Position numbers and translations under genes: made by a program. From contig JAUTCQ010000006.1 of assembly GCA_030673845.1 (NCBI GenBank), positions 62,001 through 126,000 on the forward strand: 64,000 nt of DNA. The letters run 5' to 3'. The DNA is from Verrucomicrobiota bacterium JB022. GTDB lineage: Bacteria; Verrucomicrobiota; Verrucomicrobiia; Opitutales; Oceanipulchritudinaceae. Below, piece after piece: positions 1 to 64,000 of this stretch. Below the pieces are notes generated by a model. That model was not told the DNA's origin, did not search any database, and saw only the letters and a list, made by a program, of their open reading frames with translations. The first letter of the stretch is position 1. Each line of letters starts with the position of its first letter.

Positions 1-473
1 CTGGGGGCTGCCGCCGGCGCGCACATGGTGATGAGCCCTACCATGCCGAAGAGCTTGGCGGCCGCGTTGCCCGATACCCGGTCGCGTATGATCGCGGGCA
101 CCGAGACGATGGCGAAGCCGCCGCCCAGCGCCTGGAAGAAGCGCAGGATGTAGACGCCCTGCAGCGTCGTTTGCGTGGCGATGCCGATGCAGCTGAGGAT
201 GAAAATGAAGAGCCCGGCCAGCAGGATGTGCTTGCGGCGAAAGCGATCGGAAAGGTACCCGCCGATGAGCTGGCCTACGGCGATGCCCCACATGTAGACG
301 CCCACCGTTGCCGACACCTTGGAGATCGGCTCGTCGAAATACGCTGCCATGTCGGGAAAGGCGGGCAGATACGCGTCGATGGACAACGAGGTGAGGGCGG
401 TGACGGAGGCAAGCAGGGCGGTGAACCGCAGCGAGGTGGCCGGCGATGAAGAATGGCGGGCGTCGGTAGACAT
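1..473 (-). CDS. Bcr/CflA-type multidrug efflux MFS transporter (5' part; cut by window edge)
   Basis: This is the N-terminal 157 codons of a 12-TM drug:proton antiporter of the major facilitator superfamily; the rest lies left of the window. The visible protein has an early helix followed by 'SIDAYLPAFPDMA', the typical Bcr/CflA first-loop region, and 'GGYLSDRFRRKH', the loop 2-3 MFS signature, then a helix with 'RFFQALGGG'. It would sit in the inner membrane and export small amphipathic compounds. It starts 104 bp from the divergent MarR gene, and the arrangement suggests MarR controls it. Family assignment is secure; substrate unknown. Confidence 0.85.
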   Translation of the reverse strand, partial: MSTDARHSSSPATSLRFTALLASVTALTSLSIDAYLPAFPDMAAYFDEPISKVSATVGVYMWGIAVGQLIGGYLSDRFRRKHILLAGLFIFILSCIGIATQTTLQGVYILRFFQALGGGFAIVSVPAIIRDRVSGNAAAKLFGMVGLITMCAPAAAP

Positions 474-497
474 GTAATTTCCGAAAGGAATTAAATG

Positions 498-512
498 GTT
501 GTATGATGCAAC
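498..512. promoter_or_regulatory. Candidate MarR operator between the divergent transporter and MarR genes
   Basis: The sequence is an interrupted palindrome of the form GTTGNATNATNCAAC, with 12 of 14 arm bases paired. It lies in the short gap between two divergently transcribed genes, the usual place for a MarR operator. An 8-bp palindrome TGACGTCA at 532-539 in the same gap is a second possible site. Binding is inferred from position and symmetry only. Confidence 0.5.
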
Positions 513-577
513 TTTTCGGCTATTCTAATGCTGACGTCAACCGCAAGATATTTTTTCCTCACTCCCACCCTCGCCTC

Positions 578-1009
578 ATGTCTGTCGATCCGCATCTCCC
601 TCTCGCCCTTGGTCAAGTAGTCCGTGGTTTTCGTGCCGAGTGGGGCGCGCGCATGCAGGCCCTCGGGTATAGTTTTTCGCTGGTGCACTACCACGCGCTG
701 CTGTTGATCGAAGAGCAACCGGGGCTGCACCTGCAGGGGATTGCCGAGCATTGCGCGCTGGACAAGGCCAACATCACGCGCATGGCAAAAGAGCTCGTCG
801 CGCAACACCTGGTGCGGCGCGAGCCCGACCCGAATGATCGTCGCTGTGCGCGTCTGGAGTTGACAGATGAGGGTAGGCACCAATTGGCAGAATTGAAGGC
901 GGTCAAGGAGTCGCTGAATGAGCAGATGTACGGCCACCTCTCGCCCGAGGAGCAGCGCCTGTTGAGCGACTTGCTGAACAAGGCGCTCCGGCGCCCTACC
1001 GAGGGGTAG
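578..1009 (+). CDS. MarR-family transcriptional regulator
   Basis: A 143-residue winged-helix regulator. The recognition region 'LQGIAEHCALDKANITRMAKELVAQHLVRREPDPNDRR' is split here for description: helix 'IAEHCALDKANITRM' is the DNA-reading helix and 'REPDPNDRR' is the classic MarR wing. A longer reading from 503 is possible, but the start at 578 gives the normal family length and leaves the operator outside the coding region. It is divergent from the Bcr/CflA transporter and probably represses it until a ligand binds. Confidence in the family is high; the ligand is unknown. Confidence 0.88.
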   Translation: MSVDPHLPLALGQVVRGFRAEWGARMQALGYSFSLVHYHALLLIEEQPGLHLQGIAEHCALDKANITRMAKELVAQHLVRREPDPNDRRCARLELTDEGRHQLAELKAVKESLNEQMYGHLSPEEQRLLSDLLNKALRRPTEG

Positions 1010-1122
1010 GGCTTGGCAACCAAGCTACTAGCGGTATGGTAACCTGTTTTAACCGCCGTCCAAGAACGTAAGGGATTTTGCGGTCCTTCAAAAGCTGTTG
1101 TCTTCAGTCATTAGCTCGTATG

Positions 1123-1173
1123 TACTGGATGCGTCAGGATTCTAATGGGCTTCTGCTGGTCCAGTAGTTTTTT
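1123..1173 (+). terminator. Possible terminator after the MarR gene
   Basis: Arms TACTGGA (1123-1129) and TCCAGTA (1160-1166) are followed by a run of six T. The 30-nt loop is long, so this is only a plausible intrinsic terminator. The remainder of 1010-1200 shows no gene; it should hold the promoter of the next gene. Confidence 0.4.
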
Positions 1174-1200
1174 CTCTAAGCTTCGTCTGAACAATAAATC

Positions 1201-1833
1201 ATGAAATTGTCTCTCCTTTTTCCTCTGGTGGCAGGCGCCATGGCCTTGGGCGCTCTCACCAATTCGATCTCGGCCATGGTGAATGTCACCACGCCCGCGA
1301 TCCCGATTTCCATCTCCGGCAGCGGTAGCTATGCACTTGACCTCAATGGCGACTCGATCACCGAGGTGACGATGTCCTTCTACGACTCTCTCGACTTGAT
1401 GCGCATCGCGAGTTCAAACGGCACGCGGTGGGTGCAAGACCCTGCTGGAATGTCGAACTTCCCAGCTCAGTTGGGCGACGAGAGGTTCATCGACAGTAAC
1501 GACACCTTTGTTACCGCCCCCGGTTGGAATTTTGGACCCCGATTGACGGAAGGAGCTGGTTGGATTGACCCCGTAACGGGTGAAGGCGGTGGCGGCATTG
1601 GGTTTATCGGTTTCGAATTCACGATTGGCACCGATACCCACTACGGTTGGGCCCAATTCGATTTCCCAGGAGGTGAGGCGGGTTATAGCATCTTGGCTTA
1701 CGCCTACGAGACGACCCCCAACACGGGTCTTTATACGAGTGCCCCGGTGGTCCCCGAGCCTGCCGCGACGGCAGCCTTCGCCGGCCTTGGGATCGCGGGC
1801 TTCGTCCTCCTGCGCCGTCGCAAGCAAAGCTAG
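1201..1833 (+). CDS. PEP-CTERM sorting-signal protein
   Basis: A 210-residue exported protein. Residues 1-25 form a signal peptide (hydrophobic run, small residues before the likely cut after 'SISA'). The C-terminus has the complete PEP-CTERM signal: 'VPEPAATAAF', a hydrophobic helix, then the basic tail 'RRRKQS'. PEP-CTERM proteins are processed by an exosortase and usually reach the outer surface or exopolysaccharide in biofilm-forming bacteria. The body is rich in Gly, Asp and Thr and contains no catalytic motif I recognise. It stands alone between two terminator-like hairpins. Confidence 0.88.
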   Translation: MKLSLLFPLVAGAMALGALTNSISAMVNVTTPAIPISISGSGSYALDLNGDSITEVTMSFYDSLDLMRIASSNGTRWVQDPAGMSNFPAQLGDERFIDSNDTFVTAPGWNFGPRLTEGAGWIDPVTGEGGGGIGFIGFEFTIGTDTHYGWAQFDFPGGEAGYSILAYAYETTPNTGLYTSAPVVPEPAATAAFAGLGIAGFVLLRRRKQS

Positions 1834-1866
1834 CGCAGCGCCAGAAGCACCTACGATTTTTCTTTC

Positions 1867-1895
1867 ACCGGCACGGCATACGTGCCGGTTTTTTT
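1867..1895 (+). terminator. Intrinsic terminator of the PEP-CTERM gene
   Basis: A perfect 9-bp stem (ACCGGCACG with CGTGCCGGT) around a 5-nt loop is followed by a run of T to 1895. It lies 33 bp after the stop codon of the PEP-CTERM gene. Confidence 0.88.
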
Positions 1896-1909
1896 GTGCC
1901 TTGCGCTCC

Positions 1910-2818
1910 TTACTTGCGCGCATCCGCCGCGCGTTTGCCGGTTTCCTTTTCCAGAGCGTCGTTGACTTCAGCGCCGAGCAGGGCGACGAAAGCGCTGAGG
2001 TAGAGCCACATCATGAGGATCACGACCGCGCCGAGGCTGCCATAGGTCTTGTTGTAGCTGTTGAAATTGGCGACATACCACGAGAACAGGCCGGAGCCGA
2101 TGATCCAGAGGATCGTGGCGATAGCGGCCCCCCAGGTGTTCCATTGCCAGTGCGGCGGCTTGCGGTCGGGGCCCACGCTGTAGAGCAGGGCGAGCACGCC
2201 CATGACCATCGCAAAGAGGAGGACCCAGCGGGCGAAGGAGATCAGCCCCAGAGACCAGCCGGGCAGGTTGAGGGCGCTCATGATCGGGGGCAGGGCGACG
2301 ACTGCGCCGATCGCGATGATGCCCGCTACCGTGATGCCGACCATCAGCCCGAAGCCGATCAGGTTGGTGCGGATAAAGCCGCGCGTCTCTTCCTCGTGGT
2401 AGATGAGGTTGAGCGCCTGCATCATGCCTTTGGTGGCGCGCGAGGCCCCCCAGAGCGCGAGCGTGATGCTCACGACGGCACTCCAGCCAGCCACTGTGGT
2501 TTGCGTGGTGATGGCAGTTACCTGGCCGTGGATGATCTGGTAAACCTGGTCGGGCATCATGCCGCGCACGCCTTCCAGCTGTTGCTGCACCTGCTGGGGG
2601 TCGGAAAGGAGGCCGTAGAGGGCCACTAGTGCGGCGATGCCCGGGAAGAGGCTCAGCAGGAGGTAAAAGGCGACGCCGGAGGAGACGAGCGCCAGAAAGT
2701 CCTTCCCCATGCTCTCCTGGGTCAGGCGGATGACGTGCCACCAGCCCTTGAGCGAGAGCTGGTGTGGCAGCTCGTGGCTGCGCTCGTGGGCGGAAACCGT
2801 GGGATTGAGGCTGGGCAT
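1910..2818 (-). CDS. YihY/BrkB family inner-membrane protein
   Basis: A 302-residue polytopic membrane protein with about six hydrophobic segments. Diagnostic stretches are 'ALVSSGVAFYLLLSLFPGIAAL' read as two parts ('GVAFYLLLSLFPG' is the family hallmark in TM1), 'GFIRTNLIGFG', and the end 'YGSLGAVVILMMWLYLSAF' followed by 'LLGAEVNDALE', which is the conserved YihY C-terminal motif. The family was once called RNase BN by mistake; its actual function is unknown and may be transport. It is transcribed in the same direction as the stress operon upstream, but a terminator separates them. Confidence 0.9.
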   Translation of the reverse strand: MPSLNPTVSAHERSHELPHQLSLKGWWHVIRLTQESMGKDFLALVSSGVAFYLLLSLFPGIAALVALYGLLSDPQQVQQQLEGVRGMMPDQVYQIIHGQVTAITTQTTVAGWSAVVSITLALWGASRATKGMMQALNLIYHEEETRGFIRTNLIGFGLMVGITVAGIIAIGAVVALPPIMSALNLPGWSLGLISFARWVLLFAMVMGVLALLYSVGPDRKPPHWQWNTWGAAIATILWIIGSGLFSWYVANFNSYNKTYGSLGAVVILMMWLYLSAFVALLGAEVNDALEKETGKRAADARK

Positions 2819-2845
2819 GGCGAAGAGAGAAAGAGTGGGGGCGTC

Positions 2846-2877
2846 AAAAACTCCCCGTAGCCGGAGCTGACGGGGAG
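2846..2877 (-). terminator. Terminator of the DUF3618/YqjE operon
   Basis: Read on the minus strand, the perfect 8-bp stem CTCCCCGT/ACGGGGAG with an 11-nt loop is followed by TTTTT. It lies just after the DUF3618 stop codon and before the YihY start. Confidence 0.8.
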
Positions 2878-2893
2878 TGACGGGTTGAAAGTT

Positions 2894-4042
2894 TTAGTGG
2901 ACTTCGGTTGGTTGCTTGTGCGGGTGCTTGGCCTCGGCTTCGGCGGCTTCGCTTGATTTTTCGGCCACGCGACGGGCGCGGGCGGTCAGCTCTTCCGGGG
3001 TGAGCCCTTCTTTTTTCAGATCTTCACGCGTATGGTCGGCTACGTGTTCGGCCTTTTCTCGGAGCTGCTGCGGCGTGAGGCCCTCGTTCTTGGCTTCGTG
3101 GCGGGCCGTCTCCATGGCGGAGCTGACGGCATGCTTGCCGCGCTGCACGAGGTCTTCGGCCTGGGCGCGCGTGTTGTCACGAATGCGCTGGCCGTAGGTG
3201 CCAAGCACTTGGCGCTCCTGGCGGCTGCGGGGCAGCGCGAGGCCGAGCAGCAGGCCGGCCACGGCAAAGCCGGCGGCGACGGCCAAGGGGTGGCTTTCGG
3301 TCGTCGCCTGGAGGCGCTGGCGACCGTCGTGGTAAGAGGCGGAAACGCGCTCCTTCACCTGGTGGCCTTGGGCGCGGGCACGCTGCTTGGCGCGGCTCAT
3401 GCCTTGGCGGGCACGGCCAGCGTAGCCGTGGGCGCGGTCGGAGGCGCGGCTGGCGGCGCTGGGGCTCGAGTGGCTGGGCATGGTGGTGGCGGAGGGAGGG
3501 GTGTCCCGCAGAGGCAGGCTCCCGCCTCCGTGGATTTGAGTCGGTTGATGCTGCTGCATGGCGGGGTCGGTTTGGAGTTCGTCTGGGTTGAGCGCGGCGG
3601 CGCGGAGGTTCTCCCGGTTGGAAGGGGCCTCGGGGTCGCGGCGCAGGTGGTGGTCGGAATTCATGGTATCCTCTTCGGATTGGTGGAGTTTACCGGCGCC
3701 AATCGCAGCCAGGGCCACGCCGGAGGCGATGAGCCCGCAGGCAAAGGGATGGCGCCGCACAAAGTTACCGGTGGCATTGGCACCGTTCTGGACGACGTTC
3801 ATGACTTCGTCCGGTTTGATTTCGGAGATCCAGGTCTGCGCTTCGTGGACCCATTCGCGCGGGTGCAGGCGGTCGGCCAGTTGGTCGAGCGTGGCGTCCA
3901 TGCGGGCACGGGTGAGGCGGATTTCCTCGGCCCATTCGTCGCTGCTGCGCTCGCCGTCGAGTTGCTGGCGCTGGCGGATCAGGGCCTGCTCGCGCGCCAC
4001 TGGGTCTACGACATCGCGGTCTTGATTTTGGACTGAGCCCAT
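2894..4042 (-). CDS. DUF3618 / YqjD-like two-TM membrane protein, possibly a fusion
   Basis: 382 residues. The start at 4042 has a strong upstream GGAGG at good spacing and overlaps the previous gene by 37 bp. Residues 41-62 ('IRLTRARMDATLDQLADRL') are a clear DUF3618 motif. A membrane segment follows at about 99-116 preceded by 'RRHP'. A second half begins near residue 127: His/Pro/Ser-rich linker, basic region, then another TM at about 251-270 preceded by 'ESHP', and a Lys/Glu/Ala-rich tail. An internal ATG at 3664 has its own GAGG at good spacing, so the second half may also be made separately. By analogy with E. coli YqjD it could associate with ribosomes or envelope stress; this is inference. 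Confidence 0.78.
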   Translation of the reverse strand: MGSVQNQDRDVVDPVAREQALIRQRQQLDGERSSDEWAEEIRLTRARMDATLDQLADRLHPREWVHEAQTWISEIKPDEVMNVVQNGANATGNFVRRHPFACGLIASGVALAAIGAGKLHQSEEDTMNSDHHLRRDPEAPSNRENLRAAALNPDELQTDPAMQQHQPTQIHGGGSLPLRDTPPSATTMPSHSSPSAASRASDRAHGYAGRARQGMSRAKQRARAQGHQVKERVSASYHDGRQRLQATTESHPLAVAAGFAVAGLLLGLALPRSRQERQVLGTYGQRIRDNTRAQAEDLVQRGKHAVSSAMETARHEAKNEGLTPQQLREKAEHVADHTREDLKKEGLTPEELTARARRVAEKSSEAAEAEAKHPHKQPTEVH

Positions 4043-4461
4043 TGTTGATCCTCCTTCAGCGTTTTGGCGGTTTTCTCGGGGCGGGCGCGGGAGTCGGCGA
4101 GCTTGGCCTTGCCCTGCTGCAGCAGGATAAAGCCCACGATACCCGTGACGACGGCGACCGATAGCGGCGCGAGCCACACGAGCAGGTGCTCATCCATGCC
4201 CCACGCTTCGAAGGCCGACATCAGCGAAGTGCCGATCGTCCACAAAAGCACGAGGAAGGCGGCATGCAGGATCAGGGCGCCGGCCAGCAGGGCCATGGAA
4301 GCCCGGATGTAGTGGCGCACCATTTCCTGCGTCTCCTGGCGGGCCAGCTTCACTTCCTGCCGCACGAGCAGCTCGGCCTCGTCGCGCAACTGGCGCAAGA
4401 GGTCAGCCAAGCCCACGTCGGCATGGGGGGGTGGCGGTGGCGTATGGGTCTGCGTATCCAC
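4006..4461 (-). CDS. Phage-holin superfamily III / YqjE-like membrane protein
   Basis: 151 residues with a Pro-rich N-terminus, an amphipathic region 'LLVRQEVKLARQETQEM' (the YqjE/holin-X hallmark), and two TM helices at about 55-80 and 93-115, then a charged tail. It is the middle gene of a three-gene operon: 3 bp after the YqjD-like gene and overlapping the DUF3618 gene. Despite the holin name, chromosomal YqjE proteins are not lysis proteins; they accompany YqjD and YqjK in stationary-phase or osmotic stress sets. Confidence 0.85.
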   Translation of the reverse strand: MDTQTHTPPPPPHADVGLADLLRQLRDEAELLVRQEVKLARQETQEMVRHYIRASMALLAGALILHAAFLVLLWTIGTSLMSAFEAWGMDEHLLVWLAPLSVAVVTGIVGFILLQQGKAKLADSRARPEKTAKTLKEDQQWAQSKIKTAMS

Positions 4462-4464
4462 GGC

Positions 4465-5145
4465 TTAGCTCTGTTGAGAGTTCAGGGTGCCGGCGGAAAG
4501 GGCAGCGGGGTCGGCGGCGGTGGTCTTCGGGCGCTGCGGGGCAGACGGGTCGACGCGCCACTCACCTTCCGTGTGAGCGCTGTAGGCTTGGCCGCGCGGC
4601 GTGTTCTCCGGCGTATGCGGCCAATCGTCCTGCGGGCCCTCGTCTTCGTATTGGGAGACGGGGGAGGCGGTCAGCACGCGGCTGAGCGCAAAACCGGCGG
4701 CGAAGGCCAGGCCGAAACTCACTCCCGGGTGGCGACGGACCCAGCTGGAGGCATCGTCGGCCATCTCGCGCAAGCTGCGGTCTTCGAGGTAGTCGCCCGC
4801 CTGGTAGCAGGTGTCGGCGAGGCGATCCAAGTAGTCGCCTGCCCCGGCCAGACTGCTTTCTTCGCCGCGCATTTCGTCGGCGGCAGCATGGGCGGCGTCG
4901 CCGTAGCCGCGGATCACGTCGCTGAAGCGGTGGCGCTGGGCGTCCACGCCGCTTTCGACTTGCGACTGCACGTTGTGGCGGGCCTCACGGGCACGCTCCT
5001 TCACCTCGTCTTTCAGGTGGCGCGACTGCTCACGGGCGGTCTCGCGGAAGCCTTGATGCTGGGTGTCGCCGTGGCCGGCTTCATCGTGCGGCTGGGCGGG
5101 GGAAGGTTCGTTTTTGGGGGAGTAATAATGAGTTTCGGTAGGCAT
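4465..5145 (-). CDS. YqjD/ElaB-like (DUF883-type) single-TM stress protein
   Basis: 226 residues. The first 130 are hydrophilic and helical with strong charge alternation ('DEVKERAREARHNVQSQVES'), followed by 'WVRRHPGVSFG', a glycine-zipper-like TM helix (about 141-158), and a 65-residue polar tail longer than in E. coli YqjD. It opens the operon; AGGAG lies at normal spacing before the ATG. The 'HP' before the helix recurs twice in the DUF3618 protein two genes on, so all three membrane anchors may be related. Family is well supported; role in stress or ribosome tethering is by analogy. Confidence 0.75.
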   Translation of the reverse strand: MPTETHYYSPKNEPSPAQPHDEAGHGDTQHQGFRETAREQSRHLKDEVKERAREARHNVQSQVESGVDAQRHRFSDVIRGYGDAAHAAADEMRGEESSLAGAGDYLDRLADTCYQAGDYLEDRSLREMADDASSWVRRHPGVSFGLAFAAGFALSRVLTASPVSQYEDEGPQDDWPHTPENTPRGQAYSAHTEGEWRVDPSAPQRPKTTAADPAALSAGTLNSQQS

Positions 5146-5325
5146 GGCGTCTCCTGGTTGATTGACGTTCTGCCCACCTACTTACATTTTTGATGCCAGC
5201 CTCGATTTGGGAGGCGTTTGACCGCTGCTAGCGCCTGAATAAGAGCCGCTTATCAAAGTTGGCGGATCCAAACGGGGATTGCCTGCCATGCAAGGTGCAC
5301 GGCGCTGGATCAGGCAAAATGGCGC

Positions 5326-6384
5326 TTATCGACGCCCACGCCCCAGAGATGGGAATGCCCCGCGATCATCAAAGGTGGCGGCAATGGCTTCCTGCAAGAC
5401 GGGACGCACCCGGTTGGCCAGCTCGGCATTGGCGTAGGCGGCCCACGCAATGGGCGTAGTAGTATCGAGCGGGGCGTCGAGCGGGTCTCCATTGGGCTGC
5501 TCCACCACGCCCCCCAGCTCCTGCAGAATCAGGGAGGTGCACAAGTCGTAGGGGTGGCAGGCCAGCTTTTGCGGCAGGCGCAGGTGGGTATTCACCAGGG
5601 GCCGCAAGTCGAGGTGGAAGCGGTCGCGCCCGGCCGCCAGCTCATACAGTTGGCCGCCGGTGCTCAAATACTGGTCGTCGAAGACTTCCGCGCCATGCAG
5701 GGTGGTGTTGAGCCCGAGGCCCTCGATCAGGCGTTCCTCCAGCTCCGCCAGGCGTGCCTTGCCGGTAGGGAAAAACTTCACCACGGAGTAAAAACCGTGC
5801 TCGATTTGGGCGCGCGGGTAGGGGGCCGGCTTCCACTCGTAGTTGCGGCCCGTAATCACGTCCATCCGGCACGACATGACGCCTTCTCCCCGGGCGGCCG
5901 AGAGTTGGTCCCCGATGTATTGCTTGCTGCATGGCAGCTCTGTCATCACCGCCACCTGAATGTCGGCCAAAGTGTTGTAATGGAGCCGCTGAGGGGCGAG
6001 CCCGGTCAGAATCCAGGCCGAGCGCTTGTCGAACATAAAGGGCCGCGTGCCGTCGACCGGGTCGATGATGCACTTGACCACCGTGCGGTGCAGGGGCGTG
6101 CGCGGCGGGAAGGTGACGGGCTCCGGGCCTTCGAGGCCTTCCATCACCAGCTCGACGGGGTAGTCCTGGGGCCAGTGGTCGGCAAACCAGCGCAGGATCA
6201 CCTCTTCACTCCGGGCGTCGACCCGGTAGATGACATCCGCGCGCGAGACACGATCGATTTCGGATTGCCGTTGTGCGCCGCCCGCCTGCCGTGCCGCCAG
6301 GATCTGCGACTGCAGATGGCGGTGGAGCACGCAGACTTTGCGTCTGAGCACTTCCCAAGGTATTTCAAGAGCAACCGACGACAT
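5326..6384 (-). CDS. Inositol-monophosphatase-superfamily protein
   Basis: 352 residues, somewhat longer than the usual 260-280. Residues 108-113 are 'DPVDGT', the metal-binding signature of the family, preceded by an acidic 'MEGLEG' that stands where the first metal-ligand Glu normally lies. Near the C-terminus 'HPYDLCTSLILQELGG' matches the third metal-ligand motif. The enzyme should remove phosphate from a small phosphorylated compound with Mg2+; inositol phosphate, fructose bisphosphate and PAP cannot be told apart here. It is a lone gene. Confidence 0.78.
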   Translation of the reverse strand: MSSVALEIPWEVLRRKVCVLHRHLQSQILAARQAGGAQRQSEIDRVSRADVIYRVDARSEEVILRWFADHWPQDYPVELVMEGLEGPEPVTFPPRTPLHRTVVKCIIDPVDGTRPFMFDKRSAWILTGLAPQRLHYNTLADIQVAVMTELPCSKQYIGDQLSAARGEGVMSCRMDVITGRNYEWKPAPYPRAQIEHGFYSVVKFFPTGKARLAELEERLIEGLGLNTTLHGAEVFDDQYLSTGGQLYELAAGRDRFHLDLRPLVNTHLRLPQKLACHPYDLCTSLILQELGGVVEQPNGDPLDAPLDTTTPIAWAAYANAELANRVRPVLQEAIAATFDDRGAFPSLGRGRR

Positions 6385-6489
6385 ACGTTTCTCTCATAGA
6401 TAAAGCGCGAGCCAAAAGAAAGCAAAAGTATAGGTTGAGAATGGTTTATTGTCTAGGCCTAAGCGCTTATACATAGGCCGTTAAGTGGT

Positions 6490-7425
6490 CTAAATGGCTT
6501 GTATTTGGCGGGAATTTTCAGCCGTGCTTTCGGTCTTTTGATATAGCCAGCGCAAGGCGGTCTCGAAGTGGTAGACCGGCAGCGAGTAGTGCCCCTCGCC
6601 CTCCACTGGAAAGAACGAAGCCCCGGGGATCTGCTCGGCCAGCCAGCGGGTCTTGGCCAAGGGCAGCGTCTGATCGTCGCAGCCATGCCAGAAGGCGACC
6701 GGGCGGCGGATCTCGCGCCACGGGAAGCCCCAATCGGCCAGAAACAGCTCGCCATCCTGCAAGACGGGGGCTGGGCCATTGCCGTAGGTGCCGTGCGCCA
6801 TCGCGGTGTAGGCGGGCAGCGCTTGCGGCTCCTGCATCGCCTGGCGGTCGCGCGAGGGCAGGACAGGGAGGATCGCCTTGACCATCCAGCGCTCGGGCAT
6901 CCACCGGGTGTAGAGCGTCGCGAGCTTCAGCGCCTGCAGTTGCAGCCCGGGCGCACGTTGGCGGATCGAGAGCAAGAGGCGGAAGACGGGAAAGAGGTCG
7001 CTCCAGTCGTCGAACTCGCTCAACGGCGGCGCCCCGCAAAGCACCGCCACTTTATCGACCCGCTCCGGTAAGGCCCAGGCGGTGGCCAGCGCATAAGGGC
7101 ATCCGCCAGACTCGCCCATCACGTGGCAGCGCCCGATCTGCAGGTGGTCGAGCAGGGCGGCCATTTGCGCCGGGTAATCGGCAATGCGCCGCTCCGGCAC
7201 GGGTGAACTCAGCCCCAGCCCCGGTCGGTCGGGCACGATCAACCGCACCCCGTAGCGGTTCACCAGCTCGTAGGCGTGCAAGGGCTGCAGCCGGCAGCTT
7301 GGCCAGCCATGCATGAAGAGCACGGGCTTGCCCTCCCGCAGCCCGATTTCTGCATAACCCACCACCTGCCCATCGGGCAGCTCCAGCGTGCGACTAAATT
7401 CCGGTGCCTTGAAATCCAGATTCAT
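6490..7425 (-). CDS. Alpha/beta-fold hydrolase
   Basis: 311 residues with the whole catalytic layout of the fold: oxyanion region 'LFMHGWPS' (36-43), 'DRPGLGLS' (66-73), nucleophile elbow 'GESGGCP' with Ser106, an acid near 'GCDDQT' (D250/D251) and His279 in 'EGEGHYSLP'. No signal peptide, so cytoplasmic. A helical cap lies between about 130 and 230. Substrate cannot be told from sequence. No co-directional partner lies close by. Confidence 0.85.
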   Translation of the reverse strand: MNLDFKAPEFSRTLELPDGQVVGYAEIGLREGKPVLFMHGWPSCRLQPLHAYELVNRYGVRLIVPDRPGLGLSSPVPERRIADYPAQMAALLDHLQIGRCHVMGESGGCPYALATAWALPERVDKVAVLCGAPPLSEFDDWSDLFPVFRLLLSIRQRAPGLQLQALKLATLYTRWMPERWMVKAILPVLPSRDRQAMQEPQALPAYTAMAHGTYGNGPAPVLQDGELFLADWGFPWREIRRPVAFWHGCDDQTLPLAKTRWLAEQIPGASFFPVEGEGHYSLPVYHFETALRWLYQKTESTAENSRQIQAI

Positions 7426-7663
7426 GACAGATGCTATTGCTCAACGCATGCCGGAATGGTGGGGTTGTGCCGTAAGGTGCAGACAGGTAGATGCTTATCG
7501 GGTTTTTCTTTTCAATCCAGGCAGTGAGTTGAGGGCCAGAATTGTCTGTTGCTATACATTTAGTGTCGTGATGGTTCCGGGCAATGCTGGAGAGGGCCTC
7601 CTTGGGTTCCAGGCAGGGCGCGAGCGGACGCAGGGTAAGCTTGCGCAGAAGCGCGGGCAGGCT

Positions 7664-7918
7664 ATGATCACTACCATGAAGACGATGACCCTGCAAATGC
7701 CTGACCCCGTCTACGAAGACATCATGGTATTGAGCCGGGATACGGGCCGGTCGCCGGGAGAGTTGGTTTCGGAAGCGATGGCAGCCTACCGCGCGCGGAT
7801 GGTGCAAAAGCCAGCCTCGCTGAAAAACCGGCGACCGACGAGTGTCGGTGGCCCGATTGCCCCGGCTTATCAGGATCGCGATCTATTGGACGAGATGCGG
7901 CATGATCCACGGGATTGA
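7664..7918 (+). CDS. CopG/VapB-like antitoxin of a VapBC-type pair
   Basis: 84 residues. The start 'MITTMKTMTLQMPDPVYEDIM' resembles ribbon-helix-helix antitoxins that bind their own promoter; the rest is a basic, Pro-containing tail that would wrap the toxin. The ATG at 7676 is an equally good start. The last 17 bp overlap the PIN toxin reading frame, the usual antitoxin-toxin coupling. Because the toxin frame is broken just downstream, the antitoxin may now be orphaned. Confidence 0.7.
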   Translation: MITTMKTMTLQMPDPVYEDIMVLSRDTGRSPGELVSEAMAAYRARMVQKPASLKNRRPTSVGGPIAPAYQDRDLLDEMRHDPRD

Positions 7919-8341
7919 TACCGACTTTCTGGTCGCCGTTGAGATTACGGACCCCCGTTTCATCTTCCCGCAGATTGTCTGTTGACGGATCTTTTGGGAG
8001 AAGGCCATACGTTTGCCTTGGCCCCGCAGACATTGGTGGAGTTCATTCACGTCGTTACCGACTCCAAGCGGATGCCGCAGCCTTTGCCGATGGCCGATGC
8101 GGTTTCGCGGGTCGAGAACTGGTGGAATGCAGAAGAAGTCGTTCCGGTGTTCCCCAATCGCGAGGCAGTGAATCGACTGGGAGGATGGCTCAGGATCCAC
8201 CGGTTGGGGCGTCGCAGGCTGCTCGACACCCTGTTGGCCGCCACGCTTTTTGAAAATGGGATTCAACGCCTCATTACGAATAATGAGGCGGATTACCGCG
8301 TCCTGAACTGCTTTGAAATCCTGAGCTTCAAGGAGCGCTGA
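7902..8341 (+). pseudogene. PIN-domain (VapC-like) toxin, frameshifted
   Basis: Translation from 7902 gives 'MIHGIDTDFLVAVEITD', a good PIN start with its first acidic residue, and then stops at 7983. From about 7952 the other frame continues in register as 'PFHLPADCLLTDLL', then 'LAPQTLVEFIHVVTD' with the second acidic residue, and 'LLDTLLAATLFENG' near the end. The two halves join if one base is restored in the C5 run at 7952-7956. So this is either a real one-base deletion that inactivates the RNase toxin or a homopolymer sequencing error. Intact it would be about 146 residues. Confidence 0.8.
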
Positions 8342-8357
8342 TCTTATCTTCCGGCCC

Positions 8358-9707
8358 TCACTCCACCGGCAGCTTTTCGCGCTTGGCCGGGTTGGTCTCC
8401 TTCAAATGGCGGACGAGGACGCGGCTGCGGCGGTTGGCATCGGCCGTGCGGGTTTGCAGGCTGGAGGGGATTTCGGTCGGCTCCGTTTCGGCAAAGCCGA
8501 GGATCTTGGTGAAGTAGGCCGAGGTCTGGGTGCTGAGGGCGTAGACGCGCTCCAGCCCGGTCTTTCTGGCCTCTTCGATCGCGTATTCGACCATGGCGCG
8601 GCCAATGTGGCGGCCCTGGTAGATGGGGTGCACGAAGACGCTGGCGATCTCGGCGCTCTTGCCGTCTTCGAGCGGGCTGAGGCGGCAGCAACCGATGATG
8701 CTGTCGTCGATCTCGTAGACGCGGTAGTCGTCGATATGGTCTTCCAGCTCTTCGCGGGTGCGCAGCCGCAGGCTCTCTTCGCGCACGCCGATGAGGGTGA
8801 GGCGGTGGATCGAGTCGACATCGCCACTGCGGGCACGGCGGATCTGCGCGTAGGGGTTGGCGTGGATCATCGAACCGATGCCGACCTTCGAGAATATTTC
8901 GGTCAACAGGCCGTCGGGGATGCGGGCGTCGATGAGGTGGGCGCGCGGGGTGCCGGCCTCGATCGTCTTGACCGCGTGCAGCGCCTTGCTGCGGACGGGT
9001 TCGTCGATGGCCTCGGGTTCGCGGTCGAGCAGCTCGCGCACTTCCTGCACGGAGACGTTGAGCTGGAATTCGCCCCGCACACTGAGGCCGGGGTAGAGGG
9101 TGAGGAAGATGAGCTTGCTCGCCTGCAGCTCCAGTGCGAGGGCGGAGGCGAGGTGGTCGGAATTGAGGCGGTAGGGCCAGCCGTCGCGGTCGAAGGCGAT
9201 GGGGCTGAGCACGGGCACGATGTCGTTGTCGATCATCGTGCGGATCATCTGCTTGTCGATTCGGTCGACCTTGCCCGAGTTGAGCTGGTCGACGCCCTTG
9301 AGCAGGCCCCGCTCGGTCGCGCGCACGGCGTTGGCGTTGGCGCAGCGCAGCCCGTTTTGGGTGAGGCCGCGGACGAGGCGGTGCTCCAGCAGGCCGGCGA
9401 CCTCAATCGCCAGCTCCAGCGTCGCGTCGTCGGTCGGGCCCTCGCCCCGGTAGTCGGTAATGGCGAGGCCGCGCTCTTCGGCTGTCCGGCGCAGCGGTTC
9501 GCCAATCCCGTGGGTGATGACGATGCGGATGCCGAGGTTGTGCATCACCGCGAGCTCCAGCACGAGGTGGTGCAGGTTGTCGTCTTGGATCACCGCGCCG
9601 TCGATGGCGATGATGAAGACGTGCCCCCGCCATTGCGGGACATACTTGAGGATCCCGCGCAAGTCGGCGGGCTGAAGCTCACGGGCGGCCGTGCGGTCCA
9701 TTGGCAT
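8358..9707 (-). CDS. argA: N-acetylglutamate synthase (amino-acid N-acetyltransferase)
   Basis: 449 residues with the two-domain ArgA plan: an N-terminal amino-acid-kinase fold (about 20-280; 'DIVPVLSPIAFDRDGWPYRLNSD' contains the family's 'PYRLNSD' region, and 'RVHLIDARIPDGLLTEIFS' resembles 'HLIDGRIDHALLLELFT') and a C-terminal GNAT domain (about 295-430) with 'VHPIYQGRHIGRAMVE', the acetyl-CoA loop. It catalyses the first step of arginine synthesis, acetyl-CoA plus glutamate to N-acetylglutamate, in the cytoplasm, and is normally inhibited by arginine through the kinase domain. No other arg gene is nearby. Confidence 0.9.
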   Translation of the reverse strand: MPMDRTAARELQPADLRGILKYVPQWRGHVFIIAIDGAVIQDDNLHHLVLELAVMHNLGIRIVITHGIGEPLRRTAEERGLAITDYRGEGPTDDATLELAIEVAGLLEHRLVRGLTQNGLRCANANAVRATERGLLKGVDQLNSGKVDRIDKQMIRTMIDNDIVPVLSPIAFDRDGWPYRLNSDHLASALALELQASKLIFLTLYPGLSVRGEFQLNVSVQEVRELLDREPEAIDEPVRSKALHAVKTIEAGTPRAHLIDARIPDGLLTEIFSKVGIGSMIHANPYAQIRRARSGDVDSIHRLTLIGVREESLRLRTREELEDHIDDYRVYEIDDSIIGCCRLSPLEDGKSAEIASVFVHPIYQGRHIGRAMVEYAIEEARKTGLERVYALSTQTSAYFTKILGFAETEPTEIPSSLQTRTADANRRSRVLVRHLKETNPAKREKLPVE

Positions 9708-9776
9708 AAGGGCCTTCTGTAGGCCAAGCGGCCGGCAAAGGCAAGTGCGGGGACGTTCTGGGCTCCAACGGGCTGC

Positions 9777-10259
9777 CTACGGCAGGGGCGTCGGCGTGTA
9801 GTCCGGCGGAGGGGGCGGCAGCTCGGTGGGGGGCGGGGGTGGCGTAAAGTCGGGCAGGCCGGATTTGGCGGTGGCCACGACGCGGAGGTAGAGCGCCTGG
9901 TTGCCGTTGAGGTTGTAGGGCGACTGCGCCAGATCGGGCAACGTCACGCGCACCAGCCCATCGACTTCCGTGCTGGCGAGGCCCGACAACTCCGTCCAGG
10001 CTCCCGATGGCTCGTGGGTCCAGAAATAGCGGTAGTTGGCGGAGGTGGCCTTCGGGGTGAAGGTGAGGAAGAAGCCGTTGTCGATCACGAGGTTCGACTT
10101 CAGGTAGGAGGTGCCGTCTTGGGGGTTGGTGCCGAGCCAGATTTCCTGGGCATCGGTGTAGCCGTCGCGGTCGGCATCCTGGGCGTGGGCGGCAAGCGGC
10201 AGGCCAGCGCAAAGGGCACCGGCCAACAGCCAAGTCAGTCTGTGGGGTCGATCAATCAT
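9777..10259 (-). CDS. Secreted thrombospondin type-3-repeat protein with Pro-rich tail (paralogue 4 of 4)
   Basis: 160 residues from the start at 10259; upstream in-frame codons lack a signal peptide, so this start is preferred. A signal peptide (to 'AHAQ') is followed at once by 'DADRDGYTDAQEIWLGTNP', a calcium-binding thrombospondin type-3 repeat. A beta-rich domain ends with 'LPDLAQSPYN' and 'QALYLRVVA', then a tail built of prolines. The same terminal module occurs in the three genes upstream. Function unknown; probably exported and Ca2+-binding. Confidence 0.72.
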   Translation of the reverse strand: MIDRPHRLTWLLAGALCAGLPLAAHAQDADRDGYTDAQEIWLGTNPQDGTSYLKSNLVIDNGFFLTFTPKATSANYRYFWTHEPSGAWTELSGLASTEVDGLVRVTLPDLAQSPYNLNGNQALYLRVVATAKSGLPDFTPPPPPTELPPPPPDYTPTPLP

Positions 10260-10323
10260 GGTGAGAGAAAGGCAGCAGTAAGGACTTCCGCCACCCACGG
10301 CAAGGCGTAAGACACAGGCGCTC

Positions 10324-10773
10324 TCAGCGCGGAGGCGGTGTGTAGTCTGGCGGCGTATCCAGGGGCGGAGGCTCCGTGGTCGGAGGAGGCGGGGGCACAT
10401 AAGTGGGGGGTGGCGGCAGTGGTGGCGCCGTGCCCACGGTTACTTCGACACGGAAGAACAACGCTTGCGTATTGGCATTGTAGGGCGCTTGCGTCAGGTC
10501 GGGCAGGACAAACCAACGATAGTCGCCATTCGGATGACCCGTGGTGTAGCCAGATTCGAAATACATCAGCGGGACCCATTCGCCGGCTACCGGATCAGTC
10601 GTCCAGTAGGGCACATAACTCGTCGTGCTGGGCCAGTCCGTCCAGTATCGGAGCTGGAGGTCGCCATTGGCATAGACCAGAGACGCATCGAGTGAGGGTA
10701 GCGGATCATCGGCGCAGACAGGTGCCGTCAGGCCGATCAGGCTGAGCGCAACAAGAGGTAAGGCAGGCTTCAT
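10324..10773 (-). CDS. Secreted small protein with Pro-rich tail (paralogue 3 of 4)
   Basis: 149 residues: a signal peptide ending near 'APVCA', a beta-rich domain with many Trp and Tyr, the module 'LPDLTQAPYN' / 'QALFFRVEV', and a final 40 residues that are mostly proline with Tyr and Thr. Unlike its neighbours it lacks the thrombospondin type-3 repeat. Its start codon overlaps the stop of the preceding gene (ATGA), so the two are translationally coupled. Nothing catalytic is visible. Confidence 0.68.
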   Translation of the reverse strand: MKPALPLVALSLIGLTAPVCADDPLPSLDASLVYANGDLQLRYWTDWPSTTSYVPYWTTDPVAGEWVPLMYFESGYTTGHPNGDYRWFVLPDLTQAPYNANTQALFFRVEVTVGTAPPLPPPPTYVPPPPPTTEPPPLDTPPDYTPPPR

Positions 10774-11336
10774 GGGAGAGGATTTTCGGGGGGTGTCATG
10801 GATGGAGGTGGTGTCGTCGGGCCGCTCTCCGGCGGATCAGGCGGCAGAAAATAAGGAGCGCTGGGCTCCAGAGCGATGGAGATGGCAAAGTAGACCGGTC
10901 GATCCCAATCGATCGCAGTCCATTCATCATTCAGGTCTGCTCCTTTGCGAGGGTGGACCGGGTCTGTCCAAGGCTGCGTCGACAGGTAGATATAATGCCA
11001 GCTGACGAAGTCGTAGGTGTAGTAGCAGTGGTATCTTGCGCCTGCGGTGTAAGGCTCCGGGAAGATGTAGATGGATTCGTCGTGCCACTCTAGCGAGGCC
11101 TTGATGTAGATGACACCGTCGGTTGGATCGAGGCCATAGCGGGCCTCCTGCCGGTCTGACGTCCCATCCTTATCGAAGTCGCCAATGCCGTTGGTCGAGG
11201 TCAGATCTCCAAAATAGCGGATCTCCCATTCGTCCAGCAGGCCGTCGTCGTCGGCGTCGTAGAGGCGCGGGATTTGATCCCACCCGACCGCGAGGTGGGC
11301 GCAGGAAAATAGAAGCGTAAATGCAGCAGCGCGCAT
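10770..11336 (-). CDS. Secreted thrombospondin type-3-repeat protein with Pro-rich tail (paralogue 2 of 4)
   Basis: 188 residues from 11336, where a convincing signal peptide begins; a reading from 11417 would bury it. Two calcium-binding repeats follow ('YDADDDGLLDEWEIRYFGDL' and 'DFDKDGTSDRQEARYGLDP'), then a beta-rich domain containing 'VYFAISIALE' and a Pro/Ser/Thr tail. The repeat layout matches the C-terminal part of the long RCC1-type protein upstream, suggesting one arose from the other by duplication and domain loss. Role unknown. Confidence 0.7.
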   Translation of the reverse strand: MRAAAFTLLFSCAHLAVGWDQIPRLYDADDDGLLDEWEIRYFGDLTSTNGIGDFDKDGTSDRQEARYGLDPTDGVIYIKASLEWHDESIYIFPEPYTAGARYHCYYTYDFVSWHYIYLSTQPWTDPVHPRKGADLNDEWTAIDWDRPVYFAISIALEPSAPYFLPPDPPESGPTTPPPSMTPPENPLP

Positions 11337-11418
11337 CGTTATGATCGAGGTAATGAACCGTGTAACATAACCGCAAGCAAGATGGTGGATATGCCTGGAA
11401 TAGATACCTTTAAACACA

Positions 11419-13266
11419 TCATTCCACTAAGGGGATGGCGCTGCTCCGTTGCTTTACCGCGATGCGGAAGTAGACGGGTTGGGCCTCCGCATAGAAGGGT
11501 GCCTGGCGGATATCCGGGAGGCTGATCAGGCGCGAGCCGGGTTGGTAGAATGTACTCCAGTCGTAATCCCAGGTGGTGCCTGTCACGGGTTGCCAAGGCC
11601 CGGTATCAAGGTCGTGCGTCCACTCGACCGTGTAGGTGCTGAAGCGGGTGTCCACGTAGCTTGGCTCCAGACACCAGCCGGTGGGGTCGCCACCGGGGAA
11701 GCTGTAGGAAAATCCCGCCCAGTTCTGGAACGCAGGAAAGCACCCCGCTTGAACGCGGAAGTTCTCTTCCGCATTCACGGGAGAGCGACGAAACAGAAAT
11801 TCCTGAGCGTCGCTTTGGCCATCGCCATCGTAATCGCTCGTGGCATCGGCGGTGGTGAGGTTGCCGAACAGGCGCATCTCCCAATGGTCGGGCAGGCCGT
11901 CGGCATCGCTGTCACCATCGCCCCGCGTGATGAAGAAGCTGCGAAAGCTGTTGGTGTAGACGCTCAGCACATCCTCGGCGACCTTCTGCGGCACTTGCAC
12001 ACGAGGGGAATACTGCGGCTCTGGATCTGAGGGGACTCCAAGCTGGCCGTAGTCGTTCTGGCCGAAGGCCCACAGGCTGTCGTCGGTCTTGATAAAGAAG
12101 CCGTGGCGGTTTTCGCTGGCGACGACTTCCCGGACGTCTTCGGCCAGGACAAACGGGACCGGAACTGGATTGCCGGCGGGGGTTTCGAAAGTAATGTCTG
12201 CCCAACGATCCCCACATTCCCACAGGCGTCCGTTGGCGGTGAGGAAAAGGCTGAAGCGCGAGCCGGCGGAGATCTTCACCACATCGGTTTGCAGCAGGAT
12301 GGGCGATGAAGCGTCCACCAGAGTGCCGTCACCCAGCTGCCCGCTCGAGTTGCTGCCCATGCCCCAGAGCGTCCCGTCGCTTTTGAGGAAAAGCGTATGC
12401 TGATCGCCTACGGCAACCGAGACGACTCCACTTTCGATTTCGGTCCAGTCCGCCCGACTTTCCAAATCTCCGGTGCCGAGCTGGCCGGTTGAGTTGTAGC
12501 CCCGCATCCAAAGGGTGTGGCTGGTATCGATCCGGGCAGAATGACGAAAAGGTCGGTAGACGACAGTATCACTTGGGAGGTCCGAGAGCTCGCCATTTTG
12601 TGATGATGGAGTATATAGGTTGCCGTCTTCCTTGCGATAGATCGAATCTGCCAGCAGGTATTCCACTTCCGTATCGGCAAATCGAGCGTCCCAGCGTTGT
12701 TGTAGCCAGAGCGCACCATCTTGGCGGAGGAAGAGCGTTTCGCCGCTCGCTGAAATGTCAGTAACTCCGGTGGAATGGTAGGTAGGAATATGGCCAGCCA
12801 TATCGCCGGTAGCGCCCTCGTTGTAGTCGATGTCGCCCATTTGCCAGACGGTGCCGGCTGGGCGAGGGGAGACGTTGGCCGTCGCGGCAGCACTATCGAC
12901 GTGGCCTTCGCCATTTGAGATCCGCACCCAGTAGGTGGTGGTGGCCGTGAGGGGGAGCGTGACCAGCAGGGGGCCGGTGGCACCGGGCACCGGAGCCGTC
13001 GTGTCGCCTGTGTTCCCGGTGTACCATTGGTAAGCGAGATCGGCACCGGAGGCTTCGACCTGGAAGAACGTCGCCTCGCGGGTGGCGAGCGAAACGGAGG
13101 CCGGTTCGGTCGTGATGCTGGGCGCGGCGGCCCAGATCGTGGAGGCGAGGGTGATGGCAAGGGCCGCAAAGAGAGCAGCAGTGGGCGCAGGATTCACTCG
13201 AAGACGTTGGGTGCGGGGCAACGGCAAAGCAAGTCTCGTGTGAACGGTTAACCTCAAGCGAATCAT
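11419..13266 (-). CDS. Secreted Ig-like / RCC1-repeat / thrombospondin-3 protein (paralogue 1 of 4)
   Basis: 615 residues. An N-terminal hydrophobic segment near residues 30-47 is the export signal. An Ig-like domain follows (about 50-130; 'YQWYTGNTGDTTAPVPGAT' with 'YWVRISNGEG'), then RCC1-like blades (about 140-450) with repeated 'G.NS.GQLG.G' motifs such as 'MGSNSSGQLGDGTL' and 'FGQNDYGQLGVPSD'. A type-3 repeat pair ('GDGDSDADGLPDHWEMRLFG', 'DYDGDGQSDAQEFLF') comes next, then the terminal module 'LPDIRQAPFY' / 'QPVYFRIAV'. No Pro-rich tail. It begins a four-gene same-strand block. Probably an adhesion or surface protein. Confidence 0.78.
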   Translation of the reverse strand: MIRLRLTVHTRLALPLPRTQRLRVNPAPTAALFAALAITLASTIWAAAPSITTEPASVSLATREATFFQVEASGADLAYQWYTGNTGDTTAPVPGATGPLLVTLPLTATTTYWVRISNGEGHVDSAAATANVSPRPAGTVWQMGDIDYNEGATGDMAGHIPTYHSTGVTDISASGETLFLRQDGALWLQQRWDARFADTEVEYLLADSIYRKEDGNLYTPSSQNGELSDLPSDTVVYRPFRHSARIDTSHTLWMRGYNSTGQLGTGDLESRADWTEIESGVVSVAVGDQHTLFLKSDGTLWGMGSNSSGQLGDGTLVDASSPILLQTDVVKISAGSRFSLFLTANGRLWECGDRWADITFETPAGNPVPVPFVLAEDVREVVASENRHGFFIKTDDSLWAFGQNDYGQLGVPSDPEPQYSPRVQVPQKVAEDVLSVYTNSFRSFFITRGDGDSDADGLPDHWEMRLFGNLTTADATSDYDGDGQSDAQEFLFRRSPVNAEENFRVQAGCFPAFQNWAGFSYSFPGGDPTGWCLEPSYVDTRFSTYTVEWTHDLDTGPWQPVTGTTWDYDWSTFYQPGSRLISLPDIRQAPFYAEAQPVYFRIAVKQRSSAIPLVE

Positions 13267-13337
13267 TTTTCAGCTTTTCCCACGTCCGTTTTCATTTCTG
13301 CATTGCCAACGGTAAGGGTGCCGATTGCCTAAGGTGC

Positions 13338-13940
13338 ATGCGCTGGTTGTCGTGGGGTTACTGCTTCAGGTTGGTGGCGGGGCTGTTGCTCGGCTGCCCG
13401 CTGGCAGAAGCCGCTGCGGTGCCGCTGGTCGAGCGGGTGGAGTTTGCCGAGCGCGCGCCCGAGCGCCAACGGGCGGAGTGGATCGAGGTGTGCGTGCACC
13501 TGCAGGCGCGGCGCGTGTCGGGCGAGGGCGAAGTGGCGCCTTGGCGGGTACGCTTTTCCGGCCTTTGGGCGGCGCAGCGGGGCGAGGCGAAGCAGTGGGC
13601 TGCCGTGCAGGAGACGACGTTTGCGCCTCCGTCGGTCGAGACCCGCCTCGCGGTGAGCTTTTTCGTGCCGCCCGGAGTAGTCGAGATGTGGCAAATGGAG
13701 GCCGAGCCGACGGCGTGGCGTGTGCAGGTGTGGACGGGTGATCAGGAGATCGCCGTCGCTCCGACCATGTATGCGACGGCCTTGAGAGACCGGGAGGCGG
13801 CGCAGGCGTTTTTGCTCCGCGTGGCGGATGCGCGGGTGCAGGAGAGCCGTTGGCTGCTGCCGGCGCGGGCGACTCCGTTTTACCAGCCCGAGGACCTGCG
13901 TTGGCCGCTGTGGCCCGCGTTTCTGGAGGTGGGGCGATGA
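13338..13940 (+). CDS. Exported protein of unknown function, first gene of the secretin cluster
   Basis: 200 residues with a signal peptide (positive start, hydrophobic core, cut near 'LAEAA'). The rest is a beta-rich domain with several Trp residues and no family motif that I know. The stop codon overlaps the start of the next gene (ATGA), so it belongs to the five-gene operon ending in the secretin. A periplasmic accessory role in pilus or secretion assembly is inferred from position only. Confidence 0.65.
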   Translation: MRWLSWGYCFRLVAGLLLGCPLAEAAAVPLVERVEFAERAPERQRAEWIEVCVHLQARRVSGEGEVAPWRVRFSGLWAAQRGEAKQWAAVQETTFAPPSVETRLAVSFFVPPGVVEMWQMEAEPTAWRVQVWTGDQEIAVAPTMYATALRDREAAQAFLLRVADARVQESRWLLPARATPFYQPEDLRWPLWPAFLEVGR

Positions 13941-15151
13941 AGCCGCGCGGCCGGTTCGAGCTATGGATCGCGCCCACCCGTGTGCGGCTGCAAGGGACGG
14001 GCGTGCGCCAAGAGGTTGCGGTCGCGCCGGGTGCGGATGCGCAGGCGGTGGCGCTCGAACTGGCGCGCGAACACTGTGCCCCCGGCAGCGAATTGAAGAT
14101 CTTTTCCGCCGCGCTGTCGCTTTTCGTCACCCGTTGGGAGTCGATGGTCTGGCCTCCCGTGCGTCCACCCGCCGAGGTGCTGCCGCTGGAGCCCAGGCAG
14201 CTCCATTGGGTGCGTCAAGGGCCGTGGCTGCTCGTGGTGCGGAAAGAGGCGCTGGCGGCGTGGCTGGCGGAGTTTGCCCGGGCGCACCTGTGGGTGACGA
14301 AGCTCGTGCCGCTGATGGCTTCTCACTTGCCGGACGATTCGCCCGCCCGCGAAGTGCGCCTGATCGACGACCAGAAGCTGGGCTGGGCGGCGCTGCTCGT
14401 CGTGTACGAGACCTTTGTGCGCGTGGAGCCCTTGGCCTCGAACCCGGAGACGTGGCCCGAAGCCATTGCTTCCGCCCGCACCGAGCTGAACCGCGAGGAG
14501 CCCGAGAGCGTGCCGGTCTATGCCTGGCAAAACGGCGAGCGCCGGGTGCCGCCGGTGGAGGGGCTGAAGGGCTTGGGCGAGCCCTCGAAGCTCTCAATGC
14601 GTTTCGACCTGCGCGATCCACAGAGCCGGAATGTCGCCGACGCTGCCCTTTGGTGTGGACCTTTTCGTGCGGCGGCCGCGGCGCTGACGTTGCTGGTCGC
14701 GTTTCAAGCCTACCGCTGGCAGGAGCTGCGTGAAGAGGCCGCACAACTGGAGGCCGAGCAGGTGGCGCTTGAGGCGCGTCTGGCCGAGTTGAAGGGGGAC
14801 CGCTTTATGCGGATAGACCTGCCTTGGGCAGAGGCGACCGGGCAAACGTTGGCACCAGCCCGCAGGGAGGAAGAGCGCTTGCAACGGATGCTGGAGGTCC
14901 TGAACGAGGTTGCACAGCCCATTCCAAACCTGCACTTTACGGCTTGGCGCCTGGAGGGCGATACCGTGACCCTGTCGGGCCTGATCTGGAGCTTTAATGA
15001 AGCGGAAGCGGATCGCGATCCGGAGGTGCCGGCCAACTTTCAGGTGCTACTGGATCGGTTGGATGATCGGCTGGGGGTCGAGATCATACAAGTGGAGCCT
15101 CAGGAGCCGGGACGGTTGGCGTTCACATTCAGACTTGGGGAGCTGCCATGA
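13937..15151 (+). CDS. PilM/PilN- or GspL-like inner-membrane assembly protein
   Basis: 404 residues in three parts: a cytoplasmic domain of about 240 residues that could be a degenerate actin-like fold as in PilM or GspL, one TM helix at 244-258, and a periplasmic coiled coil ('EEAAQLEAEQVALEARLAEL') followed by a small alpha/beta domain ('LHFTAWRLEGDTVTLSGLI'), which is the PilN plan. Start at 13937 is set by the ATGA overlap. In Akkermansia the corresponding cluster has separate genes, so this may be a PilM-PilN fusion. The homology is by architecture; no motif proves it. Confidence 0.6.
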   Translation: MKPRGRFELWIAPTRVRLQGTGVRQEVAVAPGADAQAVALELAREHCAPGSELKIFSAALSLFVTRWESMVWPPVRPPAEVLPLEPRQLHWVRQGPWLLVVRKEALAAWLAEFARAHLWVTKLVPLMASHLPDDSPAREVRLIDDQKLGWAALLVVYETFVRVEPLASNPETWPEAIASARTELNREEPESVPVYAWQNGERRVPPVEGLKGLGEPSKLSMRFDLRDPQSRNVADAALWCGPFRAAAAALTLLVAFQAYRWQELREEAAQLEAEQVALEARLAELKGDRFMRIDLPWAEATGQTLAPARREEERLQRMLEVLNEVAQPIPNLHFTAWRLEGDTVTLSGLIWSFNEAEADRDPEVPANFQVLLDRLDDRLGVEIIQVEPQEPGRLAFTFRLGELP

Positions 15152-15822
15152 GGTTCCTGCCGGGCATACCAGTCACCTTGCTTTGCTTCATCTGCCTCCT
15201 CTTGTGCAATGAAGTCCTGCGGGTGGTTATTCGATCGCGGGAAGATTCCCAGCGGGTAAGCGAATATGAAATGCACCGCTTAAGAGGCGAGGTGGCGCGT
15301 CTGGAATCCCTGAAGGCCTCGGAGAAATTGACTGCTTACGTGGCGGAGGCCGAGACTTGGAGGCCAGAGGCTTCGCGGCTGGAGGGAGGTTGGGACGTCC
15401 GTTGGCTGCGGCAGCAACAGGAGTGGCGGGCGCAGCTTGCCGATCGTTACGCGGTGGATCCAGAGGACTACGATTGGGGTATGCCTTCGAATCGGGACCG
15501 CTCGGTGCGGGAGGTCTGGCTGGCGCAGGCGGGCGTGCTGTATCCCCGGATTTGGGAGGCGCTTCCTCAGTTACCGCAGGTTCGCTGCTCGGTGGAGATG
15601 GCTGGACCGACGAATTTACGGCTGATCACCTGGGAAGTTCACTTTAGGGGAGAGACTCCTGATTTGGCACGGTTGGAATCAGCGCTCCGAGCGTCGCCGC
15701 TCAAGGTGGTCGTTACCGCTTTGGAAGTGGCTTCCGTTGCGCCCGAGAAAGGCCTGCTTCAGTCCGATGAAAGCCAATTTGTAGTGCGCTTCGTAACCCT
15801 ACCGCCGGAGGCCTACTGGTGA
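15148..15822 (+). CDS. PilO-like periplasmic protein with N-terminal anchor
   Basis: 224 residues: one TM helix at about 7-24, a coiled-coil stretch ('YEMHRLRGEVARLESLK'), and a C-terminal alpha/beta domain. This is the arrangement of PilO/GspM and also of Akkermansia Amuc_1100. It overlaps the gene before and the gene after by 4 bp each. It should pair with the preceding PilN-like protein in the inner-membrane alignment complex. Sequence identity to PilO is not visible by eye, so confidence rests on layout and operon. Confidence 0.55.
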   Translation: MRFLPGIPVTLLCFICLLLCNEVLRVVIRSREDSQRVSEYEMHRLRGEVARLESLKASEKLTAYVAEAETWRPEASRLEGGWDVRWLRQQQEWRAQLADRYAVDPEDYDWGMPSNRDRSVREVWLAQAGVLYPRIWEALPQLPQVRCSVEMAGPTNLRLITWEVHFRGETPDLARLESALRASPLKVVVTALEVASVAPEKGLLQSDESQFVVRFVTLPPEAYW

Positions 15823-16511
15823 ACTTACGCTATTGGATCGTCGTGTCGCCTTTGGTTTTAGCCTCTCTAGCTTGGTGGGATGCTACTCGCCAAGCTAGAG
15901 ACTTGCCTGTGTTTGTGCCTGCCGCTGGGGATACGTTGCCTGCGTTGCCCGCAAACATGCCCATTTTCCCTTCCAGCACCGACGGCGACTTCCGTCTCTT
16001 CGACGGGCCGGCGTTGCGGTGGGGGGAGGACGGGCTGGAGATCGTGCGGCCGGTGGGGGAGGGCACGGTCTTGCCGCGGCTGGAGGTGGTGGCGGTGGAA
16101 GAGCTGGATTACCGGCTGCGGCTGGAGGCGGCTTACGTGAAGCCCGATGGCGCGGAGGCGGTGCTGCTTTTCAATCGGGAGACGCAGCGCAACCTGTCGT
16201 TGTCGCCGGTGGGCGCGGTCGACGAGTGGCAGGTGGAGCTGCGTGGGCAGACGCCGGACGGGTTGCGCGTGCACGACCGGGCGCTGCAACGCGACTTGAT
16301 CCTGCCGCCGGGCCGGGATGTGCCGTTGGGCGAGCGCCAGATCACCTTCCGCACGGCTGCGGGGCAGGTGGTGACGTTGCAACCGGGCCTGTCCGTCAAC
16401 CTCGAAGACTGGCGGGTGGAGCTGACGGCTTCGACTGCCTCCGGCTACACCCTGCGCTGGACCCGCGATGGTCAGAGCCGCCTCGAAACGTATCCGCTTA
16501 CGACTCCGTAA
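15819..16511 (+). CDS. PilP-like pilus-alignment protein (GTG start)
   Basis: 230 residues from a GTG at 15819 that overlaps the previous stop (GTGA). A signal peptide or anchor (about 6-21) is followed by a largely beta protein with repeated short strands separated by Gly and Asp ('TFRTAAGQVVTLQPGLSVNL'). PilP proteins are small periplasmic beta-domains that link PilN/O to the secretin; position directly before the secretin fits. No lipobox. Alternative: a lineage-specific periplasmic partner without PilP ancestry. Confidence 0.52.
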   Translation: MNLRYWIVVSPLVLASLAWWDATRQARDLPVFVPAAGDTLPALPANMPIFPSSTDGDFRLFDGPALRWGEDGLEIVRPVGEGTVLPRLEVVAVEELDYRLRLEAAYVKPDGAEAVLLFNRETQRNLSLSPVGAVDEWQVELRGQTPDGLRVHDRALQRDLILPPGRDVPLGERQITFRTAAGQVVTLQPGLSVNLEDWRVELTASTASGYTLRWTRDGQSRLETYPLTTP

Positions 16512-16521
16512 CCCTTTGTTT

Positions 16522-18516
16522 ATGCGCCGCCTGTTTTACGCCAGTCTTGCCCTCGCGGCTCCGCTTTTGAGCGCGGAAGTCACCATTACGCCGGTCGACC
16601 GGATGGCGCTCGCGCTGCAGGCCCAGCGGCAGGGCGATTGGCGCACGGCCGAGCTGCACCTGACGAAGCTGCACGAGCTGTCGCCCAACGACCCGCGCGT
16701 AAACCAGATGCTGGGCGAAGTCCGCTCCAAGCAACCGCCCGAGGGCAAGCTGCTCGATCTGGTGGAGCTGGAGAGCGAGCGGCTGGAGCCCAGCGGGCCG
16801 GTGGTCCGCCCGACGCCCAAGCCTGCCCCGGTAGCGGTGGACGAGCCAGAGCCGGAAGCCGATTTGGCCAAGTTGGAAAAATCGCGCTGGCAGACGCGGA
16901 GTCGGCTGCTGGAGCGGGTGGAGGATTCGTGGCAGTGGCCGGAAAGCGAGTCGCGCCTGGCCGAGCCCCGCCCCACGCCGGAGACGGAGGCGCTGCGCAG
17001 TCGGCTCGACACAGTGGTGCTGCCGCGTGTCAGCTTTACCAGCATGCCGCTGAGCCGCGTGCTCGACGCCCTCTCGACCATGAGCGAGGAATTCGACCCG
17101 GCAGGCGGCGTCAACCTCGTGCTGATGGATCCCGGCGGCAACGACCCGGACGTGACGATCACCCTGCGCGGGCTGTCGCTGGCGCGCGTGCTCGATCTGG
17201 CGGCGGGCAGCGTGGGCTACGAATACGACGTGCAGCCCGATGCGGTGGTGGTGCGGCCTCGGGTGGGGCCGGGCACCAACCTGGAGACGGCGTTCTTCCC
17301 GCTCAACCGTTCGACCCTGATTCGCCTGATCGGCGTGCCGGAGCGCGAGCTGGCGGGCGAGGCGATCGACCCCTTTGCCCCGGCCCCGGCGCTGGAGTCG
17401 GGCGCGCCGAGTGGGCGGCTGCGTTCGCAGGAGGAGGCGTTGCGGGCGTTTCTGCAGCGGGCGGGCGTGCCCTTCGAAGGCGTGGCGGGGGCCAACCTTG
17501 CGCTGGCCGACGGGCAGATGATCGTGACGCAGACGCCGCGCAACCTCGAACGCGTGCGCAACCTCCTGCGCCGTTACCGCGAGGTGAAGCAGGTCGAGAT
17601 CGAGGCGCGTTTCATCGAGGTGCAGCAGGGCGACCTGGAGGAGATCGGCTTCAACTGGCAGGTGACGAGCGGCAACGACCGTTATCGCTCCGGCAATCGG
17701 CGGCTGTCGCAGGCCATCAGCCCCACCTCCGCCGGCAACGCCCTGCGCATCACCGGGCCCAGCGCCGGCCCTTCGGGCGAGCTGACGGTGCCGCAAGACG
17801 CGCCCCAGCTCTCGCGCGAGATCGACCTCGGGGCCGACGTGGTCGACCCGCTGGCCGACATCTCGGGCGTGCTGGGCGGCGCGCAGGTGCAGCTACTGTT
17901 GCGCGCGCTGGAGCGCAAGACGGGTAACGACCTGCTGAGCGCGCCCAAAGTCACCGTGCTTTCGGGCAAGACGGCGGAGATCGTGGTCGCACAGGAGCTG
18001 CGTTACCCGCAGAACTTTGGCGACCTTGACGCGCAGGTGGGCCGAGGCGATTCCGACGCGGGCAGCGCGGGCGTGGCCATCACCACCGGCACCCCGCGCG
18101 ACTTCACCACCCGCAATGTGGGCGTCGAAATGGCCGTGACCCCAACGGTGGAGGAAGACGACAGCATCAGCCTGTTGCTGGAGCCGCAAGTGACCGAGTT
18201 CGAAGGATTTGTCGAATACGGCGGCACCAGTGTCGCGATCTCCAGCGGCAACACCGTCACGGTGCCCAGCGGCTTTTACCAGCCGATCTTCAGCGTGCGC
18301 AAGGTGAAGACCGAAGTCACCATCTGGGACGGCGCCACGGTCGTCATGGGCGGCCTCACCCGCGAGCAGGCGGTCAAGATCGAAGACAAAGTCCCCCTCC
18401 TCGGCGACATCCCCCTGCTCGGCCGCCTCTTTCGCTCCGAAGGAGAGTCGACACAGAAGCGAAACTTGCTCATCTTCGTCAGCGCCCGGTTGGTTGATCC
18501 GGGCGGTGGGGAGTAG
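16522..18516 (+). CDS. PilQ/GspD-type secretin (outer-membrane channel)
   Basis: 664 residues. Signal peptide, then a TPR-like region ('QGDWRTAELHLTKLHELSPN'), a Pro-rich linker, N-domains (about 160-380) and the secretin core. Core motifs: 'VEIEARFIEVQQGDLEEIG' with 'FNWQV', 'LLSAPKVTVLSGKTAEI', 'VGVEMAVTPTVEEDDSISL', and near the end 'VVMGGLTREQAVKIEDKVP' with 'LLGDIPLLGRLFRS', the terminal secretin motif. It would form the outer-membrane ring for a type IV pilus or type II-like system. It closes the operon. The TPR-bearing N-terminus resembles Akkermansia Amuc_1098. Confidence 0.9.
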   Translation: MRRLFYASLALAAPLLSAEVTITPVDRMALALQAQRQGDWRTAELHLTKLHELSPNDPRVNQMLGEVRSKQPPEGKLLDLVELESERLEPSGPVVRPTPKPAPVAVDEPEPEADLAKLEKSRWQTRSRLLERVEDSWQWPESESRLAEPRPTPETEALRSRLDTVVLPRVSFTSMPLSRVLDALSTMSEEFDPAGGVNLVLMDPGGNDPDVTITLRGLSLARVLDLAAGSVGYEYDVQPDAVVVRPRVGPGTNLETAFFPLNRSTLIRLIGVPERELAGEAIDPFAPAPALESGAPSGRLRSQEEALRAFLQRAGVPFEGVAGANLALADGQMIVTQTPRNLERVRNLLRRYREVKQVEIEARFIEVQQGDLEEIGFNWQVTSGNDRYRSGNRRLSQAISPTSAGNALRITGPSAGPSGELTVPQDAPQLSREIDLGADVVDPLADISGVLGGAQVQLLLRALERKTGNDLLSAPKVTVLSGKTAEIVVAQELRYPQNFGDLDAQVGRGDSDAGSAGVAITTGTPRDFTTRNVGVEMAVTPTVEEDDSISLLLEPQVTEFEGFVEYGGTSVAISSGNTVTVPSGFYQPIFSVRKVKTEVTIWDGATVVMGGLTREQAVKIEDKVPLLGDIPLLGRLFRSEGESTQKRNLLIFVSARLVDPGGGE

Positions 18517-19669
18517 AAGATTCAAAAGGAGCTAAAAGGTGAGTCATTAGCTGATCCTCTTGTTTCTCAAGTATGTTTAGTGATCCATGGCTTGTTCTAA
18601 AAATTTCATCTTTAGCAATTTTTAGCCTTTCAAGGTAAGGGACGACTCGGCTTCTAACCATATTGATGTAGGTGTTTATATCCGTCTGAGAGGCCGGAAT
18701 TTTGTATCCGGAGCTGCTGCTAGCCACTATAACATTGTTGCTTCTGAGCTTGTTGATTATATTTCTGCGTAAGAAGTCCGTGTTTATCTTTTGATCTCTG
18801 AACTGTTCATTGAGATTTTCGCAAATGGCTGGACCGCTTAAATAGGAGTTAGGGTTTTCTAAATTGTAGTTGATTAGCATTTCCACTGTTGCGACGTGAT
18901 ATTCAAAGTCAGAATCATGTTCTTTGTTGCTGACGAAGATGTTTGCTAGCCTGATGCTGTGGTCAGCGATTATGCCATCATGCTTCTCCTGCTCTAAGCT
19001 TTCTGTAGTAGCTTCAACTGTAACAGGCGGGTATGGCCACCAGCTGCTTTGCAGTATATTTTTCCTCAAGATCTCAAGTACAGGGGGATAGCTGTTTGAA
19101 TCGTATTGCCGCCGTATATTTCCCGCAGCTAGGTCAGCGATTCCTAGGAGTGGTTCATCTTTGTCATTTGTGAACTGGAAATCGTAAATAGGCCAGAGGC
19201 TCTCCGAGAACTTGGACCTCAGATACGATTCGAATCCTTTCATGAAGTCGGGGCTTCCATATTCGTCAGCGCGTATCACGAGGTTTTCGTAGGACCGAAA
19301 AATCAAATCATAAATTTTTCGGTAGATATACTTAAAATAGCTTTTTTTGTACTGAAGACCCGAGAATTTATGGATGTTACGTTTGTCAATTGAAAGAATA
19401 ACGATCTTAAAGCCTCCCATGGCCATCTCGTTAAGAATTAGATTAATCCGAGGCTTGTTGCCGCTCTTTAGCTTGCTGGTCTTCATTCCATTCCCCCCGA
19501 ACTGCTTGTTCTTGATCTCTAGCGCGGCTAGGCGTTGAGAGTGGATCAAGCTTTCGGGAACAACCACTGCTGCTATTACATAGAATGGGCTTTCACCTTT
19601 TTTATCCGCATTTAGATCTGTGTTACCGGATTCATCTAAAAATACCCATGTCCTCTCTGCGGTCATCAT
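18479..19669 (-). CDS. DUF3800 domain protein (AT-rich, probably acquired)
   Basis: 396 residues. 'FLDESGN' at 10-16 and 'GIADLAAG' at 176-183 are the two hallmark motifs of DUF3800, a predicted RNase-H-like nuclease fold often found among mobile and defence genes. The C-terminal half (about 220-380) looks like a winged-helix-containing extension. Base composition is clearly richer in A+T than the surroundings. The 3' end runs 38 bp into the end of the secretin gene on the opposite strand, so its last 12 residues are antisense to it. Start may be 19669 or 19666 (ATGATG). Confidence 0.82.
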   Translation of the reverse strand: MMTAERTWVFLDESGNTDLNADKKGESPFYVIAAVVVPESLIHSQRLAALEIKNKQFGGNGMKTSKLKSGNKPRINLILNEMAMGGFKIVILSIDKRNIHKFSGLQYKKSYFKYIYRKIYDLIFRSYENLVIRADEYGSPDFMKGFESYLRSKFSESLWPIYDFQFTNDKDEPLLGIADLAAGNIRRQYDSNSYPPVLEILRKNILQSSWWPYPPVTVEATTESLEQEKHDGIIADHSIRLANIFVSNKEHDSDFEYHVATVEMLINYNLENPNSYLSGPAICENLNEQFRDQKINTDFLRRNIINKLRSNNVIVASSSSGYKIPASQTDINTYINMVRSRVVPYLERLKIAKDEIFRTSHGSLNILEKQEDQLMTHLLAPFESSTPHRPDQPTGR

Positions 19670-19753
19670 GAGCCGCGAGATTAAACTGCGTCCAAAGAGA
19701 TTTAAAGAAGTAAATAACCTATTTTTAGTTATGTCTATGTACTGGAGAGAGCG

Positions 19754-19981
19754 CTACCAAAAGAGCTTCTCGCGCAATCGGGCATGAACTTCTTCCGCCG
19801 GAATGGGCTGGACCTTACCACTTTCGAGGTCGTGCAAGCGGCGAACGATTTCGGCCTCCCAGGCTGGGCTGAGGTCGTCGCCCTGCTCAAAACTCTCTAA
19901 TAGCTGCTTCACCAGGTAAGTCCGATCTTCCTTGGGCAAAGCCAAGGCTTCCCGGCAGAGCGTTTCCGTTCGCGTGTCCAT
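19754..19981 (-). CDS. Addiction-module antitoxin-like protein (RelB/ParD class), no toxin adjacent
   Basis: 75 residues, start set at 'MDTRTE'. 'LPKEDRTYLVKQLLESFEQG', 'AWEAEIVRRLHDLESGKVQP' and 'IPAEEVHARLREKL' match the small 'putative addiction module component' family, whose partner is normally a RelE/ParE toxin placed directly downstream. Here only 84 bp separate it from the DUF3800 gene and no toxin frame is present. It is a probable orphan, or a remnant left when the DUF3800 gene arrived. Confidence 0.75.
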   Translation of the reverse strand: MDTRTETLCREALALPKEDRTYLVKQLLESFEQGDDLSPAWEAEIVRRLHDLESGKVQPIPAEEVHARLREKLFW

Positions 19982-20084
19982 GCCGATAATATGAAGTCCC
20001 ACCGCTCACACGTCAATCGAACCGCTCGCGCCCACCTCCGTTTGACCCCCTGCCGTCTCTGTAGTATCGTCGGGTCAACGCGTT

Positions 20085-21497
20085 ATGGGATTAGAACTGG
20101 AATATCACTCGCTGGCGGAGGCGGCGGAGAGCGCGCAGCGTCTGCTCGACGATAATTGGCAGGGCACGCATACGCTGCCGGCCAAGGGCATGTATCCGCA
20201 CGCGTGGTCGTGGGACAGTGCGTTTGTGGCCATCGGGCGCGCACGGTATTCTCCGGAGCGGGGGGCGGAGGAGCTGCGCAACTACTTCCGCGGGCAGTGG
20301 CGCAACGGCATGTGCCCGCACATCGTCTTTACGGATTGGGAGACCGATTACACGCCGGGGCCGCAGTATTGGGAGACGCATTTCCGCAGCGACGATGCGC
20401 CGGACGACGTACCGACGAGTGGATTGATCCAGCCGCCGATCCACGCGACGGCGGCCTGGCATGTCGCGCGGTTGTGGGACGACGAGGCGGCGCGCACGGC
20501 CTTCCTGCGCGAGATCTACCCCAAGCTGAGCGCCTGGCACGACTACCTGTACCGCGAGCGCGACCCGTTGGGCGAGGGGCTGGTTTACATCCGCCACCCG
20601 TGGGAGAGCGGGCGCGACAATTCGCCGGTGTGGGACCAGTTGCTGAGGCGCTTCGACCTCCAGGCGATCGACATCCCGCAATACCGGCGCGGAGACGGCG
20701 ACAACTGGAAGGAGGCGGGCCGCCCGAGTAACGCGGAATACGATGCGTATATGTTTCTCGCCGAGCAGGCCAAGCGGGAGGGCTACCGCGAGCGTTCGCT
20801 GCAGCGCGTCTGCCCCTTCCTCGTGCAGGATTTGCTCTCGAACACGGTGCTGGTGCAGGCCGAGCTGGATTTGATGGAGATTGCGCGCGCCATCGGCGAA
20901 GACGTGGACGGCCACCAGGCGCGGGCGGACAAGACGGCGGAGGCCATGCGCCGCAAGCTGTGGGATGGCCATCTCAATACCTTCCTGCCCTACGATATTC
21001 AGCAGGGGCGTCGCTTGCACAGCCACGAGCTGGGCGGCTTCACTCCGCTCTTTGCCCGCATCCCCAACGACGAGCAGGCGGCCCAACTGGTGGAGCAGAT
21101 CAAGAGCGAGGCCTACTCTGGCAGTTGCCACTACCGCAGCTTCACCGCCGCCGGCTACAGCCGCATCGAGTCGGGCTACCAGCCTCGCAATTACTGGCGC
21201 GGGCCGCTCTGGCTCAACATCAACTGGCTGATCTACCGGGGCCTACTCGACTATGGCGAACACGAATGGCTCGCCAATCGCTTGTTGCGCTCGATCTACG
21301 TGCTGCCGCTGCTCTCCGGCTTTCGCGAGCATTACAACGCCGAGAATGGGGAAGGGCAGGGCGCGAAGGATTTCTCGTGGTCGGCCGCGCTCTTTCTGGA
21401 GGAGTTCCACTCCGGCAGCTTCGAGCGCCTCGGCATCGACCCCAACGCAGAGATCGGCAGCTACCAGGCCGCGCTAGAGCTGGGGGTGGAGGAGTAG
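20085..21497 (+). CDS. GH63-like / MGH1-type glycoside hydrolase
   Basis: 470 residues with the all-helical (alpha/alpha)6 toroid signature pieces of GH63-like enzymes: 'YPHAWSWDSAFVAIG' near the start, 'WESGRDNSPVWD', 'PRNYWRGPLWLNINWLIYRG', and the C-terminal 'EHYNAENGEGQGAKDFSWSA'. No signal peptide, so cytoplasmic. Relatives hydrolyse alpha-linked sugars such as mannosylglycerate, glucosylglycerate or trehalose-like solutes. It has ordinary high-G+C codon use and lies between two AT-rich genes. The exact substrate cannot be assigned. Confidence 0.82.
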   Translation: MGLELEYHSLAEAAESAQRLLDDNWQGTHTLPAKGMYPHAWSWDSAFVAIGRARYSPERGAEELRNYFRGQWRNGMCPHIVFTDWETDYTPGPQYWETHFRSDDAPDDVPTSGLIQPPIHATAAWHVARLWDDEAARTAFLREIYPKLSAWHDYLYRERDPLGEGLVYIRHPWESGRDNSPVWDQLLRRFDLQAIDIPQYRRGDGDNWKEAGRPSNAEYDAYMFLAEQAKREGYRERSLQRVCPFLVQDLLSNTVLVQAELDLMEIARAIGEDVDGHQARADKTAEAMRRKLWDGHLNTFLPYDIQQGRRLHSHELGGFTPLFARIPNDEQAAQLVEQIKSEAYSGSCHYRSFTAAGYSRIESGYQPRNYWRGPLWLNINWLIYRGLLDYGEHEWLANRLLRSIYVLPLLSGFREHYNAENGEGQGAKDFSWSAALFLEEFHSGSFERLGIDPNAEIGSYQAALELGVEE

Positions 21498-21524
21498 GGG
21501 GGAGGGGGCCGCTCGACCGGAGGA

Positions 21525-23207
21525 TCAGCGGATTTGCCACGTGGCAACCGCCAAGTCCGCAAGCTTGCGCTGGCGGTCCATTATTGCTTCAAAATCCCAT
21601 CTTTCATATTCCGAAATCTCACGTGTTATGGATAGCTTTGATCGTGAGTAGACAGCCTTTTTATTCTCAAAAGGCTGATTTCCGATGTTAGAATTCTCCG
21701 AAGTGGGTAGCAACGTCAAGTTGCCAAGTCTATTCACATATGACTCAGCTGTGGTCCTATTTTGATTCCACTCTGGCGAGGGAGACTCTGGTAGGATATG
21801 TTCAAGATTTACGTCGTCAGGATTGTCGTTGGCTATCAATTCTGAATTCTCTCTACGATTTTTTTGATTTTCTAGCGCGCAAAGATAATAGCGTGCTAAA
21901 TAGCTCTTACCGACGGATGCGGTGATAAACGCCTCTTTGAATTGAGCATCTGAGGGTATATCTTTTTTTGATGCTTCCTTGAGTGACTTGTAGTTGGTAA
22001 TCTCACCACTAGTTATGTTTTTTGCCTTTGTCGCATAGAAAATCTCTAAGTCGCTGCTTCCTAATCGGCCTAGAATGTAAAATCGAACAGAAAGGGAGAC
22101 TAATAGTTGCAAGGTTAGTTCAGTGTCTTTCTTGTTGAAGTTTTGGAGCGCAGCAAGTATAAGTGGGCGGACCTGAGTCATGCGGAGCAGGTTGAGCGTT
22201 GCCATGTGCATTCTGGTGGTATGGGAATAGGCGTTCCATACCTCATGGTTTGGGTTTAGAATGGCAGCATAGACTTTGGCACCTTCGCCGAAAAGACAGG
22301 CAGTGTCGATAGCCGATTGCATACTGGTGACCCTAGATCGAATGCTCTCATACAGCTCTCGCTCCCTCGTGAGCCCCTGCTGAGTGGACCACATGTGGCG
22401 GATATAAGAAATGGTGTATTTTTCCGCTTCAACCGCAGAAAGAGCGCTGGTCATTGCGGACCAATAGTGTTGCGCTTCATTGATTCGATCTCCAGCGCGA
22501 TTGAAAAGGAAGTTCTTTAGAAGATCAGAAATTGCAAGATCAAGCCCTCTATCGTTCAGGGTTTCAAAAATTGTAAATGCATTCGCTCCGTCTGGAACTT
22601 GTACCCGAATTACCTTTGCTTGTTTGTCTAAGAAGTCCAACCAATCCATTAAATGATTAGATGGGTCGTTCCTAGTTTGTGCTAGGTTTTTAACATGCCG
22701 CCTGGCGAGTTCTGCGGCTTTCTTGATGTTCTTATGTGAATCGCTTCCAGTTTCAATTGTTTTTTTCCTTTTTTGATTTTCGTACTTTAATACAAACTTT
22801 AAAAAGAAGTCGTTGTCCGTCGTGTTAAGCGTGAGGTTAGGCTGTAGTTCCTGTGTCCTCCGGTTCTGCGAAAGTAGGTAATCGCTCTCAAGGCTCGTGG
22901 CGCGGGCAGCGTCTTTGGATTCTATAAGATAATCTCTTATTGCCGCTATGAGAATTGAGCAGGTCGCAAGTCTTTGTTGACCGTCAACAACCTGATAGGA
23001 CCTCTTATCTTCAAGCAAAACGATTGACCCTAGGAAATATTCCTTTCGGCCTTCGCTAATAGCGGTTTCAATATCTTTATATAGATCTTCAATATGTCGA
23101 GATTCCCATGCATAAGACCGCTGGTAGCAGGGCACGACCAAGTTTTTTTCTTTTAAGATGCTGCCGATTCCTGAGATAGTGAAGTCAATGCTATTATTAT
23201 GTGACAT
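21525..23207 (-). CDS. DUF262-DUF1524 (GmrSD-like) restriction/nuclease protein, AT-rich
   Basis: 560 residues. The N-terminal DUF262 domain shows 'CYQRSYAW' (27-34) and 'VVDGQQRL' with DGQQR at 75-79, the NTP-handling motif. The C-terminal DUF1524 domain carries an HNH-like nuclease motif: 'LEHILPES' (His470) and 'NRLGNLTLL' (492-500), with a following Asn. This is the fused GmrSD plan of type IV restriction, which attacks modified phage DNA. Codon use and base composition are strongly AT-rich, as in the DUF3800 gene 2 kb away, pointing to acquisition. No integrase is nearby. Confidence 0.85.
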   Translation of the reverse strand: MSHNNSIDFTISGIGSILKEKNLVVPCYQRSYAWESRHIEDLYKDIETAISEGRKEYFLGSIVLLEDKRSYQVVDGQQRLATCSILIAAIRDYLIESKDAARATSLESDYLLSQNRRTQELQPNLTLNTTDNDFFLKFVLKYENQKRKKTIETGSDSHKNIKKAAELARRHVKNLAQTRNDPSNHLMDWLDFLDKQAKVIRVQVPDGANAFTIFETLNDRGLDLAISDLLKNFLFNRAGDRINEAQHYWSAMTSALSAVEAEKYTISYIRHMWSTQQGLTRERELYESIRSRVTSMQSAIDTACLFGEGAKVYAAILNPNHEVWNAYSHTTRMHMATLNLLRMTQVRPLILAALQNFNKKDTELTLQLLVSLSVRFYILGRLGSSDLEIFYATKAKNITSGEITNYKSLKEASKKDIPSDAQFKEAFITASVGKSYLARYYLCALENQKNRRENSELIANDNPDDVNLEHILPESPSPEWNQNRTTAESYVNRLGNLTLLPTSENSNIGNQPFENKKAVYSRSKLSITREISEYERWDFEAIMDRQRKLADLAVATWQIR

Positions 23208-23321
23208 AGGTTTGCTTTTTCGCTTTTTTAGCCGTTCTTCCTGCGGTGATCAAGGAAATATCCTCACGGCTTAGCGCAGAGACGGCTTTGAACCTTCTGC
23301 CTTCCCCCGCGCACATCCCTT

Positions 23322-23351
23322 CTTGAAATCTCGCCGGAACGCGCCTTATCT
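23322..23351 (+). promoter_or_regulatory. Candidate promoter of htpG (sigma-70 or heat-shock type)
   Basis: TTGAAA (23323-23328) and TTATCT (23346-23351) are separated by 17 bp, a good sigma-70 layout 55 bp before the ATG. Extended with flanking bases it reads CTTGAAA-N15-CCTTATCT, reminiscent of the sigma-32 consensus. No CIRCE inverted repeat is visible. Confidence 0.42.
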
Positions 23352-23405
23352 TTCTCGCTTCGCTTTTTCTGCAACGCTTTACCCGACTTTACTGACGATC
23401 CACAT

Positions 23406-25268
23406 ATGGCAAACCAAGCAACCGAGACGCATACGTTTCAGGCCGAGGTGCGACAGCTCCTCGACATCGTCATCCACTCGCTCTATACCGACCGCGAGAT
23501 ATTCCTGCGCGAGCTGGTGTCCAACGCATCGGACTCGCTCGAAAAGCTGCGCCACTACCAGCTGAAGGGGGCTGAGCTCTACGACGCCGACCTGCCGCTG
23601 GAGATCAACGTGATCACCAACGAGGAGACGGGCACGATTACGATCCAGGACTACGGCATCGGCCTCACTCACGAGGAGCTGATCGAAAACCTCGGCACCA
23701 TCGCGCACAGCGGCTCCAAGGCTTTCGCCGCCGCGCTGAAGGAGGCCAAGGAAACGGGTGCCGACGCGACCCAACTGATCGGCCAGTTTGGCGTGGGCTT
23801 CTACAGCGCCTTCATGGTCGCCGACGAAGTGAAGGTCTACACGCACTCCTACAAGGGCGAGGGCCAGAGCCTCGTCTGGACTTGCGACGGCTCCGGCAGC
23901 TACACGATCGAAGAAGCGCCCGATACCCAGCGTCGCGGGGCCAAGATCGTGCTCAAGCTGAAGGAAGAGGCGAAGGACTTCGCCAAGAAGGAGCGCGTGC
24001 AGGAGATCCTCAAGCGTTACAGCAGCTTCGTGACGCACCCGCTCAAGCTCAACCACGAGCGCGTCAACCAGCTCGACGCCCTCTGGATGCGCAGCAAGAG
24101 CGACGTGAAGCCGGAGGAATACACCGAGTTTTACAAGTTCCAGGCCAACGCTTTCGACGAGCCGCGCTACACCCTGCACTTCAGCGCCGATGCGCCGCTG
24201 GCGATCAACACGCTGCTCTTCGTGCCGCAGGAAAACCTGGAGCGCTTCGGCTTCGGCAAGTTCGAGCCCAGCGTGTCGCTCTACTGCAAGAAGGTGCTGA
24301 TCGACTCCAAGCCCGAGGGCCTGCTGCCCGAGTGGCTGCGCTTCCTCAAGGGCGTCGTCGACAGCGCCGACCTGCCGCTCAACATCTCCCGCGAGTCGAT
24401 GCAGGACAGCGCGCTGGTGCAAAAGCTGAGCAAGGTCATCACCAACCGCTTCATCAAGTTCCTTGGCGAAGAGGCCGACAAGCGCCCCGAGGCCTACGCA
24501 GAGTTTTACGACACCTTCGGCAACTTCATCAAGGAGGGCGTCTCCAACGACTTCACGCACAAGGACAAGCTGGCCAAGCTCTTGCGCTTCGAGAGCAGCC
24601 TGACCGAAGGCGGCAAGCTGACCAGCCTCGACGACTACATCGGCCGGATGAAGGATGGCCAGGACACGATCTATTACCTGCAAGGGCCGAGCCGCAAGTC
24701 CATCGAAGAAGGGCCGTATCTGGAAGCCTTCAAGGCGCAAAACATCGAAGTGCTCTTCCTCTACGAGCCGATCGATGAGTTTGTGCTGGGCCGCCTCGGC
24801 ACCTACAGCGAGAAGAAGCTGCTCTCGGCCGACAGCGCCGAAGCCGCACTCGAAGACGTGCAGGGCGAAGGCGAGCCGCTGGGCGAAACCGAATCCAAAG
24901 AGCTGACCGACTGGCTCAAGGAGCGCCTCGGCGAGAAGGTGAAGGAGGTCAAGACCTCCAAGCGTCTCGTGGGCAGCCCGGCCGCCGCGCTCAATACCGA
25001 CAGCTTTATGTCGCCCAACCTGCGCCGCGTGTTGCGCCAGACCCAAGGGGACGACGCGATGCCGCCGATGCAGATCCAGCTCGACCTCAACCCGCGCCAC
25101 CCGCTGGTCAAGCAGCTGCACACGCTCAAGGGCACCGACCCGGAGCTGGCGGGCCTGATCGCCGACCAGATCTACGACAACAGCATGGCGGCTGCCGGCT
25201 TTGTCGAAGACCCGCGCTCGATGGTCAACCGCGTTTACGACCTGCTCAACCGCCTCGCCCAGAAGTAG
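23406..25268 (+). CDS. htpG: Chaperone protein HtpG (Hsp90)
   Basis: 620 residues, normal length. The GHKL ATPase domain has 'IFLRELVSNASDSLEKLR' (motif with the catalytic Glu and Asn), 'QDYGIGLTHEELIENLGTIA', and 'GQFGVGFYSAFMVAD'. The middle domain includes 'LPLNISRESMQ', the conserved catalytic-loop arginine region, and the C-terminal dimerisation domain ends '...YDLLNRLAQK'. It is a cytosolic ATP-dependent chaperone induced by heat. A possible heat-shock-like promoter lies upstream and a strong terminator follows; it is a single-gene unit. Confidence 0.97.
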   Translation: MANQATETHTFQAEVRQLLDIVIHSLYTDREIFLRELVSNASDSLEKLRHYQLKGAELYDADLPLEINVITNEETGTITIQDYGIGLTHEELIENLGTIAHSGSKAFAAALKEAKETGADATQLIGQFGVGFYSAFMVADEVKVYTHSYKGEGQSLVWTCDGSGSYTIEEAPDTQRRGAKIVLKLKEEAKDFAKKERVQEILKRYSSFVTHPLKLNHERVNQLDALWMRSKSDVKPEEYTEFYKFQANAFDEPRYTLHFSADAPLAINTLLFVPQENLERFGFGKFEPSVSLYCKKVLIDSKPEGLLPEWLRFLKGVVDSADLPLNISRESMQDSALVQKLSKVITNRFIKFLGEEADKRPEAYAEFYDTFGNFIKEGVSNDFTHKDKLAKLLRFESSLTEGGKLTSLDDYIGRMKDGQDTIYYLQGPSRKSIEEGPYLEAFKAQNIEVLFLYEPIDEFVLGRLGTYSEKKLLSADSAEAALEDVQGEGEPLGETESKELTDWLKERLGEKVKEVKTSKRLVGSPAAALNTDSFMSPNLRRVLRQTQGDDAMPPMQIQLDLNPRHPLVKQLHTLKGTDPELAGLIADQIYDNSMAAAGFVEDPRSMVNRVYDLLNRLAQK

Positions 25269-25298
25269 GGGGTACAGGGCAGTCGATTTTTCCTCACG

Positions 25299-25326
25299 GG
25301 CACCCTCTTTGCAGGGTGCCTTTTTT
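25299..25326 (+). terminator. Intrinsic terminator of htpG
   Basis: A perfect 8-bp stem GGCACCCT/AGGGTGCC with a 6-nt loop, followed by six T, lies 30 bp after the htpG stop codon. Confidence 0.92.
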
Positions 25327-25517
25327 GTGGCTTCGCGGGAGGGGCGGCCGTGATGCGAGGATAGACGGTTAAGCCCTGTCTATAAAATCCGAGTTATAGG
25401 GTGAATTCTGGCTTGATTCCGCTGGGTATACCTCTCGGTAGCGTCAGGCTTTAACCTTGCCAATTCGGGTGCGCCGAAGCATGCTCTGCCCCCTGTCCGC
25501 TTGTCCTTTATTGCGTT

Positions 25518-27611
25518 ATGACGGCTATTGCTGAACCTGTTGCCAAACCCGCCCCAGGGAAAGACGCCCCTCCCAGCCTCGACCAAAAGGCCTACGTGCT
25601 CGATACGCCGCTGGAGCTGACGTCGTTCATGGAAATGCATCAGGTAGGGGACGATTTGATCGTCTTCAAGAACCGCAAGAGCAAGACCTACCTCACGGTC
25701 AACCGCACGCTGGCCAAGATCATCCTTTCCTTTCGCAAGCCCACCCGGCTCAAGGACCTGTTCCCGATCCTGATCGAAGACCGCCTCTGCCCGCGGCTCG
25801 ACGACCTTTACGAGTTGATCCTGCAGGCCCGCAAAGCCTACATCCTGCTCGGGCCGGACGAGGAAGAGCCTGCCTTCCCCATCGTCAACTGGCGGGGCGC
25901 CTTGCGCTCGGAGATGGCGACGGTGGTCTCGCTGGCTTGCATCGTGGTGGGCCTCGGCTGCTGGTTGTTCCAGAGCCAGCACGAAGACCTTTCGATCTTC
26001 AAACCCAACGTGATCTCGCTGGCCGCCGGCTATCTAGGGATGTGCCTGGCGATCAGCATCGGGTTCATCTTCGGTGCCTCGCTGGCGAACTGGCAGGAGC
26101 GCGAGATCTACCGGGCGCGCTTCAACGTCGCTTCGCTCTTCCCGCACTTCCATGTCGACCTGCGCGACTTGCAGACGGCGGGCACACGGGTGGAAACCGA
26201 ATCGGCCCTCGTCCAGATCGCTCCGCTCTTTCTGCTGTTGGGCGGCGTCAGCCTGGCCTACCCGTCGGCCGCGTGCGTCGTCATGGTGTTTACGCTGCTG
26301 CAGATGCTGCCGGTCAAGGGCTCGGCCATCCGCATCCTGTTGCGTTCCCGCTTTGCCCGCAAAGAGCTTTCGGTGCACGAACACCAGGACTTTGTGGGCA
26401 ACCAGACGTGGAAGCGCAGCGTCTACAACTTCAAGCAGAACCTCTCGATCAGCTACCTGTTCGCGGCGTTTGGCTACTGCCTGGTGTGGCTCGCCCTGGC
26501 GGGCGGGGTGCTCTACATGACCTACGAGATCACCGGCGCGACGTTCCTCGACTTTTTCTTTGCCGGCCGCGACCTCCAGCGCACGGCCATCCTCGCCGGC
26601 ATCCTGACGTTTGCGGCGGGTACGATTACCGCCCTCGGGATCGTGATGGAAGCCTACTTCAAGGCCAAGACGCGCGAGAAGAGCCTCGCCGCGCGGCCCA
26701 GGAAGGTGCAGACCGGCCCGCAGCCGCACGAGGTGGCGCTCCAACAACTGGCCGAGCAGATCCGCGATGGCGCGGCCGAGCTGGAGCTGGAGCTGCTGCA
26801 CGAGACGACGCTCTTTAACCAGACTTCGCTTCTGGGCCTGCACCGCCTGCAGGGTTCCCTCGGCTTCGAGCGCTTCCAGAAGGGCGACGTGATCTTCGAC
26901 GGCGAGGGCCTGATCGACCGCGCCCTCTACATCTGCTCCGGCGAAGTGGAGATCGTGAAGCGCTACCAGACGGGCCGCAAGGTGCCCGTGCCCAACCAGG
27001 GGCCCAACACGATCATCGACCAGATTTCGATCATGTATGGCACCGAGGGCCACACCACGGTGCGCGCACTCACGCCGGTGACCTGCGTCTCGTTCATGCT
27101 GGAAGACTTCAAGAAGCGCATCATGCCCGTGCTCGGCTGGAATCACCTCGAGCGCATGCTGATCCGCGAGACCTACCTCAAGCGCCTGTCGCTGACCCAG
27201 AACCTGGAGCAGGGCACCCTCGATTACCTCGCGGGGCAGGCCAAGATCGTCCAGTACAAGCAAAACGAGACGGTGATTAAGGAGGGTGGGGACAACTTTT
27301 ACTTCTACATCCTGCTGCAAGGGCGCTTCGACGTCTTCAAGGGCCGTCGCCGCGTAGGTAAGCTGAGCTACGGCGAGTTTTTCGGCGAGCTGGGCATCCT
27401 GCTCAATTCGCTGCCGACGGCCTCCGTGGTCAGCATCGAAGGCTGCATCTGCCTGCTCATCCACAAGAGCGCGATCCTGCAGGCGATGGGGCAAGACTAC
27501 GAGTTTGCGATGGTCGTCGAGCAGGAGGCCAGCAAGCGCCTCGGCAAGCCCGTCTTCCCGCTCAAAGGTAGCCGCTTCACCAACATCGGCGGCCTGGGAC
27601 GTGCGACCTAG
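25518..27611 (+). CDS. PqqD-like / degenerate M50 membrane region / two cyclic-nucleotide-binding domains
   Basis: 697 residues. About 35-112 resembles the PqqD-like domain found before YydH-type M50 peptidases. Five or so TM helices follow (about 134-152, 165-190, 228-265, 312-336, 355-378). In this region 'FPHFHVDLRDLQ' resembles the conserved loop of those peptidases, but the zinc motif HExxH is absent where 'GMCLAISIGFIFGA' stands, and the NxxPxxxLDG motif is reduced to 'LLQMLPVKGSA'. Residues 445-540 and 560-665 are cNMP-binding folds; the second has 'GEFFGELGILLNSLPTASVV', close to the phosphate-binding cassette but with T where Arg is expected. Likely a membrane sensor. Confidence 0.65.
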   Translation: MTAIAEPVAKPAPGKDAPPSLDQKAYVLDTPLELTSFMEMHQVGDDLIVFKNRKSKTYLTVNRTLAKIILSFRKPTRLKDLFPILIEDRLCPRLDDLYELILQARKAYILLGPDEEEPAFPIVNWRGALRSEMATVVSLACIVVGLGCWLFQSQHEDLSIFKPNVISLAAGYLGMCLAISIGFIFGASLANWQEREIYRARFNVASLFPHFHVDLRDLQTAGTRVETESALVQIAPLFLLLGGVSLAYPSAACVVMVFTLLQMLPVKGSAIRILLRSRFARKELSVHEHQDFVGNQTWKRSVYNFKQNLSISYLFAAFGYCLVWLALAGGVLYMTYEITGATFLDFFFAGRDLQRTAILAGILTFAAGTITALGIVMEAYFKAKTREKSLAARPRKVQTGPQPHEVALQQLAEQIRDGAAELELELLHETTLFNQTSLLGLHRLQGSLGFERFQKGDVIFDGEGLIDRALYICSGEVEIVKRYQTGRKVPVPNQGPNTIIDQISIMYGTEGHTTVRALTPVTCVSFMLEDFKKRIMPVLGWNHLERMLIRETYLKRLSLTQNLEQGTLDYLAGQAKIVQYKQNETVIKEGGDNFYFYILLQGRFDVFKGRRRVGKLSYGEFFGELGILLNSLPTASVVSIEGCICLLIHKSAILQAMGQDYEFAMVVEQEASKRLGKPVFPLKGSRFTNIGGLGRAT

Positions 27612-27669
27612 AGCGTCAACTGCAGTATCCCGTTGTCTCGTAGCCCATTTGCCGTAGACTGGCAAACTT

Positions 27670-28614
27670 ATGGGCCACGATCACCACCATCACGGTCATG
27701 GGCATCACCACCACGACCACGGGACGGAGAACGTCAGCGACGCCGGGCTGCTCTGGGCGGTGATCATCAATTTAGGGCTCTCGGTCGTCGAGTTTGGCGC
27801 GGGGATCTTCTCCGGCAGCGTCGCGCTGATGGCCGATGCGGCCCACAATACCAACGATGCCGCCGCGCTGCTGATCGCCTACATCGCGCGCAAGATCTCC
27901 AAGCGCGGGGCCGACCGCCGCTTCACCTTCGGCTACCGCCGCGCGGAGCTGATCGGGGCGATGATCCAGTTGACGGCTCTCATCATGGTGGGGCTTTACT
28001 TGCTCTACGAGGCGGTGATGCGCTTCTTCGATCCGCAACCCATCCTCGGCGGCTGGATGATGGGCGTTTCGGTGCTCGCCATCGTGATTGACCTCGGCAC
28101 GGTCGTCCTCCTGTGGTCGCTCTCCAAGGGCAGCCTCAACGTGCGGGCGGCCTTCCTGCACAACCTGACCGATGCCGGCGCGTCGTTTGCCGTGCTCGTA
28201 GGCGGCGCGGCCATCTACTGGCTCGACTGGACCTGGGTGGACCCGGTGCTGACGCTGATCATCGCGGGCTACATCCTCTGGATGTCCGTCGGCATGCTCA
28301 AGCAAACCTCCCGCATTCTGATGGAAGGCGCGCCTCCGGGGCTCGACCTGCAGGCGCTTTCGCAGGCGGTGACGGAGGTCGAGGGCGTCCAGGAAATGCA
28401 CCACCTCCACGTGTGGGAGTTGGATGAAAACCACCGTGCGCTCGAAGGCCACCTCGTGCTCTCCCCCGGCACCGACCCCAACGAGCGGGACGCCATCCGC
28501 CGCCGCGTCAAAGACCTCCTGCACGACCGCTTCGACATCAGCCACTGCACCCTCGAACTCGAATCCCACACCTGCGCCTGCGACGACCGCGGGCGGTTGG
28601 TGGCGGGGCATTAG
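27670..28614 (+). CDS. Cation diffusion facilitator metal exporter (CzcD/ZitB type)
   Basis: 314 residues. A His-rich N-terminus (14 His among the first 17 or so residues) binds metal. Six TM helices follow; the transport-site ligands are visible as 'ADAAHNTNDAAAL' in TM2 (HxxxD) and 'HNLTDAGAS' in TM5 (HxxxD). The C-terminal cytoplasmic domain contains 'VQEMHHLHVWELDENHRALE', typical of CDF dimerisation domains. It should export Zn2+, Co2+ or Cd2+ from the cytoplasm in exchange for protons. A lone gene with no metal regulator nearby. Confidence 0.93.
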   Translation: MGHDHHHHGHGHHHHDHGTENVSDAGLLWAVIINLGLSVVEFGAGIFSGSVALMADAAHNTNDAAALLIAYIARKISKRGADRRFTFGYRRAELIGAMIQLTALIMVGLYLLYEAVMRFFDPQPILGGWMMGVSVLAIVIDLGTVVLLWSLSKGSLNVRAAFLHNLTDAGASFAVLVGGAAIYWLDWTWVDPVLTLIIAGYILWMSVGMLKQTSRILMEGAPPGLDLQALSQAVTEVEGVQEMHHLHVWELDENHRALEGHLVLSPGTDPNERDAIRRRVKDLLHDRFDISHCTLELESHTCACDDRGRLVAGH

Positions 28615-28627
28615 GGTTGGAAAGCTG

Positions 28628-28848
28628 GCACCCGAAGGGTGCAATGCGGCAGGGTGACCTTACCGGAAGTCTTCGCTTCGCTCGAAATCCGGCTAGTGGC
28701 TGCAAGCCAAAGGCTTGTGTGAAATGTTGCACCTGTTTCGTCGAGGGCCTTGGCCTCGCATCCGCAGGATGCCAGCTATCTAGCCGCGATGTCGCCGCAG
28801 GCGACTTCCGGTTGTGTCCGCCACACCAGCCAGCATCCGCAAGGATGC
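28628..28848. repeat. Cluster of short perfect palindromes with 3-4 nt loops
   Basis: Five perfect 6-bp stem-loops occur in 221 bp: GCACCC-GAA-GGGTGC (28628), CAAGCC-AAA-GGCTTG (28703), GCATCC-GCA-GGATGC (28758), GTCGCC-GCA-GGCGAC (28791) and GCATCC-GCAA-GGATGC (28833). A near-perfect one lies around 28744. All close on CC...GG. They fill the gap between a + strand gene and a - strand gene that converge. They are not identical copies, so they share a shape rather than a sequence. Likely REP-like or RNA-structure elements. Confidence 0.72.
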
Positions 28849-28894
28849 CAGACAATCAGATCGTCCAGCCCTTTTCTGGTTAAATAAACCGCCC

Positions 28895-29629
28895 TTACGA
28901 CCCACAGAGCGCGAACATCGCGATACCGGCGGCGACGCCGGCGTTGAGGCTGTTGATCTTGCCCTGTTGCTCGACGCGGACGATGTATTCGGCCTGATTG
29001 ATGATGAACTGGCCGACGCTCTTGTCTTCGCCGCCGATCACGAGCAGCAGCTTGTCGGGGATCTGCTTGGCGAGGTCGCGCAGGTCGATCGTGCCCTTGG
29101 CGTCGAGCGCGGCCACCTTGTAACCGGCTTCCTGGGCCAGTTGCACGTATTTGTTGGCCGTGCAGTCTTTCGCGATCTGCATGAACTCGGCCGCGCCGGC
29201 GGAGACCTTGACCACGCTGGGGTAGACATCAGGCACGCCCTTGGTCGGCAGCAGCACGCTGGTAAAGCCGAAAATCTCGGCGCTGCGGAGGATCGCGCCC
29301 ACGTTATGCGGGTCTTCCACGTTGTCGAGCAGCAGCAGGCGGGGCGGGGCGTTTTCGAAGACGCTTTCGAACTTCGCGTAGGGGTAGGTGCCCGTGCGCA
29401 ACACGACGCCCTGGTGCTCGCGCGAACCGCTGAGCTGGATCAGGCGACCCTTGTCGCACAGCTCGACCGGCACGCCTTGGCGCTGGAGCAGGTCGTGCAG
29501 TTTGGCGAGCCGACCGCTCTGGTAGGTCTGCTCGTTGAGGAAGGCGTCGTAGACGGTGCGGCGTCCGGCCCGCAGGCACTCGAACGCGGGGTTCAACCCA
29601 TACAGAAATTCACGCGATGATTTGGCCAC
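28895..29629 (-). CDS. rlmB: 23S rRNA 2'-O-methyltransferase, RlmB/TrmH (SpoU) family
   Basis: 244 residues. A substrate-binding L30e-like N-domain (about 5-80) precedes the SPOUT knot domain. Motif 1 'LDNVEDPHNVGAILRSAE', motif 2 'LLVIGGEDKSV', and motif 3 'INSLNAGVAAGIAMF' are all intact. RlmB methylates G2251 of 23S rRNA using S-adenosylmethionine; TrmH-like paralogues exist, so the exact target is inferred from length and domain order. It is followed at 64 bp upstream by the DinB-family gene on the same strand. Confidence 0.85.
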   Translation of the reverse strand: MAKSSREFLYGLNPAFECLRAGRRTVYDAFLNEQTYQSGRLAKLHDLLQRQGVPVELCDKGRLIQLSGSREHQGVVLRTGTYPYAKFESVFENAPPRLLLLDNVEDPHNVGAILRSAEIFGFTSVLLPTKGVPDVYPSVVKVSAGAAEFMQIAKDCTANKYVQLAQEAGYKVAALDAKGTIDLRDLAKQIPDKLLLVIGGEDKSVGQFIINQAEYIVRVEQQGKINSLNAGVAAGIAMFALCGS

Positions 29630-29692
29630 GGCTGAAAATGGAGCATGCTTGGCCGCTCGCCGTCACGCGGCAAGGGGAAAACGAGTCTCTGC

Positions 29693-30919
29693 CTAATCCC
29701 GCTCGGTGCTGAGGTCGGGGATGCGGCTGAAGGCGATGCGCAGGGGCGCTTCTTTCATGCCGCCGAGGGCGCTGCCCATAAACACGGTGCGGGAGCCGAA
29801 GCGCTGGTTGAGCGCGTCCATCGCCTTGTCCATATGAGCGCGGCGGGGGTCGTCGAGCAGCTCGGGGAAGAGGGAGCCGGCGACGTTTTCCGCCGGGCTC
29901 AGGTCGGTCAGCGTAACCGCGACCTTGAGGGGGTAGCCGTGGTGGGGGATGTCTTCCCACAGGCGATTGAGCGCGGCCGTCAGCTCTCGGGTGTCCTGGA
30001 CGGCCCCGAGGCGCAGGTGGCGCTTGTGTTTCTGGTTGCCCATCAGGCGCACGCTCAGCTCGAGGGTGCCCGCGAAGTAGCCCATCTTGCGCAGGCGCAA
30101 GGCGGCCTTTTGCAGCAGGCGGTGGGTGATGGCGCGGGCGCTCGTCCAGCTACGCTTGTCGGGCGCGATGACGTGCGAATGACCGACCGTACGCCGCTGG
30201 GTCTCCGTACCGTCCCAGTCTTCGCCGCGCAGCCGCGCGTAGTAGCGCAGGCCCTCGATGCCGCCCCACACGTCGCGCATTTCCTCCTGGCTCAGTGCGC
30301 AAAGCTGCTCGACGGTATGGACGTTATGGGCTTTGAGCCGGGCGTCCATCGAGGGGCCTATGCCGTAAAGGTCTTTTGGCTTCAGCTCGTAGAGTGCTTG
30401 CGGGAGGTTTTGGGGCTCGATGATCATGAGGCCGTTCGGCTTGCGCATCCCGCTGCCGACCTTGGCCGTGAAGAGGTTGGGGCCGACGCCGACCGAGCAG
30501 GTGACGCTGGGGCCGATCTGCGCGGCCAAGGCCTGCTTTACCTGCTCCGTGATGCGGCGCACCTCAGCGGGGCTCTGCCAATGCGTGGGGAGCAGGCCGT
30601 ACATCTCGTCGATCGACATGACGGCTTCCACATGGAGGCAATTCTCGATAATGGCCTTCATCTGCTCGTGGATCTTGAGGTAGCCATCGTGCTTGGCCTC
30701 CACGAAGACGATCTCGGGGCAGAGGCGGCGGGCTTCGGCCACCTTCGTGCCTGTGCGTACGCCAAACCGCTTGGCTTCGTAGCTGGCGGCGATGCAGCAG
30801 GTGCTGTCGGCCAGCATGGGCACGACGCCCACGGGTTTCCCGCGCAGCTTCGGCTTCAGGTGCTGCTCGCACGAAGCGAAGAAGCTGTCGAAGTCGAAAA
30901 ACATGTAGCGCAGGGCCAT
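29693..30919 (-). CDS. dinB: Y-family translesion DNA polymerase (DinB/Pol IV type)
   Basis: 408 residues. 'FFDFDSFFASCEQ' (7-19) gives the first catalytic Asp; 'MSIDEMYGLL' (101-110) holds Asp104 and Glu105, although the usual 'SIDEaylD' is varied. 'YGIGPSMDARLKAHNVHTV' is the thumb helix-hairpin-helix, and the little-finger domain follows from about 245. The beta-clamp-binding tail is not clear. It bypasses DNA lesions. A LexA-like box sits 17-30 bp before the start codon, implying SOS control. Confidence 0.85.
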   Translation of the reverse strand: MALRYMFFDFDSFFASCEQHLKPKLRGKPVGVVPMLADSTCCIAASYEAKRFGVRTGTKVAEARRLCPEIVFVEAKHDGYLKIHEQMKAIIENCLHVEAVMSIDEMYGLLPTHWQSPAEVRRITEQVKQALAAQIGPSVTCSVGVGPNLFTAKVGSGMRKPNGLMIIEPQNLPQALYELKPKDLYGIGPSMDARLKAHNVHTVEQLCALSQEEMRDVWGGIEGLRYYARLRGEDWDGTETQRRTVGHSHVIAPDKRSWTSARAITHRLLQKAALRLRKMGYFAGTLELSVRLMGNQKHKRHLRLGAVQDTRELTAALNRLWEDIPHHGYPLKVAVTLTDLSPAENVAGSLFPELLDDPRRAHMDKAMDALNQRFGSRTVFMGSALGGMKEAPLRIAFSRIPDLSTERD

Positions 30920-30935
30920 GGTGAAAGTATTCGAA

Positions 30936-30949
30936 TGTTCACCTGAAAA
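30936..30949 (-). promoter_or_regulatory. LexA-like SOS box before dinB
   Basis: On the + strand the site reads TGTTC-ACCT-GAAAA, one mismatch from TGTTC-N4-GAACA, which I remember as the LexA motif reported for Verrucomicrobia. Its position just upstream of a translesion polymerase gene supports SOS regulation. Whether the exact consensus applies to this species is not known. Confidence 0.55.
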
Positions 30950-30977
30950 GCAAGTGCAGCCATACTCCCTTTTTTGA

Positions 30978-31021
30978 CTGTAAATTTTACAGGGGTGGGT
31001 AAGGGCCTGTAAGTTTTACCG
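30978..31021. promoter_or_regulatory. Two direct copies of a 15-bp palindromic operator-like site
   Basis: CTGTAAA-T-TTTACAG (30978-30992) is a perfect palindrome; a second copy with two changes lies at 31007-31021, 29 bp on, about three helical turns. A half site CTGTAAAAG starts at 31052. They lie in the gap between dinB and a divergent glycosyltransferase, so they may bind a dimeric repressor of either gene. I do not recognise the regulator. Confidence 0.5.
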
Positions 31022-31158
31022 GGTTCCCCAAACGCACTTCGTTTAAACGATCTGTAAAAGCAATTCTTACTCGCTCTATTACAAATACTTAAGGCATTGC
31101 GTGGGATGATTGGCATGAGGTAAGCAACCTAGAAGGTGTAAAACGAACACTTCTCGTC

Positions 31159-32331
31159 ATGCACCACGCTTCCACCACCACCTCATTTTACTCGGCTCGC
31201 ATCCTCCTGCTGGTCGGCCTCGCCGACACGCTGCACCCGCAGCGTCTGGCAGCCCGCTTGGCGTTCGCGGAGGAATTGCAGGCTCAAGGGCATCAGGTGA
31301 CGCTGCTGGTTCGCGCCAATCGGCGCTTGAACCTCTCGCCGTCGCTCCCCCTGGTGCTCCACACCTACGGCTCGCCTTTCACGGCGGGGCGCCGGGCGGC
31401 CGAGTTTACGGCGGAGGAAGTGACCGCAGGCCGCCAGGCGCTGCGCCGGCTGACGGAGGAGAAGACCTTCGACCTCGTGCACGTATTCGGGGTCCACGCG
31501 GCCTCCAGCATCGTCCGGCCAGAGCTGGCCCAAAGCGCCCTGCCCTGGGTGGTGCACGTCGAAGACGACGAGCTGCGCTCTTGCCTGGGCCGCCGGGTGT
31601 TCCACGAGCCTTTTGTGGACACGCTGAACAGCGCCTTCGGCATCACCACTTCTTCCCAACTGGGCCAAAGCCTCGTCCGCGACTGGGCACATCGCAGCTC
31701 GACCGTGCTGCCCACGGCCACCGAGCCTTGCCGCCAGCAGCTGGTCAACCTCAGCAAGAGCGTCGTCCCCATGATGTTCATCCGCATCCTGGGCAACGAA
31801 CGCGGCCAGCTGGAGCGTGCCCTGCGCCTCGTGGCCAGCCTGCAGCGCGAATCGGCCGTGCTGGCGCAAATCTACGCCCCCGGCTTTGCGGTGGGTGAAG
31901 TCGAGCGCCTCGCAGTGACGCTCGGTGCCCGCTTGCGGGTCCACTCCCGCCTCAGCGAGCGCCTCGAAGAAACGCTGCTGCGCTACTCGGCTCTTTACTT
32001 GCAGATCAACGACGGCGAAGACGCCCAGCAGATCGAGAGCAACCTGCTGCAGGCCCTGCGGTTCCGTGCGGCGGTTATCACGACGCGCAGCCCCTTGGCC
32101 AGCGGCCTCGTGCGCCACATGGAGACGGGCCTCGTGCTCGATGAGCACAACGAGCAGGCCTGGCTAATGAGCGCCCGCTTTATGCTCGAATTCCCCGAGC
32201 GTCGTCGCAGCCTCGCCGAGCGCGGTGGCCAGTTTGCCAAGTGGTACCTCGATGCCCACCGCATCGCCCACGAAGCGACCGCCGCCTACGCCTTTTACAT
32301 CGACTGGGCGCAACGTCACCTGGTGGCTTGA
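31159..32331 (+). CDS. Glycosyltransferase-like protein (GT-B fold, GT4-related)
   Basis: 390 residues. The N-terminal Rossmann half begins 'ARILLLVGLADTLHPQRLA' and contains 'FDLVHVFGVHAA' typical of GT4 enzymes searching for acceptor and 'ITTSSQLGQSLVRDW'. The C-terminal half has 'RFRAAVITTRSPLASGLVRH' followed by 'ETGLVLDEHNEQAW', the usual donor-site region 'GtGlLvp..d...la', but the key 'E.fg...lEAmA' motif is weak: 'DAQQIESNLLQALRFRAAVI'. So it is probably a divergent or degenerate member acting in envelope or exopolysaccharide synthesis. It is divergent from dinB and ends in a strong terminator. Confidence 0.68.
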   Translation: MHHASTTTSFYSARILLLVGLADTLHPQRLAARLAFAEELQAQGHQVTLLVRANRRLNLSPSLPLVLHTYGSPFTAGRRAAEFTAEEVTAGRQALRRLTEEKTFDLVHVFGVHAASSIVRPELAQSALPWVVHVEDDELRSCLGRRVFHEPFVDTLNSAFGITTSSQLGQSLVRDWAHRSSTVLPTATEPCRQQLVNLSKSVVPMMFIRILGNERGQLERALRLVASLQRESAVLAQIYAPGFAVGEVERLAVTLGARLRVHSRLSERLEETLLRYSALYLQINDGEDAQQIESNLLQALRFRAAVITTRSPLASGLVRHMETGLVLDEHNEQAWLMSARFMLEFPERRRSLAERGGQFAKWYLDAHRIAHEATAAYAFYIDWAQRHLVA

Positions 32332-32430
32332 TTCACACTTTGGGCGGGTGCGCAAAGCCCGCCCAGACAGGATACAGACAGAGAAGAGAGATAGAGAGAA
32401 GCGTAAGTAACAGGAGCAACCATAGGCAAA

Positions 32431-32474
32431 GAGCCGCCCCGCCTTGAGAAAGCGGGTGCGGCTCTCTCGTTTTA
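32431..32474 (+). terminator. Terminator after the glycosyltransferase-like gene
   Basis: Nested stems GAGCCGC/GCGGCTC (32431-32437 and 32458-32464) and CCCGC/GCGGG are followed by a T-rich stretch. It lies about 100 bp downstream of the stop codon. Confidence 0.72.
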
Positions 32475-32488
32475 AAAGGCGTTTGTGG

Positions 32489-32637
32489 GCCACGGATGAA
32501 GCACGGATGGACACCGAAAGTTAGCCATCGCCTACAATCGGATCCTACGCCTTCTCCCCTTCCATGGTGAAAGGAATGAAGGTAAAAGCAGCCGAAAGAT
32601 CCTTTATATCCGTGCCTATCTGTGTTTCATCCGTGGC
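32489..32637. repeat. Phased tandem-inverted intergenic repeat A
   Basis: The left arm (32489-32516) and the reverse complement of the right arm (32610-32637) match at 23 of 28 positions without gaps, the first 12 identical (GCCACGGATGAA). Each arm consists of about three copies of a 10-bp word close to CACGGATRRR. A unique spacer of 93 bp separates them. The element fills the gap between convergent genes; with the terminator before it, it accounts for 32332-32640, where no gene is seen. Confidence 0.75.
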
Positions 32638-32640
32638 AAG

Positions 32641-33726
32641 TCATCCTTCTTCAAACAACCGCATCCAGCGCGTGCGGACATCTGCCGGGTCGTAGCCTTG
32701 GGCGAAGGCGGTGCGCAGGGCCGCCGGTGAGGTCTGGCCATGTTGCAGGGCGGTGCGCAGACGCAGGACAGCTTCGAGCGCGTCGGCATCAGTAAAATCG
32801 GCGGGCAGTACCTGGCAATCGGGCGTGCGCAGGGCCAGTTCGCGGGTGCCGCCGCGGTCGGTAGCGATCCACGGCAGGCCCAGCTCGGTCGCTTCGAGCA
32901 AGGTGATGGGCAGGCCTTCGCTGTGGCGCGAAAAGAGCACCATGCCGTGCGCCTGAGAGAAGGATTGCAGCAGCTCGGCCCGGCTCTCGTAACGCCCGTG
33001 GTAATGGACGCGCGGAAGGCCCTCAAAGTCCGCCGCGCCGTAGTCGCCGCTGCCGTAGAGGTGCCACTCCACATCGGCCAGCTCCGGTTGTTGGGCCAGG
33101 TGTAGGATGGTGTCGATGCCTTTGGAGGCCGCCAGCCGGCCCGCGAACAGCAGCCGCCAGGGCGGCCCGAGGGGAGGTGTGTAGACGGTGTCGCCCGGCT
33201 CCCACGGGTAGAGGCAGGGCAGGTGGTCGAGCGAATCCCGCCCGGTGGCCGCCCGGATGTTGAGGCGCGTGGCGTGGGAGCACGAAACGAGGATGGGCGC
33301 GTGCTGCAAGGTGAGGCGGAAGGGCAGGTTCCAGCCCGCCTGTTCGCTGGCGTCGGCGGAGGTGTGGTGGTGGTGGATCACGCGTGTCTCAGGTTGTGCC
33401 GCCATCCACACAAAGGGGGCGAGCCCGCCTTGCGCGTTGGTATAGACGACGTCCCACCGTTCGCGGCGTAGCGCAACCACCTCCCGCAGCAGCCAGGTCA
33501 GCTTTTGCCGGGCCGAAGCATGGCCGCGCGCTACCGGCTGCATCCGCAGGCGCACGCCGGCCTCCTCCAGGCTCTGTTGCACGGCAGGGTGCAGGGAATT
33601 GCTGGTCGAAAGCAACGTCACCTCCCAATCATGCGCGCGCAGGAGGCGGCAGGCCTCGACGAGGTGGCGTTCGATCCCACCCAAGGCGTCGAGCTGCGGA
33701 GAGTAAATGAGGATTCGACGTCGCAC
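32641..33726 (-). CDS. Glycosyltransferase family 4 (GT-B)
   Basis: 361 residues with a well-kept GT4 plan. N-terminal 'LIYSPQLDALGGIERHLVE' is the acceptor-side glycine loop; 'VSCSHATRLNIRA' is the usual linker region; 'RLLFAGRLAASKGIDTILHL' is the donor-domain start; and 'SRHSEGLPITLLEATELGLP' is the E(x7)E nucleotide-sugar motif. It transfers a sugar from a nucleotide donor, probably for polysaccharide or glycolipid synthesis. It is divergent from a thioesterase gene 50 bp away. Sugar and acceptor cannot be stated. Confidence 0.9.
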   Translation of the reverse strand: MRRRILIYSPQLDALGGIERHLVEACRLLRAHDWEVTLLSTSNSLHPAVQQSLEEAGVRLRMQPVARGHASARQKLTWLLREVVALRRERWDVVYTNAQGGLAPFVWMAAQPETRVIHHHHTSADASEQAGWNLPFRLTLQHAPILVSCSHATRLNIRAATGRDSLDHLPCLYPWEPGDTVYTPPLGPPWRLLFAGRLAASKGIDTILHLAQQPELADVEWHLYGSGDYGAADFEGLPRVHYHGRYESRAELLQSFSQAHGMVLFSRHSEGLPITLLEATELGLPWIATDRGGTRELALRTPDCQVLPADFTDADALEAVLRLRTALQHGQTSPAALRTAFAQGYDPADVRTRWMRLFEEG

Positions 33727-33776
33727 GGGCGGTGATGATTCTATGCCTGCGCCGCCTCGGCAACACCATTACCGCC

Positions 33777-34208
33777 ATGAACCGCCCGCAAATCATCTTG
33801 CCCGCCGCCTTCGACTTCGAGCTGACGCTGCCCGTGCGCCTGACCGACCTCAATTACGGCAACCACCTTGCCAACGACCGTGTGCTGGCGCTGGTCCACG
33901 AAGCGCGGGTGGCCTGGCTGCACACGCAGGGGCTGACGGAGCTCGACTTGGGCGAAGGGGTGGGGCTGATCCAGGCCGATGCCGCCGTGCGCTATCTTTC
34001 GCAGGCCCGCTGGGGCGATACTCTGCGCCTGCAACTGGCGGTTGCGGAGATGCGGCGCGGCGGCTTTACCCTCGCCTACCGGATCAGCCATGCCGCGAGC
34101 GATCAGGACGTGGCGCACGTGCAGACGGGCTTTGCCTTCTTCGACTACGCCCGCCAGCAAGTCGCGCGCGGGCCGCAGGCGTTTACGACGCGCTGGGCGC
34201 GGGAGTAG
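33777..34208 (+). CDS. Hotdog-fold acyl-CoA thioesterase (4HBT/YbgC-like)
   Basis: 143 residues from the start at 33777. The hotdog fold is recognisable from 'VRLTDLNYGNHLANDRVLAL', a variant of the 'v...D.n..gHv.N..yl' signature, and later strands 'YRISHAASDQDVAHVQTGFA'. The usual catalytic Asp of 4HBT enzymes would be at 'TDLNYGNH', so the enzyme may be active. Its 3' end overlaps the converging Sel1 gene by 26 bp. It probably hydrolyses a fatty acyl- or aromatic acyl-CoA. Confidence 0.78.
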   Translation: MNRPQIILPAAFDFELTLPVRLTDLNYGNHLANDRVLALVHEARVAWLHTQGLTELDLGEGVGLIQADAAVRYLSQARWGDTLRLQLAVAEMRRGGFTLAYRISHAASDQDVAHVQTGFAFFDYARQQVARGPQAFTTRWARE

Positions 34209-36132
34209 CGGGCTCGGTGCCTTGTTGCTGCTTCAGCTCCTGGAGCTTTTTGAAGTAGGCGACGGCGTCGGGCTGGCCTTGGCGGGCGGCGCGGCGATAC
34301 CATTCGAGGGCCTGGCGGAGGTCCTTTTCGAGGCCCCAGCCGTTGGCGAGGAAGACGGCGTAGTTGTACTGCGCGTCGGCATGGCCTCGCTCGGCCGCTT
34401 GCTTGAAGAGGCCGCCGGCCTTGGCGTTGTCTTTCTCCACCCCCTTGCCCTCCGCGTAGAGCATCCCGAGGTTGTAAAGTGAATCCGGGTGGCCCTTGTC
34501 GGCCGCTTGTTGGTAGAGTTCGAGGGCCTTCGCGAGATCTTGCTCCACCCCGGCGCCCTGCTGGTATTGCACCGCAAGGTTGTACTGGCCGAGCGCAGAA
34601 CCGGCGTCGGCTGCCTGGCGATAATAGTCGAGGGCCTTGGCCGGGTCTTTTTCGCCCGCAAGGCCGTGGAGGTAGATTTCGCCAAGGTGGACGAGGGCAT
34701 CCGGCGCGCCGTTGGCCGCCGCCTGCTCATACCAGCGGATGGCTTCGGGGTAGTTCACTTCGGTGCCTTCGCCGCGTTGATACATCGCACCCACGAGGAA
34801 CTGCGACTGCACATGCCCTTGGTCGGCCGCGATGAGGAACGACCGGAAGGCGGCTTCGAGATCTTGGGCTTGGCCGTGGCCGTGGTAGTCCATCAGACCC
34901 AGGTTGTATTGGGCGCGCACGTTGCCAGCCTCTGCCGCTTCTTGAAAGAGCTGGTGGGCGCGGGCCAGAGAATCGTCGGAGCCGCCCTGGCTGTAGAGCA
35001 GGGCGCCGAGGTTGGTCATGGCCTCCGTGTTGCCTTGCTCGATCGCACGCTCGTACCAGAGCTTGGCCGTGCCGAGGTCGCGTGGCACGCCGATGCCGCG
35101 CTCGTAGCACAGCCCGAGGATCATCTGCGCGGGTGCAAATTCCTGCTCCGCCGCCTGCAGGAACCAGTAGGCTGCCTGTTTGGGGTCGGCTTCGAGCCCG
35201 ACGCCGTTGAGCAACATGGTGGCGTAGCGATACTGGGCTTCGAGCATACCCTGTTCGGCGGCGGCACGATACCAGCGGGCGGCGGCGGCCTCGTCCTGCT
35301 CCGTGCCGCGCCCGTATTCATACCAGCCGGCAATGAGGTTTTGCGCGCTCGGGTGGCCCGCTTCGGCGGCCTGCAGGAAGATTTCGAGTGCCTTGGCGTC
35401 ATCGGGCTCGACGCCGGTGCCGTTGGCGTAAGCTTCGCCGACCAGGATCAGGGCGTTGATCGAGCCGGCGTCGGCGGCACGCTGAAACCACTGGAGGGCT
35501 TGCGCGCTATCGGCCTCCACGCCCAGGCCCTCAAAGTAGCAGAAGCCGATGTTTTGCATCGAGGGGGCGTAGCCTTGGTCGGCCGCGAGGTGGAAGAAGC
35601 GGAGCGCTTCCGTCGGGTTGATCTCGACGCCGGCCCCATTGAGGTAAAAGCCGCCCATCGTGTTCTGTGCGGCGGGCAGTCCCGTGTCGGCGGCTTCGCG
35701 CACGAGGCGCAGGGCCGTGTCCATATCGGCCTCGACGCCTTCGCCATGGAAATACATCAGGCCGATGCGCAGGGTAGCGCGGGCTTCGCCTTGGGCGGAG
35801 GCTTTCTGGAACCAGCTGAGGGCGGTGGCGTTGTTTTCCTCGACGGGCAGCCCGAGGTAGTAGCCGTAGCCGACCAGCAGCTGCGCGGCAGGGTCTCCCG
35901 CCTCGGCTGCCTCATACCAGCCCCGGAATTCCGTCTCCGCATGCTCATAAAGCCACTCCATGATGGGGGCCGTCTCCGCGGCTTCCGGAAAGCCCAACGC
36001 CTGCAGATCGACGGAGGAAGTGGCTTCGCTCGAGGCAGACGGCAGCGTGGGGCCGACTTGCTGGGCGGGCAAGTGCACGAGGGGGCTCAACAGGCTTACA
36101 CTAAAAAGGGCGGGGCGGAGGGGGAGTCGCAT
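34183..36132 (-). CDS. Sel1-repeat (TPR-like) exported protein, tandem paralogue 2
   Basis: 649 residues from 36132, where the signal peptide begins ('MRLPLRPALFSVSLLSPLV'). Almost the whole mature protein is Sel1-like repeats of about 36 residues, of the pattern A-x-Y-x-L-G-x-x-Y-x-x-G-x-G-V-x-x-D-x-x-x-A; I count about 15. Examples are 'AQYNLGLMDYHGHGQAQDLE' and 'SLYNLGMLYAEGKGVEKDNA'. The protein is an all-helical superhelix for protein binding in the periplasm or on the surface. The gene next upstream encodes a clear paralogue of almost the same length. Confidence 0.88.
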   Translation of the reverse strand: MRLPLRPALFSVSLLSPLVHLPAQQVGPTLPSASSEATSSVDLQALGFPEAAETAPIMEWLYEHAETEFRGWYEAAEAGDPAAQLLVGYGYYLGLPVEENNATALSWFQKASAQGEARATLRIGLMYFHGEGVEADMDTALRLVREAADTGLPAAQNTMGGFYLNGAGVEINPTEALRFFHLAADQGYAPSMQNIGFCYFEGLGVEADSAQALQWFQRAADAGSINALILVGEAYANGTGVEPDDAKALEIFLQAAEAGHPSAQNLIAGWYEYGRGTEQDEAAAARWYRAAAEQGMLEAQYRYATMLLNGVGLEADPKQAAYWFLQAAEQEFAPAQMILGLCYERGIGVPRDLGTAKLWYERAIEQGNTEAMTNLGALLYSQGGSDDSLARAHQLFQEAAEAGNVRAQYNLGLMDYHGHGQAQDLEAAFRSFLIAADQGHVQSQFLVGAMYQRGEGTEVNYPEAIRWYEQAAANGAPDALVHLGEIYLHGLAGEKDPAKALDYYRQAADAGSALGQYNLAVQYQQGAGVEQDLAKALELYQQAADKGHPDSLYNLGMLYAEGKGVEKDNAKAGGLFKQAAERGHADAQYNYAVFLANGWGLEKDLRQALEWYRRAARQGQPDAVAYFKKLQELKQQQGTEPATPAPSAS

Positions 36133-36226
36133 GGGGAAGTTTGGAAAAGGGGCAAAACGTCTAGCATGGGGAATCTTGCGGTGTGATTCAACCCTGAGAA
36201 TTGGAGCCCCCGATACGGCGGCAGGT

Positions 36227-38173
36227 TCAATTTTTGGACGCGCCGGGTTCGGCGGAGACGCGGTTGCCACGCTGGTGGCGAGGGGTATTACGGAAAATCA
36301 GCCCCGTCTGATCAAGGCGAGCCACGGCGTTTTCCTGCCCCTGGGCTGCTGCGCGGCGATAGTATTCGAAGGCTTTCGTGATTTCGCGCGGGCCGGCCCA
36401 GCCGTTTTCAAGGGCGAGGCCGTAATTGAATTGGCAGATGGCATGGCCCAGCTCGGCGCCTTGGCGAAATTGCGCCACCGCTTTGCCATAGTCGCGCGGG
36501 ACGCCTTTGCCATGGAGGTAAATCAGGCCGAGGTTGAGCATCGCGTTGGGGTAGCCTTGGTCAGCGGCCAGTTGATAATAGCGGATGGCTTCCTTCGCGT
36601 CTTTCTCCACGCCGCTGCCATATTCGTAGCAAATCGCCAGATTGTAGCAGCCAAGGAGGTGGTGCTGCTCTGCGGCCTGTCGAAACCATTCCACCGCCGC
36701 CACCGGGTCGACTTCCACTCCACCGAGGCCGTTCAGGTAAAACACGCCCAGTTCGTTCTGCGCACTGGCGACCCCGCCGTCCGCAGCGGTGTGGAGAAGT
36801 TCGATTGCGCGGGCTGGGTCGGGTGCCTCCATCCCGGTGCCATGATAATACATGATCCCGAGGGAGTAGGCGGCTCCGATGCTGCCCGCTTCGACGGCTC
36901 GCTCATACCAGCGGGCGGCGGCGGCGTAGTCGTGCGGCACGCCGTTGCCGTTGAAGTAGAGGACGCCGATGTTTTGCATCGCACTCGCGTGATCCAGCTC
37001 GGCCGCGCGCTCGTAAAAGTCGAAAACGCGGTCCCAGTCGGCGGCAGACTGTGCGCTCTGGCTGTAGATCACCCCCAGGTTGAACAAGGCTTCCGGGTGA
37101 TCCTGCTCGGCCGCGCGCTCAAACCAGTAAAGAGCTTGCGCGGGAGCGGCCTCGATACCCCTGCCGTTCTGGTAGCAGATCCCCAGGTTGAAGGCCGCTT
37201 GTGCGCTGCCGCCCACCGCACCTTGCTGGAACCAGCGGACGGCGGCTGCCGGGTCGGCCTTCACCCCGATGCCTTCCAATAACTGGAAGCCCCGTTGGCT
37301 TTGGGCCTCCGCGACGCCTGCTTCGGCGGCCTGAAGCGTCCAACGGACGGCTGCGTCAAGGTCTTGCGGCGTCCCAACGCCATGCTGATACCACACGCCC
37401 ACAAGATATTGCGATTGCAGATGCCCCTGTTCGGCGGCCTGCAGGTAGAGTTCAAATGCGCGCGCCTTGTCTTGGGTGGTGCCGTTGCCCCCGCTGTAGC
37501 AGTCTGCAAGGGAAACGATAGCATCGAGATAACCCTGATCGGCCGATTTTTGATACTCGCGAAAGGCCGCCTCCAAGTCTACCGGTGTGCCTATTCCCAC
37601 GGCGTAGTATCCTCCCAATAGATGCTGTGCCTGTGCGTAGCCTTGCTCGGCGGCGAGGCAGGCCATTGCGAATGCGCGTTGCGGGTCTTTGTCGACGCCA
37701 CGGCCCAGGAGGTGAAGGCTACTGAGGAAGGTCTGGGCGGGTGCACTTCTGTCCGCTACGGCTACTTCAAGTAGCGCGCGGGCTTGCTCGTAATCCTGCT
37801 CAAAGTATTCGCCAGCCCACATCATCACGCCAAGGCGATAGAGCGCGCCAAGCTCGCCTTGCTCAGCCGCTTGGGAAAATGCGGCGGCGGCCTTCGCCAT
37901 ATCCTGTGGTGCTCCAACGCCGGTATAGTAGCAATAGCCGAGCAGCAGTTGCGCCTGCGGATCGCCCGCGTCAGCCTTGGTCTGCCACGCGTCGAGCGAG
38001 TCCGGTACGTGATCTTCAAGCCATGTGCAAACGATGGCGAAGCTGCGGCTGGCTGGTAATTGGCTGGCCAGTTCGGCCAGAGTGGGGGTGGATGGTTCCG
38101 GCTCGGCTGCCACCACTGGCATTGCCAACGCGGCGGACAGGAGAGAAAAGCGAAAGCGCAGGGCGAAACACAT
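36227..38173 (-). CDS. Sel1-repeat exported protein, tandem paralogue 1
   Basis: 648 residues: signal peptide ('FSLLSAALAMPVVAAEPEPS'), then about 15 Sel1 repeats such as 'AQLLLGYCYYTGVGAPQDMA' and 'AMLNLGLIYLHGKGVPRDYG', and a short basic tail. Same length, same orientation and 94 bp upstream of the other Sel1 gene, so the two arose by tandem duplication. Sel1 proteins are scaffolds; nothing identifies the partner. Confidence 0.88.
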   Translation of the reverse strand: MCFALRFRFSLLSAALAMPVVAAEPEPSTPTLAELASQLPASRSFAIVCTWLEDHVPDSLDAWQTKADAGDPQAQLLLGYCYYTGVGAPQDMAKAAAAFSQAAEQGELGALYRLGVMMWAGEYFEQDYEQARALLEVAVADRSAPAQTFLSSLHLLGRGVDKDPQRAFAMACLAAEQGYAQAQHLLGGYYAVGIGTPVDLEAAFREYQKSADQGYLDAIVSLADCYSGGNGTTQDKARAFELYLQAAEQGHLQSQYLVGVWYQHGVGTPQDLDAAVRWTLQAAEAGVAEAQSQRGFQLLEGIGVKADPAAAVRWFQQGAVGGSAQAAFNLGICYQNGRGIEAAPAQALYWFERAAEQDHPEALFNLGVIYSQSAQSAADWDRVFDFYERAAELDHASAMQNIGVLYFNGNGVPHDYAAAARWYERAVEAGSIGAAYSLGIMYYHGTGMEAPDPARAIELLHTAADGGVASAQNELGVFYLNGLGGVEVDPVAAVEWFRQAAEQHHLLGCYNLAICYEYGSGVEKDAKEAIRYYQLAADQGYPNAMLNLGLIYLHGKGVPRDYGKAVAQFRQGAELGHAICQFNYGLALENGWAGPREITKAFEYYRRAAAQGQENAVARLDQTGLIFRNTPRHQRGNRVSAEPGASKN

Positions 38174-38283
38174 TACGAAGCAGGCTGATCCCTTATTCGT
38201 GACGCCTTCTGCGCCTTACGACAAGCACCGTTTGTTGAGGCGGGGCAGTTGGCGCTCGCGCGGAATCTGCGTAAGATACGCCC

Positions 38284-38709
38284 ATGCCCGGTTCCGATCC
38301 CTTCCAGCACTTCATCGACGCCCAGGAGAGCGTTTACCCGCAGGTGGTGCGTGAGTTGCAGGCGGGGCGCAAGCGCTCGCACTGGATGTGGTTTATCTTT
38401 CCACAGTTGCAGGGGCTGGGGAGCAGCAGCATGGCGCGGCGGTATGCGCTGGCGTCACGGGCGGAGGCGGAGGCTTATGCGGCGCACCCGGTGCTTGGGC
38501 CGCGACTGCGGGAGGGCGTGGCGCTGGTCCTGGCGGTGGAGGGGCGGACGGCGCACGAGATCTTTGGCTCGCCCGACGATTTGAAGTTTCGCTCGTGCCT
38601 CACGCTTTTTGAGGCGGCCTGCCCGCGGGAGCCCCTTTTTGCGCGTGGGCTGGAGCGGTATTACGGGGGAGAGCGCGATCCTTCGACCCAACGTTTGCTG
38701 GCGGATTAG
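38284..38709 (+). CDS. DUF1810 family protein
   Basis: 141 residues with the family hallmark 'FQHFIDAQESVYPQVVRELQ' at the start, 'KRSHWMWFIFPQLQGLG' in the middle and 'LKFRSCLTLF' later. DUF1810 proteins are small cytosolic proteins without a settled function. It begins 110 bp from the divergent Sel1 gene and precedes the PPK2 gene by 72 bp, perhaps in the same transcript. Confidence 0.88.
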   Translation: MPGSDPFQHFIDAQESVYPQVVRELQAGRKRSHWMWFIFPQLQGLGSSSMARRYALASRAEAEAYAAHPVLGPRLREGVALVLAVEGRTAHEIFGSPDDLKFRSCLTLFEAACPREPLFARGLERYYGGERDPSTQRLLAD

Positions 38710-38781
38710 CTGCGCCTCCTGCCGTGCCCTTTGGGAAAGACCGTTGACAACTGCCCGACATTGAAGAGGTTTCCAACCTGC

Positions 38782-39618
38782 ATGGTGTCTCCTGAATCCC
38801 TCTACGAGCGGGTTGCCGATCAGTGCGTGCTGCCGGTCGGTCAGCGTCCCGACCTGATCAAGTGGACTTCGCACCTGGCCGACGATGTCGTGGGCGAGAA
38901 AGAAGCCGGCGTCGCTTACCTGCACCAGTTGAGCAGCGACCTGGCCGAGCTTCAGCGCCGCCTGCACGCGGCCAAGCAGCACAAGTTGCTCATCATCCTG
39001 CAGGGGATGGATACCAGCGGCAAGGGCGGCACCGTGCGCCACGTCTTCCGTATGGTCAACCCCATGGGGGTCAACGTCGCGGCTTTCGACAAGCCGACCG
39101 TGAAGGAGCTGAGCTACGACTACCTCTGGCGTGTGCATGCCCGCGTGCCGGCCAAGGGCGAGATCGCGATCTTTGACCGCAGCCACTACGAGGACATCGT
39201 GACCGTGCGCGTGCACGATCTCTTTCCGCAGGAGATCTGGGAGCGCCGCTACCGCCACATCGCCGAGTTTGAGCAGATGCTGGCCGACGAGGGCACCACG
39301 GTCCTCAAGTTTTTCCTCCACATCAGCAAGGAAGAGCAGAAAAGTCGCCTCAAGAGCCGCCTCGAAGATCCGGAAAAATACTGGAAGTTCGACCCGAGCG
39401 ACATCCGGGCGCGCGAGCACTGGGAAGACTACATGGACGCCTACGCCGACGTGATGGAGCGCTGCAACGCCAAGCACGCCCCGTGGTACATCATCCCGGC
39501 CGACCGCAAGTGGGTGCGTAACATCCTGGTGGCCGAAGTAGTGGTGCGCCGCCTCCGCCAGCTTGAGATCGAGTTCCCCGCCGCCCGTTTCGATCTCGAT
39601 TCGGTCGACCTGGATTAG
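38782..39618 (+). CDS. Polyphosphate kinase 2 (PPK2) family
   Basis: 278 residues from 38782, which follows AGAGG more plausibly than the in-frame ATG at 38731. Walker A 'GMDTSGKGGT' (75-84) and Walker B 'FDRSHYED' (131-138) are intact, with the lid arginines in 'EEQKSRLKSRLEDPEKYWKF'. The single-domain length places it in the short PPK2 class, which uses polyphosphate to phosphorylate nucleoside mono- or diphosphates (ADP to ATP or AMP to ADP). Class cannot be decided by eye. Confidence 0.92.
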   Translation: MVSPESLYERVADQCVLPVGQRPDLIKWTSHLADDVVGEKEAGVAYLHQLSSDLAELQRRLHAAKQHKLLIILQGMDTSGKGGTVRHVFRMVNPMGVNVAAFDKPTVKELSYDYLWRVHARVPAKGEIAIFDRSHYEDIVTVRVHDLFPQEIWERRYRHIAEFEQMLADEGTTVLKFFLHISKEEQKSRLKSRLEDPEKYWKFDPSDIRAREHWEDYMDAYADVMERCNAKHAPWYIIPADRKWVRNILVAEVVVRRLRQLEIEFPAARFDLDSVDLD

Positions 39619-39691
39619 GCGGCGCGCGATTTCCCGTCTTTCTTGCTATTCGCCTTGGCAAACGGCGGGGGTGGCCTCATCTTGGGCCCCA

Positions 39692-40000
39692 ATGGCTCAG
39701 TGGTGGGGCAGATTGATTGTCGGCTTGCTGGTTGGTTTGCTGGTGCTGGTCGTCATGATGGTGGGAACCGTCTGGCTGCAGGCGCACCGCGAATACAAGT
39801 TCCAGGAGCAGCGGGCGCAGGCGGCGGAAACCCGTCTGGCGGAGCTGCGCTCGGAGCGCGCCCAGCGGGAGACCTATCTGCGCCTCGTGCTGGAAGACCC
39901 AAAGTTCCTCGAACGCGTGGTGCGCGAGCGTCTGGGCTACGTGCGCCCCAACGAGACGCTTTTCCGCTTTGAAGAGCCGGCGGGGAATCGCCCCGAGTAA
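39692..40000 (+). CDS. FtsB/DivIC-like septum-formation initiator
   Basis: 102 residues: a short cytoplasmic start, one TM helix at about 6-27, then a periplasmic coiled coil ('YKFQEQRAQAAETRLAELRS') and a small C-terminal domain with 'DPKFLERVVRERLGYVRPNE', which matches the FtsB/DivIC terminal motif 'd..yiee.AR.el..v.pgE'. It would be part of the divisome link FtsB-FtsL-FtsQ. No other division genes are nearby. Start at 39692 gives the normal family length. Confidence 0.8.
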   Translation: MAQWWGRLIVGLLVGLLVLVVMMVGTVWLQAHREYKFQEQRAQAAETRLAELRSERAQRETYLRLVLEDPKFLERVVRERLGYVRPNETLFRFEEPAGNRPE

Positions 40001-40143
40001 AAACCAAGGTGGATGCCTCGCCAGACCTACACCATTGGGTAGGGGAGGGGTGTCTGGACCGTGTCGCCGGGCGGTGAAATGTCCATTTTGATGCGCCTTT
40101 CGGTAGACGAGCGCGTTTTCCTGGTTTAGCTTCCGGCGCGACT

Positions 40144-41577
40144 ATGGAAGCACAAGCCCCGTCTCCAGAACTGATCGAGAAGTTTAACGCGGCCGGTCAA
40201 GGCCAAGTGTTCCGCTTTTGGGACCGCCTCGACGCAGGCCAGCAAAAGCAGCTGCTCCAGCAGGCTTCGGAGATCGACCTCGACGAGGTGAAGCGCCTCT
40301 TCCACGACCTCGTGCAGGGCGATGGCGGCGAAGGCGCTGGGCTGGAAGGCCTCGAACCGGCACCCTACCAGGCGCACCCCTCGCAGGGCGGCAACCTCGA
40401 CCAGTGGAAGAAGGCCTTCCTCAAGGGCGAAGAGGTGCTCAAGGCGGGCCAGGTGGCGGCCTTTACCGTGGCGGGTGGCCAGGGCACGCGCCTTGGCTAC
40501 GACGGGCCCAAGGGCACCTTCCCCGTCACCCCGGTGAAGAAAAAGAGCCTTTTCCAGGTGTTTGCGGAGAAGATCCGCTCCGCCAACCAGCGCTTCGGCT
40601 GCTCCATCCCATGGCTGATCATGACGAGCCACATCAACCACGAGCAGACGGTCGCCTTCTTCAAGGAGCACAACTTTTTCGGCCTCGAGCAAGACGATGT
40701 CTGGTTCTTCTCCCAAGGCCGCATGCCGGCGGTGGACGAGGAGGGCAAGATCATCCTCGAAGCGCCCGACTCCATCGCCATGAGCCCCGACGGCCACGGC
40801 GGCGCGCTGCGGGCGCTCGTGCGCAGCGGCTCCATCGCCAAGCTCAAGCAGCGCGGCGTGAAGGTGCTCAGCTACTTCCAGGTCGACAACGTGCTGGTGC
40901 GCGCCATCGACCCGGCCTTCATCGGCTTCCACGTGCTCGCCGGCTCTGAGATGTCGAGCAAGATGATCCCCAAGCGCGATGCGACCGAAAAGCTGGGCAT
41001 CTTCTGCGTGCAGGGCGGCCAGACCAAGGTGATCGAATATTCCGATATGCCCGCCGAGATGCAGGCCGAGACGGATGAAAACGGCACCCTGCGCTTCCTC
41101 GCCGGGAGCATCGCCATCCACGTGCTCAATGTGGAGTTCATCGAGCGCGTTGGCTCGGGCGGCGACTTCCAGCTGCCGTTCCACCGCGCGCACAAGAAGA
41201 TCCCGGTCGTGACCGACAAGGGCGAGACGGTGAAGCCCGAAGACCCGAACGGCTACAAGTTCGAGATGTTTGTCTTCGACGCGCTGCCCTTTGCCCAAAA
41301 CGCGACCACGATCGAGACCTTGCGCGAAGACGACTTCAGCCCGGTGAAGAATGCCGAGGGCAGCGACTCGCCGCAGACGGCCCACGACGACCAGCTCCGC
41401 CAGTTTACGCGCTGGTGCGAAGCGGCCGGTGTGCAACTGGAGGTCGACGAGACCGACAAGCCGCCCTTCGCCTTCGAGATCAGCCCGCTCTTCGCCGACT
41501 CCGACGCGGTCTTCGTCACCAAATGGCACCACCTCAACCCCAAGCCGACGATCAAGGCCGGCACCTACCTCGAGTAG
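40144..41577 (+). CDS. UDP-sugar pyrophosphorylase, UDPGP family (UDP-N-acetylglucosamine/UDP-glucose type)
   Basis: 477 residues. The uridyl-binding loop 'AGGQGTRLG' (110-118) is followed by 'GPKGTFPV', the signature of the eukaryotic-type UAP1/UGP family rather than of bacterial GalU. 'AMSPDGHGGALRALV' and 'VLSYFQVDNVLVRAIDP' match the substrate pocket of UDP-N-acetylglucosamine pyrophosphorylases. It makes a UDP-sugar and pyrophosphate from UTP and sugar-1-phosphate. The next gene is a phosphoglucomutase, which can supply that sugar-1-phosphate. Whether GlcNAc-1-P or Glc-1-P is used is undecided. Confidence 0.88.
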   Translation: MEAQAPSPELIEKFNAAGQGQVFRFWDRLDAGQQKQLLQQASEIDLDEVKRLFHDLVQGDGGEGAGLEGLEPAPYQAHPSQGGNLDQWKKAFLKGEEVLKAGQVAAFTVAGGQGTRLGYDGPKGTFPVTPVKKKSLFQVFAEKIRSANQRFGCSIPWLIMTSHINHEQTVAFFKEHNFFGLEQDDVWFFSQGRMPAVDEEGKIILEAPDSIAMSPDGHGGALRALVRSGSIAKLKQRGVKVLSYFQVDNVLVRAIDPAFIGFHVLAGSEMSSKMIPKRDATEKLGIFCVQGGQTKVIEYSDMPAEMQAETDENGTLRFLAGSIAIHVLNVEFIERVGSGGDFQLPFHRAHKKIPVVTDKGETVKPEDPNGYKFEMFVFDALPFAQNATTIETLREDDFSPVKNAEGSDSPQTAHDDQLRQFTRWCEAAGVQLEVDETDKPPFAFEISPLFADSDAVFVTKWHHLNPKPTIKAGTYLE

Positions 41578-41595
41578 GAGAGGAAAGAGTTTTTC

Positions 41596-41713
41596 AACAG
41601 AAGGACGCAAAGATCACGAAGTGGCAGTTTTTGCACGCGCTTTGAAAGCACGTGCGCTTGAAGGAGGCCTTTCTCCTTCTCATTCTGCTTCGTGTCCTTA
41701 GTGTTCTTCTGTT
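41596..41713. repeat. Phased tandem-inverted intergenic repeat B
   Basis: The left arm (41596-41621) and the reverse complement of the right arm (41688-41713) match at 21 of 26 positions without gaps. The right arm reads as three 9-bp words: AACAGAAGA, ACACTAAGG, ACACGAAGC. The spacer holds an extra hairpin AAGGAG/CTCCTT. It lies between two co-directional, metabolically linked genes, so it would fold in their shared transcript. Confidence 0.72.
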
Positions 41714-41746
41714 AACTGTTTTTCTGTTCAACACTATTTCCTGATC

Positions 41747-43723
41747 ATGTCGGTATCCGCTACGCTCTCCCAACTGCAGCAGGCCCACGAGGCCGGCAAG
41801 CTGCTCGACAGCACGCTCGAAAACGCCACCGCCTACCTTCAGGGCGGCTTCATGCCTGCGTGGGGCGAGGCCGCCATGGCCGAGCTCGTCGAAAAACAGG
41901 CGTGGGACGAGCTGAACGACCGCTTTTACCAGACACTGAAGTTTGGCACCGGTGGCATGCGCAGCCGCACGATCGGCAATGTCGTGACCGCCGCCGAGCG
42001 CGGCACGCCCGGCCCGCAAGACACGCCCGAGCACGCGGCGGTCGGCTCGGCCATGATGAACGACTTCAACGTCATCCGCGCCACCGTCGGCCTCTTCCGC
42101 TACTGCGAGCGCCACCTCGAAAAGAGCCTGGGCCGCCGCGAAGCCCCCCGCCTCGTCATCGCCCATGACGTGCGCCACTTCTCCCGCCACTTCTGCGAGT
42201 TGACGGCCAGCGTGTGGACCAAGCTGGGCGGCTACGCGATGATCTTCGACGGCCCGCGCTCGACCCCGCAGCTCAGCTTTACGGTGCGCTACACCAAGGC
42301 CACCGCCGGCATCGTGATCACCGCCAGCCACAACCCGGCGCACGACAACGGCTACAAAGTCTATTTCGAAGACGGCGCGCAGGTGGTGTTCCCCAACGCG
42401 GAGGGCATCATCCACGAAGTCTATCAGGTCAAGCTGGCCGACACCGCGCAATACCTCGACAAGGACCTCGCGGGCGTCGTCACGCTGCCGGCCACGGCCG
42501 ACGCGGCCTACCTCGAAGTGATGCAGGAAAACCTGCTCGATAAGGAGGTCTTCAAGCGCGCCCAGCCCGAGATCGTCTTTTCGCCCATCCACGGCACGGG
42601 TGGGGTCAGTGGCCCGCAGGTGCTGAAGAACAACGGTCTCGAAGTGTCGCTGGTCGAAAAGCAGATGGTGCAGGACAGCCGCTTCCCGACCGTCAAGAGC
42701 CCCAACCCGGAGAACGCCGAAGCCCTTGCCATGGCCATCGCGCAGGCTCAGGAAATCGGGGCCGACGTCGTGCTCGCGACCGACCCGGACTCCGACCGTA
42801 TGGGTGCCGCCGTCCGCGACGAAAATGGCCAGATGGTGCTATTGACCGGTAACATGATTGGCTCGTTGCTGGCCGACTACCGCATCAACAAGCTGAAGGA
42901 GCAGGGCGTGCTGCCCAAGAGCGGCACCAAGAACGCCGCGCTGATCAAGACCTACGTCACCACGCCCCTGCAGGCCGCCATTGCCGAAAAGAACGGCCTC
43001 AAGGTGATCAACACGCTGACCGGCTTCAAGTGGATCGGTGAAAAGCTGCGCGATTACCAGCAGCAGATCGTCGACGCGGTGAAGAAGGAGCAGGGCATCG
43101 CCATCGACTACGACAAGTGCTCGCTGGAGCAGCGCCGCAAGCTGGCCCTCGCCCACAGCACCTTCTACGTGTTCGGCGGCGAAGAGAGCTACGGCTACCT
43201 CGCCAGCGACCTCGTGCGCGACAAGGATGCCAACGCTGCCGTGCTGATGTTTGCCGAGCTGGCAGCCTCGCTCAAGGCTCAGGGCAAGACCTTCCCGCAA
43301 TACCTCGACGAAGTCTACCTGCGCTACGGCTACTACCTCGAGCGTCTGGTCAACATCTACTACGAAGGCGCCAGCGGCTCCCAGAAGATCAAGAACATCC
43401 TCGACAGCTACCGCAACAGCCCGCCCGAAAAGCTGGGCGAGTTCATGGTCACGTCGTTCAAGGACTTCGGTCGCCAGGACCTCTTCGACGCCGACGGCAA
43501 GGAAACGCCCAAGGAGAACTTCTACTTCCTCGAGCTCGATAACGGCTATCAGTTTGCCGTGCGCGGCTCCGGCACCGAGCCCAAGATCAAGTTTTACCTC
43601 TTCGCCAGCGAAGACGTGCCCGAGCCCGCCGCGCTCGACGACGTCAAAGAGAGTGTCAAGCAGACGCTCGCCACCCTGGCCGAAGCGATCGAAGCCGACG
43701 CCCGCCAGCGCGCCGAAGGCTAA
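41747..43723 (+). CDS. Phosphoglucomutase / phosphomannomutase (alpha-D-phosphohexomutase)
   Basis: 658 residues, longer than the usual 450-580. All four domain motifs are present: 'FGTGGMRSRTIG' near the N-terminus, active-site serine loop 'TASHNPAHDNGYKVYFEDG', metal loop 'ATDPDSDRMG', sugar-binding 'FGGEESYGY', and phosphate-binding 'RGSGTEPKIKFY'. It interconverts hexose-6-P and hexose-1-P through a phosphoserine. Following the UDP-sugar pyrophosphorylase it would feed nucleotide-sugar synthesis. A terminator closes the unit. Confidence 0.93.
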   Translation: MSVSATLSQLQQAHEAGKLLDSTLENATAYLQGGFMPAWGEAAMAELVEKQAWDELNDRFYQTLKFGTGGMRSRTIGNVVTAAERGTPGPQDTPEHAAVGSAMMNDFNVIRATVGLFRYCERHLEKSLGRREAPRLVIAHDVRHFSRHFCELTASVWTKLGGYAMIFDGPRSTPQLSFTVRYTKATAGIVITASHNPAHDNGYKVYFEDGAQVVFPNAEGIIHEVYQVKLADTAQYLDKDLAGVVTLPATADAAYLEVMQENLLDKEVFKRAQPEIVFSPIHGTGGVSGPQVLKNNGLEVSLVEKQMVQDSRFPTVKSPNPENAEALAMAIAQAQEIGADVVLATDPDSDRMGAAVRDENGQMVLLTGNMIGSLLADYRINKLKEQGVLPKSGTKNAALIKTYVTTPLQAAIAEKNGLKVINTLTGFKWIGEKLRDYQQQIVDAVKKEQGIAIDYDKCSLEQRRKLALAHSTFYVFGGEESYGYLASDLVRDKDANAAVLMFAELAASLKAQGKTFPQYLDEVYLRYGYYLERLVNIYYEGASGSQKIKNILDSYRNSPPEKLGEFMVTSFKDFGRQDLFDADGKETPKENFYFLELDNGYQFAVRGSGTEPKIKFYLFASEDVPEPAALDDVKESVKQTLATLAEAIEADARQRAEG

Positions 43724-43754
43724 GGCCTCCCGCGATGTTTTTCGCACCCTTTCG

Positions 43755-43788
43755 ACGCAGCCTTCCCACGCGGGGGGCTGCGTTTTTC
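43755..43788 (+). terminator. Terminator after the phosphohexomutase gene
   Basis: A perfect 8-bp stem ACGCAGCC/GGCTGCGT with a 13-nt loop is followed by TTTTT. Confidence 0.85.
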
Positions 43789-43826
43789 TTTACGCGGGGA
43801 GGTGAAGGGGTTAGATTGAATGTATC

Positions 43827-44285
43827 ATGACCCGCGCGTTACCCCCGCTCCTCCGTCCTGCTCCCATACGGCAGGTTCTTTTGGCTGCTGCGGTGGCCGG
43901 GGCGGTAGTCGCCGTCTGCCCGGTGGCGGCTGTACTGAGTGTGCATCCGCTCTTTGGTGGGTTACGCGCAGAGCCTTATATCGACGACTCGGCACTATTC
44001 TATCGGGAGGGGGAACTACGAGATACCTTTTCGCCAGAAGTGGGTCTCAGCAATCTCTCCCCAGAGATTTGCCTGTGCCTCTGCATCAAATTACCACCTC
44101 ATGGCATCCCGGAGTTGGAAGAGAAAAGTGAGGTGACTGGAACCGGGGCAAAGCAGAGAATTCACGAAGCTGCCCAAAACTGGATGGACCAAAAGATCGC
44201 GACCGCTCCGGATTTCGCCCGGTCTTTCGGCGACCGCTTCCTGCCGCCACCCACGGTAGAGCTGGTGATGCTTGAGGCGCGGTAG
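43827..44285 (+). CDS. Small membrane-anchored protein of unknown function
   Basis: 152 residues. A basic start and a long hydrophobic segment (about 17-40, rich in Ala and Val) make a signal anchor; the remaining 110 residues are soluble and contain the clustered cysteines 'EICLCLCIKLPP'. No lipobox at the usual place and no motif I know. Codon use is like its neighbours, supporting a real gene. It converges on the PEP-CTERM gene. Confidence 0.5.
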   Translation: MTRALPPLLRPAPIRQVLLAAAVAGAVVAVCPVAAVLSVHPLFGGLRAEPYIDDSALFYREGELRDTFSPEVGLSNLSPEICLCLCIKLPPHGIPELEEKSEVTGTGAKQRIHEAAQNWMDQKIATAPDFARSFGDRFLPPPTVELVMLEAR

Positions 44286-44302
44286 GGAGGGATACATTCA
44301 CA

Positions 44303-44334
44303 AAAAACGCAGGATCCCTTTGGGAATCCTGCGC
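44303..44334 (-). terminator. Terminator of the PEP-CTERM gene (copy 1 of a duplicated terminator)
   Basis: On the minus strand the stem CGCAGGAT/ATCCTGCG with a partly paired loop is followed by TTTTTT. Almost the same 39-bp sequence recurs at 45603-45641 after the next minus-strand gene. Confidence 0.85.
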
Positions 44335-44363
44335 GGTAGAAGGCGGTAGTGGGCCAATGACGA

Positions 44364-45530
44364 CTACTGACGCCGACGCCAAGCTAGCAGCCCGAGAGCA
44401 CCTAGCCCGGCAAGGGCCGCGTAAGTGGAGGGCTCGGGGATGAGCGGAGTATAGCCGCGGATCATCCAGGGTGAGGATTTTCCATTGGGGTCGATGCCGT
44501 TTCCTATGATCACCGAGCCGTCGGCGCTGATGCCATTGGCGCTGGTGAGGGTCCAGCCTATCAGATCAAAGCCTTGGTCGATGAGGATATCATACAGGCT
44601 ATAGATCTGACCATTAATCCAAATAACGGCTTCGGTCGCTTCACCAAAAGATGCAGAGCCTACCACGAATGTGGCACTATCGTCGATGGCGTTAGCTCTG
44701 CTTGCAGTGCTGTCGGCGAAGCCTTCCAGCATAGTGGTCCCGGACTCGGCACTCCATTGGAAACCAAACCCGTTCAAGTGACCAATCGCAGTCATACCGT
44801 CGCGGGTGACTGCTAGTGCTTCACCGTTGCCAGTGCTCAACGTCGTGAAGCCGCTTGCTTCGGTCCAGATTACCGGAGTGGGGGCCTCCATCCAATTCCA
44901 GGCACTACCTGCCATAACGGAGCCGTTCTGGTTGACTCCATGCACCCGAGTAATCTCGTAATCGGTGTTGGTGTAGGTCTCCAGGGTGTTGGTGGCAGTG
45001 GACCAGCGGAAGATGGTGGAAGCACTAAGAGAGGTGGTTCCGGTGATCCAGTTTCCGTCTCCACTCATCTTGCTGAGGGAGTACAGAGAGGGGCCGCTAG
45101 AGGGGGTGAGCGCGTTCTCCAGCTCCGTAAGACGTTGGGTGCCTTGGCCTTGTTTCCATTGTACAATGCCTTCTCCGAACAGGCGTCCATAGGCGGTATT
45201 TCCAGAGCTGTCCGTCGAAAAGGCTTCGAAGCCGCCTTGGATTTGGGTGGAGATGATTGGTGTGGCTCCTGGCTGGCCCCACTGGACCCGATAGGCGCTT
45301 TGGCCTGTCACGACACCTCCTCCAGGGTTATTGCTGGGCTGTTCTCCATAGATTCCAGTAAAATAGGCAACCGTTCCGTCAGCACTGAGCCCGGCTGCGC
45401 CAGGATATTTCGGAAACTCTCCGGAAAAATCACCCATGGCTTCAAACGTGATGCCGTAGGCACACGAATTTGCCAGCACCAGTGTGATTCCGAAGGCAGA
45501 CAAAAACTTACAACAATAAATTTTGCTCAT
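44364..45530 (-). CDS. PEP-CTERM protein with HAF-like beta repeats
   Basis: 388 residues. Signal peptide (to about 'SCAYG'), then a repeated beta-strand pattern such as 'AAGLSADGTVAYFTG', 'SLSKMSGDGNWITGTT', 'HGVNQNGSVMAGSAW' and 'NGISADGSVIIGNG', resembling HAF or extracellular repeat propeller proteins. It ends in a full PEP-CTERM signal: 'IPEPSTYAALAGLGALGLLA' then 'WRRRQ'. It would be exported and processed by an exosortase, which is not encoded in this window. The terminator is followed by a near-identical one at the next gene. Confidence 0.88.
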   Translation of the reverse strand: MSKIYCCKFLSAFGITLVLANSCAYGITFEAMGDFSGEFPKYPGAAGLSADGTVAYFTGIYGEQPSNNPGGGVVTGQSAYRVQWGQPGATPIISTQIQGGFEAFSTDSSGNTAYGRLFGEGIVQWKQGQGTQRLTELENALTPSSGPSLYSLSKMSGDGNWITGTTSLSASTIFRWSTATNTLETYTNTDYEITRVHGVNQNGSVMAGSAWNWMEAPTPVIWTEASGFTTLSTGNGEALAVTRDGMTAIGHLNGFGFQWSAESGTTMLEGFADSTASRANAIDDSATFVVGSASFGEATEAVIWINGQIYSLYDILIDQGFDLIGWTLTSANGISADGSVIIGNGIDPNGKSSPWMIRGYTPLIPEPSTYAALAGLGALGLLAWRRRQ

Positions 45531-45604
45531 TGATTGCCGTTATGGCGCTAGGTCTATGAAAAGCAAGCTATAGTTACTTCTGACGGTGAAAACCGATTAC
45601 ACAC

Positions 45605-45637
45605 AAAAAACGCAGGATCCCTTTTGGGAATCCTGCG
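45605..45637 (-). terminator. Terminator of tatA (copy 2 of the duplicated terminator)
   Basis: Stem CGCAGGAT/ATCCTGCG followed on the minus strand by TTTTTT. Differs from the copy at 44303 by one extra T in the loop; the flanking bases CACAAAAAA and CGCGGTA are also conserved. Confidence 0.85.
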
Positions 45638-45666
45638 CGGTAAAGTGAAAAGAATGGAGACCGGCT

Positions 45667-45999
45667 TTAGGCCTGCTTGGCGCTATGTTCGGGCGCGGTG
45701 GGGGCCGGGGCGGGAGTAGTTTCCTTGGCGGCTGCGGTGTTGGCCGGGGCCTGGGCTTGTTTGGCCTTGGCGTTATCCGATTCCTGGTTGGCGCTGTCCA
45801 TGGCGTTCTGGAAGTCTTCCTGCACGTCGCGGGTGGCCTTCTTGAACTCCTGCATGCTCTTGCCGAGACTGCGCGCGAGGTCCGGGAGGCGCTTGGCACC
45901 AAAGAGGACGAGCACGATCAGGAGGATGATCAGCAGCTCGGTCATGTTCAGGTTCTGGATGAACGCGGGTGAAATGGCAGGCATGGTATTGAAAAACAT
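45667..45999 (-). CDS. tatA: Sec-independent protein translocase subunit TatA/TatE
   Basis: 110 residues. One TM helix ('TELLIILLIVLVLFGAKRLP') with the defining 'FGAKRLPDLARSLGKSM' amphipathic helix, then an acidic and Ala/Pro-rich tail. TatA oligomerises in the inner membrane to let folded twin-arginine substrates cross. Two starts are possible, 45999 and 45984; the latter begins 'MPAISPAF'. TatB and TatC are not in the window. Confidence 0.92.
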   Translation of the reverse strand: MFFNTMPAISPAFIQNLNMTELLIILLIVLVLFGAKRLPDLARSLGKSMQEFKKATRDVQEDFQNAMDSANQESDNAKAKQAQAPANTAAAKETTPAPAPTAPEHSAKQA

Positions 46000-46068
46000 A
46001 GTGATTTCGGCCGGTCTGTAAAACGTGAAATAGCCCGCATTAGTTGCAGGCTATTTTCACGGGCGAGA

Positions 46069-47913
<1,845 letters not shown>

Positions 47914-47955
47914 GCTTAAAAGGAAAATCGGACGGTAAAGGGATTGCGTAAGGCT

Positions 47956-49821
47956 TTATGCCGAGAGTTCGGCGGGCAGCAGGCGAGAGGGGTCGGCGCG
48001 GAGCTGGAGCAGTTCTTTGCGCTGGGCGAGCAGTTTTCGCAAAGTGTCGGTCTCCTGGGGAGGCAGGTTTTGCACTTGCCGCGTCAGGTGCTCCAGTTGG
48101 CCCTTCAGACCACGGTGGACGGCGCGCAGGCAGGCATGCTTGGCCCAAGCGATGAGGTCGTGTTCCTCAACGTCGCGTTCTTCAGCGAGGCAATTGTAAA
48201 AACAATGCCGTTCTTCTTTCGTTTCAAGTAGTGCGTCACTTTGTTGTGAGTCCTCCCAAATGCCTTCGCGTGCGGCGGCCAGGAACCGTTCCAGCAGTTG
48301 TCCTTCCAAGGTGGAGCGGTCGATCCAGTCATAATCCAGGATAGGGGCGACCAGGGCTGCCAGACGCGAGTCCCGCAAAATGAGCCAAAGTAGATCTTTT
48401 TCGATTGATGTCAACTTGCCATTCGCTGTTTTATCTGTTAGCAGCGCGGGTGTAGCTGTGACAGGCGTAGGCTGGCCCCGGTTTCGGGCGGCCTGAAAGC
48501 GTTGGAAATCGATCTTCGCCGCCGCCAGATCGAGGTGCAGGCACTCGGCGGCCTGTTCGAGGTAGGCGTTCTGGAGTGCCTGTTGCTCGCACTCGGCAAT
48601 GATGGCAAATAGCTGCTGCAGGGCGTTGGTGCGCTCCTGTGGGCTGGCGTCGAGGCGGGGCAGGGAGGCGCGGGCGGCAAAGGGGATGGCTTCGACGGCT
48701 TGTTTGCGGCAGTCTTCCCAGGCTTCGCGCCCGCCGTTGCGCAGGAGGTCGTCGGGGTCGGTCTTGTCGGGCAGGGGGATGAAGCGCACTTCGAGCCCCG
48801 CCTTGAAGGCGAGCGGCAGCATACGCAGCGCGCCCTTGCGCCCCGCGTTGTCGCCATCGAGCACGACTTCCACGCGCTCGCTGTAGCGGCGCAGGAGGCG
48901 CATCTGGTCTTCGGTGATGGAGGTGCCCTGCGGGGCGATGGCGGCCTTGATCCCGCTGGTCCAGCAGCGCAGGGCGTCGAGCTGGCCTTCGACGATGGTG
49001 AAGGCGCCGGCGTCCTCTACATGTTCGCGCGCGCGTTCGAGGTTGAAGACGAGCTGGCTTTTGTGAAAGAGGGGCGTCTCCGGGCTGTTGATGTATTTGG
49101 CCTCGCGCGCCGGGTCGTCTTCGGGCGTCAAGTCGAGCTGGCGCGCGGTGAAGGCGATGACTTGGCCTTGGTAGTTGCGGATAGGCACCATGAGGCGGCC
49201 ACGGAAGCGGTTGAGCCAGCGGCGCGGGTCGGAGACGTGGTCGCGGGCGTAAAAGAGGCCGCACTGGCGCAGGGCGTCGTCGGAGAAGCCTTTCTGCACG
49301 AGCAGCTCGTTGAGCTTGGTGCCTTGGGGCGGGGCAAAGCCGATCTTGAACTCTTTGGCGAGGTCGAGCGTGAAGCCGCGTTTCTCCTGCCAGTAGGTGC
49401 GCACCTGCTGGCTGTGCTCGTGCTCGGCGAGAAAGGCGCGGTGGAAGAAGTCGGCCGCGTAGTCGTGGATTGCGAGCAGTTCTTGCCGCAGGGAGCGCAG
49501 TTGCGGGTCGGGGCCCTGGCCCTGCTCGTATTGCAGCTCGATGTGGAAGCGCTCGGCAAGTGCCTCCACGGCTTCGTGGAAGGTCAGCTTTTCCTGCTCT
49601 TCGAGGAAGGAGAAGATGTCGCCCGCCAGCCCGCTGGAAAAGCACTTGTAGATCCCCTTGTCGGGCAAGACGTAAAAGGAGGGCGTCTTTTCGTGGGAGA
49701 AGGGGCTGAGGCCGACCCAGTTCTTGCCATTGCGCTTGAGTGTGACCACCGGCGACACCACGTCGTAGATGTTGATCCGGGCTTTGAGGTCTTCAATCGA
49801 CTGGCGACTGATCAGGGGCAT
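47956..49821 (-). CDS. dnaG: DNA primase, with degenerate zinc-binding domain
   Basis: 621 residues. The N-terminal domain aligns with DnaG ('IYDVVSPVVTLKRNGKNWVG', 'HEKTPSFYVLPDKG') but the zinc motif is changed: 'GLSPFSHEK' for GLCPFHNEK and 'YKCFSSGLAGD' for YHCFGCGAGGD, so Ser39, Ser42 and Ser63 replace three of four ligands; only Cys60 remains. The TOPRIM core is present ('FTIVEGQLDALRCW', 'VVLDGDNAGRKGALRML'). It makes Okazaki primers with DnaB. It is upstream of rpoD. Confidence 0.93.
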   Translation of the reverse strand: MPLISRQSIEDLKARINIYDVVSPVVTLKRNGKNWVGLSPFSHEKTPSFYVLPDKGIYKCFSSGLAGDIFSFLEEQEKLTFHEAVEALAERFHIELQYEQGQGPDPQLRSLRQELLAIHDYAADFFHRAFLAEHEHSQQVRTYWQEKRGFTLDLAKEFKIGFAPPQGTKLNELLVQKGFSDDALRQCGLFYARDHVSDPRRWLNRFRGRLMVPIRNYQGQVIAFTARQLDLTPEDDPAREAKYINSPETPLFHKSQLVFNLERAREHVEDAGAFTIVEGQLDALRCWTSGIKAAIAPQGTSITEDQMRLLRRYSERVEVVLDGDNAGRKGALRMLPLAFKAGLEVRFIPLPDKTDPDDLLRNGGREAWEDCRKQAVEAIPFAARASLPRLDASPQERTNALQQLFAIIAECEQQALQNAYLEQAAECLHLDLAAAKIDFQRFQAARNRGQPTPVTATPALLTDKTANGKLTSIEKDLLWLILRDSRLAALVAPILDYDWIDRSTLEGQLLERFLAAAREGIWEDSQQSDALLETKEERHCFYNCLAEERDVEEHDLIAWAKHACLRAVHRGLKGQLEHLTRQVQNLPPQETDTLRKLLAQRKELLQLRADPSRLLPAELSA

Positions 49822-49944
49822 CAGGGAATTCTAGCGGCAGAGAAATAAACGTGCAAATGCCTGCACTGGTTTCGAGGAGGCAAACCGAGGGATTTAGGTA
49901 CATCTGCAGGTGAAAGGGAAGGTCAAGTTATTGCCACTTATTCG

Positions 49945-49974
49945 CACTTATTCACATCGAAATGTGAGCAAGTG
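49945..49974. other. Stem-loop with a DnaA-box-like word upstream of dnaG
   Basis: A 13-bp stem with one mismatch and one wobble around loop CGAA; its left arm includes TTATTCACA, which fits TTATNCACA. A single box is not an origin. The gap 49822-50414 otherwise holds the palindrome region at 50211-50343 and no credible gene. Confidence 0.4.
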
Positions 49975-50210
49975 TAATAACTTCTGCCCTTCACGGGGTC
50001 TTACGGGGTAGGGGCAGGAGGCTTTGCGCACCTTGGCATGAAACTTTTCGGCGACGATTTTCAGCTGTTTGTCACCTCCAACGCGGTTGGGTGAGCCAAT
50101 TTCGGCAAAAGAGGGTGGCGAGAGTAAAACGGAGCGTTTTCGAGAGGAGGTAGCACCTTGCGCTCGGCGGCGGCACTCGCTCCGGGGTGCAGTTTGTGTT
50201 GAGTGACCTT

Positions 50211-50343
50211 CCCGGGGTATCGGACCTTGCGGTCCTCGACCCCGGGCTAGAATAGTGACAAGCCTCTGGCTTCCTGGACGATGCCGTGACAATGCTTGCA
50301 CCCCGGAGGGCGTGCCGCTGAGGCTGATTCAGGGACTCAGCGG
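50211..50343. repeat. Second cluster of palindromes, including a nested 36-bp hairpin
   Basis: CCCGGGGT (50211) pairs perfectly with ACCCCGGG (50239), enclosing GGACC-TTGC-GGTCC. Then come AAGCC-TCT-GGCTT at 50260 and CCGCTGAG/CTCAGCGG at 50315-50343. The short ones have the same form (arms closing on CC...GG with a 3-4 nt loop) as the cluster at 28.6 kb. The region lies in the gap before dnaG, downstream of the TPR lipoprotein gene. Confidence 0.65.
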
Positions 50344-50414
50344 GTGGAGAGGGATAATGCGAGCGAACATGCGTCCACCGCCTGCCACTTTTGGGCATCC
50401 ACGTAGAGCCGTGG

Positions 50415-51974
50415 TTACAGGCTGCGCAGCTCCCGCTCGGCGAGGTCGCGCTGGGGGTGGGTCATGGGGGCGAGTTGGAGGAATTCGCGGTAGAGGCGGC
50501 GGGCGCTGCTGGTGTCCTTCGTCAACTGCCGGTAGGCGCGGGCAAGGGTGAGGGCGATTTCGGGGCTTTGCGGGAAGCGGTCGCGTGCCTCCAGCAGGGC
50601 GCCGATCAACTGCTCGGGGCGCAGGGTATTTTGCTGCACGCGCACGACCTGCAGGGCGTATTTCGGGTCGGTCGGGGCGCGGCGGGCGGCTTCGTTGGCG
50701 GAGGCACGGGCCCAGGAATACTGGCCGGAGGTAAAATACGTGTCGCTGAGCTCGAACCACACTTCGGCCTGGCTGTCGTTGACGGTCAGCGCGCGGGTGT
50801 AATAGCGGATGGCGTCGTTGAGGTTGCCTTCGTCGCGCTGACGGCGGGCCCAGGCGAGCGCCTGGCCGTAGGTGGCCGTACGCATGTCCGGCGGCTGCTG
50901 CGGGGTCTCTGCCGGCTCGGGTTCGGCTTCGGCCACTGGCTCCGGCTCCGGTTCAGGCGCCGGGGTGACAGCGACGGGAGCCGGTTCGGGCTCTGCGGCA
51001 GGTGGGGCCGGCGTGGGGGCGGGTTGAGGAGCGGGCGCTTGCGCCACCGGCTGGGTCGGCGGTGTCGGTTCGGAGGGGGCCGTCGGTGGTGTCTCGGCGA
51101 CGGGCTCCGGTTCGGGGGTCGCGGGTTCCGGCTCTGGTTCTGCCTCGGGCTCAGGTTGAGGTTCGGCTTGGCGGCGCGCCAGTTCTTCGGCGGCGGCAAG
51201 GGCTTCGTCTTGGCGTTGGCGCCATTGCCGCAGCTGGCCCACGAGGTCGGCAACGTTGGGCTCTTCGAGGGCTTCGGGGAATTCCAGTGCCAGTTGGTCG
51301 GCCAGCATCAGGGCGTCGCCGAGGCGGTTGGCGCGGGCTGCGGTCTCCAGCAGGCCGGCGAGGGCGTCGCGGCGGATATTGTCGGAGCCGCCGTCGATGG
51401 CTTGGGCAAACCACTGCTGTGCCTGGGCAAAGTTGCCGGCCCCGAGGTAGAGGCGCCCGATGGCGAGCTGGGTTTGCGCGCGGGGGCGAAGGTTGTTGGC
51501 GCGCAGGTAGGCGTCGATCGCGTTGCGGCGCTGGTTCAGCTCCAGAAACTGCTCGGCGAGGAGGATCCAGGCGGCATCGTCTTCCGGCTCGCGCTCCAGA
51601 TAGCGCTGGTAGAGCAGCACGGAGCCCTTGGGGTCGCCCGCGTCGTTGAGCGCGTCGGCAGCAAAGAGCAGGGGCACGGGGTCGCTGGGCCGGAGGCTGG
51701 CGAGCTGTTCGTAATAGATGGCGGCGAGCATGTCGTCCCCCGATTGGGAGGCGATGGTCGCAATTTCCTCGACGACGAGCAACGTTCCCGGATGCTGGTC
51801 GAGGTAGGTTTCGAGGCGCGTGACCGCGGCGTCGATCTGGCCGGCGCGGACAAAACCCCGAGCCTCATCCACAACTTCTTGCGGCGTCGGGGGTTTTTCT
51901 GCGCAGGCTGCACCTAGCAGAAGGGTGGTTCCCAAAAGGAATCCACGAAAGAGCTTTTCCCGACGGTTCGACAT
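50415..51974 (-). CDS. TPR-repeat exported protein, possible lipoprotein
   Basis: 519 residues. The N-terminus has a signal peptide ending 'LLLGAACAEKP'; Cys24 could be lipidated although the residue at -3 is Gly. TPR units occupy about 30-240 ('FVRAGQIDAAVTRLETYLDQ' and others) and 385-510 ('NLNDAIRYYTRALTVNDSQA'), separated by about 120 residues of Pro/Glu/Ala repeats ('PEPEPEP' type) that should be an extended linker. Likely a periplasmic or outer-membrane scaffold. Its start codon is back to back with the next gene's possible start. Confidence 0.8.
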   Translation of the reverse strand: MSNRREKLFRGFLLGTTLLLGAACAEKPPTPQEVVDEARGFVRAGQIDAAVTRLETYLDQHPGTLLVVEEIATIASQSGDDMLAAIYYEQLASLRPSDPVPLLFAADALNDAGDPKGSVLLYQRYLEREPEDDAAWILLAEQFLELNQRRNAIDAYLRANNLRPRAQTQLAIGRLYLGAGNFAQAQQWFAQAIDGGSDNIRRDALAGLLETAARANRLGDALMLADQLALEFPEALEEPNVADLVGQLRQWRQRQDEALAAAEELARRQAEPQPEPEAEPEPEPATPEPEPVAETPPTAPSEPTPPTQPVAQAPAPQPAPTPAPPAAEPEPAPVAVTPAPEPEPEPVAEAEPEPAETPQQPPDMRTATYGQALAWARRQRDEGNLNDAIRYYTRALTVNDSQAEVWFELSDTYFTSGQYSWARASANEAARRAPTDPKYALQVVRVQQNTLRPEQLIGALLEARDRFPQSPEIALTLARAYRQLTKDTSSARRLYREFLQLAPMTHPQRDLAERELRSL

Positions 51975-52011
51975 GATAGGTTATTCGCCCACTCTGGCAA
52001 TTCGACTCATA

Positions 52012-53064
52012 GTGAAAAGACTTGGCTGCATCTTGGCAATGATCTTGGGAACATGCGTGGCATGTGCCCAGGTCTTTTGGGGGTATGAAGACGAACGCTC
52101 GGCTTTTCGCGGCCTCGTCTGGGAAGCGCCGCTCGCGCATTTCGACGCGCCGAGCTACGAGGAATCGGTCGAGGCGATCTTCGGGGCCTTCGAGCATCGC
52201 ACGGGCAAGCAGCTTTCGCCCGGCGAGCGCCGGAGGGTGGGGATCAAGGTCTACACCAACTCCGGGCCCGGCCTGCGCACGCCGCAGGCGTTGACCCTCG
52301 CCGCCATCGAATCGCTTGAGCGTCGGGGCTTCCAGCGGGGCGAAATCTTTATCGTCGACCAGCGGGAGCGTGCGCTGAGGGATTCGGGCTACCTGCCGCT
52401 GCTCTCGCAACGCAGCGAGGTGGGTAACAATTTCCACGGCGTGCCGGTCATCTCGCTCGATACCGGGCGCTATTACAACAACCGCTGGTATTACGACAGC
52501 CCGCTGCCCAAGGAGGTGATCAACCCGCTGGGCCGGGTGGTGACGCCTGAGACCGACATCTCGGTCGAAGACCCGGAGGACCGCAAAAGCTACCTGCCCG
52601 AGCCGCTGCTGACCCAGGTCGACTTCTGGATCAATCTCCCGGTGGTGACGGATCACTCGTCGCTCGGCCTCAACGGGGCGATGGTCAATGCGACCCTCTG
52701 GAACGTGAGCAACAACAGCCGCTTTTTTGTCAGCTCCAGCAACGCGCCGGTGGCGGTGGCCGAAATTGCGGCCATCCCGGAGATGCAGGACACCTGGGCG
52801 CTGAGCATTGTGTCGCTCCAGTATTACCAGTTTATCGGCGGGCCCGCTTTCAACCACCTCTACGTGCGCTCGCAGCCGCGCCTGCTGGCGTCGGTCGACC
52901 CGGTGGTGCTCGACGCGGTGGTGGCGAAGGAGATCAGTGACGACCGCGAATCGGCCGGCTTTCGCCCGCTGCCCCGGTTGATGCCCCAGCTCGATTATGC
53001 CTACGAGCTGCAGCTGGGCGAGCCCTTGGCCGACCGGGCCAAGGTCTTCAAGCTCAAGCCTTGA
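52012..53064 (+). CDS. DUF362-like exported protein
   Basis: 350 residues from a GTG at 52012 that starts a neat 19-residue signal peptide ('KRLGCILAMILGTCVACA'); an ATG at 51973 is the other choice but overlaps the start codon of the divergent gene. 'RRVGIKVYTNSGPGLRTPQA' and 'DFWINLPVVTDHSSLGLNGA' resemble DUF362, a family of uncertain redox or metal-related role. No cysteine cluster of ferredoxin type is seen. Function unknown. Confidence 0.6.
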   Translation: MKRLGCILAMILGTCVACAQVFWGYEDERSAFRGLVWEAPLAHFDAPSYEESVEAIFGAFEHRTGKQLSPGERRRVGIKVYTNSGPGLRTPQALTLAAIESLERRGFQRGEIFIVDQRERALRDSGYLPLLSQRSEVGNNFHGVPVISLDTGRYYNNRWYYDSPLPKEVINPLGRVVTPETDISVEDPEDRKSYLPEPLLTQVDFWINLPVVTDHSSLGLNGAMVNATLWNVSNNSRFFVSSSNAPVAVAEIAAIPEMQDTWALSIVSLQYYQFIGGPAFNHLYVRSQPRLLASVDPVVLDAVVAKEISDDRESAGFRPLPRLMPQLDYAYELQLGEPLADRAKVFKLKP

Positions 53065-53178
53065 AAAACCACGTAAAAGGCTGGCTCCGTCTCCAGATTC
53101 TCCCGCTTTGCGGTTGCTTTATTTCTGCAAGCTGCCGAGAGTAGTCGATCCGCGAAGTCTGACTGACCACCGCTTCCC

Positions 53179-53553
53179 ATGGACTTGCAAGCATATCTAC
53201 CCGTCTTGGTGCAAATCCTCCTCGCCGTCGTGATGGCGCTGGGCATCATCATTGCCAGCCACATCTTCGGACAGCGTGCGGCTACCAGCCGCATCAAGGA
53301 CAGCGCCTACGAGTGCGGTCTCGAAGCCGAAGGCCCGCCTGAAGCCCGCTTCAGCGTCAAATTTTATGTGACGGCGATGTTGTTCATCCTGTTCGACATC
53401 GAAGTGGTTTTCCTGATCCCCGGCGTCCTGATCTACCGCGATTTCCTGAGCCAAAACCTGGCGATCTTCTGGCCGGTGATGGTCTTTGTGCTGTTGGTGG
53501 TGGCAGGGCTCGCCTACGAACTGCGCAAGGGCGCGCTGGAGTGGGACAAGTAA
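53179..53553 (+). CDS. nuoA: NADH-quinone oxidoreductase subunit A
   Basis: 124 residues with three TM helices and the diagnostic loop 'YECGLEAEGPPEARFSVKFY' plus 'LFILFDIEVVFLIP', the family signature. NuoA is a small membrane subunit of complex I near the quinone tunnel. The usual next gene, nuoB, is missing: a PTS-IIA/diadenylate-cyclase gene follows after 66 bp. The rest of complex I must be elsewhere. Confidence 0.95.
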   Translation: MDLQAYLPVLVQILLAVVMALGIIIASHIFGQRAATSRIKDSAYECGLEAEGPPEARFSVKFYVTAMLFILFDIEVVFLIPGVLIYRDFLSQNLAIFWPVMVFVLLVVAGLAYELRKGALEWDK

Positions 53554-53583
53554 ACACTGGCCCCGTGATGGGGTGATACGATT

Positions 53584-53598
53584 GGCCGACCGTCGGCC
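53584..53598. promoter_or_regulatory. 15-bp perfect palindrome before the diadenylate cyclase gene
   Basis: GGCCGAC-C-GTCGGCC, perfect 7-bp arms with one central base, lies 22 bp before the start codon. It could be an operator or a hairpin that occludes the ribosome site; no T-run follows, so it is not a typical terminator. Confidence 0.45.
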
Positions 53599-53619
53599 CA
53601 CCGCGGCGGCTGCAGCAGC

Positions 53620-54978
53620 ATGCGACTGGATCGTTACATCACGAAGACGCGGATCATCGAGATCGAGAGCCACGACCTGCGGGGCGCGCTGCTCGAACTG
53701 TTGAACGTGTCCCTCTTCCGGCTCTCCGACGAGCTGGACGCCAGCCGTATTGCCGACGATCTCGTCTCGCGCGAGCGCAACATGACGACCTACCTCGGGC
53801 ACGGGGTGGCCATGCCGCACTTGCGCGTGAAGATGAAGCGCCCCTACCTCTTCGCCATCGGGCGCGTGCCGGCGGGGCTCAAATTTGAGGGCGCGGAAGA
53901 CTACGACGAGGTGCGGCTGATCTTCCTCCTGCTCGCCTCCGAGGGGGAGAAGAACTACCTCAACGTGCTGGCCTCGCTCGCCCGGCTCTTCCGCGACCAG
54001 TTGATGGTGCAGAGCCTGATCGAAGCGCCTGACACGCAGACTTTTCAGGAGCGCGTCTTCATGGCCTTCGGCGGCCTGCTGGCCAAGCCGGAGCGCCGCC
54101 AGAACCGCTTCAACCGCATCATTTTGCGCGAGGCGGAGAAGATTGCCCGCGAGGCCAACTGCCAGGCCGTGCTCGTCTTCAGCGACACCTTTGCCGGAGG
54201 GATCGAGATGACGGACGACATCCCGAACTACCGCACGATCCTCGTCAGCCGGGCCGCGTCGGACCGCCTGCCCGCGAATTCTTCGGTCGAGGCGGTGGTC
54301 GAGGTGCGCAGTTTTTCGCGCCAACGCCTCTCGCAGGTGCGCAGCGCCATCCTGATCGGCCTCACTCGCGGTCTTTTCAAATACAGCGACCGCCTGTGCT
54401 GCGTCGGCGGCATCCCGTCGAGCAACCAGCTCGATACAGTGATGGTGGTCGATATCGAGCGCGAATTCCAGAGTGTGATCGACCGCGAAAACGACCTGCT
54501 GCCCAAAGACGTGAAGGTGGAAGTGGTCGAGCGCATGATCGCGATTGCGACCGAGCTGGCGGTGGAGGGCCGCGAAGGCAAGCCGGTGGGTACGTTGTTT
54601 GTGCTGGGCGACGCCCGGCGGGTCAACACGATGGTCAAGCCGCTCGTGCTCAACCCCTTTTACGGCTACCGCGAGGAAGAGCGCAACGTGCTCAACCCGT
54701 TCATGGACGAGACGATCAAGGAGTTTTCGGTCGTCGACGGCGGCTGGGTGATTCGGGGAGACGGCGTAATCGAGAGCGCCGGCAGCCTCATCCACGCACC
54801 CAGTGAATATTACGCCAACCTGCCCAGTGGCTACGGCTCGCGCCACAGCGCGGCGGCTGCGATTACCCAGGCGGCGGACTGCCTGAGCATCTGCGTCAGC
54901 GCCAGCACCGGGCAGGTAACGCTCTTCCGCAAGGGCGTGATGCTGCCTCTGCTCGACAAGCCCATCGGCGCAATTTAG
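53620..54978 (+). CDS. PTS EIIA-like domain fused to a PK_C-like and a DisA_N diadenylate cyclase domain
   Basis: 452 residues. Residues 15-155 look like a PTS EIIA-2 domain with 'GHGVAMPHLRV'; His67 is in the place of the phospho-histidine. About 165-285 resembles the pyruvate-kinase C-terminal-like domain seen in DacZ. Residues 305-440 match DisA_N: 'ELAVEGREGKPVGTLFVLGD', 'LVLNPFYGY', 'VVDGGWVIRGDGVIESAG', and 'GYGSRHSAAAAITQAADCL'. The catalytic motifs are DGG (usual DGA) and RHS (usual RHR). It would make c-di-AMP from two ATP, perhaps regulated by phosphorylation of the EIIA domain. Activity is unproved. Confidence 0.8.
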   Translation: MRLDRYITKTRIIEIESHDLRGALLELLNVSLFRLSDELDASRIADDLVSRERNMTTYLGHGVAMPHLRVKMKRPYLFAIGRVPAGLKFEGAEDYDEVRLIFLLLASEGEKNYLNVLASLARLFRDQLMVQSLIEAPDTQTFQERVFMAFGGLLAKPERRQNRFNRIILREAEKIAREANCQAVLVFSDTFAGGIEMTDDIPNYRTILVSRAASDRLPANSSVEAVVEVRSFSRQRLSQVRSAILIGLTRGLFKYSDRLCCVGGIPSSNQLDTVMVVDIEREFQSVIDRENDLLPKDVKVEVVERMIAIATELAVEGREGKPVGTLFVLGDARRVNTMVKPLVLNPFYGYREEERNVLNPFMDETIKEFSVVDGGWVIRGDGVIESAGSLIHAPSEYYANLPSGYGSRHSAAAAITQAADCLSICVSASTGQVTLFRKGVMLPLLDKPIGAI

Positions 54979-55073
54979 GCGGTGTCTGCGAGCCGGTATG
55001 GTAGACCGGAGAAGGCAGAAAAAGGGTCGGGAACGTGATGGATAGAGGCGGGGATCCGGGAGTCTGAAGTGGG

Positions 55074-55253
55074 TTTAACCACAAAAAGCACAGAAAACAC
55101 AAAAGGTGGGAGGACGTGACGCGGGTTCTGATCTTGAATTCAGGAGACGGGCAGAACGACCTACCATTTTAAAGCATGGGAGGAGAGACCAGAGACCGTC
55201 GCACACTCCAAGATATTTCCTGACTCTCTTCCTTTTGTGTTTTTTCTGGTAAA
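55074..55253. repeat. Phased tandem-inverted intergenic repeat C
   Basis: The left arm (55074-55106) is three approximate 10-bp words of the type CACARAAAA. The right arm (rc of 55231-55253) shares a 13-bp identical block AAAACACAAAAGG but has one unit fewer. The spacer of about 124 bp is unique. It lies between converging genes and accounts for most of 54979-55270, where no gene is seen. Confidence 0.68.
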
Positions 55254-55270
55254 CTCCCAGCGCCCGACTG

Positions 55271-56542
55271 CTACGACACGGCCTTGGCAGCGGCGACGAA
55301 GCGGCGGGCGGCTTCCTGCAGGTTGTCTTCGCTGAGGGTGCCGAAGCTGAGGCGCACGGCGTGGTGGGGCGCACCTTCGGCAAAGCAGAGGTCGCCGGGC
55401 ACGTAGATCACCTCGCGTTCGAGGCAGGCCTTGTAAAAGGGCGAGTCGATGCGGGTATCGAAGCCTTTGGGCCCCTCCAGCCACATCAGCAGACCGCCTT
55501 CGGGTGCCTCCCAGTGCCAGCCCAATTCCCGTAGGCCTGCGTCGATCAAGGCCTGCTGGAGCACCTGCATCTTGTGCTGGTAGTGGGGGCGCACGCGCTT
55601 GAGCTGCGTCTGGTATTCGCCGCGCTGCCACAGGCGTTCGAGCAGGGCCTGGGCGTAGTTGGCGGTGCCGAAGTCCTGGTGGCCCTTGATCCGCGCCATG
55701 CCTTCGATCCATTCGTGCTGGCGGCTGACGACGTAGCCTGTCTTGAGGCCGGAGGCGAAAGACTTCGAAAACGAACCGCTGTAGAGCAGGGGCAGGTCGT
55801 TCCACTCGGGCAGGCTCAACATGCTGCGCGCGGGGTAGGGGCGGCCAAAATACAGCTCGCGGTAGGCCATGTCTTCGATCACGGGCAGCGGCTGGCCGAG
55901 GCCGCGCAACAGCTCCGCGAGCCCCAGCTTGTCCGTCTCGTCGATGCTGCGGGCGGAGGGGTTGGCGAAGACGCCCATCAGGTAGAGCAGCTTCACGTGG
56001 CTCAGCTCGCGGGATTCGCGCAAGTCTTGTAGCAGCCCTTCCAGTGCGCCGAGGTCGATCCGGCCGTCCGGCCAGGTGGGCACCGACAGGGCGCGCACGC
56101 CGAGGCCGCGTAGCAGCTCCAGAAACACAAAATAGCTGGGGGCCTGCACCAGCACGATGTCACCCGGGTCGCAGAGTAGTTGCACGGTCAGGTAGAGCGC
56201 CTGTTGCGAGCCGTTGGTGATGAGCACCTCGCTGGTCGACACATCGAGGCCAGCTTCGCCGGGGAAGGCGCGCAACATCTCGAGCACGGCCTGTCGCAGG
56301 GCCGGGCGACCGCGGTTGAGCCCGTATTGCAGCGACTCCACCAGCCCGCCTTCGGCCAGGTCACGCGCGGCCTCGGCCACGGTATCGACGGGCAGCACCG
56401 CGTTGTCGGTAAAGCCGGCGGCGAGGGAGAGGATGCCGGGGTGTTCGAGCGCGGCCGTCATCAGGCGCGTAATCACGGGCTCGGCCTGCAGTTGGCGTTG
56501 GCCGAGGGTGGCGTAGGGCAAGGTGGATCGTTGGGCCGACAT
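55271..56542 (-). CDS. PLP-dependent aminotransferase, class I/II (2-aminoadipate/MocR-like without HTH)
   Basis: 423 residues from 56542, which follows AGGAGG. 'SLQYGLNRGRPALRQAVLEM' and 'ITNGSQQALYLTVQLLCDPG' are the typical N-terminal and PLP-phosphate regions; 'YSGSFSKSFASGLKTGYVV' holds the Schiff-base Lys in the SxxK form, and 'VRLSFGTLSEDNLQE' the carboxylate-binding Arg. It resembles the 2-aminoadipate or MocR catalytic domain, but has no GntR-type DNA-binding domain. The amino-acid substrate is unknown. Confidence 0.88.
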   Translation of the reverse strand: MSAQRSTLPYATLGQRQLQAEPVITRLMTAALEHPGILSLAAGFTDNAVLPVDTVAEAARDLAEGGLVESLQYGLNRGRPALRQAVLEMLRAFPGEAGLDVSTSEVLITNGSQQALYLTVQLLCDPGDIVLVQAPSYFVFLELLRGLGVRALSVPTWPDGRIDLGALEGLLQDLRESRELSHVKLLYLMGVFANPSARSIDETDKLGLAELLRGLGQPLPVIEDMAYRELYFGRPYPARSMLSLPEWNDLPLLYSGSFSKSFASGLKTGYVVSRQHEWIEGMARIKGHQDFGTANYAQALLERLWQRGEYQTQLKRVRPHYQHKMQVLQQALIDAGLRELGWHWEAPEGGLLMWLEGPKGFDTRIDSPFYKACLEREVIYVPGDLCFAEGAPHHAVRLSFGTLSEDNLQEAARRFVAAAKAVS

Positions 56543-56602
56543 ACGGTCCTCCTTTTCTGCGCTCGCCATGGGGAGATGGCAACCCTAGCGTGATCCGCCT
56601 GC

Positions 56603-57463
56603 ATGGATTGGTTCCGAATTGTTGCCCTGTTGCTCGCCCTGTATCTCCTGTTCAACCTTGTGCTTTGGCTGGTTGCGCCACGGCTGGTCTTCCCGGCGCC
56701 GGAGCCTTCCTACACCTTTGCGGAGCCGCTTTACCGCCGGCTGGAGCTGCCGGGGGGCGCCGGGCAGTTTGTTCTGACGCTGCAGGAGCCGTCGCCGGCG
56801 GAGGTGATCCAGCGGCTGCCGGGGGCGGAAGAGCGGGTCGTGCTCTACTTCCATGGCAACGCGACCGACCTGGGCTACGTGCAGCGCCGGATTGATGCCC
56901 TCAAGGCCTACGGCTTCACCGTCTGCGCGCCCGATTACCCCGGGTACGGCCAGAGCGGCGGCAAGGCGAGCGAGTCCGGCACCTTGGCCACGGCGGAAGC
57001 CAGCTACCAGTATTTGCTCGATCAGGGCTACGAGCCGCAGCAGATCGTGATCTGGGGGCGCTCGCTGGGCAGCGGACCGGCTTGCCATCTTGCCTCCCAA
57101 GTGCCCTGCGACCGCCTGATCCTCGAAACGGCGTTCGCCAGCATCGTGCGGGTGAAGTTCCCTTTCCGCATCACCTTCTGGGACATGTTCGACAACCTCG
57201 CCCGCGCAAGGGACATCCAATGCCCGGCCCTGGTGCTCCACGGCAAGCAGGATCGTATTGTGCCTTTTGACCACGCGGAGAAGCTGGCGGCGGCGCTCGC
57301 CGGGCCGGTCGAGACGCTCTACGCCGACACGGCTGGACACAATGATTTGCCCGACGTGGCCGGTACGCTATATTGGGAGACGGTTCTTAACTTTGCAGTC
57401 GGCCAGCCCCCTCAACCGTTGGTCGTGCCTGTCTCCGCCCAATTCTCCACCCTCGAAGACTAG
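56603..57463 (+). CDS. Membrane-anchored alpha/beta hydrolase (ABHD13/BEM46-like)
   Basis: 286 residues. One N-terminal TM helix (about 5-27) anchors the hydrolase domain. 'VLYFHGNATDLGYV' is the oxyanion strand, 'YPGYGQSGG' follows, and 'WGRSLGSGPA' gives the nucleophile Ser in a GxSxG elbow; 'LVLHGKQDRIVPF' has the acid, and 'ADTAGHNDLPD' the His. ABHD13/BEM46 relatives are of uncertain substrate. It is divergent from the aminotransferase and lies 6 bp before the DJ-1 gene, so the two may be co-transcribed. Confidence 0.83.
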   Translation: MDWFRIVALLLALYLLFNLVLWLVAPRLVFPAPEPSYTFAEPLYRRLELPGGAGQFVLTLQEPSPAEVIQRLPGAEERVVLYFHGNATDLGYVQRRIDALKAYGFTVCAPDYPGYGQSGGKASESGTLATAEASYQYLLDQGYEPQQIVIWGRSLGSGPACHLASQVPCDRLILETAFASIVRVKFPFRITFWDMFDNLARARDIQCPALVLHGKQDRIVPFDHAEKLAAALAGPVETLYADTAGHNDLPDVAGTLYWETVLNFAVGQPPQPLVVPVSAQFSTLED

Positions 57464-57469
57464 TTTCCC

Positions 57470-58012
57470 ATGGCCCAAGCTCTTGTTATTATCGCCCCCG
57501 GATTTGAAGAAATGGAGGCCGCCGCGCCGATCGACCTCCTGCGCCGCGCCGACCTGAAAGTCGTCGTCGCGACCACGCACGACGAACTCCTGACCGAAGG
57601 CCGCAACCAGATGCGCTGGCAGGCGGATGCCTTTCTGGAAGAAGTCGCCGATGAGACCTACGACGCCGTGATCGTCCCCGGCGGCCCCAGCCACAAAGTG
57701 CTGCGAGGTAACCCACTCGTGCACAAGATCCTGCAAACGCAGGCCGAGAGTGGTCGCCTGATCGGGGCCATCTGCGCCGCTCCGCTGGTGCTGCTCGATG
57801 CGGGCGTCCTGGGCGGCAAGCGCTACACCGCCCACTTTTCCGCCGCCGAAGAGCTGAGCGAGATCGACGAAAACTCTGCGGTGGTGATCGACGGGCAACT
57901 CATCACTAGCCGTGGTGCCGGCACGGCCACACGCTTTGGCCTCGCCCTCGTCGCCGCCCTCTGCGGAGCCGACAAGGAGAACGAAATCGCGAAAAGCATC
58001 TGCTACCTGTAA
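57470..58012 (+). CDS. DJ-1/PfpI (ThiJ/YajL) family protein
   Basis: 180 residues. 'IIAPGFEEMEAAAP' contains the conserved Glu that hydrogen-bonds the catalytic Cys; 'VIVPGGP' and 'GAICAAPLVLLDAG' hold the nucleophile-elbow Cys. This is the DJ-1/YajL set of residues, so a role in oxidative-stress defence or repair of damaged proteins is plausible. It starts 6 bp after the hydrolase stop codon and converges on the TolB-like gene across repeat D. Confidence 0.9.
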   Translation: MAQALVIIAPGFEEMEAAAPIDLLRRADLKVVVATTHDELLTEGRNQMRWQADAFLEEVADETYDAVIVPGGPSHKVLRGNPLVHKILQTQAESGRLIGAICAAPLVLLDAGVLGGKRYTAHFSAAEELSEIDENSAVVIDGQLITSRGAGTATRFGLALVAALCGADKENEIAKSICYL

Positions 58013-58027
58013 GGATAGGAAATTTGG

Positions 58028-58189
58028 AACAGGAGTTAAAAGGAGTGAAAAAGAGTTCCCAGCCAGGGAATTATAGAAGGTAGCGAAGGTAAATCAGAAA
58101 GAGGTATACCTGACTGCCTCGCGTTCTCTGTTCCCTCCCGTCAGAAGCTTGTGTAGAAACTCCTTTTAACTCTTTTTAACTCCTGTTCA
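58028..58189. repeat. Phased tandem-inverted intergenic repeat D (clearest member)
   Basis: The left arm (58028-58060) and the reverse complement of the right arm (58157-58189) match at 29 of 33 positions, starting with 15 identical bases (GAACAGGAGTTAAAA). The left arm contains three exact 10-bp units CAGGAGTTAA, AAGGAGTGAA, AAAGAGTTCC. The spacer is 96 bp. It fills the gap between converging genes. Confidence 0.8.
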
Positions 58190-58202
58190 ATCCATCCCCT
58201 TC

Positions 58203-59414
58203 CTACCGGCCGAGGTAGATGACGTCGGCCATTTCGCTGTTGGGGAAGTTGTTGGGGCTGAGGACGGTGGATTTGCCGGTCTCGGTGTCGAGCACCATCA
58301 GGCGGGCGCGTTGCTTGGTGCGCTCGGTGTAGATGAGGTGGCGCCCGTCGTTGAGCCAGATGGGGTGGACGGCGTCGCCGGGGCCGCGGCTGACCCAGGT
58401 GCTCTTGCCTTCGGAGAAGCTGTAGATCGCAACTTCGAATTCGCCGCCGGCGGCCGCCGTGAAGGCGATCTTGTCGCCATCGACGGGGTTCCAGGAGGGC
58501 TCGGAGCAGTTGCCGCTGAGGTTGGTGGGCAGGCGGCGGGCTCCTTGGCCGTTGGCGTTGATCGTGTAGATCTGGGGGGAGCCGGCCTCATCGGAGGTGT
58601 AGGCGATGCGTTGGCCGTCGGGGGACCAGGTGGGGTCGGCCTCGAGGCCGCGCGTGCTGGTGAGGCGTTGCAGGCCGGAGCCGTCGGCCCGCGCCACGTA
58701 AAGCTCGGAGTTGCCGCTGCCGCTGAGGATCATGGCCACGCGGTCGCCGTTGGGGCTGTAGCTGGGGCCGGTGTTTACGCCGCGGAAGCTGGCGAAGACC
58801 TTGCGCTCGCCGTTGGCGAGGTTGATGCGGTAGATGTCGGGGAAGCCGTTGCGGTGGTAGCTGGTGTAGAGCAGCGAAGAGCCGTCGGGCGAGATGTCGG
58901 GCACGAGGCACTCGGACTTGTCGGAAGTGAGTTGGCGGGCCTCGCGGAAGAGCAGATCGCTCACGTAGATTTCGCGCTCGCCGGTGCGGCGGGAGACAAA
59001 GGCGAGGCGTGAATTGAAGAAGCCGCGCCCGGTTTCGGAGGTGCGGGCGACGCCGTAGTCGGCAGCCTTCGCCAGCGCTTCGCTCCAGCTGCGGCCGGAG
59101 AAGCTTTGGCGTGCCAGCTCCTGCCCATTGCTGAGGATGGCGATGGCGACGTTGTTGCCCTGCCCGCGCTCAAAGCGGAAGGTAAACTGCGTGCGCCCGC
59201 TGGCTTTGACGTCGTAACCGCCGTGCAGGCGGAAGGCCTGGCGGGCCAGCTCCAGCGACGCATCGTCGTTGGCCTCAAGCGTGAGGCTGATGCGCTGTAC
59301 ATTACCAGAGACAGTCCCGATGTTGTCACCCTGGGCGCGCAAGGGGGAAAACCCCAGCATCGCCAACAGGATCAAACCCATTACGTAGCTCAACACATTC
59401 CGATACACTCGCAT
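58203..59414 (-). CDS. TolB-like periplasmic beta-propeller protein
   Basis: 403 residues from 59414, the start of the signal peptide ('YVMGLILLAMLGFSPLRAQ'). A short N-domain precedes a six-bladed PD40/WD40-type propeller with 'ISPDGSSLLYTSYHRNGFPD', 'YSPNGDRVAMIL', 'WSPDGQRIAYTSDEAGSPQI' repeats. The layout matches TolB, the periplasmic part of the Tol-Pal envelope system, but no tolA, tolQ, tolR or pal gene is present here, so the exact name is not given. Some TolB-like propellers have other partners. Confidence 0.8.
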   Translation of the reverse strand: MRVYRNVLSYVMGLILLAMLGFSPLRAQGDNIGTVSGNVQRISLTLEANDDASLELARQAFRLHGGYDVKASGRTQFTFRFERGQGNNVAIAILSNGQELARQSFSGRSWSEALAKAADYGVARTSETGRGFFNSRLAFVSRRTGEREIYVSDLLFREARQLTSDKSECLVPDISPDGSSLLYTSYHRNGFPDIYRINLANGERKVFASFRGVNTGPSYSPNGDRVAMILSGSGNSELYVARADGSGLQRLTSTRGLEADPTWSPDGQRIAYTSDEAGSPQIYTINANGQGARRLPTNLSGNCSEPSWNPVDGDKIAFTAAAGGEFEVAIYSFSEGKSTWVSRGPGDAVHPIWLNDGRHLIYTERTKQRARLMVLDTETGKSTVLSPNNFPNSEMADVIYLGR

Positions 59415-59538
59415 GGTCAGGAATATGGGCCACGTTGCGCCACTCCGCAAATCAAATGCCCGTTGACAGACTGGACCGGTCGGACTACCGCTGAACCTTC
59501 AGGCCGCGCAAGCGCCCGCAATTTTTCCGATTTTTCCC

Positions 59539-60603
59539 ATGCTGACCGAAAACCAAGTCCGCGAAGCCCTCAAGCAGGTCAAATACCCCGGTTTCAGCCG
59601 CGACATCATCTCCTTCGGCCTCATCCAGAGCCTCGAAGTGCACGGTGACCATGTCCACGTAAACCTGGCGGTGACAACGTCTGACCCGAAGGTGCCGAAA
59701 ACCCTGAAGGACAATGTGGAGCAGGTGCTTGGCGCCTTGCCCGGTATGCGCGCGGTTCATTGCCACGTGGCCGTGACGGCGCCCAAGGGCAGCACCGGCA
59801 CCGTGGGCGGCGAAAAGCAGGAAGGCCCGCTGAAGAACGTGAAGAAGGTCATCGCGGTGGCCAGCGGCAAGGGCGGCGTGGGCAAGAGCACCGTGGCGGT
59901 CAACCTCGCCTGTGCGCTGGAGCAAGTGCTGAGCGAGGCCAATGGCACCAGCCGCGTGGGCCTGCTCGACTGCGATATTTACGGCCCCTCCGTGCCGCTG
60001 ATGATGGGCGTAGGCCAGCGCCCGGAGATCCAGAACGAAAAGCTGATCCCGCCGGTCAACTTCGGCGTCAGCGTGATGTCGATGGCCTTGCTGGTCGACG
60101 ACAACGCGCCGGTGGTGTGGCGCGGCCCGATGGTCAACCAGGCCATCCAGCAGTTTGCGCAACACGTGGAGTGGGGCGACCTCGATGTGCTGGTGGTCGA
60201 CTTGCCGCCGGGTACGGGCGACGCGCAGCTCTCGCTGGTGCAGATCTTCCCGGTCGACGGTGCGGTGATCGTCACGACCCCACAGCGCGCGGCGGTCGAA
60301 GTCACCTGCCGGGGCGCGCGGATGTTCGAGAAGGTCAACGTGCCGCTGCTTGGGGTGGTGGAAAACATGGCCTACCTCGAAACGCCCGCCGGTCGTCAGG
60401 CGATCTTTGGCGAAGGCGGGGGCAAGCTGGCCGCCGCCGCGCTCGAGACCGACGTGCTCGGCCAGGTGCCGCTCGAACAGGCAGTGCGCGAGGGGGGCGA
60501 CCACGGGATCCCGCTTACGGTTTCGCAACCGGACTCGCCGACCGCCCAAACCTTCCAGACCATCGCCCGTGCCGTCTGGAAAAACTTGAACGCGCAGGCC
60601 TGA
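59539..60603 (+). CDS. Mrp/ApbC (NBP35 family) P-loop ATPase, iron-sulfur carrier type
   Basis: 354 residues. N-terminal MIP18/DUF59 domain (about 1-80), then the deviant Walker A 'SGKGGVGKST' (109-118), 'LLDCDIYGPSVPLMMG', 'VDLPPGTGDAQLSLVQ', and 'VVENMAYLETPAGRQAIFG'. In most Mrp/ApbC proteins a CxxC that holds the cluster stands in that last segment; here it is absent ('YLETPAGR'). The ATPase is therefore likely retained but cluster binding doubtful. It sits alone, divergent from the TolB-like gene. Confidence 0.88.
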   Translation: MLTENQVREALKQVKYPGFSRDIISFGLIQSLEVHGDHVHVNLAVTTSDPKVPKTLKDNVEQVLGALPGMRAVHCHVAVTAPKGSTGTVGGEKQEGPLKNVKKVIAVASGKGGVGKSTVAVNLACALEQVLSEANGTSRVGLLDCDIYGPSVPLMMGVGQRPEIQNEKLIPPVNFGVSVMSMALLVDDNAPVVWRGPMVNQAIQQFAQHVEWGDLDVLVVDLPPGTGDAQLSLVQIFPVDGAVIVTTPQRAAVEVTCRGARMFEKVNVPLLGVVENMAYLETPAGRQAIFGEGGGKLAAAALETDVLGQVPLEQAVREGGDHGIPLTVSQPDSPTAQTFQTIARAVWKNLNAQA

Positions 60604-60758
60604 TTTGGCGTCAAATCTTTTCTGGCCCATAAAAAGGTCGCACAAATCTTAGTGCTATCGCTTTAGGCGTGCAGGACGGGATTTTAGCTGTATATTGCCG
60701 TAGGTAAATACGAACACTGTTGATCCAGCCACGTACAGTCCTTTTCGAAAACACCCCC

Positions 60759-61013
60759 ATGACCCGATCACGCCAGACACCGGAGGATCGCCACGATTTC
60801 GTGAAGCGGTCGAGCCTGTATCAGGAGTTCTTGGCGGAACGGGAGGAAATCCTGCGCCACAAGTGGATCGAATCCGAGAAGGCGGGCAAAGACATCGGTT
60901 TTGAGCGCGCCTTGCTCGATTGGATCCGCAACCATAAGGCGGGCTGGAAAGCCTCCCGCCGCAAGCCTTCGGACGACGCAGGGGCCGACCCGCTCCCACC
61001 CGGGGACGAATAA
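60759..61013 (+). CDS. Conserved small hypothetical protein
   Basis: 84 residues from 60759. The body is charged and helical ('RSSLYQEFLAEREEILRHKW', 'DIGFERALLDWIRNHKAGW') and ends in a disordered Asp/Pro tail. The central Trp-rich helix pair looks conserved and well coded, but I do not recognise a named family. It converges on rpmG with a terminator hairpin between them. Confidence 0.55.
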   Translation: MTRSRQTPEDRHDFVKRSSLYQEFLAEREEILRHKWIESEKAGKDIGFERALLDWIRNHKAGWKASRRKPSDDAGADPLPPGDE

Positions 61014-61039
61014 GCTTAAACCAACCAAAATTTGGAAAC

Positions 61040-61066
61040 AAAAAAAGGCGAGGAGCAATCCTCGCC
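61040..61066 (-). terminator. Terminator of rpmG, possibly bidirectional
   Basis: A perfect 8-bp stem GGCGAGGA/TCCTCGCC with loop GCAA. On the minus strand a T-run follows, terminating rpmG; on the + strand only TTT follows. Confidence 0.85.
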
Positions 61067-61091
61067 TTTAAAGTATCTGCAGACCAACGCG

Positions 61092-61259
61092 TTACTTGAT
61101 TTCGCGGTGCAGCGTGTAGCGCTTCAGGGCCGGGTTGTACTTCTTCTTCTCCATACGGCCTTGCTGCTTCTTCTTGTCGCGGGAAGAGTTGTAGCGCGAG
61201 GGGCGCTTACCTTCCTTGCGGGCTTCGGTGCATTCCAAAATGATGTGTTCGCGCGGCAT
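61092..61259 (-). CDS. rpmG: 50S ribosomal protein L33, zinc-free (C-) form
   Basis: 55 residues starting 'MPREHIILECTEARKEGKR' and ending 'RYTLHREIK', the L33 terminal motif 'tlH.EiK'. A near-perfect GGAGG precedes the ATG. Only one Cys (Cys10) remains of the four that bind zinc in the C+ form, so this is the zinc-independent C- type. L33 sits at the E site of the large ribosomal subunit. It is longer between the motifs than the E. coli protein because of the 'SSRDKKKQQGRM' stretch. Confidence 0.93.
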   Translation of the reverse strand: MPREHIILECTEARKEGKRPSRYNSSRDKKKQQGRMEKKKYNPALKRYTLHREIK

Positions 61260-61434
61260 GTTTCCTCCGAAAGTTGAAAAAGTATCAAAATGCCCGGGCA
61301 CCGCACCCAAAGCAAGCCAAAATCGCTCATCTCCTGCCCTTCGCCTTTTCGTAAAGATAATCGGCTTTGCGGGGTGAACAGGATTAGGATAAAACTTAGG
61401 TCGCTCTTCGACGCAAAATCGCTGCGCCAAATGT

Positions 61435-61465
61435 AAAAATTTGCCGCTCCTTGCGACGGGGAGCG
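61435..61465 (-). terminator. Possible terminator of rsmA
   Basis: On the minus strand CGCTCC/GGAGCG is followed by GCAAATTTTT. It is about 55 bp after the rsmA stop codon; another perfect hairpin CGTCAC-ACGG-GTGACG lies at 61474-61489. Confidence 0.55.
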
Positions 61466-61520
61466 CAGCAAACCGTCACACGGGTGACGAATCGAGGGCT
61501 GAGGGAGCCGTGTCGCCCAC

Positions 61521-62381
61521 TTACGCCAGCTCGGCCAGGAGTTGCCAGGCGGGGAGGGGGATGACTTCCGGGCGGTCGGTGCTCTTGACGCCGTGGGAGG
61601 CTGCGGCGGTGGCGAGCCAGGCTTCGAGGGCGGCCTCGCCCCGCACCAGTGCGCCGATCTGTTTGCGGCGCTGGGTGAAGATCTGGCGGATGGCGTGCCG
61701 GGCGGCTTCAGTGAAATAGCGGGGCTCGGGCAGGCGTTCGAGGCCGAGCAGCACGGAGTCGACGCCGGGTACAGGGTAGAAGCACTGGCGCGAGACGGCG
61801 TGGCGGCCGAATTCGCGGTAGGCGCTCTGCAGAAAGATGGTGATCGCGCTATAGTGCTTGTGGCCGCAGGGGGCGGTGAGGCGGTCGGCGGCTTCCTTTT
61901 GCATCATCAGCACGAGGCGGGAGGGGCGGCCGGGCTGCTGCATCACTTCGTCGAGCCAGGGGCTGGTAATGGCGTAGGGCAGGTTGGCCACGATCTTGTA
62001 ATCCTGCTCGGGCTGGAGCGTGAGGTGGCCGAGCGGGAAGTCGACCGCGTCGCCTTCCTTGAGGTGGAAGGTGGGCACCGGCTCGGGGGCGTTTTCGCCC
62101 AGGGTATCGCGCAGGTGGGCGGCGAGGCGGGTGTCCAGCTCCACCGCGTGGACTTCGCAACCGGCGGCGAGCAGCGCGCGGGTGAGGGTGCCGAGCCCGG
62201 GGCCGACCTCCACGACGGTATCGCCAGCGCCAATTTGCGCCATAGCGAGGGACTTGCGCACGATGTTGCCGTCGATGAGGAAGTTCTGGCCCAGCGGCTT
62301 GCGGGGCAGGTGGCCTAGCTGTTCCAGCAGGGCGCGGGTGCGGGAGGGCGTGAGCGGCAAATCGGCGTCGAGGGACGGCAT
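61521..62381 (-). CDS. rsmA: 16S rRNA dimethyladenosine transferase (KsgA/RsmA)
   Basis: 286 residues. 'LGQNFLID' (30s) is the N-terminal family signature, 'VVEVGPGLGTLT' the SAM-binding motif I, 'NLPYAITSPW' the catalytic motif IV, and 'FYPVPGVDSVLL' the conserved later motif. It dimethylates A1518 and A1519 of 16S rRNA during late 30S assembly. It lies 55 bp downstream of the coiled-coil gene on the same strand and may share its transcript. Confidence 0.95.
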   Translation of the reverse strand: MPSLDADLPLTPSRTRALLEQLGHLPRKPLGQNFLIDGNIVRKSLAMAQIGAGDTVVEVGPGLGTLTRALLAAGCEVHAVELDTRLAAHLRDTLGENAPEPVPTFHLKEGDAVDFPLGHLTLQPEQDYKIVANLPYAITSPWLDEVMQQPGRPSRLVLMMQKEAADRLTAPCGHKHYSAITIFLQSAYREFGRHAVSRQCFYPVPGVDSVLLGLERLPEPRYFTEAARHAIRQIFTQRRKQIGALVRGEAALEAWLATAAASHGVKSTDRPEVIPLPAWQLLAELA

Positions 62382-62436
62382 TCGCTTCAGCCTTGGCGGT
62401 CGGGCTCCGGGCGCAATGGAAAAAAGCGTGTGCGCC

Positions 62437-63210
62437 TCAGGATGCGCGGACGCCTGCCTCGAAGTGGACGAGGTTGTCGAGCTGGTCCTGCAGTTCGTGG
62501 GAGGCTTCGCCGGAGAAGTATTGGCGGGCCAGATCGCGCAGGCGCTGCTCCAGGTCGCGCACGTTTTCTTCGCGCATGGCGATCTCTTCTTCGCGCTCCG
62601 TCAGGTCTTGAGCGCGGGTGGAGAGGCGATCTTCGCTCTCGCGGACAAATTCTTCGCGCTCAAGCAGCTCTTCGGGCAACACCATGCCGCCTCGCTTGTA
62701 GGCATCGCGTAGCGAGCGGTTTTCTTCCTGCAGCTTCTTGAGCTGGGCTTCGAGCAGGGCGATGGATTCGTCTTGCTCGCCGATGCGTTCCTTCAGCTCG
62801 GCCAGTTGGGCGGAGTCGGCCACCTCGGGTTCATTTTCCCCCAGTTGGCTCAGCAGCGCTTCGGTGATGGTGGCAAAGTCGAGGCTCGGGATCCACGCCA
62901 CCTTGTTGTCGGTCGCTTTCAGCTCTTCGCGGGCGGCCTTGAGCACCAGCTTTACGTCGGGCTGGCGCACGCGCAGGCGTCGGCCGAGGCTGAGGGCGTC
63001 GAGGGCCGTGCCTTGGGCTTCACCCACCACGGCGGCAATCGCTTGACCTTGTGCCGTCGAGAGGGCGCGGCTGGGGTGGGTGCAGTGGAGGCTGTTCCAG
63101 CCTTGGTCGAGGCACCACCCCTGCAGCTCGCGATGCAGTTGGGCGTTTTCCGTAACGAAAAGGATGGTGGTTACAGAAGCAGAACCCGACAGGGGAGGCG
63201 TGAAATTCAT
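62437..63210 (-). CDS. Receiver-like domain plus long coiled coil, function unknown
   Basis: 257 residues. The first 125 look like a response-regulator-type alpha/beta fold ('TTILFVTENAQLHRELQGWC', 'VKLVLKAAR' ...), but the phospho-acceptor Asp is not at the expected place, so it may be a pseudo-receiver. Residues 135-235 are a strongly predicted coiled coil ('EDRLSTRAQDLTEREEEIAM'), ending in a short tail. It may act as a scaffold. Located between rsmA and trpC. Confidence 0.65.
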   Translation of the reverse strand: MNFTPPLSGSASVTTILFVTENAQLHRELQGWCLDQGWNSLHCTHPSRALSTAQGQAIAAVVGEAQGTALDALSLGRRLRVRQPDVKLVLKAAREELKATDNKVAWIPSLDFATITEALLSQLGENEPEVADSAQLAELKERIGEQDESIALLEAQLKKLQEENRSLRDAYKRGGMVLPEELLEREEFVRESEDRLSTRAQDLTEREEEIAMREENVRDLEQRLRDLARQYFSGEASHELQDQLDNLVHFEAGVRAS

Positions 63211-63292
63211 AGCGCAGGGCAGGGGTAAACAGAAGGGCAGGAGCTGGGCGAAGGGCCCAGAGGGGTGACACAGAAAGCTCTAACGAGAACCC

Positions 63293-63337
63293 ACAAAAGG
63301 CCGCAAAAGTGTAATTCGCAACTCCTTTTACGGCCTT
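63293..63337 (-). terminator. Terminator-like hairpin after trpC
   Basis: AAGGCCG-c-AAAAG pairs with CTTTT-a-CGGCCTT (arms 63297-63309 and 63325-63337, one mismatch); on the minus strand it is followed by TTTT. It is 60 bp beyond the trpC stop codon. Confidence 0.65.
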
Positions 63338-63396
63338 AATGCGCAACTATTTAGCCTGACAGTAATATCCTGTAGCTAATCTTTGGTGGATTCAAT

Positions 63397-64000
63397 TTAG
63401 TCCACGCTATGAATATCCTCAATAAAGGCTTCCGCGTCATCGGCTTTCATCAGTGCTTCACCGACGAGCACGGCGTCGGCCCCGGTGGCGCGGGCGCGTT
63501 CGGCGTCTTCGCGCGTCCAGATGCCGCTCTCGCTGATGCGCACGATGTCGGCAGGGATCTGGGGGATCAGTAGCTCGGAAAAGGCGAGGTCGGTCACAAA
63601 ACGGCCGAGGTCGCGGTTGTTGACGCCGACGATTTTGGGGCTCATGCGCAGCGCACGCTCCAGCTCCGGCTCGCTGTGGATCTCGAAGAGGCTGTCGAGC
63701 CCTGCCGTGGTGGCGGCGTCGTAGAGGCGGCGCATCTCGTCGTCGCTGAGCGCGCGGACGATGATGAGGATGGCGCTGGCGCCGGCTTCGGCGGCTTCGA
63801 CGATCTGGATGGGGTCGACAAAGAAGTCCTTGCGCAGGGTGGGCGGGGTGTCGGGCCGGCCGGAGAGCAGGTCATTGACTTCCCAGAGGTCCTTGATGTG
63901 GCCCTGGAAGAACTTCTCGTCGGTCAAGACGGAGATGGCGTCGGTGCCGGCGTTGTAATAGAGGCGGCCTTGCTCGACGGCATCGACTTGCTCGCGGATG
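63397..64000 (-). CDS. trpC: Indole-3-glycerol-phosphate synthase (C-terminal 201 codons; cut by window edge)
   Basis: The visible part reads through the right edge. Family motifs of the TIM barrel are present: 'AISVLTDEKFFQG', 'LRKDFFVDPIQI' (with the catalytic Lys), 'AGASAILIIVRALS', 'IVGVNNRDLGRF' and 'ISESGIWTREDAE', then 'AVLVGEALMKADD'. It closes the indole ring in tryptophan synthesis. No other trp gene is visible, and a hairpin follows. Confidence 0.95.
   Translation of the reverse strand, partial: IREQVDAVEQGRLYYNAGTDAISVLTDEKFFQGHIKDLWEVNDLLSGRPDTPPTLRKDFFVDPIQIVEAAEAGASAILIIVRALSDDEMRRLYDAATTAGLDSLFEIHSEPELERALRMSPKIVGVNNRDLGRFVTDLAFSELLIPQIPADIVRISESGIWTREDAERARATGADAVLVGEALMKADDAEAFIEDIHSVD

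Follow-up and report, generated by a model that had tools for sequence, protein, structure and literature searches.

Inverted iterated-word elements of a Verrucomicrobiota genome as probable gene-less relatives of a small mobile unit carrying a GxxExxY gene

What kind of element is an inverted pair of iterated words placed between two converging genes, and how does it relate to pairs of the same design but with other words in nearby gaps? The question is raised by a 64-kb stretch (64,000 nucleotides; here called the window) of the genome of Verrucomicrobiota bacterium JB022. Element D (58027–58188) consists of two 31-nt inverted arms, or 33 nt if extended outward, around a 100-bp spacer. Each arm has three units of about 10 bp with the words GAACAGGAGT-TAAAAGGAGT-GAAAAAGAGT, and the inverted pair of three such units described in the initial annotation is real. 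The neighboring genes converge (a plus-strand ORF ends at 58012 and a minus-strand ORF spans 58203–59450), which had been given as the setting of D; this holds for the window copy but not as a rule, 23 of 27 D copies lying between co-directional genes according to a rough gene caller. A search of the whole window against Rfam at the gathering threshold gave no match.

The same plan had been claimed for three other gaps of the window and is present in each of them, at 32489–32637 (arms of 29 nt, 83% match), 41596–41713 (26 nt, 81% match), and 55077–55250 (about 30 nt, with a cleanest ungapped core of 18 nt at 89%). The window thus holds one element per class: D at 58.0 kb, CACGGAT at 32.5 kb, AACAGAAG at 41.6 kb, and CACAAAAG at 55.1 kb. 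Their coordinates are collected in Table 1. The words do differ among the elements, as had been noted; they are not wholly unrelated, however, and most fit the grammar C-R-C-N-R-A-N.

Table 1. Positions of the iterated-word elements within the window.
Feature	Position	Strand	Remarks
CACGGAT-word element, left arm	32489..32517	+	Word is that of the GxxExxY gene arms at C13:243154
CACGGAT-word element, right arm	32609..32637	-	Inverted pair
AACAGAAGGACGCAAAGATCACGAAG element, left arm	41596..41621	+	Same arm type around a GxxExxY gene in sister species G001, locus L242
AACAGAAGGACGCAAAGATCACGAAG element, right arm	41688..41713	-	Inverted pair
AACCACAAAAAGCACAGAAAACACAAAAGG element, left arm	55077..55106	+	Word class with 10 matches in the genome
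AACCACAAAAAGCACAGAAAACACAAAAGG element, right arm	55231..55250	-	Inverted pair
Element D, left arm	58027..58057	+	Three iterated ~10-bp words (GAACAGGAGTTAAAAGGAGTGAAAAAGAGTT); same arm in the genome's 28 inverted pairs
Element D, spacer	58058..58157	.	No GxxExxY remnant; nested inverted-word element (AACAGAAG... type) here in other D copies
Possible decayed nested inner element (TTATAGAAGGTAGCGAAGGTAA ... CCTCGCGTTCTCTGTTCCC)	58071..58135	.	By inspection; resemblance to intact nested copies only
Element D, right arm	58158..58188	-	Words of the left arm, inverted copy

The arms of D are not single-copy. Genome-wide counts, obtained from sequence searches and about 1 Mb of genome stretches, put its inverted pairs in this genome at 28, spread over 14 contigs; a single pair carries a gene, and pair lengths are 55–199 bp save for one of 455 bp. 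Scanned de novo, 864 kb of the genome yielded 15 inverted repeats, most of them of D's plan, whereas a 400-kb third-order Markov control returned 0 at the same threshold; hence, an inverted pair of D's quality is not a product of chance. Once the threshold was lowered and genes were called with a simple caller, most non-coding inverted repeats fell into a few word classes, namely GAACAGGAGT-TAAAAGGAGT (D), AACCACAAAAGG-CACAGAAAA-CACAAAAG, GCCACGGATGAA-ACACGGAT, AGCCGCAGATGA-ACGCAGAT, TTAACCAGAAAA-GCAGAAAA, and AACAGAAGG-ACGCAAAGA-ACACGAAG. The spacer of D had been taken for unique sequence, a description that often does not hold in the family, as at least seven gene-less D copies contain a second, nested inverted-word element. 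The junction between D and this inner element is nearly constant (GGAGTTTTAAAACAGAAG) on one side, and the other side has 20–30 bp of variable sequence (C17:92772, C12:123674, C15:30916, L199, L201, and L206). With one junction near-constant and the other side variable, the nested arrangement may have been dispersed as a composite.

Repeats of another type occur in the same sequence. Inverted pairs of a GCACCCCTCCGGGGTGC palindrome, found at 50170–50318 of the window and again at C17:265561, C15:196573, C6:20569, and locus L220, form a REP-like family that matches the repeats flanking a Y1 (RAYT-like) transposase gene at C6:35003. The Y1 genes at C3:223256 and C13:309577 have different flanking repeats of their own.

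In the sequence scanned, that is, the window and stretches of contigs C12, C15, and C17, a distance of more than 250 bp was found for a single D pair, the 455-bp copy at C15:131626–132080. Its arms are identical (31/31), and between them lies a GxxExxY gene (TIGR04256, E 1.3e-41; PF13366, E 1e-40). PF13366 is PDDEXK_3, of the PD-(D/E)XK nuclease superfamily, and has six matches in this genome. Three of these lie between inverted word arms (of D, of CACGGAT, and of CAGAGAA/CAGAAAA), one lies directly after a CACAAAG-word element, and two are gene fragments, each with one CGCAGAT arm retained. The initial annotation had overlooked this gene, which goes with the arms. CACGGAT, CAGAAAA-type, and CGCAGAT words all occur both with and without the gene in this genome, and gene-less copies of D outnumber gene-bearing ones 27 to 1. 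Remnants of GxxExxY were looked for in the D spacers, and none were found. The PDB contains no sequence relative of the GxxExxY protein. An AlphaFold model (mean pLDDT 61) gave weak matches to Hjc Holliday junction resolvases and to the R2 retrotransposon endonuclease, with which the protein shares the PD-(D/E)XK superfamily; given this low model confidence, the structural comparison is no more than suggestive.

The link between gene and arms extends well beyond this genome. Among 100 GxxExxY loci of the phylum, a flanking inverted repeat scoring at least 14 was found in 79%, compared with 2.8% for mismatched flanks, and the best inverted match between left and right flank had a median score of 19 compared with 9.5. 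About 12% of these loci scored under 12 and have no recognizable arms. The arms are mostly made of three iterated words that vary among loci (e.g., AACCACAGAGGACACAGAGAGCACAGAG, AACCGCGAAAGGCGCGAAACGACGCGAAA, and GAACCGTTAATTTACGTTAATTGGCGTTAAT). On the left, the arm usually stops no more than about 30 bp from the start of the GxxExxY domain; on the right, it begins at the stop codon or just before or after it. As a control, the genome's own genes of 300–600 bp were scored in the same way, and only 2 of 170 had flanking repeats with a score of at least 14, one being GxxExxY itself and the other a Y1 transposase with its REPs. In the reverse direction, a search of GTDB genomes with a DNA pattern of three CACGGAT words yielded 120 loci, mostly in Planctomycetes and Verrucomicrobia with a few in other phyla; a GxxExxY gene was present in seven, in all seven cases beside the words.

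The arrangement also turns up among extrachromosomal and more distant records. As a source of exact empty sites, plasmid and phage collections were set aside, with seven plasmid records and one IMG/VR locus matching and no match among phages. Word arms surround GxxExxY in plasmids of Bacteroides finegoldii and Bernardetia, in a Gemmatirosa plasmid a gene-less element lies immediately downstream of the gene, a Sphingomonas plasmid has the upstream arm only, and the arms of a Prevotella plasmid are weaker on inspection. GxxExxY also stands beside word arms in a proteobacterial MAG. These data show that inverted iterated-word arms bracketing a PF13366 gene are an association that is specific to the gene. 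The earlier suggestion that a shared layout with different words reflects one underlying system is borne out, and the system recurs in this genome and in many others.

What is conserved within the arms was assessed by separating the words from the linkers. The best unit spacing in 72 GxxExxY arms was 9 bp in 34, 8 bp in 14, 10 bp in 14, and 11 bp in six; the units are phased, as had been proposed, with a spacing of 8–11 bp, mostly 9, rather than strictly 10. The grammar C-R-C-N-R-A-N was derived from 69 loci whose words fit the search pattern C-R-Y-N-N-A-N, which imposes the fixed positions; among the free ones, position 3 favors C and position 5 favors R. Mismatches between the two arms of an element affected 8.1% of word positions and 31.3% of linker positions (p = 7e-19). 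In the young D copies, this difference is not visible (4.7% and 6.4%, respectively). As the mismatch rate is about four times as high in linkers as in words, what the arms conserve is the words and not a stem. The long RNA hairpins suggested in the initial annotation are, by the same figures, ruled out as the conserved feature, and the contrast points to recognition of the repeated word rather than of a stem.

An ortholog series from one site in one genus gave a closer view of how the words change. Depending on the genome, the word is CACGAAA, CGCGAAT, CACGGAA, or CACCAAA, and arms match far better within an element than between elements (mean scores of 25.5 and 14.0). In eight elements of the series, word columns change on both sides, whereas linker columns 11, 20, and 21 are not kept paired. 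At a larger scale, a Mantel test of whether word identity follows the gene gave r = -0.43 (0/2000), and on a tree of 99 GxxExxY genes a single change accounts for the last word base (G or not), compared with 33 changes when shuffled. These comparisons show that gene and word were inherited together, each gene lineage apparently with its own word. Two protein columns, one with H/Y and one with T/N, correlate strongly with the last word base; as specificity contacts they were discarded, because the tree shows a single switch, that is, one event.

We then considered whether the elements behave as insertions. D and the 55-kb element are both absent from the orthologous gaps of sister species G001, which measure 98 and 116 bp. 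At D's place, on the minus strand of G001 (C22:45556–45654), a GC hairpin with a T-run behind it looks on inspection like an intrinsic terminator. The two species also differ by the inversion of a block of about 6 kb (window 55320–61322; G001:C22:42448–48336), one breakpoint of which falls in the gap of the 55.1-kb word element.

Decay to gene-less forms can be followed in other genera. G101, from a genus of many small genomes, contains a GxxExxY element and two dispersed relatives that are 90–96% identical in the shared stretches; one lacks 262 bp of the gene and keeps both arms, and the other has lost the right arm along with 210 bp of the gene. The GxxExxY element of G101 is nested inside another dispersed inverted-repeat family (GACGCGGAATTTCAGGAAGG ... 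CCTTCATTCCTGAAATTCCGCGTC; loci L351, L453, and L454), the copies of which are 81–93% identical. In genus g46, 12 of the species examined have the element at one and the same site, and in one of these the gene has decayed; genome G288 has kept the arms around an internally deleted gene, and in G199 the element is absent. Its persistence at one locus through much of the genus suggests that movement would be slow or episodic.

Single gaps also change their occupants. In a gatA–gatB-like gap (assigned by inspection) compared among 21 congeners of g46, two species have a GxxExxY element with CACAGAG words, three have gene-less elements with three other 9–10-bp words, four have 7-bp-word elements, and in four the gap is essentially empty. 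A truA-like gap of g46 again holds different element types, one nested in another. Insertion is the natural reading, as the repeated filling of one gap by different types, together with nesting, is hard to explain otherwise. Taken together, the deleted copies, empty sites, and changing gap occupants indicate, from genome comparison, mobility and decay to gene-less copies. The flanks of D, the empty sites of G001 and G199, and the gatA–gatB-like and truA-like gaps were inspected for a target-site duplication, and none was definable because the genomes compared are only 80–92% identical.

A second, unrelated gene family has the same layout. Genes for 23S_rRNA_IVP (PF05635) have inverted iterated words on both sides (GGCTGTA, GGTTGCT, AGGAGTC, GCTTAAA, or TGATGAA), repeated every 7–8 bp, and arms with a score of at least 14 were found in 60% of 25 loci, compared with 0.8%. 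The four-helix-bundle genes bracketed in this way are at loci L421–L450, L459, and L460, of which L460 is itself a 92%-identical copy with an internal deletion of about 108 bp. Elements with 7-bp words but without a gene are found in several species in the gatA–gatB-like gap. PF05635 had no match in this genome or in G001. The word period goes with the protein family, being 8–11 bp for GxxExxY and 7–8 bp for PF05635. The protein is known from the intervening sequences of 23S rRNA; these carry a terminal inverted repeat of 28 bp, are removed by RNase III, and have been called selfish (PMC4990558).

This precedent is one reason to ask whether selection acts on RNA: a transcript stem would be cut by RNase III, insertion in operons would be tolerated, and the protein would be a passenger or regulator. 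Folding predictions for gene-less D-type elements do give paired arms (about -29 to -97 kcal/mol), the elements lie in operon-like gaps, and PF05635, the protein of RNase III-excised intervening sequences, has the same layout (PMC4990558). Pairing, however, would protect words and linkers alike, whereas linkers mismatch about fourfold more often and do not covary in the ortholog series, as the word columns do; the six-fold iteration of one word and its dispersal would also be left unexplained. We therefore consider an RNA-level element unlikely. Another possibility is that a host or transposon activity encoded elsewhere, such as a Y1 HUH transposase, moves or maintains the words and that GxxExxY is cargo using or repressing the arms. 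The prevalence of gene-less copies (27 to 1 for D) would fit such a mover, and so would the unrelated PF05635 gene in the same layout, if the cargo were interchangeable. Against it, the three Y1 transposase genes of the genome are flanked by different repeats of their own, the period differs by gene family (8–11 and 7–8 bp), and the word tracks the GxxExxY tree. Because the period is family-specific and word identity follows the tree, the word belongs with the gene, and an unlinked mover seems improbable.

The remaining explanations do without a dedicated element. Bidirectional terminators or mRNA 3'-end stabilizers, spread by selection at gene ends, would suit D's position between converging genes and the GC hairpin with T-run seen on inspection in the orthologous G001 gap; the co-directional setting of 23 of 27 D copies, the enclosure of nuclease genes by the arms, and the nested and internally deleted copies are not terminator-like and make this very unlikely. 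Iterated, inverted units are also what slippage and template switching at quasi-palindromes would produce as a mutational by-product with no dedicated protein, and both arms do change together in the ortholog series. Such arm-to-arm copying would, however, homogenize the linkers too, which it has not, and arms are not as common around other genes (2 of 170 controls). With the attachment to GxxExxY, the C-R-C-N-R-A-N grammar, and the dispersed copies also left unexplained, we give a mutational by-product almost no weight.

Very probably, D is a gene-less relative of a mobile unit that carries GxxExxY. The wider reading, in which D and its neighbors are gene-less (MITE-like) copies of a small mobile element family whose full form carries GxxExxY, we regard as likely. 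The full form would span about 0.45–0.65 kb and consist of an inward-facing word triplet, the GxxExxY gene, and the same triplet inverted, each triplet being a word of about 7 bp repeated at 8–11 bp from start to start. Internal deletion of the gene would leave the arms and a short spacer, and such gene-less copies would settle mostly between genes, in many cases co-directional ones, and at times within another such copy.

As for the mechanism, the GxxExxY protein would recognize the word in duplex DNA. Several copies may line up on one face of the helix at each end and bring the ends together, after which the nuclease fold may initiate excision or copying; gene-less copies whose words match would then move in trans. 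The most economical reading is that GxxExxY both binds the words and drives movement, considering that the word is inherited with the gene, that the word rather than the stem is conserved, and that a nuclease fold is predicted. The chances that GxxExxY is the mobility enzyme nevertheless seem to us evenly balanced. We give about even weight as well to the broader proposal of a new bacterial mobile-element class whose sole gene encodes a PD-(D/E)XK protein of about 125 residues that would recognize a lineage-specific 7-bp word three times per end, the unrelated S23/IVP four-helix-bundle family having come to this plan with a 7–8-bp word. The proposal includes many orthogonal protein–word pairs from one family, since gene and word change together along the tree.

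Comparison with known systems places the elements near several of them. Closest in plan are REP/REPIN–RAYT and TIRtron–TIRYT systems, dispersed intergenic inverted repeats whose gene is a Y1 HUH transposase (PMC3733652, PMC6006769); they likewise have one small gene with end repeats, a prevalence of gene-less copies, and variable spacers (PMC3733652). In contrast, the gene found here is PDDEXK_3, the arms are triplets of a 7-bp word, and neither a GTAG/CGTC tag nor a GGGGWSAS consensus was seen on inspection of the word arms. The genome has three PF01797 (Y1) genes, none bracketed by word arms and each with its own REP/TIR; a Y1/HUH (RAYT) transposase, although present, was for this reason rejected as the mover. 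Intervening sequences of 23S rRNA (e.g., in Coxiella) resemble the elements in being units of about 0.4–0.5 kb with terminal inverted repeats and one small gene (PMC4990558). They differ in that GxxExxY (PF13366, not the S23/IVP family PF05635) is unrelated to the four-helix-bundle protein, in the period (8–11 compared with 7–8 bp), and in location, the present elements lying in intergenic gaps between protein genes and not in rRNA.

MITEs are similar as short, multicopy, gene-less units with terminal inverted repeats (28 D pairs, one gene-bearing), with ends in common with a gene-bearing relative and with internal deletion derivatives, as in G101 and G288. Unlike MITEs, the elements have a parent gene for a predicted nuclease rather than a recognized transposase, no TIR tip is defined, and the TIRs consist of iterated words that vary by lineage. 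The TAACTGA and other heptamer repeats of Beggiatoaceae and Cyanobacteria are short intergenic iterated words with a patchy, apparently horizontal distribution; they differ from D-type elements in being almost only direct repeats with a 7-bp period and no linked gene reported (PMC4679880). They are possibly related to the 7-bp (IVP) word class.

No known transposon matches the elements, and the initial view that they belong to no described class still stands in that no name for them was found in the open literature, an earlier description in subscription journals being possible. The excerpts available from the open literature on GxxExxY/PF13366 dealt with matters unrelated to repeats, and typical double words appeared there only in unrelated animal papers. 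Word–GxxExxY–word elements thus look like an undescribed kind of small mobile DNA; if any dispersed unit with terminal inverted repeats counts as one kind, they would be a new variant and not a new class.

To our knowledge, no role is known for the GxxExxY (TIGR04256/PF13366) and S23/IVP proteins, of which the genomes of environmental bacteria encode several copies each. Under the present reading, each of the two would be the sole gene of a small mobile unit with word ends, and both would gain a context and a function open to testing. A large group of otherwise unexplained intergenic repeats, in Verrucomicrobia, Planctomycetes, Bacteroidota, and other phyla, would also be accounted for, and the origin of the 23S rRNA intervening sequences would become testable. 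Finally, a natural series of protein/DNA-word pairs of this kind would be useful for studying the evolution of DNA recognition.
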